From: a virus
Direction: 5' to 3' (one strand)
Virus record (IMG/VR): IMGVR_UViG_3300026518_000047
Coordinates: 1-27,941 of that record
Length of the DNA stretch: 27,941 nt
Part shown: positions 1-27,941 of the stretch, piece by piece
Layout of the letters: every line of letters starts with the position of its first letter
Numbering within the stretch: the first letter of the stretch is position 1
Position numbers and translations under genes: made by a program
The notes under the pieces: generated by a model
What the model was told of the DNA's origin: nothing
Database searches by the model: none
Seen by the model: only the letters and a program-made list of their open reading frames with translations

Positions 1-1355
1 AACTGTCTAGCCCCTTCTATAGAGTCCTGAAAACTAAGTCTGGTTAGTAGCTGAATAGCCCTAAACCCATTTCTTCGGAACGCCTCTATCCTGGTACGCC
101 CAGTACTAAGGTCTCTCTGGTTAGCATCATGTGGGAGTATTAGTGGAGCATAATTACCTACATATGGCTTATGAGATAATATTTCACAATAGAAGTCTAT
201 CCCTTGCTCTCTATTATGGTACTCATCTATAAGATATGGTTGCCCATTTATAACCTGTGCAAATAGCATTACCATCTCATCATTAACACCTAGGTCGAAA
301 CTAACGTGAACCTTATAGTCAGGGTTATATTTAGCGGTAGTTATCCTCTTAGGTGTAGAGTCCATAAGTCGCTTGTACTGATGTCTGAAGTACATACCAT
401 CTATATTAGCCAAGAACGCCAGCTCTGGTGTCAGTGGATACTCCTGGTTAAAGTCATCTCCCAGTTCTTCCATTTTCGCACTGAGCCACCACTGTTGCTG
501 AGGTGTAAGGTCAGTAAGCTTATGTTTTTCCATATAACTATGTGCATCTGTAGAGACCGGGTATTCCTCCTCTAGTGAACAATCAGGGTCTTCCTTCCAG
601 CTTAAAAATATAGGTACAAAGTCTAAACTAGTTAACTTCCTTGCAGATGCCTGACGTATTACAGCCCTATCCCACATATGCTTAAACATATTATCACCTT
701 CTGCTGTTGACTCAACTGTTATTTTATTCTTAGCTGATACAGCCTGGAATGCACCTGTCTTAAGCTCTCTAGCCTTGTCAGGGTATTTGTTAGCAATCTT
801 CGCCATCTCTGAGACATGTAGAGCTTGCAAGGTATCTCCACGGAAGTTACCAATCTTCAATATCGCCCCATTGCTGAAGGTCATCCCCTTCTGGTTATTA
901 CTAACTAAGTGTAGACCAAAGAGTGTTTTAATATCCTCATCCAGCTCATCCCACATTAGTTGGGCCCTCATCTGTAGCTTATTACTTTCATCAAGCCCAT
1001 ATGATTGTATACCAGCCGAGTACCCTGGCTTAAAGAGACAATCATCGAAGTTATATGCTAAGTATAGTGTTGATATCCCTTGCTGTCTCGACTTTAGGAT
1101 TATTTTCTTCGGATGCTTATAATCCTTAAGCACCTTCTCCTGGGAGTGATTAAGCTTCAGTGTAGTTAACTGACCATCCTTATCTCGTATCTTATAGAGG
1201 TTATTCATCCTCCAAAGCTTCGATGAGAGCTTAGTATCCACGAACTCCTGCTGCTCTGGTGTTAGAGTTAACTCCCGCTGTTTATACTTAGATGCTAGAG
1301 TCTGTCTTTGCTTCTCATCCTGCTTAGTCTCTGGTACTATAGTATTAGACGTCAT
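1..1355 (-). CDS. terL: Terminase large subunit (N-terminal 451 residues, cut by window edge)
   Basis: This is the ATPase-nuclease motor that packages DNA through the portal. The minus-strand frame is open from an ATG at 1355 to the left edge, so the C-terminus lies outside the window. A Walker A of the S-R-x-x-G-x-S-T type (SRQQGIST) sits at about residues 89-96. A Walker B-like segment (ALHVSEMAK, acidic residue about E183) follows, then a coupling-motif-like VESTAEG. The RNase H-like nuclease domain starts at VSFDLGVND (about D354), followed further on by PHDANQRD. The start overlaps the upstream small-subunit-like gene by 11 bp. This region looks richer in GC and in AAG lysine codons than the late genes at the right end of the window. 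The family call is firm; the exact subgroup (P22/Sf6-like or other) is inferred. Confidence 0.93.
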   Translation of the reverse strand, partial: MTSNTIVPETKQDEKQRQTLASKYKQRELTLTPEQQEFVDTKLSSKLWRMNNLYKIRDKDGQLTTLKLNHSQEKVLKDYKHPKKIILKSRQQGISTLYLAYNFDDCLFKPGYSAGIQSYGLDESNKLQMRAQLMWDELDEDIKTLFGLHLVSNNQKGMTFSNGAILKIGNFRGDTLQALHVSEMAKIANKYPDKARELKTGAFQAVSAKNKITVESTAEGDNMFKHMWDRAVIRQASARKLTSLDFVPIFLSWKEDPDCSLEEEYPVSTDAHSYMEKHKLTDLTPQQQWWLSAKMEELGDDFNQEYPLTPELAFLANIDGMYFRHQYKRLMDSTPKRITTAKYNPDYKVHVSFDLGVNDEMVMLFAQVINGQPYLIDEYHNREQGIDFYCEILSHKPYVGNYAPLILPHDANQRDLSTGRTRIEAFRRNGFRAIQLLTRLSFQDSIEGARQ

Positions 1356-1770
1356 CCTTAAACCTTTCAGTTATATTCTGAACTAATACATTTATAGTAG
1401 GACCTTGATCCTTAGCTTCCTTATAACTTGCCTCTAAGTCAGTTATTACCTTCGTTATATCCTTTAGCTCCTTAACGTCAGTATATATCCCTTGCTGTTC
1501 TACTATGGCCTTGCATGTGCTTATAAGTTTATCCTTAACCTCAGCTAACTTATCCAGTGGACTAATGTCTTGGGTTACTATGGGTTGCTGGGAGGGTGCG
1601 ATAGCGGGGGTCGTTTGTGTGACAGGTTGCTCTGGTTCAAGTGCTAGCTTGGTCCAAGTCTGGTAGTCTCCTAGCTCTTCCTTAGTGATGTTATATTTTT
1701 CACAGAGTTCATTTATGGAGATGTTGGTAGTTTCATATTCGATCTTGTAGCTTAAGAGTAATGGTGACAT
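1345..1770 (-). CDS. Probable terminase small subunit
   Basis: 141 residues, placed directly upstream of terL on the same strand with an 11-bp overlap, which is the usual place for the DNA-recognition subunit of the packaging motor. The N-terminus (residues about 15-40, SINELCEKYNITKEEL) looks like a helix-turn-helix. A Pro/Gln/Thr-rich linker follows (about residues 48-70), then a helical, charged C-terminal half that could form the oligomerisation region. This layout fits small terminases, which diverge too fast for a secure call from sequence alone. The ATG at 1770 is preceded on the minus strand by CGGAGGG at spacing 8. It is the first gene of the minus-strand block and follows a promoter with a TATAAT box. 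Confidence 0.6.
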   Translation of the reverse strand: MSPLLLSYKIEYETTNISINELCEKYNITKEELGDYQTWTKLALEPEQPVTQTTPAIAPSQQPIVTQDISPLDKLAEVKDKLISTCKAIVEQQGIYTDVKELKDITKVITDLEASYKEAKDQGPTINVLVQNITERFKDDV

Positions 1771-1804
1771 TGGTTAAGCCCTCCGTATTGTTGGTTTATT
1801 AGTC

Positions 1805-1838
1805 ATTATATCTTAAGTTTGTTTAAAGTTTGCTTAAA
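1805..1838 (-). promoter_or_regulatory. Late minus-strand promoter upstream of terS
   Basis: Read on the minus strand, the -10 box is TATAAT (complement of 1805-1810). There is no -35 box. T-rich tracts TTTAAGCAAAC, TTTAAACAAAC and TTAAGATATAAT begin at 1838, 1827 and 1816, exactly 11 bp apart. This is the periodic layout known for Campylobacterota sigma70 promoters. A near-palindrome (arms GCTTGA and TCAAGC, 1840-1853) lies just upstream and could be an operator. Confidence 0.6.
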
Positions 1839-1858
1839 TGCTTGATTTCAAGCGCTCG

Positions 1859-1974
1859 TCTCAAATTGGTGTGGTGCTCTTTAATGTGGTTGGATTGTGA
1901 TAGAGTCTCAAATTAGTGTGGCGCTCTTTAATGTGGTTGGATTGTGATAGAGCCTGAAATTGGTGTGGCGCTCT
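1859..1974. repeat. 47-bp tandem repeat, about 2.5 copies
   Basis: Copies begin at 1859, 1906 and 1953, exactly 47 bp apart. The first two differ at only two positions. The third keeps the first ~22 bases and ends at GCGCTCT (1974). Each unit starts (T/C)CTSAAATT, contains GTGG(T/C)GCTCT and TGGTTGGATTGTGATAGAG, and has no open frame. The end motif GATAGAGTCT recurs in inverted orientation at 2051-2060. The array lies between the divergent late and early promoters. It may be an iteron set, a packaging-recognition site or a regulator-binding array; the sequence does not decide which. Confidence 0.8.
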
Positions 1975-2000
1975 GGTAGCGATATATGAATACTTCGACA

Positions 2001-2026
2001 GGGCGGGCCAGCTCCTGGGGCGTCCC
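2001..2026. other. Short GC-rich island in AT-rich control region
   Basis: 22 of 26 bases are G or C, in a gap that is otherwise strongly AT-rich. It contains a small inverted repeat (CCAG, three-base spacer, CTGG at about 2009-2019), and the island begins with GGG and ends with CCC. It lies between the 47-bp repeats and the AT-rich stretch. The function is unknown; structured leader of a late transcript or part of a packaging site are possibilities. Confidence 0.5.
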
Positions 2027-2028
2027 TA

Positions 2029-2352
2029 ATAGAAATCTTAGAAAAGCCTTAGACTCTATCATTAATTATAAGATTTAATCTCATTTTAATATAATCTCGC
2101 TATAATATGAAGCTTAAATTAATCTTAGAGATTTATATTAATTAAAATATTTAATCATATTTTAATGAATATTATGATATTCGCACGCTCGCGTCTCATT
2201 TATATAATAGGCGAGATATAATATATTAAAATATTCTTAAGATTTTAATTTAATTAAAAAGACTTATTCTATTTTAATTCAATTCTTTATATAATTATAT
2301 TAATCAAAAAGAAGATAATTGAAATCTCGATTTTAATTATTCTTAAACAGTT
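2029..2352. promoter_or_regulatory. AT-rich divergent control region without genes
   Basis: No convincing coding frame is present. The stretch is rich in TTAATTAA-, CTTAAG- and TATAAT-like elements. Candidate -10 boxes are TATAAT on the minus strand (complement of 2065-2070), which would read through the GC island and repeats toward terS, and on the plus strand at 2101-2106 and 2290-2295. Individual elements are weak because the base composition is so AT-rich that chance matches are expected. Confidence 0.4.
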
Positions 2353-2417
2353 GATTAGATTTAAAGATTCTTTTTAATCTAATCTTCGTTTAAACTTCTT
2401 TATGATATAATTATAAT
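2353..2417 (+). promoter_or_regulatory. Early promoter P1 with upstream inverted-repeat operator
   Basis: TATAAT boxes lie at 2406-2411 and 2412-2417, after T-rich tracts (TTTAAAC, TTTAT about 10 bp apart) and no -35 box. Just upstream is an inverted repeat with 9-bp arms, GATTAGATT (2353-2361) and AATCTAATC (2376-2384). The same core, TTAGATT and AATCTAA, is found before promoters at about 6.6 kb and, in weaker form, at about 3.9 and 13.8 kb. P1 would drive the first early genes at 2558 onward. Confidence 0.7.
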
Positions 2418-2490
2418 ATAAAAAGAAAGAGGAGTTTGAAGATTATTTTATAGACCCATATAATAAAAACGTTATTACTATTAATCATTA

Positions 2491-2530
2491 AGAGTAGTCT
2501 TCGGACTATTCTATAATGACTATTGTCATT
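2491..2530 (+). promoter_or_regulatory. Two hairpins in the 5' leader of the first early gene
   Basis: The first hairpin has 9-bp arms, AGAGTAGTC (2491-2499) and GACTATTCT (2504-2512, one G-U pair), closed by a TTCG loop, so the RNA would carry the very stable C(UUCG)G tetraloop. The second has arms AATGAC (2515-2520) and GTCATT (2525-2530) with loop TATT. There is no T-run, so these look like mRNA leader structures (stability or translation control) and not terminators. They end about 16 bases before the AAGGAG of the gene at 2558. Confidence 0.65.
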
Positions 2531-2557
2531 AAATCAAACTATAACAAGGAGTCTATT

Positions 2558-3001
2558 ATGACTAAAACACAACTATGGGAAGAAGTGTCAAAACTTCTGG
2601 AAGAAAATAAGGCTAGTAAGAAATTGAAAGCAGGGCTTGAAGAACTATTGAAACCTAAGAATGGCGGAGGTTCATCAACTCACCCACCAAAAGAGATCGA
2701 TGGTGAGATGCACTATTATTGTCGTTTCCATCAAGAGTATGAGCCTGAGAAAAATATGGTTATGTCAAAAGACAAAGAGGGTAACTTGAAGTCCAAAGGC
2801 TACTGTAAGGCTAGTATCTCGAAGTGGAATAAGCTCAATAAGCAAATCAAAGACCTTGAGCATAAAGCCGTAGAAGCTATGGGTGAAGGGAATTTCGACG
2901 AAGCCCAAGAATTCGCTAAAGAGGCCAAAGATATTAAGGCTATACTAAATAAACCTGAGACTTATAATCTCGAAGAAGATTGGACAACTTTCAATAGCTA
3001 A
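2558..3001 (+). CDS. Early protein with degenerate treble-clef/zinc-finger-like motif
   Basis: 147 residues of unknown function. I chose the ATG at 2558 because AAGGAG (2546-2551) precedes it at spacing 6; the upstream in-frame ATG at 2516 lies inside a hairpin. Residues 1-35 form a charged helix ending in LEELLKPK, followed by a Gly/Ser-rich linker. Next is a segment (YYCRFHQEYEP, then GYCKAS) resembling the C-x2-H...C-K part of small treble-clef domains, but with too few ligands for a complete site. A charged helix/coiled coil fills the C-terminus. It is a diverged paralogue of the gene at 13934. It is the first early gene, with a strong promoter, a structured leader and a strong ribosome-binding site, so high expression is likely. 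Confidence 0.75.
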   Translation: MTKTQLWEEVSKLLEENKASKKLKAGLEELLKPKNGGGSSTHPPKEIDGEMHYYCRFHQEYEPEKNMVMSKDKEGNLKSKGYCKASISKWNKLNKQIKDLEHKAVEAMGEGNFDEAQEFAKEAKDIKAILNKPETYNLEEDWTTFNS

Positions 3002-3003
3002 TC

Positions 3004-3046
3004 GACTTATAGTACTCTTCTAACTAATGGAGGGTACTATTAAGTC
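3004..3046 (+). other. Imperfect hairpin between early genes
   Basis: Arms GACTTATAGTACTC (3004-3017) and GGGTACTATTAAGTC (3032-3046) pair over most of their length, with one bulge and one G-U pair and a 14-base loop. No T-run follows, and the AAGGAGG of the next gene starts five bases later. It may be an mRNA processing or stability element. Confidence 0.5.
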
Positions 3047-3064
3047 AATTAAGGAGGACTAACT

Positions 3065-3286
3065 ATGTATGAAAGAGAATTTAAAGAAGCCTATGTAGAT
3101 GGGCATATTTTAGGATTAACTAAGGTTGAGTTTGAGTGTACTCAAGAGTGTGACGATTGCCCAATGTCAACAGTTTGTGACACTCTTAGTGAAGGTCAAC
3201 ATTATGATACTTTTATAGCTAACTATAAGTTACTAAAATTAGGTGAGACTTTTGTCAAAATTATTGAGGAGGTGGACAATGCTTAG
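3065..3286 (+). CDS. Small four-cysteine protein, copy 1
   Basis: 73 residues, preceded by AAGGAGG at spacing 7. The central CTQECDDCPMSTVCDTLSE has four cysteines spaced C-x3-C-x2-C-x5-C, which could bind zinc or an iron-sulphur cluster. The same motif, with CDDCP and CDTLSE unchanged, occurs in the gene at 6851, so the two are paralogues. Both have an acidic N-terminal part and a short lysine-containing helix after the motif (NYKLLK here, NYKKLK in the other). No catalytic motif is seen and no function is assigned; a small regulator or host-takeover protein would fit the early position. The end overlaps the next gene by 8 bp. Confidence 0.8.
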   Translation: MYEREFKEAYVDGHILGLTKVEFECTQECDDCPMSTVCDTLSEGQHYDTFIANYKLLKLGETFVKIIEEVDNA

Positions 3287-3512
3287 TTTTACAAAAGGTA
3301 ATACAACTATAAGAGTCGTTACAATCGAGGGAGAACCTGTGATTAAAGCGACTAGGTTTACACATAATCGACTATGTATGTTATTAACTAAATGTGATGG
3401 TACTGTTAGAGACTTAGCTATTAAGGTTAATAGACTAGTTGAACTTGATGACGATATGTTCGTAGCGTTCAATAGACTCCAAGAAGGTGAGCAAGATGAA
3501 GAGACTAATTGA
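3279..3512 (+). CDS. Small unknown early protein
   Basis: 77 residues. The start at 3279 is preceded by GAGGAGGTGG; upstream in-frame starts lack a ribosome-binding site. The N-terminal half is beta-like (LSFTKGNTTIRVVTIEGEPV) and the C-terminal half is helical and acidic, ending in QEGEQDEETN. It has no recognised domain. It overlaps the neighbours on both sides (8 and 17 bp), so it is translated as part of the early operon. Confidence 0.7.
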   Translation: MLSFTKGNTTIRVVTIEGEPVIKATRFTHNRLCMLLTKCDGTVRDLAIKVNRLVELDDDMFVAFNRLQEGEQDEETN

Positions 3513-3624
3513 GGGCCTTATACTAAGTATATTAGTGACTATGCTATGGAGACTATTGAATCTTGAACCTTTAGCATACTATGTTAATGATTTGGTTAAC
3601 TATGGTGTTGGATTAGCTAAGTAG
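3496..3624 (+). CDS. 42-residue single-pass membrane protein
   Basis: A short gene overlapping the previous one by 17 bp. GAAGGTGAGC just upstream supplies a ribosome-binding site. Residues about 5-20 (IEGLILSILVTMLWRLL) form one hydrophobic helix after a short basic N-terminus (MKR), so it is probably a small inner-membrane peptide. The remaining 20 residues are mildly hydrophobic. Function is unknown. It is the last gene before the 360-bp gap. Confidence 0.6.
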   Translation: MKRLIEGLILSILVTMLWRLLNLEPLAYYVNDLVNYGVGLAK

Positions 3625-3905
3625 TTACCCATATATATACAAAATATCCTTAATATACAAAAATATCATTTATATATCCCTGTTCAGAAAATGTATCCAC
3701 AGTTTTATAAAATCTTTTTTTTATACCGAATTGGGACTGCCGATTTTTTTGATATAAGAGATATAATTGCTTAAACGAATATTAAACCGAGCGGAACCGA
3801 GCCGAAAAAAAACGTTCAGCGCCGATTCCCACTCGTAATCTAACGATTTATAACAGGCCACCGAAGTTCAACGAAACTAAAATATGGCCTCAACAGAACT
3901 AAAAT
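3625..3905. other. Gene-free AT-rich gap, candidate replication origin
   Basis: No coding frame is seen. It contains a direct repeat ATATACAAAATATC (3635-3648 and, with one extra A, 3653-3667); GTATCCACA (3693-3701), one base from the DnaA-box consensus TTATCCACA; TTTTATAAAA followed by T8 (3703-3722), possibly a weak terminator for the upstream genes; a TATAAT (3762-3767); and a tandem ACCGAGCGGA/ACCGAGCCGA pair near 3786-3805. A long-loop inverted repeat (AGGCCA...TGGCCT) lies near 3855-3890. Its place just before the primase-helicase operon suits an origin, but this is inference. Confidence 0.35.
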
Positions 3906-3963
3906 TTAGATATAAAAATTAATCAAAATATCTAATTTAATTTTAATTTTAAAACGATATAAT
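3906..3963 (+). promoter_or_regulatory. Early promoter P2 with inverted-repeat operator
   Basis: The -10 box TATAAT lies at 3958-3963 after closely spaced T-rich tracts (TTTAA, TTTTAA, TTTTAAAA) and without a -35 box. The upstream inverted repeat is TTAGATA (3906-3912), a 16-base spacer and TATCTAA (3929-3935), a variant of the repeat at P1 and P3. It would transcribe the double-HTH gene and the primase-helicase gene. Confidence 0.6.
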
Positions 3964-3985
3964 TATAGTCTAAGAAAGGAAGAAA

Positions 3986-4363
3986 ATGTACGAAGAATGG
4001 AAAGAAAGTCTAACAAAACGGCACGATCCTGAATATTATAAGAATATAATAGCTTACTTCAATGATATAGTGGAAGATATTAACCATAGAAATCAAGGCC
4101 TAGTGGCAAAAGACCTAAACATAACACCATCAAAACTTAGTCAAATGATTAATCTACTAAGAATATATAATGGCCTTAACACGTCTAGTACAACAAATTC
4201 ATTACACTATAAATTAGTATTAGAACATCAAAACGAAATAGTCAACTTAGTAACTACAAAAACTGCAACCAAAGAGCAAGTAGCTAACGAGCTAGGAATT
4301 CAACCTACTCTACTAAGTAATGTATGGCCATTATTAGAAGGACTTAATAATGACAACCTCTAA
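3986..4363 (+). CDS. Double helix-turn-helix DNA-binding protein
   Basis: 125 residues, preceded by AAAGGAAG. Two HTH-like segments are visible: residues about 38-58 (GLVAKDLNITPSKLSQMINL) and about 95-115 (TKEQVANELGIQPTLLSNVW). Both have the pattern of a positioning helix, a turn at Asn/Gly and a recognition helix. It is co-transcribed with the primase-helicase, which starts inside its last 14 bp. It may be a replication initiator or loader acting at the adjacent origin-like gap, or a regulator of the inverted-repeat promoters. No family is recognised with certainty. Confidence 0.7.
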   Translation: MYEEWKESLTKRHDPEYYKNIIAYFNDIVEDINHRNQGLVAKDLNITPSKLSQMINLLRIYNGLNTSSTTNSLHYKLVLEHQNEIVNLVTTKTATKEQVANELGIQPTLLSNVWPLLEGLNNDNL

Positions 4364-6548
4364 CCAACCAATAGCAATCTTATCAACTACTCACACTATA
4401 ACCACGGCGGAAGATAAAGCGATAGTAGCAAGTCTTTATGCAAAGACGAAATGGCAAACATCAACCCAAAAAACAGATCTCTTTACGATACATGAGCGAG
4501 AAGACTTAATAGTAATACGAACAGACAACTTAGTAGTGATTGACTTTGATGATGACCAGATATTTCAGGAAGCTCTAAAATTCAATAGTTCACTAAGAGA
4601 TGAAGACCAGTGTAAGTATATAGTTAAGTCACTAAGACACGGGGGGCACTTCTACTTCGCTGCCACAGACCCAGCTATAACATTCCAGCAAGGACATACT
4701 AAGCAGCGAGCACTTGACATACTATCAACAAATAAACACAATGTTATAGCACCAACTAAGGCGGATAAAGGTAAAGTACTATTAATTCATGAAGCACTAA
4801 CACCCTATAATGAAACCTTTAACACTTTTGTTACTCTTAAGGTACTACAGAACCTACCGGAACAACAGAGGGCTACATTAGTAATTAGTAATGAGCGTAA
4901 GAGTGATGATGCAAAGGACTTTATTAAATCATACCTGGCGAATATAGTGAGCCAACAAGCATTTAATAAATTCTATAATGTACCAGATCCAATACCTCAA
5001 GGGATGTCTAACCAAGTGTATCTCTCGCTATCAACAAGGTTAGCTAGTGATGAGACGATATCTAAAGAGGACTACTTGCAAACAATGGAGAAGTTTAACC
5101 TCTATCACCAAAGGAAGACACCAGAAGAGCTACGACAGACAATAACTGATAGGATGGTTAATAATAAGAATGGACTATGGAGGTATGATGAGAATAAGCA
5201 GGTTGGTACGTTTACAACAACACATCGTCGCTTTAAGACACAAATAGAGAGCTATTATGATGCAGAGTCAGCAGCATATCTCATACACTTCCTGAATAAA
5301 GAAGGGCAATATGAGCTACATAAAGCTAAGAACTTAACGGCATACTTAGAGCTAATGGAGAAAATTAGTGACATGCCACGTCAATCACTTCGTAATGCTA
5401 CTAAACATATAGCTGTAGTTGATGTAATATCTACGTATTCTAAGCCGGCAGGATATGATGCTGAGGCTTCTACATATAATACAGCATATATAAATTCAAA
5501 CTTGGCAGCATTTAATGGTACCAAGCCACTAACATATGAGCAGCCAGATAGATTAATAGATATGCTGAAATATATGTGGGGAGAGAGTTATACATATATG
5601 TTAAACATAACTAAGCATAGATATTCGTCATTTGATTGGAGTCCAGTAGTTACATTCTTGCAAGGAACTGAAGGGTCAGGTAAAGACCTTACGATAAGCC
5701 TACTCAGTGCTGGGTTCTCAACAACACCGCAGACGCTAAACTATTCGCTAATGAAGGATGTGCACTCAAATTGGCAGACTAAAGAGAATGCTATATTTTC
5801 AGAAGTTGGTGATTGGAAACCAATGGAGCGAGAGGACCTACTATCTCAACTAAAAACTATCTCAGGGTCAAATGGGAAGGTTACATTCAGAGATATGCAG
5901 AAGACTGCAATAGTAGTACCTACTATAATTAAGATATGGATAACAGGTAATCATTGGGTTAAGCTACACTCTGACCCACTAACCCAACGTCGTATACATA
6001 TAGTATATATGCCTAACCCACTAGAGAAGGAACTAGGTGGACCATACTCGAAGCAAGATATCTCAGATCTAATGAGTGATGAGAGCATACAGAACTTTTA
6101 CTATTGGTTAGGGAATGTCTATCAATACCAAGATTTTAGTATTGACAAATATAACTCCGCAGTTAGTCAGCAACATACTGAGGGCTATAGAATGTATATT
6201 GAAGATACTGAGTCGAAAGGTGATAAAGTAGCAACTCTATTATGGGCAAGAGAGTGGAGGAAGTTTAAGGAACTCCTTGACATTACTAGTTCACAAATGA
6301 GTGATTTTGACTTTAGATATAGTAAAGGACAGTTAGTTATTGCAGCTAGAAGTCTTAAGACTATACTAGGGCATAAAGTAGGAGGTGACATTATACCTAA
6401 GACAATTAATAGATTAGCAACAGAAAAGGAAGCTAATAGACGACTTAAGTTCTCTAAAGGAAGCTTAGAGAAATATGTTACTATATACAATGCTCCTAGT
6501 AACCTTAATGTGGAAGAAATTCCTGGAGATAATATCGAATTAGAATAA
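4350..6548 (+). CDS. Bifunctional AEP primase / SF3 helicase
   Basis: 732 residues. The N-terminal domain has primase-polymerase (AEP) signatures: VVIDFDDD at 62-69 (metal-binding acids) and HGGHFYF at 97-103 (the sxH-type motif). The C-terminal domain is an SF3/D5-like ATPase. Its Walker A GTEGSGKD is at 439-446, a Walker B-like AIFSEVGDW is near 481-489, with Ser-Glu where Asp-Glu is usual, and a sensor-type ITGN ends at N534. The protein probably makes primers and unwinds DNA at the phage fork. It replaces a DnaG/DnaB-type or T7 gp4-type system, an unusual partner for the T7-like polymerase, SSB and exonuclease downstream. The start overlaps the upstream HTH gene by 14 bp, which suggests translational coupling. 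Confidence 0.9.
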   Translation: MTTSNQPIAILSTTHTITTAEDKAIVASLYAKTKWQTSTQKTDLFTIHEREDLIVIRTDNLVVIDFDDDQIFQEALKFNSSLRDEDQCKYIVKSLRHGGHFYFAATDPAITFQQGHTKQRALDILSTNKHNVIAPTKADKGKVLLIHEALTPYNETFNTFVTLKVLQNLPEQQRATLVISNERKSDDAKDFIKSYLANIVSQQAFNKFYNVPDPIPQGMSNQVYLSLSTRLASDETISKEDYLQTMEKFNLYHQRKTPEELRQTITDRMVNNKNGLWRYDENKQVGTFTTTHRRFKTQIESYYDAESAAYLIHFLNKEGQYELHKAKNLTAYLELMEKISDMPRQSLRNATKHIAVVDVISTYSKPAGYDAEASTYNTAYINSNLAAFNGTKPLTYEQPDRLIDMLKYMWGESYTYMLNITKHRYSSFDWSPVVTFLQGTEGSGKDLTISLLSAGFSTTPQTLNYSLMKDVHSNWQTKENAIFSEVGDWKPMEREDLLSQLKTISGSNGKVTFRDMQKTAIVVPTIIKIWITGNHWVKLHSDPLTQRRIHIVYMPNPLEKELGGPYSKQDISDLMSDESIQNFYYWLGNVYQYQDFSIDKYNSAVSQQHTEGYRMYIEDTESKGDKVATLLWAREWRKFKELLDITSSQMSDFDFRYSKGQLVIAARSLKTILGHKVGGDIIPKTINRLATEKEANRRLKFSKGSLEKYVTIYNAPSNLNVEEIPGDNIELE

Positions 6549-6559
6549 TTCACCAAATA

Positions 6560-6617
6560 TTAGATTATTCGAAAAATTTAATCTAATTTTAATATTTAAT
6601 ATTTAATTCGATATAAT
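6560..6617 (+). promoter_or_regulatory. Early promoter P3 with inverted-repeat operator
   Basis: The -10 box TATAAT lies at 6612-6617, preceded by repeated TTTAATAT-type tracts and CG just before the box, as at P2. The inverted repeat is TTAGATT (6560-6566), a 13-base spacer and AATCTAA (6580-6586). It drives the long small-gene operon that begins at 6642. Confidence 0.7.
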
Positions 6618-6641
6618 ATATTATATAAAGAAAGGAACACA

Positions 6642-6854
6642 ATGCAAAAGTTAATAGAACAAATAAACGAAGCTAAAACCCCAACAGAGGTTATAGATTG
6701 GCAGATTAAAGTACATAACTCTAATCTACTCCCTGGTGAGAAACGACCACTGTTAAAGTTGCTTGATGCCCAATTAGCACTAGCCTACGCTAGACAAGAC
6801 TTGGGCGAAGCTTATGTAGAAGTATCTGAATTTAAAGAAGGAGATTTAAGATGA
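6642..6854 (+). CDS. Small helical unknown protein
   Basis: 70 residues, preceded by AAAGAAAGGA, and first gene after promoter P3. It is mainly alpha-helical and charged, with no cysteines, no membrane segment and no recognised motif. It ends in the ATGA overlap that starts the next gene. No function is assigned. Confidence 0.7.
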   Translation: MQKLIEQINEAKTPTEVIDWQIKVHNSNLLPGEKRPLLKLLDAQLALAYARQDLGEAYVEVSEFKEGDLR

Positions 6855-7081
6855 GTTTTAACTATGATTATATGATTGAGGCCTACAACCTGGCTATGGA
6901 AGAAGGATATGTTCAGGAATGGGGGGATTATGAGATTATTTGTAATGCTGAGTGCGATGATTGCCCAGCAGGACAAACTTGCGATACCCTATCAGAGAAA
7001 GGTAGTTTTGATATTTATAAAGAGAACTACAAGAAGCTAAAGGAGTACAGAGATGACAACCTCAGAAATGCAACAGCTTAA
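6851..7081 (+). CDS. Small four-cysteine protein, copy 2
   Basis: 76 residues, starting in an ATGA overlap with the previous gene. CNAECDDCPAGQTCDTLSE (about residues 31-49) repeats the C-x3-C-x2-C-x5-C pattern of the gene at 3065, with CDDCP and CDTLSE identical, so this is a paralogue in a second operon. An aromatic, acidic N-terminal half (MSFNYDYMIEAYNLAMEEG) precedes it and a lysine-rich helix follows. A metal-binding role is inferred from the cysteines only. The next gene starts 29 bp before the end. Confidence 0.8.
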   Translation: MSFNYDYMIEAYNLAMEEGYVQEWGDYEIICNAECDDCPAGQTCDTLSEKGSFDIYKENYKKLKEYRDDNLRNATA

Positions 7082-7289
7082 AGAGGAAATGAGACAGGAT
7101 ATGCTCAACGAGGCTAGACAAGATATAGCTCACGAGAATAAAATAAGAACTGAGTGGGAAGCTGCCCTTGACGATATGGAGAAAGAACATGACATCGAGG
7201 AAGCAGTTAAGACACTTAAATTAGTTAGCAAGAAACTAAATGATTTAGGTTGGGTAACAAGCCCTCAAGAACTATTAGACATTTATTAG
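7053..7289 (+). CDS. Small charged helical protein
   Basis: 78 residues. The start at 7053 has AAAGGAG at spacing 7, although it overlaps the previous gene by 29 bp. Residues 1-60 are almost continuous charged helix (MQQLKEEMRQDMLNEARQDI), probably a coiled coil. The C-terminus is less charged. No domain is recognised. Confidence 0.65.
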   Translation: MTTSEMQQLKEEMRQDMLNEARQDIAHENKIRTEWEAALDDMEKEHDIEEAVKTLKLVSKKLNDLGWVTSPQELLDIY

Positions 7290-7298
7290 GAGAATAAG

Positions 7299-7895
7299 AT
7301 GAAACTTATAGATATGAAGATAGGACAAACAGTAACAAGAGGTTATGATTATACTATTACTAAAGTTGATAGGAATGCTTGGCAATATGATAACAATAAT
7401 GAGCCAGTGTATGATGGTTCATCAGTATGGAAACATACAGATTATAAACTAATAACAAAGGAAAACAGAATGAAAACAAATGTAAATTACATAGGCGGAG
7501 AATATAACGTAGTTGAGGTAACATATGACATTGGAGGTGGGCCAGCAGTAGATACTTACTACTTTAAAGTAGATAAAGACGTAGAGCTTAAAGAAGATGA
7601 TTTAGTGGTTGTGGAGTCTAAACGAGGCTTAGGAATTACTAAAGTTGTTAAGGTGTTTGAGAACAATATTAACAATGCAGATAAGGTTAAGAAAGCTACT
7701 GCTTGGGTAGTGGATAAGATAGACTATTCAAGACAGCAAGAACGTAAAGAAGCAACTGAGAAACGAGAGTATATCCTACAACAACTTGAGGAAAAGAAAG
7801 AACAAATGGAAACTATTAAGATGTATGCACTGCTTGCAGAGATGGACCCAGAGGCTAAGAAATTGGTTGATGAGCTTAAAACATTAGGAGCATAA
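7299..7895 (+). CDS. Two-part phage protein with C-terminal coiled coil
   Basis: 198 residues, preceded by AGGAG. Residues 1-57 form a small beta-rich unit. From Met58 on it resembles a common but uncharacterised phage protein: a VVEVTYD...YYFKVD core, DLVVVESKRGLGITKVVKV, an ATAWVVDKID segment, then a glutamate/lysine-rich coiled coil and an MDPEAKKLVDELKTL tail. Met58 (ATG at 7470) follows AAAGGAAA, so the second part may also be made separately or may once have been its own gene fused to the first. Likely a beta-barrel plus coiled-coil adaptor; the role is unknown. Confidence 0.7.
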   Translation: MKLIDMKIGQTVTRGYDYTITKVDRNAWQYDNNNEPVYDGSSVWKHTDYKLITKENRMKTNVNYIGGEYNVVEVTYDIGGGPAVDTYYFKVDKDVELKEDDLVVVESKRGLGITKVVKVFENNINNADKVKKATAWVVDKIDYSRQQERKEATEKREYILQQLEEKKEQMETIKMYALLAEMDPEAKKLVDELKTLGA

Positions 7896-7896
7896 G

Positions 7897-8127
7897 ATGG
7901 GACTATATGAACAAACAGAACAGTATAATAGTAAGGCATCACTAATACATATTAACTTTAGTGGTAATGATATGGGAGCCCGTGTTCAAAACATAAATGA
8001 GTTACAGATGGTAGTCTCAATAATGTTCTTAGTAGATAAGATGATTGAAGCTGATGAGGAAGCCGCAATAGAGTTAGCATCTATGGTAGCAGCCAGAGCG
8101 ATTATAGGAGGAAGCAATGAAAACTAA
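7897..8127 (+). CDS. Small unknown protein
   Basis: 76 residues with AGGAG at spacing 6. A polar N-terminus is followed by a long amphipathic helix rich in Met, Ala and Glu (VSIMFLVDKMIEADEEAAIE). It has no cysteine or catalytic pattern. The end overlaps the next start by 11 bp, and it finishes in NEN. Confidence 0.65.
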   Translation: MGLYEQTEQYNSKASLIHINFSGNDMGARVQNINELQMVVSIMFLVDKMIEADEEAAIELASMVAARAIIGGSNEN

Positions 8128-8413
8128 AGATGGGCAAGTAGTGTTAGAAACAGGAGATATAATATATTATAAAGATATAATGAGTGAGTGGCATAAAGCA
8201 GAATTAGTACAAAGTTATCCTTGCGTATATCCAGATGGATTAGCAGTCAATAAGTGGGTAATTTGTGGAGATGGAATTTATAATATGATTAGTGAAAACA
8301 GTCTTATACTTAATAAAGAAAAAGAGTATCAGAAAGGCATTAAGATTAGAGAGCTTAAAAAACAGATATCTAATCTACAAAGAGAGCTTGAAAGGATTAG
8401 AAATGACAATTGA
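8117..8413 (+). CDS. Small unknown protein with beta N-terminus and coiled-coil tail
   Basis: 98 residues with ATAGGAGG upstream. The first ~60 residues look like a small beta-barrel (DGQVVLETGDIIYYKD, KWVICGDGIYNMI). The last ~30 form a coiled coil (IRELKKQISNLQRELERIR). It ends in NDN through an 11-bp overlap with the next gene. Function is unknown. Confidence 0.65.
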   Translation: MKTKDGQVVLETGDIIYYKDIMSEWHKAELVQSYPCVYPDGLAVNKWVICGDGIYNMISENSLILNKEKEYQKGIKIRELKKQISNLQRELERIRNDN

Positions 8414-8627
8414 TACAGCAGAAACTTTATTTTGCCCTATATATCAAGGTGCTTGTAAAGCTGGCAAATGTATGGCTTGGAGATTTGATATTGATGAAGA
8501 GCTTGACATAGCTAAAACAAATGAAATAGCTACACCAGAAGAAAGAATATCTGGTCAATATAGTAACCCAATCTTTAAACAGTCTAAGAATGAAGGTTGG
8601 TGTAAATTAATAGATAAGGATTATTAA
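8403..8627 (+). CDS. Small cysteine-motif protein (CP...C...CMAW)
   Basis: 74 residues. I chose the start at 8403 because AAAGGA lies 7 bases upstream and the overlap with the previous gene is 11 bp, as at many junctions here. Residues 11-24 (CPIYQGACKAGKCM) followed by AWRF and a late GWC give four cysteines with the pattern C-x6-C-x4-C...C. Small phage proteins with CP...C...C.AW...GWC occur widely and are thought to bind metal; the function is not known. It is the third cysteine-cluster protein in the early block but is not a paralogue of the CDDCP pair. Confidence 0.7.
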   Translation: MTIDTAETLFCPIYQGACKAGKCMAWRFDIDEELDIAKTNEIATPEERISGQYSNPIFKQSKNEGWCKLIDKDY

Positions 8628-8842
8628 TGAGTATAATTAATCTACCTATTAGCAGTAATGTAATGAGAGATATAATACTACCAGATGAAGATATGGTAAA
8701 GTGGATGGAACAACAAGATGGTTATGAATACAGAGAATATGACAGAACTCACTGGGTTACTATACCTGTATTTAAAGAGATGATAAAGATATTTGATGAT
8801 ATATCAAGTCATAACTTTAAGACAAGGAGAAGACATGGATAA
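8627..8842 (+). CDS. Small unknown protein
   Basis: 71 residues starting one base inside the previous stop (TAATG). It is acidic in the middle (LPDEDMVKWMEQQDGYEYRE) and basic at the end (NFKTRRRHG). No domain is recognised. It overlaps the next gene by 8 bp. Confidence 0.6.
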   Translation: MSIINLPISSNVMRDIILPDEDMVKWMEQQDGYEYREYDRTHWVTIPVFKEMIKIFDDISSHNFKTRRRHG

Positions 8843-8999
8843 GGTTATATTAACACTAGATGATTTAAAGGCTCTTCTTAGAGCAGTAGCATTTATTCAA
8901 GGCCACGGTAACATAGAAGATGGATGGACTGATTGGTCAAGTCTTTATGATAAGATACTCGACATATTAGAATTGGAGGACGATGATGGCACAGTATAG
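8835..8999 (+). CDS. Very small acidic protein
   Basis: 54 residues. The start at 8835 follows AAGGAGA at spacing 4-5; earlier in-frame starts have no ribosome-binding site. It is helical (TLDDLKALLRAVAFI), with Trp-containing DGWTDWSSLYDKI and an acidic end (ELEDDDGTV). Function is unknown. Confidence 0.6.
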   Translation: MDKVILTLDDLKALLRAVAFIQGHGNIEDGWTDWSSLYDKILDILELEDDDGTV

Positions 9000-9228
9000 A
9001 CTATTCGCCAAAGTTTATGATATAAATTTTGGTTGGGGAGAAATAACTGAAGTAGCAGAAAAAGGTATAACTCCTGTAGAGGTTACTTTTGAAGATGGTA
9101 CTAAAGAGTATTATACATTAGATGGCAAAGTTTGGCCAGACAGAGACCCAGTACTTACATTTAAAATGTATAAGATACCAGAAGAGTATTTTGAGTATGA
9201 TTTAGAAAGGAAAGATAATGGCAACTAA
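8986..9228 (+). CDS. Small beta-rich unknown protein
   Basis: 80 residues. Two adjacent ATGs (8983 and 8986) are possible; 8986 is preferred because GGAGGA then has spacing 5. The sequence suggests a short beta-barrel with a repeated V-T-F-x-D-G pattern (VEVTFEDGTKEYYTLDGKVW), like phage proteins that resemble small SH3-like barrels. It ends in DNGN by an 11-bp overlap. No function is assigned. Confidence 0.65.
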   Translation: MAQYRLFAKVYDINFGWGEITEVAEKGITPVEVTFEDGTKEYYTLDGKVWPDRDPVLTFKMYKIPEEYFEYDLERKDNGN

Positions 9229-9475
9229 ATATATAGTATCTCAAAAGATTGGCGGAGTTATGGAAGATCCTATAATTAAATCTGTTAATCCTGAGACAAT
9301 AATAGCTAATAACAAAGAAGAGGCTGTGGAGATATATAATTATAGACATAGTTGTTACTATTACTATGGGTCAGTAGATGAAGTTTTAGGTAATACTATA
9401 TCTCCTATTACAGAGAAAGTAATACTAGATAGTAGAAAAGAGAAGAAGAAACAGGAGTATCTAAATGACAACTAA
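9218..9475 (+). CDS. Small unknown protein
   Basis: 85 residues preceded by GAAAGGAAAG. It carries an NNKEEAVEIYNYRH helix typical of many small phage proteins, a run of four tyrosines, and a basic C-terminus (DSRKEKKKQEYLNDN). The end overlaps the ligase start by 11 bp. No motif supports a function. Confidence 0.65.
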   Translation: MATKYIVSQKIGGVMEDPIIKSVNPETIIANNKEEAVEIYNYRHSCYYYYGSVDEVLGNTISPITEKVILDSRKEKKKQEYLNDN

Positions 9476-10337
9476 AATACAAAAGAGCTTAGACTATAAT
9501 AAGCTACTACAACAACAGGCACAAGGTAAATTACTAAAGAAAAAACTTAGTTTTCCACTGATAGCTCAGATTAAGTATGATGGTGCTTATACAGTTATTG
9601 AAGTATCTAAAGACTACAAGGTTACATATCATACATCTGGAGGACTAACATATAGTCTAAGAAACAAACCACATTTCATAGACCATCTACAACCTGGTTT
9701 CTATATAGCAGAGCGTATTATGAAAGGTGGTAAGCTAGGTACCAGAAGATACACAGCATTAATAGGCCCTAAAATAGACCAAGTAGCTCATTCCAGTAGC
9801 ACATTTAGAATACATGACTATCTAACCTATGATGAGTATCAAAGAGGTAAAGCTGTTACACCATATTATAGAAGATTTGGAGAATGTATAGCACAATTCA
9901 ATATTCCACATACAGCTTTAGTAATAAGTAAAACGGTATTCACTGAGCAGGAGCTTGAAAACTATTTAGACGAAGTAGTTAAGATGGGCTATGAAGGCGT
10001 AATGCTTAAAGACCCAGACTGGTTATGGGAAGACACTAAATCTAGAAGAATAGAGTGTGCTAAGTACAAGAAACGCCCAACAGTAGATTTACTATGTGTA
10101 GGAGTAACTGATGGTACAGGTAAGTATGAGGGTTTGATTGGTGCATTAGTATTGCAAGATAGTAAAGGGAGACAAGTGCAAGTTGGCTCAGGTCTTAGTG
10201 ATGCGGACAGACAAATTAAGCCTGATTTTTTCATAGGTCAAGTAATTGAGATTGAGTATGAACAGCTTATGGATACTTACATTCAGCCAACTTTCATCCA
10301 GGTTAGAATGGACAAAAGCAAAGAGGAGATAGACTAA
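9465..10337 (+). CDS. ATP-dependent DNA ligase
   Basis: 290 residues, the size of a minimal phage ligase: nucleotidyltransferase domain plus OB domain. It seals nicks in replicating phage DNA. The adenylated lysine is K37 in motif I (QIKYDGAY). Motif I normally reads K-x-D-G-x-R, and here the arginine position is Tyr42, an uncommon change. Motif IV (YEGVMLKDP) and motif V (ECAKYKKRPTVD) are clear, and GKYEGLIGALVL plus the following segment form the OB fold. AGGAG precedes the start. It stands alone among small unknown genes. The family call is strong; full activity without the motif I Arg is likely but unproven. Confidence 0.9.
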   Translation: MTTKIQKSLDYNKLLQQQAQGKLLKKKLSFPLIAQIKYDGAYTVIEVSKDYKVTYHTSGGLTYSLRNKPHFIDHLQPGFYIAERIMKGGKLGTRRYTALIGPKIDQVAHSSSTFRIHDYLTYDEYQRGKAVTPYYRRFGECIAQFNIPHTALVISKTVFTEQELENYLDEVVKMGYEGVMLKDPDWLWEDTKSRRIECAKYKKRPTVDLLCVGVTDGTGKYEGLIGALVLQDSKGRQVQVGSGLSDADRQIKPDFFIGQVIEIEYEQLMDTYIQPTFIQVRMDKSKEEID

Positions 10338-10531
10338 TGATTGAGAAACTAGAAGATAGATATAAGAAAGCTTTACAAGCTAGTAAAGAAGTACATAAAG
10401 GTGGTAAGCATTACGGAGAGTGTTCAGTGATGGATATGATAACTAGAGATAAAGAGCTTATAAAAGCTAGAAACAAGTTTATCCATGCTTTAGGAGTACA
10501 GAGATTTAAGGAGTTAGGTTATGAAATGTAA
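10337..10531 (+). CDS. Small helical unknown protein
   Basis: 64 residues. The start shares one base with the ligase stop, and GAGGAG lies upstream. It is a charged, mostly helical protein (EKLEDRYKKALQASKEVHKG). It has one cysteine and no motif. It overlaps the next gene by 11 bp. Confidence 0.65.
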   Translation: MIEKLEDRYKKALQASKEVHKGGKHYGECSVMDMITRDKELIKARNKFIHALGVQRFKELGYEM

Positions 10532-10703
10532 ACACTTAGAGATGGTATTACTATCATTGTTATTAGTAGGTATTGGTTTTATGGTACTTACTATAATGCA
10601 ACGCAACACTATGCAGGCATTTAAGCAACAGGCAGTAGAGCAAGAATGTGCTCACTACAATAGTATTGATGGTGAGTTTGAATGGTTAAGAAAGGATAAG
10701 TGA
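10521..10703 (+). CDS. Small single-pass membrane protein
   Basis: 60 residues. Residues about 8-26 (MVLLSLLLVGIGFMVLTIM) form one transmembrane helix after a short N-terminus with MKCKH. The outer or cytoplasmic tail ends in HYNSIDGEFEWLRKDK, a tail type (cysteine, aromatic, G-x-F-x-W) common in small phage membrane proteins. TAAGGAG precedes the start. Function is unknown. Confidence 0.7.
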   Translation: MKCKHLEMVLLSLLLVGIGFMVLTIMQRNTMQAFKQQAVEQECAHYNSIDGEFEWLRKDK

Positions 10704-10945
10704 TGAAAGAAATTATTTGTGATGGGATTAATGCTTTTGTATTTGATACTGACGGTAATACTCTTATACTATCAGGCTGGAATACGGTCATTAGAGATAC
10801 ACCTAAAGGTACTAAGCTTTTAATTAGTATTGACGGTGGACACACTGGTCATCCATATATAGTTACAGAAGAGAATACTACTATGTATCCAAAAGACCAA
10901 TATTTTATTAAATGTGAATTCATACATGCAGAAAGGATAAAATAA
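10703..10945 (+). CDS. Small beta-rich unknown protein
   Basis: 80 residues. The ATG at 10703 is chosen over the GTG three bases earlier because AAAGGA then has better spacing. It has alternating hydrophobic strands (AFVFDTDGNTLILSGW, KLLISIDGGHTGHPYIV) and no recognised motif. It sits between a membrane protein and the 198-residue gene in the same operon. Confidence 0.65.
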   Translation: MKEIICDGINAFVFDTDGNTLILSGWNTVIRDTPKGTKLLISIDGGHTGHPYIVTEENTTMYPKDQYFIKCEFIHAERIK

Positions 10946-11541
10946 TGACTAGAGAGCAAGTAGAAAAACACGGTGAAGTAATCAAGTGGTTTGTAGATAA
11001 TCCTGATAAAGGTGTTTATGAACTTACCTCTATTGGTTGGAAATTAACCTATGAACCAAATTTCTATCCAGCAGACAAATATGTCCAAAATGACAGATAC
11101 GCTGAGTTTAGAAAAGCTTTAGTTGATGGCAAAACAATTCAAGTAAATGATTTTGGAGAATGGAAAGACTTAAAAGTAAACATTATAGAAGAAATACAAT
11201 GCAGAAGTATTGAAGATTATAGAATTAAACCAGATGAACCCGAGATTAAAATAGGAGATTGGGTAAAAGATATATCACCTGAAAACTCAGGAATTCATCA
11301 AATTACAACTGAAGCCCAGTTGGAACAAGCAAAGTCAGATAGTGCTTATGAATTATGGGAACCTAAAGATGGAGAACTGTGTGTATTTTGGGATGATAAT
11401 GACGGAGAAAGATTTGATTACTGGGTAATAAACACACTTTATAGGGCTTGTAAAGATAAATACTATCAAGACGCAAATGGTAACAAATGGGACAATGTAG
11501 CTCCATTAGAATTTGTAGAAACGCTAAAGGATAGAAGATGA
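10945..11541 (+). CDS. Unknown phage protein with C-terminal W-D-D module
   Basis: 198 residues with AAAGGA upstream. The N-terminal part carries KTIQVNDFGEWKDLKVN and an IEDYRIKPDEPEIKIGDWV segment, sequences often seen in phage proteins of unknown role. The C-terminal part, ELCVFWDDNDGERFDYW through NKWDNVAPL, resembles the C-terminal part of the next gene (IIMCWDDCGEFERAYKF through YRFDNMVYV), so a small module appears to be duplicated. No catalytic residues are evident. It ends in an ATGA overlap. Confidence 0.65.
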   Translation: MTREQVEKHGEVIKWFVDNPDKGVYELTSIGWKLTYEPNFYPADKYVQNDRYAEFRKALVDGKTIQVNDFGEWKDLKVNIIEEIQCRSIEDYRIKPDEPEIKIGDWVKDISPENSGIHQITTEAQLEQAKSDSAYELWEPKDGELCVFWDDNDGERFDYWVINTLYRACKDKYYQDANGNKWDNVAPLEFVETLKDRR

Positions 11542-11957
11542 AAACGGAATTTAAAGTAGGAGATAGAGTATTTAGCTACTCATTGCAAGAGTGGGGAGAA
11601 GTACGTGGATTAGACAGTTCTTATGATACTCCGATGTATGTAATGTTTGATAATTTTGGTCTATGTTATTTTACTGAAGATGGTAGACGTTCTAAGAATG
11701 ATAAAGCTCCAGACCTTTTCTTTGGCGCAGTCACTATTGAACCACCACAACGACCTTTACAAGATAAAGATATAATTATGTGTTGGGACGATTGTGGAGA
11801 ATTTGAACGAGCATATAAATTTTATGATGCAGAGTACAATACAACATTTACTTCTACAAGATATAGATGTGGTTATAGATTTGATAATATGGTTTATGTA
11901 CCAGATGAAGAAGCACCACAAGAGTTAGTAAATTTGAGAGATAAACTGGAGGATTAA
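11538..11957 (+). CDS. Unknown phage protein, partner of the previous gene
   Basis: 139 residues. The N-terminal ~60 residues (FKVGDRVFSYSLQEWGEV...MYVMFDNFGLCYFTEDGR) look like a small SH3-like or Tudor-like barrel. The C-terminal part shares a W-D-D...F-D-N pattern with the preceding gene. It has four cysteines, but not in a tight cluster. It starts in ATGA overlap after a GATAGAAG ribosome-binding region. Function is not known. Confidence 0.65.
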   Translation: MKTEFKVGDRVFSYSLQEWGEVRGLDSSYDTPMYVMFDNFGLCYFTEDGRRSKNDKAPDLFFGAVTIEPPQRPLQDKDIIMCWDDCGEFERAYKFYDAEYNTTFTSTRYRCGYRFDNMVYVPDEEAPQELVNLRDKLED

Positions 11958-11958
11958 A

Positions 11959-12123
11959 ATGAAGTACAAAATAGACATTGCAATAACCATACTATTTATA
12001 GTTCAAGCTATTCTATATCATAACAACTATACAATATTTTACGCCAATCTTATACTGGCATTCATATCGGCTTGCACAAGGGAAATAAAGATACACATTG
12101 ATGGAGTTGGAAATGATTACTAA
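11959..12123 (+). CDS. 54-residue membrane protein
   Basis: Short gene with GGAGG at spacing 6, starting two bases after the previous stop. It has two hydrophobic stretches: ITILFIVQAILY and YTIFYANLILAFISAC. It is probably a hairpin membrane protein with a short polar tail. It ends in NDY through an 11-bp overlap with the next gene. Function is unknown. Confidence 0.65.
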   Translation: MKYKIDIAITILFIVQAILYHNNYTIFYANLILAFISACTREIKIHIDGVGNDY

Positions 12124-12610
12124 CGAAGGCTATATCTCCGCAGTACAGTTCTGTAAAGAATTTAATTATCATAGAAATGCTATCTATGTAATGAATAAGG
12201 AAGGACATCCACTAGTTCATAAAAGAGGCAAGCAAGTGTATGTGGATGTGCAAGGCCTTATGAAGCGTAAGGAGTTTCGTAAGAAGATATGGCTAGAGTC
12301 TCACGAGAATTTCTGGGAATTTGTTGAGTATTTTGGTAGTGAGAATAAATTAGCAATATGGCTAGCTAAATATTCTGATTACTCAGTAGGTAGTTGGGTA
12401 GACTTCTTGGCCAGCCATCTGTTTATGATGGCTCCAGATGATTTGTTTGGATATAAAGTACCTAAACGACTATGGGTATTTTATAGGCTAACAAGATTAG
12501 TTTTAAGATATAGAGATAGAAGAGTTAAACGCATTTATCATAGATTACCCAATCGTGATAACTATAATGAACTCTATAAACAAGGAAGGAAATACAGTTA
12601 TGACTATTAA
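12113..12610 (+). CDS. Protein with MerR/excisionase-like N-terminus
   Basis: 165 residues. I chose the ATG at 12113 because GGAG lies six bases upstream; an earlier in-frame ATG at 12101 has no such site. Residues 1-45 (EGYISAVQFCKEFNYHRNAI, then HKRGKQVYVD) resemble the winged-helix start of excisionase or MerR-like DNA-binding domains. The rest is aromatic-rich and basic (RLTRLVLRYRDRRVKRIYHR) with no match I recognise. It might bind DNA, but this is inferred from the N-terminus only. The next gene overlaps by 11 bp. Confidence 0.6.
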   Translation: MITNEGYISAVQFCKEFNYHRNAIYVMNKEGHPLVHKRGKQVYVDVQGLMKRKEFRKKIWLESHENFWEFVEYFGSENKLAIWLAKYSDYSVGSWVDFLASHLFMMAPDDLFGYKVPKRLWVFYRLTRLVLRYRDRRVKRIYHRLPNRDNYNELYKQGRKYSYDY

Positions 12611-13790
12611 TTATACTACTGGATATGCTGGAACAGGTAAATCAACAGAACTTATAGAACTCACTAAATCATTAGATCCAGAGAGTTCAGTAATTATAGC
12701 TCCAACCCATAAAGCATTAGAACGTCTTAGAGAACATGTACCAGATACTATTGAGATTAAAACTATACATAGTCTACTTGGGTGGATACCTTCTATAAAT
12801 GAGAATGCTAAGAAGGTTGAGCATATTGATACTACTATAAAGTTAGATAGACCTATTGAAGACTATAAAACAATAGTAATCGACGAGGCAGGTATGATGT
12901 CAGAGGATATGCTATTATCTATAACTGCAGGACTTGAAGAACTTAATAACTTTGAGACAGATAATATTACTTTACATTTATTTTTAGACCCATATCAACT
13001 ATTGCCGGTTAAAGGTATGCAGATACAAACTGACCCAGATACTACTAAGAATTTAACCACTCAGCATAGAGGTGAGAGCCCAGACGTAGTAGCATTATTT
13101 ACTAAATTTGTTAGATACTTAGAAGGTACTAATTTAGATGATTTAACAACACCACCTAGTGAGAATGTTATTTATAAAACGGATATTAGTGACTTTAAGA
13201 TTGGTGATAGACTCTTAGCATATACTAATAAATGTGTAGGCTCTTATAATAAAAAGATAGCTAAACAATTAGGTATTACAACTTATATTAATCAAGAAGT
13301 GCAGTTAGGTAGTTTACCAGACTTATATAAAGTAGATAGTTTTGTTAAACCTACTACTAAAGACTTATTAGAATGGTATGAAGAAGGTACTTTAAAACTT
13401 CAGAATTCTCAGATTAATAAACGTTTCTTAGTTGAGAGCTTACATGCCATGGTAGAGTGTAAAGATATTAAATACATTAAATCACAAGGTTTAGTTATAC
13501 CAGTAATATGTGGTATTGATGAGGCTTATAAGTTACGCAATAAAGCTAAAGAAGCTGCAGTTAAAAATCGCAAAAAGTTTAAAAGAGTATATGCTTTAGG
13601 TAGAGCTTATACTATGGACTATGGGTTTGCTTCTACTGTACATAAAGCACAAGGGAGTGAATTTAGTAGAGTATGGATAGTTAAACCAGATATACAAAAG
13701 GCTATCTTTGGTGGTTCTTATAAGAATTATGCTAGACTAATGTATGTCGCCTTAAGTCGAGCTAAAAATACGATATTTATTATCAATTAA
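12600..13790 (+). CDS. SF1 DNA helicase, Dda/RecD-like
   Basis: 396 residues, about the size of T4 Dda. It probably unwinds DNA 5'-3' during replication or recombination. Motif I GYAGTGKST is at 8-16, motif Ia APTHKALERL follows, then motif II IVIDEAG (D95, E96), motif III LFLDPYQLLPV, motif V STVHKAQGSEF (H348) and motif VI YVALSRAK (R387). In motif III the usual GDxxQLPPV reads LDPYQLLPV. The ATG at 12600 is chosen because AAGGAAGGA precedes it. It closes the long P3 operon; promoter P4 lies in the gap that follows. Confidence 0.92.
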   Translation: MTINYTTGYAGTGKSTELIELTKSLDPESSVIIAPTHKALERLREHVPDTIEIKTIHSLLGWIPSINENAKKVEHIDTTIKLDRPIEDYKTIVIDEAGMMSEDMLLSITAGLEELNNFETDNITLHLFLDPYQLLPVKGMQIQTDPDTTKNLTTQHRGESPDVVALFTKFVRYLEGTNLDDLTTPPSENVIYKTDISDFKIGDRLLAYTNKCVGSYNKKIAKQLGITTYINQEVQLGSLPDLYKVDSFVKPTTKDLLEWYEEGTLKLQNSQINKRFLVESLHAMVECKDIKYIKSQGLVIPVICGIDEAYKLRNKAKEAAVKNRKKFKRVYALGRAYTMDYGFASTVHKAQGSEFSRVWIVKPDIQKAIFGGSYKNYARLMYVALSRAKNTIFIIN

Positions 13791-13801
13791 AATAAGAAAA
13801 T

Positions 13802-13858
13802 ATTAAATAATTATTTCGTTTAATCTAAATTTAATATTTAATACGTTATAATTATAAT
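13802..13858 (+). promoter_or_regulatory. Promoter P4 with partial operator repeat
   Basis: Two TATAAT boxes (13847-13852 and 13853-13858) follow T-rich tracts. TTTAATCTAA at 13819-13828 matches the same element in P1 and P3. The left arm of the upstream inverted repeat is degenerate (TTAAATA, 13802-13808) but keeps the 13-base spacer to AATCTAA (13822-13828). It would drive the paralogue gene, SSB, polymerase and the nucleotide genes. Confidence 0.65.
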
Positions 13859-13933
13859 CTATAAACGGAAGAGATGAGGCCGTTCAAAAGAAATCTAATA
13901 AACTCGCCTGCCAAGGCACTTAAAGGATATAAT

Positions 13934-14374
13934 ATGGCTACTAAAAAAGAAATCTTCGCATTAGCGATGGTATTGTGTGAACAAGAGGGAGCTTCAGAAG
14001 CTCTAATTAAAGGTCTTACTGATTTACTTGCACCTAAAACAGGTGGGGCTAAAGTTAACGTAGAAGATGTTTTCAATGCAGATGAAAACTTACTACAGTG
14101 TTCTGTATCAGGTGTTTGGTTACCTGCAACTGCTGAGTACTTCTATGAAGATAAATCAGGTAAATCTCCGTTTAATGGTCTTCGCAGATTAAGCCGTCAA
14201 GCTGAGTCAATTCGTAAAACATTTGACAAACAACTTAAAGCATCTAAAAATGCTATTATGGCGGATGTTCTTGATGGTGTTATTTCACCTGAAGAAGGTA
14301 AAGAACGTGTTGAGGAGCTTAAAGCTGCAAAACCAGATTACTCAAGTGTTGGAATTAAAGAAGACGCAGAGTAG
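13934..14374 (+). CDS. Paralogue of the first early protein
   Basis: 146 residues. The ATG at 13934 has AAAGGATAT upstream and fits the N-terminus of the paralogue at 2558; an in-frame ATG at 13874 has only a weak site. The layout matches the early paralogue: an N-terminal helix ending LLAPKTGG (LLKPKNGG in the other), then a small domain (LLQCSVSGVWLPATAEYF) where the cysteine/histidine pattern is mostly lost, then a coiled-coil C-terminus (VISPEEGKERVEELKAAK). As the first gene after P4 it is probably abundant. A role in DNA binding or host takeover is only a guess. Confidence 0.78.
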   Translation: MATKKEIFALAMVLCEQEGASEALIKGLTDLLAPKTGGAKVNVEDVFNADENLLQCSVSGVWLPATAEYFYEDKSGKSPFNGLRRLSRQAESIRKTFDKQLKASKNAIMADVLDGVISPEEGKERVEELKAAKPDYSSVGIKEDAE

Positions 14375-14377
14375 TTT

Positions 14378-14455
14378 CTTAGCTATCTTAGGATAGCTAA
14401 GCCTATATCTTTTGAGCAGTCTTAACCTTATCTAAGGCTGCTCAAAGGTTATAGG
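14378..14455 (+). other. Two tandem hairpins upstream of ssb
   Basis: The first has perfect 10-bp arms CTTAGCTATC (14378-14387) and GATAGCTAAG (14392-14401) with a 4-base loop. The second directly abuts it (14402-14455): its outer CCTATA/TATAGG and inner TTTGAGCAG/CTGCTCAAA blocks pair, with small bulges. Neither is followed by a T-run, so this is probably an mRNA processing or stability structure, or a small structured RNA, not a standard terminator. The rest of the 143-bp gap to ssb holds no gene. Confidence 0.65.
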
Positions 14456-14517
14456 AACCTTAAGTCGTACATACTAAAACTGTATCAAACTAGTAAAACT
14501 TATAAAAAGGATAAAAC

Positions 14518-15162
14518 ATGGCTACAAAAGTTAAAACAAAAGTTGGCGAACTTAAATACGTATTCATAGATGGTGAAGGTAAAAACAATGCAATGCCTGG
14601 TGAAGAACCACGTTTTCAATATACTGTTAGTTGGGTTGCTAAGAAAGACGGGCCTGAGCATAAAGCTCTATTAGCACTTATTGATGCTGAATGGAAAGAG
14701 TATAAAGAGCGTTTTGGCGTTAAAGGTCTTCCAAAGACTAATGGTATCAAAGAAGAGTTAATTAAAGACCCTAGTGGTGAAATTGACCCTGCAACTGAAG
14801 ATATTCGTAAAATTCCAAGTGGTAATGTAATTGCAACGTTTAAAACAAATACTAAATGGCCTGATGGTAAACCACAAGTAGTTAAAGTCTTTGACCATAA
14901 AGGTAATGATATTACTACAGCTGTTACTAATGCTGAGTGGTCAATTGGTAATGGTTCTACTGGTATAGTTCATGGTTCAGCCACAGCTAATAACACTGGT
15001 GGTACTCATAAGGTAACATTATATCTTGCAGCTGTTCAACTTGCTAAATTAGTTAAGTATGAAGGTAATGATGTTGATGCTGATGAGATCGAAGGTGAAG
15101 ATATAGATTTAGGCGAGGAGGCTGTTGCAGCTATCTCTGAAGGTGAAAAACCAGCACTTTAA
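14518..15162 (+). CDS. T7 gp2.5-like single-stranded DNA-binding protein
   Basis: 214 residues with AAAAGGATAA upstream. It coats single-stranded DNA at the phage fork and would bind the polymerase through its tail. The sequence fits the DUF2815/gp2.5-like OB-fold family: a basic N-terminus, central beta-rich part with FKTNTKWPDGKPQVVKVFD, AEWSIGNGSTGIVHGS and HKVTLYLAAVQL, then a strongly acidic C-terminal tail (DVDADEIEGEDIDLGEE) typical of SSBs. The tail ends in KPAL rather than in an aromatic residue as in T7 gp2.5. Its position between a structured leader and a terminator just before the polymerase suggests it is expressed more strongly than the polymerase. Confidence 0.85.
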   Translation: MATKVKTKVGELKYVFIDGEGKNNAMPGEEPRFQYTVSWVAKKDGPEHKALLALIDAEWKEYKERFGVKGLPKTNGIKEELIKDPSGEIDPATEDIRKIPSGNVIATFKTNTKWPDGKPQVVKVFDHKGNDITTAVTNAEWSIGNGSTGIVHGSATANNTGGTHKVTLYLAAVQLAKLVKYEGNDVDADEIEGEDIDLGEEAVAAISEGEKPAL

Positions 15163-15168
15163 TAAATT

Positions 15169-15199
15169 GCGGTTGGCTCAGGTCAATCGCTTTTTATTT
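15169..15199 (+). terminator. Intrinsic terminator between ssb and polymerase
   Basis: A 9-bp stem, GCGGTTGGC (15169-15177) with GTCAATCGC (15182-15190) including two G-U pairs, and a short loop, is followed by TTTTTATTT. This is the best rho-independent terminator in the window. It probably cuts transcription after ssb in part, so that the polymerase and nucleotide genes receive only read-through. Confidence 0.75.
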
Positions 15200-15221
15200 A
15201 CATTTATAATGAGGTTCAACC

Positions 15222-16907
15222 ATGTTGAAATATAAAGTAACAAAAGAACTACCGCAATTTAATACTACTTCTCCTGTCTTCTTTGATATAGAAACCGAAA
15301 AACTATATTTAGGTACTAGATTAGTACAAGTCTATCAACCTGACACTTCTAACATAGTTTATATTTTAGATACTGATTTAATTAGTTTAGATACTATTAA
15401 AGAGTGGCTTAAAGATAAATGGCTTATAGGTCATGGTTTAACCTATGACTTTGGCACGCTAAATATGACTTCTGCTAAGTTTGATGATACCTTATATTTA
15501 TCTCGTATTGCTTATCCTGAATGGAGAGAATATGGGCTAGATAAAATTATCGATAGAATAGTTCCAGAAGATTTGTATGAAGGATTAGATAAGAAGAAGT
15601 TACAGAAAGCTGGGTTTATTAAAGGTGCTTATTTATCGCAAGCACAGTTAAGATATTCAGCTACCGATGTTTATGCTTTACAATATATCTGGGAACTTAA
15701 AAAGATACAAATTGCTAGAGATAATATGGCATATAAAGTAGATATACTTAATATGAAATATGCTGTAGAGTATCAACAGAATGGCTTAATACCTAATCGT
15801 GAAGACGTTCGTAAAGAGCTAGATAAGCTTGAAGATAAAATTGAAGAAAACTATCAAATTCTAAATGGTGTAAATTGTAACTCTTATAAGCAAGTAAGAG
15901 AAGCACTTAATAGTAATGAGTCTTCTAAAGAATATCTTATTAAAGTTATATCACAGCAAGGTCCTAAGGCTACATTAGCTAAAGCTGTATATGACCAACG
16001 TCGACTACTTAAACGACGTACTATGCTAGAGTCTTATAATAAACCAATAGTATATACTAAGTTTAATGTTGCTGGGGCTATTACAGGTAGGTTCACTAGT
16101 ACTGGTGGCGACTTAGACAATGGTATAAATGCCCAGCAAATTCCACGAGACTTACAATACATATTCAATCAAAATACTGAAGATACTGTAGTAGTACACG
16201 CTGATTATTCTACCGCAGAACTTAGAGCTGGTTGTAGTATTATGCGTGATGAGACTATGTATCAACAGCTTAAAGATGGCATAGACTTACATAAGGTTAG
16301 TGCTTCTTTGGCCACTGGTAAGCCTTTAGAAGACATTACTAAAGAGGATAGACAAAAAGGTAAAGCAGTTAGTTTTGGTTTTATTTTTGGTATGTCAGCA
16401 GCTTCATTCGTTGAGTATGCTTATGTTAACTATGGGGTTATATTTACTGAAGAAGAAGCTAAAATCATTAAGTCTAAATACAATAGTATGTATACTGGGA
16501 TTAGTGCATACCATAAGCTTAAATGGAATACTTATAAAGAGACTCCAGCAGTAACACCTCTAGGGCATATTTGTATGTCTAGGCTTGGTACTGATGCTAT
16601 TAATCATGCCACTCAAGGCGGTATAGCAGAGACTATGAAACTAGCGGTACATTACTTATGTAAAGACTATCCAGAGGCTACTAAGTATATCTTCAATATA
16701 GTACATGATGCAGCTTATATGAGGGTACCAGTAGGAACCCAGAAAGTATGGGCCGATAGATTAGTTAAAGCTATGTTCAAAGGGTGGAAAGAGATTTGTA
16801 AAGTTGAAATGCTTTACTATAAAGATATACCAATGGGTGTTGAGTATGAGTATATAGACCCGGATGGTACTTATGTATGCGAGGAAATATTTGATGGAAA
16901 TAGTTGA
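15222..16907 (+). CDS. Family A DNA polymerase with 3'-5' exonuclease
   Basis: 561 residues, the replicative polymerase and shorter than T7 gp5 (about 700). Exonuclease motifs are all present: Exo I FFDIETE, Exo II GHGLTYDFGTL, Exo III YSATDVYAL. Polymerase motif A is HADYSTAELRAG. Motif B, RQKGKAVSFGFIFGMS, has Phe385 at the Pol I 762 position and Phe389 at the Tyr766 position. Motif C reads VHDAAYM: the metal-binding D496 is kept, but the usual following Glu is Ala497. The shorter length suggests that the T7 thioredoxin-binding loop is absent. The following gene overlaps by 14 bp. The family is certain; the substituted residues may affect fidelity or metal binding. Confidence 0.95.
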   Translation: MLKYKVTKELPQFNTTSPVFFDIETEKLYLGTRLVQVYQPDTSNIVYILDTDLISLDTIKEWLKDKWLIGHGLTYDFGTLNMTSAKFDDTLYLSRIAYPEWREYGLDKIIDRIVPEDLYEGLDKKKLQKAGFIKGAYLSQAQLRYSATDVYALQYIWELKKIQIARDNMAYKVDILNMKYAVEYQQNGLIPNREDVRKELDKLEDKIEENYQILNGVNCNSYKQVREALNSNESSKEYLIKVISQQGPKATLAKAVYDQRRLLKRRTMLESYNKPIVYTKFNVAGAITGRFTSTGGDLDNGINAQQIPRDLQYIFNQNTEDTVVVHADYSTAELRAGCSIMRDETMYQQLKDGIDLHKVSASLATGKPLEDITKEDRQKGKAVSFGFIFGMSAASFVEYAYVNYGVIFTEEEAKIIKSKYNSMYTGISAYHKLKWNTYKETPAVTPLGHICMSRLGTDAINHATQGGIAETMKLAVHYLCKDYPEATKYIFNIVHDAAYMRVPVGTQKVWADRLVKAMFKGWKEICKVEMLYYKDIPMGVEYEYIDPDGTYVCEEIFDGNS

Positions 16908-17769
16908 TATAGATATTGACATAGATGGTAAAGTAATGCCAAAAGAAAATGGTAAGATAGCTCTTATTGATGCTGATACTCTTGCTTATACTAGTTGTCT
17001 ATTAGTAGAGCAGCAAGAGTTTCAGCTAGGCAAAGAGTTTTGTACTGATGAGGAATGGGAAGAGATTATTAAGCATCCTACTTATGATGAAAAAAATCAT
17101 TGCATTTGGACTATTGAGTTAGACCTAGCCTATGATAAAGCTTTAGAGAAGTTACAACGTATTTACGATAAAACTGGTTGTAGGGAATGTGAGATGCATT
17201 TTACTTCTGGTAAAGATAATTTTAGGTATAAAGTAAAATCTGACTATAAGGCTAATAGAACTGGAAGAACCCCAGCAGGCTTAGGAGAACTTAAACGGAG
17301 ATTATTAGATACCTTTGAGGGCACACTTAGCACATCTTGGGAAGCTGATGATGTAGTAGTATGGAAGAAAGAGCAAGACCCTGATAAATATACTATGGTT
17401 GCTATCGATAAAGATTTACTCTATAGTGTTGAAGGTAAGCATTTTAACTACTATGAAAGTAGTAAATTTAAGATAGAAATGAAATGGGTTGAAGTTGATG
17501 CTGAGACTCGCATGAAATGGCCTTATATACAATCAATAGTTGGCGATAAAGTTGATAACATTGAAGGTATTAAAGGTTTAGGCCCTAAGAAGGCTGAAAA
17601 AGTATTTGCCGGGTGTACTACCGAGTTAGAGTGCTGGGAAGCATTAGTTGATTGTTATGAAAGTAATGGTAAGACTATGATAGATGCTTTACAAACTATG
17701 CGCTTAGTAGGAATGCATCAATTTAATGGAAAGGAGATAATATTATGGGACCCTCGGAACTTAGTATAA
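16894..17769 (+). CDS. 5'-3' exonuclease / flap nuclease
   Basis: 291 residues; resembles T7 gp6 and the FEN/5'-nuclease family, which removes RNA primers and degrades host DNA. The ATG at 16894 is preceded by GAGGAAA at about the right spacing. Key acids: IDAD (D26, D28), EADD (E150-D153), DKD (D172, D174) and the helix-hairpin-helix GDKVDNIEGIKGLGPKKAEK (GD at 217-218). The arch region includes YKVKSDYKANR. The C-terminus overlaps the next gene by 25 bp, and the pol, exo, TS-like order is compact and typical of replication-plus-nucleotide operons. The assignment is well supported. Confidence 0.92.
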   Translation: MEIVDIDIDIDGKVMPKENGKIALIDADTLAYTSCLLVEQQEFQLGKEFCTDEEWEEIIKHPTYDEKNHCIWTIELDLAYDKALEKLQRIYDKTGCRECEMHFTSGKDNFRYKVKSDYKANRTGRTPAGLGELKRRLLDTFEGTLSTSWEADDVVVWKKEQDPDKYTMVAIDKDLLYSVEGKHFNYYESSKFKIEMKWVEVDAETRMKWPYIQSIVGDKVDNIEGIKGLGPKKAEKVFAGCTTELECWEALVDCYESNGKTMIDALQTMRLVGMHQFNGKEIILWDPRNLV

Positions 17770-18455
17770 AATATAAAGAATTAGTGAGAACTATTCTTAG
17801 CTATGGTACTATACAAGATTGCCGTAATGGTAAGCAATATATAATTCCTAGTTATAGTTTTACTATTCAAAATATGAAAGAACGACACGAGTTAAAGCTA
17901 CGTAAAATGTATTATAAAGGTGTACTAGGTGAGTTTAATACACTTATAGACCCTAAGCCACTAACTAATGTGGACCAGTTTGAAGCTAATGATTGTAATT
18001 ACTGGAAGGACTGGGCTGGACCTAATGGTGAGTTAACCCTAGATTATCATGATGAGCTACATCCAGCTTTAGCTAATGTTATCCAGCAAATTAAAAATGA
18101 TCCAACTAGTAGAAGACATGTAATTAGTCTTTGGAATAATGAGCATGCTTTTGATGGCTCACTTAGTTTACATTGTTGTTGGCATAATCTAACATTTAGT
18201 GTTATTAATGGAGCACTACATCTTACTTGGACTCAACGTAGTGTTGATACTATGGTAGGATTGCCTAGTGACATATATCTTGCATACCTCTTTATGAGAT
18301 ATGTTTCATTACACTGTGGCTTAGAGATAGGTAGTTGTATGTTTGCATTAAGCAACGTTCATATTTATGAAGAGCATGTAGTAGGAGCCAAAGAACTTCT
18401 TAAAAGAACTGAAGCTGACTATGATAAACCACTTAAATTTCAATTAAAGGCTTAA
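17745..18455 (+). CDS. Thymidylate-synthase-family enzyme, predicted dCMP-specific
   Basis: 236 residues in the TS/dCMP hydroxymethylase family. The phosphate-binding SRRHVISLWN, nucleophile Cys145 (HCCWH), QRSVD and HIY are all present. At the base-recognition site, RSVDTMVGLPSDI aligns without gaps to the TS motif R-S-x-D-x-x-L-G-L-P-F-N-I: the conserved Asn is Asp176 and the preceding Phe is Ser175. In this family Asn gives dUMP specificity and Asp gives dCMP specificity (T4 dCMP hydroxymethylase; engineered Asn-to-Asp TS). The product is therefore predicted to be 5-hydroxymethyl- or 5-methyl-dCMP, not dTMP. The usual His after the catalytic Cys is Trp146. It overlaps the exonuclease gene by 25 bp. 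dUMP activity is not excluded. Confidence 0.88.
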   Translation: MGPSELSIKYKELVRTILSYGTIQDCRNGKQYIIPSYSFTIQNMKERHELKLRKMYYKGVLGEFNTLIDPKPLTNVDQFEANDCNYWKDWAGPNGELTLDYHDELHPALANVIQQIKNDPTSRRHVISLWNNEHAFDGSLSLHCCWHNLTFSVINGALHLTWTQRSVDTMVGLPSDIYLAYLFMRYVSLHCGLEIGSCMFALSNVHIYEEHVVGAKELLKRTEADYDKPLKFQLKA

Positions 18456-18457
18456 CT

Positions 18458-18814
18458 ATGAAAGTAGGAACTATATTACTTACTAAAAGTAATAAATATG
18501 TAGATGATAATGGTAATTTACCAAAGCGTCCCAGGTTTGATAAAGACCTATTAAAAGGGCTACTAAATGTAGAGGTGGTAACAGTTTCAGAGAAAGCTTA
18601 TAATATGTTACCACCATCAATGCAAAAACTTGTGCTCTGTTTAGGTAACGATTTTAGTATTTTCCCAATTACTATTGAAGAATTAGAGAATACTAGTTTG
18701 TTAATAGTAGTTAGAAGTACAGAAGATTTTGAAGGGGGTAAAGAATTTAGATTAGATAATTTTAAACAATTAGTAAAGGATAGAAGGATTGAACTATGGG
18801 TGAAAAAGAATTAG
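18458..18814 (+). CDS. Possible DHFR-like remnant or unknown protein
   Basis: 118 residues, two bases after the TS-like gene. NGNLPKRPRFDKDLLKGLLN, then EVVTVSEKAYNMLP, follows the order of the dihydrofolate reductase N-terminal half (N-x-x-P-W...D...FK...MG...T...LP), but without the W, T and MG signature residues and about 40 residues shorter than usual. It could be a degenerate DHFR-fold protein, an unrelated small protein, or one with a new function. DHFR is often paired with TS, which supports the idea weakly. The downstream gene overlaps it by 19 bp. Confidence 0.4.
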   Translation: MKVGTILLTKSNKYVDDNGNLPKRPRFDKDLLKGLLNVEVVTVSEKAYNMLPPSMQKLVLCLGNDFSIFPITIEELENTSLLIVVRSTEDFEGGKEFRLDNFKQLVKDRRIELWVKKN

Positions 18815-19407
18815 AGCAAGAAGCTTTAAAAGAGGCTGCAAAATCACTATGTAAAAAACGTAAAGTAGGTGCTATTATAGTTGATATAGACGGTAATATA
18901 CTTAGCCGTGGTCATAACTATAATATAGCACCAGGTGAGGTAGAGTGTGAAAGTCCTAATGGAGAAACACTAAATTCTATAATTCATGCTGAAGTAGCAG
19001 CTATAGATGTATTAAGTCCAGCTTTAGAAGACCTAGCAAATACTATATTCGTTACTCACTTCCCATGTGAGAATTGCCAAAAAGAAATTAATAAACTTGG
19101 GCTACAAGTTAAAGTAGTAACTGAGTTTATGAAGTTTGACAAGGGGAAGTTACGTTATAGTTTGATACCACCTGAGGCTATGAGGGCCTTAGCAGAGGTA
19201 TTAACTTATGGCGCTAAAAAATATAAGCCAAATAACTGGCAGCAAGTAAATGATACATCAAGATATGTAGATGCCTTATATCGCCATCTAGAAGCTTGGA
19301 GAAGTGACGAGAAGGTTGATGAAGAGAGCGGGTTACCACATTTAGCACATGCTTTGACTAATATCGCATTTTTAATCTATTTTGAGACTGATAAATCTCA
19401 AAATTAG
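18796..19407 (+). CDS. Deaminase fused to dNTP diphosphohydrolase-like domain
   Basis: 203 residues in two parts. Residues about 1-110 form a dCMP-deaminase-type domain with the zinc motif HAEVAAID (H64, E66) and PCENC (C91, C94), and no other known insert. Residues about 113-203 (KFDKGKLRYSLIPPEAMRAL, then YGAKKYKPNNWQ, RHLEAW, GLPHLAHAL) match the phage dATP/dGTP diphosphohydrolase N-terminal-type domain (DUF5664). The fusion would turn dCMP into dUMP and hydrolyse a dNTP in one protein, both altering the pools used by the TS-like enzyme next door. The start has AAGGA upstream. Substrates are inferred from family only. Confidence 0.82.
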   Translation: MGEKELEQEALKEAAKSLCKKRKVGAIIVDIDGNILSRGHNYNIAPGEVECESPNGETLNSIIHAEVAAIDVLSPALEDLANTIFVTHFPCENCQKEINKLGLQVKVVTEFMKFDKGKLRYSLIPPEAMRALAEVLTYGAKKYKPNNWQQVNDTSRYVDALYRHLEAWRSDEKVDEESGLPHLAHALTNIAFLIYFETDKSQN

Positions 19408-19408
19408 T

Positions 19409-19489
19409 CCCATATCTCACATATATGGGATTAAAAATTTTGGCTAAGATATTTCATCATATGATAAATTTAATCGTCTCACGGACGAT
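19409..19489 (+). promoter_or_regulatory. Hairpins in the gap before the XRE regulator
   Basis: The first hairpin pairs CCCATAT (19409-19415) with ATATGGG (19423-19429) and is followed by ATTAAAAATTTT, so it may be a weak terminator after the deaminase fusion. A second pairs ATCGTC (19473-19478) with GACGAT (19484-19489). Between them is the palindrome-like TCATCATATGAT. They may be operator and leader elements of the small regulator that follows. No clear TATAAT box is seen. Confidence 0.5.
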
Positions 19490-19516
19490 AATCAATATCA
19501 ATTTAAAGGAGAGTTA

Positions 19517-19747
19517 ATGAAGATAGAAGACTATGTGAACAAAAAGTTCGAAGAAGACCAGCTTGGTAGAGAGATAGCTGAGCATTTAGGTATATCAGTA
19601 TCTATGGTTTCAGCCTATAGAAAGGGTGATTATAATCCTAGTTTAGAAGTTGCTAAAAAGATATATGCTATGGAAGGAATAGTGTTTCACCCATTTAGTA
19701 AAGAAGGACTTGAAGAAGAAATAAGAAAGGATAGAAGATATGCGTAA
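19517..19747 (+). CDS. XRE (Cro/CI-type) helix-turn-helix regulator
   Basis: 76 residues with AAAGGAGAG upstream. Residues about 17-37 (GREIAEHLGISVSMVSAYRKG) form a clear lambda-repressor-like HTH, and the rest of the five-helix fold follows (DYNPSLEVAKKIYAM). It is a single domain with no sensory or dimerisation extension visible apart from a short acidic tail. It could regulate the nucleotide operon or act as a Cro-like switch. The preceding gap carries inverted repeats that might be its operator. It overlaps the next gene by 8 bp. Confidence 0.85.
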   Translation: MKIEDYVNKKFEEDQLGREIAEHLGISVSMVSAYRKGDYNPSLEVAKKIYAMEGIVFHPFSKEGLEEEIRKDRRYA

Positions 19748-20273
19748 TTTAAAAGAACTACAAGAAAAGACACTAACTTGGGCTCACCAAAGAGGAATTC
19801 TAACTAACGGTAAGGCAACTACACAAGCCTTAAAATTAGTTAGCGAGGCTGGAGAGCTATGCCAACATCACCTCGAAGCTAAAGACATTAAAGACGACAT
19901 AGGAGATTGTTTAGTTGTACTTACTAACTTATCTTCCTTGACTAAATGTGACTTTGATGCTTCTATAGCCATCAAGAATAAGCCGGTATTAGTTGGAGAT
20001 ATCTGGTATATGATAGTTAAGCTTAACTCTATATTAGGTAACTTATGTGATAATGTAGCTAAAGATCTTTCTATAGAGGCTGAGATATATTATTCTTTCT
20101 ACATCTTGACTGCTATTGCTGATTTAAAAGATACTACACTTGAAGAGTGTTGGAACCTAGCCTATAATGATATTAAAGACCGTAAAGGTTTCTTAAATGC
20201 CCAGGGTAATTTTATTAAGTCTACAGATGCAAACTATGAACAACTCCTTATGGAATTTGAGGCAGGTAATTAA
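19740..20273 (+). CDS. MazG-like nucleotide pyrophosphohydrolase
   Basis: 177 residues; hydrolyses a (d)NTP to the monophosphate and pyrophosphate. The metal-binding E-x2-E (SEAGE, E36 and E39) and the later D-x2-D (DDIGD, D53 and D56) are present, with the WAHQRGILTNGKATTQALKL start seen in phage MazG-like proteins. The C-terminal ~100 residues are longer than a minimal MazG and include a helical repeat that may complete the dimer. It lies in the nucleotide cassette with the TS-like enzyme and deaminase fusion, and would help reshape the dNTP pool. The precise substrate cannot be read from sequence. Confidence 0.82.
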   Translation: MRNLKELQEKTLTWAHQRGILTNGKATTQALKLVSEAGELCQHHLEAKDIKDDIGDCLVVLTNLSSLTKCDFDASIAIKNKPVLVGDIWYMIVKLNSILGNLCDNVAKDLSIEAEIYYSFYILTAIADLKDTTLEECWNLAYNDIKDRKGFLNAQGNFIKSTDANYEQLLMEFEAGN

Positions 20274-20410
20274 TGGTTTACTGCGAGATTAAACGTAATA
20301 TAGATGGGAAGTTTGAGCTGTATATCCAGGGTGTTCGTAAGGGTATCTATGGTACAGCTGAGAAAGCAGCCTTTAAGGCTAGTAAGTATTTCAAGGGACA
20401 ACAATGTTAG
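20273..20410 (+). CDS. 45-residue unknown protein
   Basis: Starts one base inside the MazG-like stop and has GAGGCAGG upstream. A beta hairpin (YCEIKRNIDGKFELYIQG) is followed by a basic helix (EKAAFKASKYFKGQQC). No motif is recognised. It overlaps the following membrane protein by 7 bp. Confidence 0.55.
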   Translation: MVYCEIKRNIDGKFELYIQGVRKGIYGTAEKAAFKASKYFKGQQC

Positions 20411-20580
20411 TATCTATATTTATATACTTATATGCTGGTATGGTAATAGCTACTATACTAGATGAAAATGTTGAGAAGCTAGATTGGAAACACTTCACTT
20501 TAGTTTCTTTATTTTGGTTACCATTAGCAGTAGTTACTACTATTGTGTGGGCATATCAAAGAGTTAAGGAATACCTATGA
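20404..20580 (+). CDS. 58-residue two-helix membrane protein
   Basis: Preceded by CAAGGGAC. Two hydrophobic segments, LVSIFIYLYAGMVIATIL and TLVSLFWLPLAVVTTIVW, are separated by a short acidic turn (DENVEKLDWKH). It is probably an inner-membrane hairpin protein. It ends in the ATGA overlap with the nuclease gene. Function is unknown. Confidence 0.65.
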   Translation: MLVSIFIYLYAGMVIATILDENVEKLDWKHFTLVSLFWLPLAVVTTIVWAYQRVKEYL

Positions 20581-20867
20581 CTGAACAACAAATACAAAAG
20601 AAGATTACATCATACCTTGAGCAAGAGGGGTACTATGTGGTTAAAGTTATTAGTGCCTCTAAAGCTGGTGTTCCTGATGTATTAGCTTGTATAGAAGGAA
20701 GATTTGTTGCTATTGAGGTTAAAAAGCCTGAGACTAAAAGTAATGTTTCTAAGCTTCAAGAGTATAACCTTGAGCGTGTAATTGAGGCTGGAGGTATCTC
20801 ATTAGTTGCTTGTGAGGTAGAACAAGTTAAAGCTACAGTTAGTTTAATTAAAAAGGACATAGTATGA
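20577..20867 (+). CDS. VRR-NUC domain nuclease
   Basis: 96 residues, the whole length of a VRR-NUC domain, a PD-(D/E)xK-type nuclease family often linked to DNA repair or Holliday junctions. The sequence has the characteristic gvPD (AGVPD, D34), then E-x-K (IEVK, E47 and K49) after a beta hairpin, and the SKLQ...AGG tail (NVSKLQEYNLERVIEAGG). Phages encode it next to helicases, as here before the SF2 helicase two genes on. It may resolve recombination or replication branches before packaging. Start in ATGA overlap. Confidence 0.88.
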   Translation: MTEQQIQKKITSYLEQEGYYVVKVISASKAGVPDVLACIEGRFVAIEVKKPETKSNVSKLQEYNLERVIEAGGISLVACEVEQVKATVSLIKKDIV

Positions 20868-21070
20868 TACCAGAAATAATTAAAGAGTTAATAGAACAAT
20901 TTGCTGTAGAGTATGATGTTATGCCTAATAGACTTCTTATAACTCCTAAAGCTCATAGGTCTCTCAAAGATGAACTTGGTACTAGAGTTCCTATCTCTGA
21001 GATTTTAAAACTAAAAGTTATAGTTGTATCTTCTGATACTGATATTCAGGTTGCATTAGTAAGGGATTAA
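20864..21070 (+). CDS. Small unknown protein
   Basis: 68 residues, starting in ATGA overlap with the nuclease. A helix (PEIIKELIEQFAVEYDVMPN) is followed by mixed beta strands (KLKVIVVSSDTDIQVALVRD). No recognised motif. Its coupling to the VRR-NUC gene suggests a related role, but this is only positional. Confidence 0.6.
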   Translation: MIPEIIKELIEQFAVEYDVMPNRLLITPKAHRSLKDELGTRVPISEILKLKVIVVSSDTDIQVALVRD

Positions 21071-21071
21071 T

Positions 21072-21266
21072 ATGATTACTGACATACAATGCGAAGAAAA
21101 GTGGAATATGGAAGCAAATACTTGGGACTCTATAATAACTTGGAAGTATAATGATATACCTAATAAAGTAGTTTGTTCTACTAAGGGGGATAGAGTTACT
21201 ATAATACTAAAGTCTTTAATAGATAAACAGATAGATGCTCCTAAGATTAGAAAGGTATATAGATGA
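21072..21266 (+). CDS. Small unknown protein
   Basis: 64 residues, starting one base after the previous stop, with AGGG upstream. It contains two cysteines, several tryptophans and a basic C-terminus (APKIRKVYR). No recognised motif. It overlaps the helicase start by 4 bp. Confidence 0.6.
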   Translation: MITDIQCEEKWNMEANTWDSIITWKYNDIPNKVVCSTKGDRVTIILKSLIDKQIDAPKIRKVYR

Positions 21267-22498
21267 TTAAACCATACCCACATCAGATAGAGTTTGCTAA
21301 TAAGTGTTGGCCTATCCTTAAAGAGAAAGGTTATGTCTATCTTGCTGGTAAGCCCAGATCAGGGAAGACATATACAGCCATTTTAGTGGCTGAGAAATCC
21401 CCTAAGATTAAATCTGTTTTAGTACTCACTAAGAAAAATGCAATTAGTGGGTGGTATAAGTTTATAGATGGTAATAAAGCACTTAACCATAAGTATTATA
21501 TTACTAACTATGAACAGGCTAAAAAACTAAAAAGTGAAGACTATGATTTAGTTATAATTGATGAGAGCCACAACTTGGGAACTCTTGGTAAACCATCTAA
21601 ACGTATTATGGAGATTAGAAAGTTATGTAGAGATATGCCTCATATTCACTTAAGTGGTACAGCCATAGTGGAGAGTCCTAACTCTATATTTCATCAGATG
21701 TATATTAGTAAATATACTCCATTTAAGTTTAAAAACTTCTATGATTATTTTAGATTTTATGGTAAGTCTTACTATATTAGAGTTGGTGGAAGAGATATCC
21801 AACAATATGATAAAGCAGATATGGATAAGCTTATGCCTGACATAAATGCTTTTACAGTTTATATGACTCAGGAAGATGCAGGTATTAGTGCAGATTTACA
21901 GGCAGTAGATAAGCTTCACTATATAGAGCTTGATAGTAAGACTAAAGAGCTTTATAATGAACTCACTAAACATCAAATAGCTAAAGTAGATACAGGCTGT
22001 TTACATAAAGATATAGACTATAAAAACTTATCATATCATTTAGTTTGTGATAGTACTATGAAGCTTAGAACTACTCTCCATATGATTGAGTCTGGAGTTT
22101 GTAAGATTGAGGATAAATACATAGAACTAGGCAACACTGAGAAGATAGACTATATAAAGAAAACATTCGGAGATACTAAAGATGTAGGAGTTATGTGTCA
22201 CTTCATTGGGGAGCGTATGCTATTAGCTAAGCACTTTAAAAATATCCAAGTTTATTCTAGTAATGCTCACGCAGAGGGAGTAGACCTTAGCCACTTAAAA
22301 CACTTTGTTATTCTTAGTGGTGACTATAGTGGCTCAAAGTTTATCCAACGAAGGGATAGGATAGTTAATACTGAGGGCTCAAATACACTAATTGTTAATC
22401 ACATATTAGTTAAGGGAGCCATCAGCGACCAAGTCTATAAAAGAGTTTCCAAGAAGAAAGACTTCAATAACTCCACCTATGAACCTACTACTCTGTAG
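21263..22498 (+). CDS. SF2 (SNF2/DEAD-like) helicase
   Basis: 411 residues with Q-motif-like YPHQIEFANK, Walker A GKPRSGKT (29-36), Walker B VIIDESHN (D100, E101), motif III SGTA (131-134) and a motif VI-like QRRDRIVN. It resembles phage SNF2-family ATPases that act in recombination-dependent replication. Its tail encodes the same YEPT as the converging minus-strand gene, because the stop region is a palindrome. It is the last plus-strand gene. It forms a small replication/repair group with the VRR-NUC nuclease. Confidence 0.9.
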   Translation: MIKPYPHQIEFANKCWPILKEKGYVYLAGKPRSGKTYTAILVAEKSPKIKSVLVLTKKNAISGWYKFIDGNKALNHKYYITNYEQAKKLKSEDYDLVIIDESHNLGTLGKPSKRIMEIRKLCRDMPHIHLSGTAIVESPNSIFHQMYISKYTPFKFKNFYDYFRFYGKSYYIRVGGRDIQQYDKADMDKLMPDINAFTVYMTQEDAGISADLQAVDKLHYIELDSKTKELYNELTKHQIAKVDTGCLHKDIDYKNLSYHLVCDSTMKLRTTLHMIESGVCKIEDKYIELGNTEKIDYIKKTFGDTKDVGVMCHFIGERMLLAKHFKNIQVYSSNAHAEGVDLSHLKHFVILSGDYSGSKFIQRRDRIVNTEGSNTLIVNHILVKGAISDQVYKRVSKKKDFNNSTYEPTTL

Positions 22499-22505
22499 GT
22501 TCATA
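22478..22505. terminator. Perfect palindrome at convergent gene ends
   Basis: Arms TATGAACCTAC (22478-22488) and GTAGGTTCATA (22495-22505), 11 bp each with a 6-base loop, lie within the last codons of both converging genes. It could act as a bidirectional transcription terminator, although no T-run follows on either strand. Because it is palindromic, both proteins end in YEPT plus one or two residues. The plus gene stops at 22498 and the minus gene at 22488, an 11-bp overlap. Confidence 0.6.
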
Positions 22506-25460
22506 TAATGTATTATAAAGCTCTATAAACTTCTTAGGAGGCTTCTCTCCTACCTTATCCTGGATAACTTTCTCTAAACTTTTACCTTTAGCTTGTTGCA
22601 TCCATTTATGAACATCCATTAGCTGAGTGCCATAGTTATAGGCTTCTCTCGCTAATTCAGGGTGAGCTTTAATTTTACTATATAAAACTTGGGCCTCGTC
22701 ATAATTTCTCATACCCCATGATGCATAATCTCTAGGAGTCTGTAGATTATCTTTAGCAGATATTTGCCCGTTAGGCTTATCAGTTTCACTAGCTATACTA
22801 GCAGTTCCAGTTAACCCTGCTATAGACTCTACTAATTTCTTAGTATCTTGACCCATAAATAATTTATCCCCCCGTTTAAGGTCAGCCTCAATACCTTTAG
22901 CTTCTAATACTAATCTATCCATAGTTACTGGTTTCTCACTAGTAATATAAGCATTAGGTAGTTTACCATTTTTCTGGTAATACTTCATAATAGCTATAGG
23001 GTATCTATAGCCTGCTCTATCAAGTAGAGGCCCTTCAGGTACTACTGGCTTACCAGACTTTTCTGCTAGGTCAAACATATCTTGATAGAACTTTTGACCT
23101 ACTCCACTACCCTTTTGGAATGAAGTATTATCAAATACTATTTTATCAGGTAGTTCTCTAACTTTAGCCGCATTACGCCCACCATAAGATAATACTATAG
23201 TTCCATCATCTAAAACTTCATGTATTTTATCTTTAATTAAGGGTTCAATAGTACTATCTTGAGTTACTACATCCCTAATAGTTTTAGGTTTACTACCGCC
23301 TAAAGCGTCTTCAATTCTACCCATAGATTTTAGCACATCTACACTTGGTTTTCCCTTACCTTCTTTAAGATACCTAGCAATCTTATTAGCATCACTCTCT
23401 AATACACTCCTAGCTACTTTACCACCATAATATCCACCAACACTACCACCAATAGCACTAAGTAAAGCTCCTTGGATTGTTAAGTCTTCGGGCTTTGTAT
23501 TAGATAAGTAAACTGTTTCCCCAGTAAGCGCTCCCGTAAGAGTTCTAAATTTAGGTTGGTTATAAATAACTTGTTCAGCTGTTTTAGCCATTTTATAACC
23601 TACAGCATCTTTAAGAACCTTCATAGTTCTACCAAGCATACCAAAAGGATTATCAGCCGAAAAGATATATTGCCTTTTACCACTAGTTATACCCCTACCA
23701 TATTTCTCTGCTGCATTTTCTAGGTCAGCAAAGTTAGTAGTTAGTTTCTTTAAGGCTATCATATCTAACTTAGCTTGTTTACCCAAACTATTCTCTATCA
23801 TAGCTAAGTCTTGATTATCTAAGGTACTAATTTTAGTAGCAGCTTTTTGTATATCAGTTTTATTTAGTACCCCAGTAGCTTTACGTTGGTCTAAAATAGA
23901 CTGTAATTTATTAGGGTCTATACCTATTTTATTAGTTATATACTTATGTAAAGAAGTTTGATAAGCTTCACTATTTTTACCAAATACATCACGAACATAT
24001 AGTATATTTTCTTTAGCATTTTTACCAGTTAAAAATTCTGTTATACTACCATAGTCTCCAGTCTCAAGCATTTTAGCTAAAGCTAGCTTTTCACCACCAG
24101 TATCTTTAGCACCAAATAATTGTGCTCTCTTACGAGTAATACTACGTGCTTCACCAAGAGCTTTCTGTAACTCTGGATCTTTAACATTAGTACTAAGGAA
24201 TTCTTCTAGTTTATTTTTAGCGATTTGTAAGCCTCTAAGCTCATCAGCATCTTTAGAAGATATAGCACCTCCAGGCTTATAAATTTTACGATTAATAAGC
24301 TTAGTAGTATTAAGAATATCTTGTACAGACATATATCTAGTATCCCTTAAACTATTTCTATCTTCATCTATAGCTTTAAGCTGGTCTCTCACCTTACCCA
24401 TTTGCTCTTCTAGTTTAACTGCCTCAGCATCTTTACCATTAGCTATAGCACTCTTTTGTTTAGCTTTAAGCTTTTTCATCTCAACTAAGACTTTAGCTCT
24501 ATTTTTATTTAAAGCCCCTAGTTTATTAGTTTCATCTTTAAAAGGTTTACTAAATCTACTAAGGATAGTTTTAACAGTATTAACAGCTTCAGGCGGAATA
24601 CCTTGTTCGGTTAAATCTTTTTCTAAATTAGTACTAAAGTCACTAACTTTATATGTATCATTATTACGTTTAGCTATTTCTTCTACTTTACCATAATACT
24701 GTTGTTCTATATCTTTATATGACTTACGAAGTTGTTGAACATTCTTAGCTACTATATCTTCGGCTTCTTTAACAGCTCTCCAGTCACCTTCCTTAACATC
24801 TATGTTTTTGGCCTTAAGGTCCTTGAGAATTTTATTAGACATTTCAATATATTTATTAGCTAATATTTCTTGAGAGTCAAAAGCATCCCTAGTAGCGAAT
24901 AAGTTATTCCCTTTTAGGAATTGCCCAAGATCAGAGCCACCAGAGCCTTCTACTAAAGCATCCGTTCGTAAGATACCATTATCTTCCATAAATTTATAAA
25001 GATTTTGTTGAGCTTCATACTCATTAGCATCCATACTATCAAATATCTTTTTGATATGTTTAGGCCATCTAACTTTTTCTGCTATAGCAGATATACCTCT
25101 AATAGCTCCCTCTCCAGCGGCACCAAATAAAGTAGCTGTTAAAGGGTCACTAATTGGATTAGCATCTAAAGCTTCTTGCTCAGTGGTAGGAGGTAGAGTA
25201 CCAGCTATACCTTCTTGTCTAGCTTGGGCTTGTTGTTCGGCTGTATATTGCTGAACCTTCTCATCTACACCTCTTTGTTGGTCTAGGGTTTGAGTAGATG
25301 GTATAATATCCACTCTAGTAGTATCTTCTGTATGAGCAGTTTGAGTAGTACTAATAAGACTATCCAAACTATTCTGTTGAGGTACTTGAATACTAGGTTG
25401 TGTTTGTGGTTGAGTAGGCTGTGATGAGCCTACTGAGTCTATTAAACTATCTAAATTCAT
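22488..25460 (-). CDS. Large internal virion (ejection)-like protein
   Basis: 990 residues directly downstream of the portal on the same strand, with a 4-bp overlap. The N-terminus is repetitive and low-complexity: LDSLI occurs twice (MNLDSLIDS and NSLDSLIST) in Gln/Thr/Pro-rich sequence. A long helical, lysine/glutamate-rich middle follows (about residues 190-440, coiled coil). A Gly/Ala-rich stretch near 680 (GGSVGGYYGGKV) may insert in membranes. A compact region near residues 810-870 (SGVGQKFYQDMFDLAEKSGK, later YPIAIMKYYQKNGK) looks like a folded, possibly GNAT-like domain, of unknown role. Such proteins are often carried in the head and ejected with DNA. The function is inferred from position, size and composition. 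Confidence 0.6.
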   Translation of the reverse strand: MNLDSLIDSVGSSQPTQPQTQPSIQVPQQNSLDSLISTTQTAHTEDTTRVDIIPSTQTLDQQRGVDEKVQQYTAEQQAQARQEGIAGTLPPTTEQEALDANPISDPLTATLFGAAGEGAIRGISAIAEKVRWPKHIKKIFDSMDANEYEAQQNLYKFMEDNGILRTDALVEGSGGSDLGQFLKGNNLFATRDAFDSQEILANKYIEMSNKILKDLKAKNIDVKEGDWRAVKEAEDIVAKNVQQLRKSYKDIEQQYYGKVEEIAKRNNDTYKVSDFSTNLEKDLTEQGIPPEAVNTVKTILSRFSKPFKDETNKLGALNKNRAKVLVEMKKLKAKQKSAIANGKDAEAVKLEEQMGKVRDQLKAIDEDRNSLRDTRYMSVQDILNTTKLINRKIYKPGGAISSKDADELRGLQIAKNKLEEFLSTNVKDPELQKALGEARSITRKRAQLFGAKDTGGEKLALAKMLETGDYGSITEFLTGKNAKENILYVRDVFGKNSEAYQTSLHKYITNKIGIDPNKLQSILDQRKATGVLNKTDIQKAATKISTLDNQDLAMIENSLGKQAKLDMIALKKLTTNFADLENAAEKYGRGITSGKRQYIFSADNPFGMLGRTMKVLKDAVGYKMAKTAEQVIYNQPKFRTLTGALTGETVYLSNTKPEDLTIQGALLSAIGGSVGGYYGGKVARSVLESDANKIARYLKEGKGKPSVDVLKSMGRIEDALGGSKPKTIRDVVTQDSTIEPLIKDKIHEVLDDGTIVLSYGGRNAAKVRELPDKIVFDNTSFQKGSGVGQKFYQDMFDLAEKSGKPVVPEGPLLDRAGYRYPIAIMKYYQKNGKLPNAYITSEKPVTMDRLVLEAKGIEADLKRGDKLFMGQDTKKLVESIAGLTGTASIASETDKPNGQISAKDNLQTPRDYASWGMRNYDEAQVLYSKIKAHPELAREAYNYGTQLMDVHKWMQQAKGKSLEKVIQDKVGEKPPKKFIELYNTLYEPTE

Positions 25461-27295
25461 TTTGCATATCCTTCATTAGTATTCTGAGGTAGTTTTAACT
25501 GACTACTCATTTGTGACTGAGGTCCACCAGCAGGACCTTCCATTTGTTGGTTTGCCATACCTAAGTTTTCTTGCTGCTGTGGTTGTGGTTGTAGCATCTG
25601 AGCAGTCTGTTCTAGTATTTGGCTAATATCAGGGCTATATTTAGACTTCACACTTCGTACACTAAGAGAAGCTGCCTTGAAAAACCCTCCAGGATTAACA
25701 GTCATTAGCGCATTTCCAACAGAGCCACTAAGCATAGTTTCCAACATTAGTTGGTTTTTCTCATCCTCATCATTATAAGAATTAGTGTCTATTTCTAAAT
25801 CAACATCTGCAAAACTAATGTCTGTTCTACTATCATTAAGCGGAACCAATATAATATTACCAGCATTATCTTTTCTAGGCTCTCCACTTGCAGGGTCTAT
25901 ATCTTCAGCATAAATAACTTGCGGCTGTCCAGTCATAGGATTAGGTGCAACTAATGGTCTATTTAATTCTACCCATCTATCTCCAACAGTTTCATCTGCT
26001 ATCCTTATTACTTGATTTGCAGTATAATATTGTTTAATCAGATGTACTACATCCCAACCTACCATACGATAGAACATTTCCATCTTAGTAGTAATATACC
26101 TTAGTGCAACCATACTAGCATTTTGCTGTAGCTTAACTTTACGACCACTATCACTAGCATAAGCCATACCTAAAAAGCTATCATTGATACCTAGAATACG
26201 CTGAATACGATTAAACGCTTTATCAATAATAGTATATTGTTGTACTATATCACCATTAAGATTATCTATACGTACGCCAGCCAAATTATTAACTGGTATA
26301 ACTGCATTAACTCTATTAAAAACCTTAGTAAATTCTGCAATATCATCAACTGCACCTTCTTCTATTAATGCTTTATTAGAGTTAGCCATTTGTTGAATTT
26401 GAATTAGAGCTTGATTAATAGCATCCTGAGAAGCCATAACATCTCTAAAGATACCATAATATTCAGCTCTATTACTATCGTTTAGTTTAACCACACGGTA
26501 AGGAAATTTAACCTCTTTATAAGTTATTTTCTCTTTAGTTAAGATATGGTCCCCACTCCAGTAAACACTATAAGTATCTCCCTTATCATCTTTCATAATA
26601 CTATGTACTATAAGATAATTGTCGTGTTGTTTATAGATACCTTGGAATTGCTCACCATATTTAAACTCAAACTCTGCTTCATCTACATTCAAGAAGTTCC
26701 AATAAGTTTCTAGTTTATCTGCTTGATATTTACCAAAAGCTATCTTAACTTCATCAGCACTAAGCCATTTAAACCTATGGATATATCTAGCATCTTTATA
26801 GTCTGCTCTAACACTCATAGGGTCAAGAACAATCTCACTTGGGTCTACGTGTTCAATAGTTATCTTATATAAAGGCCTACCAAACTGGTCTGTTTTACCT
26901 GTTTCTTTTACATCAATATAACTAACGAATAGCCCACTAAGTAGAGCATTACGTTTAATATATTCTCCCTCAGCATTAAAACTATTATCTCTTAGTACTT
27001 GATTAGTAACATCGTTTAGTATTGAGGCTATATCAATATCACTATATTGAACAGGATTAATCTTAGGAGTATTAACAACTGTACTATAGTAACCAAGAAG
27101 TTGTCTAGTAAATAGTTTAATAATGTTAAATGTTTCTTTAGGTTGCCCTCTATTCTCTAATTTATTTAGTTGGTCCTGGGTATATTGTCTATTATGATAA
27201 TAGTCTTCTACTTTATTAGCTTCTTTACGACTATCAAGATAAACATCATAGCCTATTTGAAAAGTATCTTTAAGATTTTCTATTGTTACTTTCAT
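25457..27295 (-). CDS. Portal protein (P22-like)
   Basis: 612 residues. It forms the ring through which DNA enters and leaves the head. The sequence fits P22-type podovirus portals: an N-terminal clip/stem with YYHNRQYTQDQLNKL and FTRQLLGYYSTVVNTPKINP, a central HVDPSEIVLDPMSV, a FPYRVVKLN...YYGIFRDVM segment, and the stem helix with SFLGMAYASDSGRKVKLQQN. The C-terminus is low-complexity Gln/Pro/Gly-rich. It overlaps its neighbours by 4 bp on each side. The portal sits toward the end of the late operon, far from the terminase genes, so the map order differs from P22, where they are adjacent. The portal call is firm. Confidence 0.88.
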   Translation of the reverse strand: MKVTIENLKDTFQIGYDVYLDSRKEANKVEDYYHNRQYTQDQLNKLENRGQPKETFNIIKLFTRQLLGYYSTVVNTPKINPVQYSDIDIASILNDVTNQVLRDNSFNAEGEYIKRNALLSGLFVSYIDVKETGKTDQFGRPLYKITIEHVDPSEIVLDPMSVRADYKDARYIHRFKWLSADEVKIAFGKYQADKLETYWNFLNVDEAEFEFKYGEQFQGIYKQHDNYLIVHSIMKDDKGDTYSVYWSGDHILTKEKITYKEVKFPYRVVKLNDSNRAEYYGIFRDVMASQDAINQALIQIQQMANSNKALIEEGAVDDIAEFTKVFNRVNAVIPVNNLAGVRIDNLNGDIVQQYTIIDKAFNRIQRILGINDSFLGMAYASDSGRKVKLQQNASMVALRYITTKMEMFYRMVGWDVVHLIKQYYTANQVIRIADETVGDRWVELNRPLVAPNPMTGQPQVIYAEDIDPASGEPRKDNAGNIILVPLNDSRTDISFADVDLEIDTNSYNDEDEKNQLMLETMLSGSVGNALMTVNPGGFFKAASLSVRSVKSKYSPDISQILEQTAQMLQPQPQQQENLGMANQQMEGPAGGPQSQMSSQLKLPQNTNEGYAK

Positions 27296-27941
27296 CTAGT
27301 AGCCTTTCTAATTTGGTCTTCAGATACACCTCTAGCTTTAAGCCAATTTATTTTATCTTGTGTAGACATAGATTTAACTTCATCTGCCGAAATTTTCATA
27401 TAATCTTTTTCTTCTTTAGGAAGTTCTCTTTTATACTCTAGATAAGTAGCTGGTAAATTAGCTTTCATAGACTCTAGTGAAGTCTTAGTCATATTACCCA
27501 CTCCGCTTAAGAAACCTTTCATACTAGCTAGTGCTGCATCTTTATTAGCCCAGTTGCCATTTAGAATAGCTCCCTCATAGAATGCTCTTTCTTGGTCACT
27601 AACAGCGGCTCCTGACATTGCTTTAATATATCCAGCCATAACAGTTTTTAAATCACTATTAAAAGCAAAGCGGTTTAGCATACTTTGTTTTTCTTTAGGC
27701 GTCATACTCTGCCATTGCTCTGGTGTATATTTACTAACTGTATCCATAGCCTTAGTAAATGCATCCCAGTTAAAATTAGCACTTTCTAACTCTTTACGTA
27801 GTCTACCTGTATTTTTAACTGTAGAAATCATACCATCTAAAAAGTCTCTTCTAGCAGTGCTAAGTTTCTTATCTCCTTGTGCTGTCTTAGCTATTTTATA
27901 AAGACTAACTCCATCTATCTTAGTATCTATATCGCCTTTAC
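27292..27941 (-). CDS. Virion-associated protein, C-terminal part (runs off right edge)
   Basis: The frame is open from the right edge, so at least 215 residues of a longer protein are visible; the in-frame ATG at 27831 is probably internal, as the coding-like sequence continues before it (KIAKTAQGDKKL, RRDFLDGM). It is helical and charged. A segment SGAAVSDQERAFYEGAI resembles the C-terminal region of large phage ejection/internal virion proteins. It sits just before the portal, with a 4-bp overlap. The identity is only suggested by this motif and context. Confidence 0.55.
   Translation of the reverse strand, partial: KGDIDTKIDGVSLYKIAKTAQGDKKLSTARRDFLDGMISTVKNTGRLRKELESANFNWDAFTKAMDTVSKYTPEQWQSMTPKEKQSMLNRFAFNSDLKTVMAGYIKAMSGAAVSDQERAFYEGAILNGNWANKDAALASMKGFLSGVGNMTKTSLESMKANLPATYLEYKRELPKEEKDYMKISADEVKSMSTQDKINWLKARGVSEDQIRKATR

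Follow-up and report, generated by a model that had tools for sequence, protein, structure and literature searches.

We asked whether the thymidylate synthase (TS)-family gene on a viral genome fragment makes thymidylate for the phage or supplies a modified cytosine nucleotide. The window, meaning the whole viral record that was analysed (27.9 kb; G+C 34.5%), derives from a short-tailed bacteriophage which, like a large family of relatives, probably carries altered cytosine, a change that would shield the phage DNA from bacterial restriction enzymes. To our knowledge, phages in which the complete replacement of cytosine is understood are few (T-even, Xp12). A first-pass annotation, made from the sequence alone, had predicted that the enzyme acts on cytosine and that the phage may carry 5-hydroxymethyl- or 5-methylcytosine.

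Identification of the thymidylate synthase-like protein

The open reading frame at 17745-18455 (+) encodes a protein of 236 amino acids, with an ATG preceded by AAAGGAGATAATATT, a good ribosome-binding site. The protein matched PF00303 in Pfam (E = 2.4e-36) and phrog_160 among the PHROGs, and its best PDB sequence match was the TS of Escherichia coli (EcTS; phmmer, 3e-17). Structure prediction, proposed in the first-pass annotation as a check, returned a TS fold, with an AlphaFold2 model (pLDDT 88.8) that aligned to EcTS with a VIA Z of 26.4 and an rmsd of 1.8 over 225 residues. The final model residue, 236, paired with EcTS 264 in this alignment, so the C-terminal tail of TS is present. Given the strength of the PF00303 and phmmer matches and the structural Z, a chance match is excluded and the protein is a true homologue of the TS family.

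The residues expected of a TS fold were all found, namely the catalytic Cys, the Arg quartet, Glu58, Tyr94, Asp169 and His207/Tyr209 (EcTS numbers), and in its own numbering the window enzyme retained R27, E63, W87, W90, Y101, R123, R124, R165, S166, D168, H206 and Y208. The EcTS sequence used for numbering was typed by hand and agrees with PDB 1an5 over residues 4-216; the E. coli dihydrofolate reductase (EcDHFR) sequence was likewise typed by hand.

Active-site residues

Around the base-recognition site the window sequence Q-R-S-V-D-T-M-V-G-L-P-S-D aligned without gaps to Q-R-S-C-D-V-F-L-G-L-P-F-N of EcTS. This placed Asp176 (codon 18270-18272, +) on EcTS Asn177, the residue of uracil recognition, and on Asp179 of the T4 dCMP hydroxymethylase gp42, with Ser175 on EcTS Phe176. 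The catalytic Cys145 and the following Trp146 (18177-18182, +) correspond to EcTS Cys146 and His147. Each residue named in the first-pass annotation (Asp for Asn in the gap-free R-S-x-D...G-L-P motif, Ser for Phe, Trp for His) was correct, as was its statement that T4 dCMP hydroxymethylase shares the Asn-to-Asp change. Two further positions were of interest, Leu142 (18168-18170, +), which aligned to EcTS Leu143, and the pair Asp100-Tyr101 (18042-18047, +), which aligned to Val93-Tyr94. The CMP hydroxymethylase MilA also has Asp at the cytosine position (PMC5175136) and differs from the window enzyme in its ribose pocket, where Lys133 and Ala176 of MilA are replaced by Arg124 and Ser166 (EcTS Arg127 and Ser167). 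From these residues the pocket is predicted to be of the deoxyribose type.

Conservation and phylogeny

The first alignment held ten relatives with 53-74% identity to the window protein (except L012), and more were added later. In the resulting window clade (n = 14) the residues at EcTS positions 177, 147 and 93 were Asp, Trp and Asp, respectively, in 14/14 sequences. In a set of 14 related genomes, each carried one TS-family gene and none carried ThyX. A wider scan based on aligned podophage homologues recovered 80 further loci, of which 78 had Asp and two Asn at position 177, and all 80 had Asp at position 93. Asp177, Asp93 and Trp83 lay outside the search pattern, whereas the conservation of Leu143, Cys145 and His147 in these 80 loci was partly built into it. 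Position 147 was His in the wider clade compared to Trp in the window clade. The counterpart of Asp100 was thus invariant in 94 clade sequences, and it was absent from all other TS-family proteins compared. The two loci with Asn at 177 (L102 and L103) kept Asp93, as if they had reverted to uracil; no dCMP deaminase was seen adjoining either of them (tblastn, within about 3 kb).

The wider clade included the podophages PH1 (Pseudoalteromonas), KF-1, IW-1 and ETP-1 (Edwardsiella), VPMS1 (Vibrio) and Amaethon (Dickeya), as well as Pelagibacter phage Kolga. Their enzymes are annotated as thymidylate synthase, or as 'pyrimidine hmase' in MW202665. They share Asp177, Asp93 and Leu143 with the window enzyme and, in the podophages, the same replication gene order, but they are only 32-37% identical to it, still have His147, and possess a C-terminal region of full length.

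In a tree of 65 rows the window and the wider homologues, including PH1, KF-1 and VPMS1, formed one clade (support 100/99) beside ordinary TS, while T4 gp42, 44RR gp42 and the Eleri protein formed a separate clade (100/98). The tree placement suggested by the first-pass annotation therefore did not put the enzyme with the T4 type, although an AU test did not reject that grouping (P = 0.18). Stenotrophomonas phage AXL1 branched apart from the window clade on a very distant branch (2.3), and grouping with it was also not rejected (P = 0.052). On this tree the window clade likely arose independently of both the T4 type and AXL1. Of the typical TS from phages or bacteria included in this tree, 7/7 had Asn at 177.

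Predicted substrate

Recognition of cytosine instead of uracil is known to be determined by an Asn-to-Asp change at EcTS position 177 (PMC5175136, PMC8670742). In T4 gp42, Asp179 binds cytosine through N3 and the 4-amino group (PMC6841964); the same cytosine-recognising Asp, Asp186 in MilA, is common to MilA and BcmA (PMC5175136). The Asn177Asp substitution is described as switching TS to dCMP with 5mdCMP as the product (Hardy 1992; Liu and Santi 1992, as cited in PMC8670742). In the MetaGPA study of 433 metagenomic TS sequences, positions 177 and 147 were the top two separating cytosine-modified from unmodified contigs, and the modified contigs carried TS together with dCMP deaminase and pyrophosphohydrolase domains (PMC8670742). 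Both marker positions are altered in the window enzyme (Asp176 and Trp146). Because Asp176 occupies the place of Asn177, is conserved in the clade and is accompanied by the other catalytic and dNMP-binding residues, we consider dCMP the very probable substrate. The cytosine substrate predicted by the first-pass annotation thus gains support from an established determinant, from clade-wide conservation and from a dCMP deaminase/NTP pyrophosphatase neighbourhood like that of AXL1.

An enzyme that converts dUMP, delivered by the dCMP deaminase, into dTMP and merely tolerates Asp at 177 would agree with the TS annotation given to the family everywhere, with the absence of ThyX from the related phages and with a dCMP deaminase and a DHFR-fold protein as classical neighbours of the dTMP pathway. 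It would, however, have to work without the Asn that determines uracil recognition and that all seven typical enzymes of the tree possess. The Asp is held across a large clade with no drift, and the second marker, His147, has changed as well; an ordinary thymidylate synthase is accordingly improbable.

Neighbouring genes

The TS-like gene lies in a block of replication and nucleotide genes on the same strand. Upstream, a family A DNA polymerase (15222-16907, +; PF00476, 1.1e-35), part of a conserved block with synteny in relatives, is followed by a 5'-3' exonuclease (16864-17769, +; phrog_107, 1.1e-45) whose end extends past the ATG of the TS-like gene. Downstream of the DHFR-fold gene described below is a dCMP deaminase fused to a DUF5664 dATP/dGTP diphosphohydrolase domain (18796-19407, +; PF00383, 2.6e-15; PF18909, 1e-33), with the HAE and PCxxC motifs present, and then a MazG-like NTP pyrophosphatase (19740-20273, +; phrog_1992, 2.7e-45), a candidate dCTP remover. 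In the wider clade a dCMP deaminase was found within about 3 kb at 44/80 loci and an NTP pyrophosphatase likewise at 44/80 (tblastn; some loci truncated). AXL1 has DHFR, dCMP deaminase, TS with Asp177 and NTP pyrophosphohydrolase genes side by side in that order. The MazG-like protein of the window has 177 amino acids compared to about 116 in several relatives, and the extra stretch, also found in L012 and L035, resembles a partial internal repeat. A small helix-turn-helix-like protein (19517-19747), kept in most close relatives, is encoded between the deaminase and MazG genes.

T4 uses an enzyme of the dNMP kinase class for hmdCMP. No dNMP kinase was found in the window, and a search of 21 + 50 records gave one convincing case outside T4, a dNMP kinase-like gene in the relative L035 (L035:4697-5230; PF21448, E = 2e-8). 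It lies directly 3' of the enzyme gene, in the slot that the DHFR-fold gene occupies in relatives.

The 118-amino-acid protein encoded directly after the TS-like gene (18458-18814, +) itself matched nothing in Pfam or the PHROGs. Its AlphaFold2 model (pLDDT 78.5, pTM 0.66) retrieved only DHFR or DHFR-TS structures among the top 50 Foldseek matches (best E = 6.4e-5) and aligned to DHFR with a VIA Z of 9.1, and its relative in L012 matched the DHFR family phrog_316 at 1.2e-5. The assignment to DHFR comes from this fold and the L012 match. Against the curated cut-off of Pfam DHFR_1 (PF00186; 25 bits) the window protein gave no match and the L012 protein reached 16.2 bits. Neither a PDB sequence search nor a comparison of the family profile with an alignment of three DHFR sequences was informative. 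In the alignment with EcDHFR, the Gly-Gly NADPH region was left unmatched. The gene follows the TS-like gene in 12 of the 14 window-clade members, and it is also present in L012. A DHFR family search of 28 genomes gave weak matches only, in AXL1, L012 and KF-1; in the wider clade no DHFR was recognised save the weak KF-1 match, which lies elsewhere in that genome. The model is that of a truncated DHFR fold, and since the protein is truncated and was not found in the wider clade, it may be inactive.

Predicted product and its fate

The first-pass annotation left the choice between hydroxymethylation and methylation open and drew on the analogy to T4. The analogy held for Asp at 177 and failed at the remaining hydroxymethylase features. 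Kim and colleagues (PMC6400193) described the hydroxymethylase signature as an acidic residue, Asp or Glu, at the third position ahead of the catalytic Cys (Cys-3; T4 Asp145), a Ser-x-Tyr motif and a missing TS tail; they reported that D145N abolishes T4 dCH activity and that T4 Ser94, equivalent to EcTS Val93, bonds to Asp145. In the window enzyme the Cys-3 residue is Leu142, the T4 Ser94-x-Tyr96 segment (Ser/Thr two before the catalytic Tyr) is replaced by Leu99-Asp100-Tyr101, and the tail is kept. Across the family, Cys-3 was Asp in T4 gp42, 44RR and Eleri, and also in the uracil-specific SPO1 gp29; Leu in the TS of E. coli, RB69 and a Geobacillus phage, as in the window; and Asn in AXL1. 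T4 gp42 shares with the window enzyme its TS family, Asp at 177, the Cys and the arginines, and differs by Asp145, Ser94, Val85, the missing tail and its separate clade. E. coli ThyA shares the fold, Leu143, Trp80/83 and the tail, and differs by Asn177, His147, Phe176 and Val93.

Because the enzyme has a TS-type hydride-transfer pocket (Leu142, Trp87, Trp90 and the C-terminal tail), 5-methyl-dCMP is our first-choice product, held at about an even chance; the second option of the first-pass annotation is thus favoured and the hydroxymethyl option weakened. In the proposed reaction Cys145 would attack C6 of dCMP while Asp176 holds the cytosine N3 and 4-amino group, methylene-THF would give its one-carbon unit to C5, and the methylene would be reduced to methyl as THF is oxidised to DHF. 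After phosphorylation, the resulting 5-methyl-dCMP would take the place of cytosine in the phage DNA. The DHFR-fold neighbour may act in folate turnover, and the dCMP deaminase and the MazG and DUF5664 domains may shape the pool by removing dCTP and returning dCMP; we infer these roles from the sequence and from the literature on relatives. AXL1, which stood for the Xp12 group in our comparisons, is related to Xp12, a phage in whose DNA all cytosine is 5-methylcytosine, and AXL1 DNA resists cutting at most C-containing restriction sites (PMC9206674). AXL1 gp63 has Asp at 177, the feature of the Xp12-type dCMP methylase that the window enzyme also shows. The known 5-methylcytosine type is not identical to it, however, since AXL1 has Asn and not Leu at Cys-3, with Phe for Trp83, Pro for His147 and Ala for Val93. 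The truncation of the DHFR-like protein, its restriction to part of the clade and the lack of a dedicated dNMP kinase in the window also count against this reading, as do the two wider loci (L102 and L103) with Asn at 177.

The alternative with a serious, though smaller, chance is a T4 gp42-like dCMP hydroxymethylase in which the water-activating acid has moved to Asp100, giving 5-hydroxymethyl-dCMP and THF. Asp100 takes the place of the Asp145 partner Ser94, is invariant in this clade and is absent from the other TS-family proteins compared, and judging from published structures it could provide the acid from the opposite side; 5hmC is moreover used by many cytosine-modified phages. Such an enzyme would act with Leu in place of an acid whose loss kills the T4 enzyme, while keeping the TS-type Trp90 and tail. 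It would render the DHFR-fold neighbour useless, and no glycosyl- or carbamoyltransferase was recognised among the window proteins scanned. A modified nucleotide pool that serves signalling or defence blocking, with cytosine in the DNA not replaced, would fit the missing kinase and dCTP-removing genes that are candidates only. The gene is flanked by DNA polymerase and exonuclease genes on one side and by nucleotide pyrophosphatase genes on the other, and in one relative a dNMP kinase gene adjoins it; this arrangement suits incorporation into DNA, and we regard the pool-only role as very improbable. In the open-access literature we found no biochemical or base-composition data for phages of the clade. 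Restriction digests of KF-1-like phages were likewise not found there, nor does the KF-1/IW-1 announcement report any. Taking the favoured methyl reading further, we tentatively propose, as a fuller picture that is itself rather unlikely to hold entire, that a widespread, mostly podophage clade became specific for cytosine separately from T4 and Xp12, combining a TS-type pocket, Asp100 as a new invariant active-site residue and a shrunken DHFR-fold partner with DNA filled with 5-methylcytosine.

Related phages and host

Phage TS with Asp177 is already known as a marker of modified cytosine (PMC8670742). Apparently new, as no prior description was found in open-access papers, are a large clade, mostly of podophages and including isolates, whose enzymes are annotated as TS and combine Asp177, Leu143, Asp93 and Cys145, and the hidden DHFR-fold gene beside the enzyme in the window sub-clade. 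If the prediction is true, lytic, cultivable podophages that infect Edwardsiella, Vibrio, Pseudoalteromonas and Dickeya and are at present recorded with a plain TS would be phages with modified DNA, with consequences for restriction, for modification-dependent defence and for sequencing. The combination of Asp177, Leu143 and Asp93 would offer a direct test of the choice between methyl and hydroxymethyl in the TS family.

A Campylobacterota host, as assumed in the first-pass annotation, was neither supported nor excluded, and the searches gave no host evidence. A TS-family scan of genome contigs gave no match, a DNA polymerase scan of genome contigs found only distant bacterial and MAG polymerases (≤29% identity in the best segments), and no tRNA was found in the window. 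The nearest isolated phages infect Gammaproteobacteria.

Three further phages gave minor observations. Salmonella phage renfri (Rosemountvirus) has an annotated TS with Asp at 177, Leu143 and Tyr147 that is possibly of the dCMP type. Bacteroides phage p00 (L128, 295-933) encodes a short TS-like protein that carries L-P-S-D and whose gene adjoins one for a DNA methyltransferase; in the alignment the TS-like protein had neither Tyr94 nor the Arg pair. Microbacterium phage Eleri (L027, 2971-3735) has an annotated TS with Asp177, Asp at Cys-3 and Ser-x-Tyr, the full T4-type signature, and with a glycosyltransferase and MazG nearby it is likely an hmC phage.
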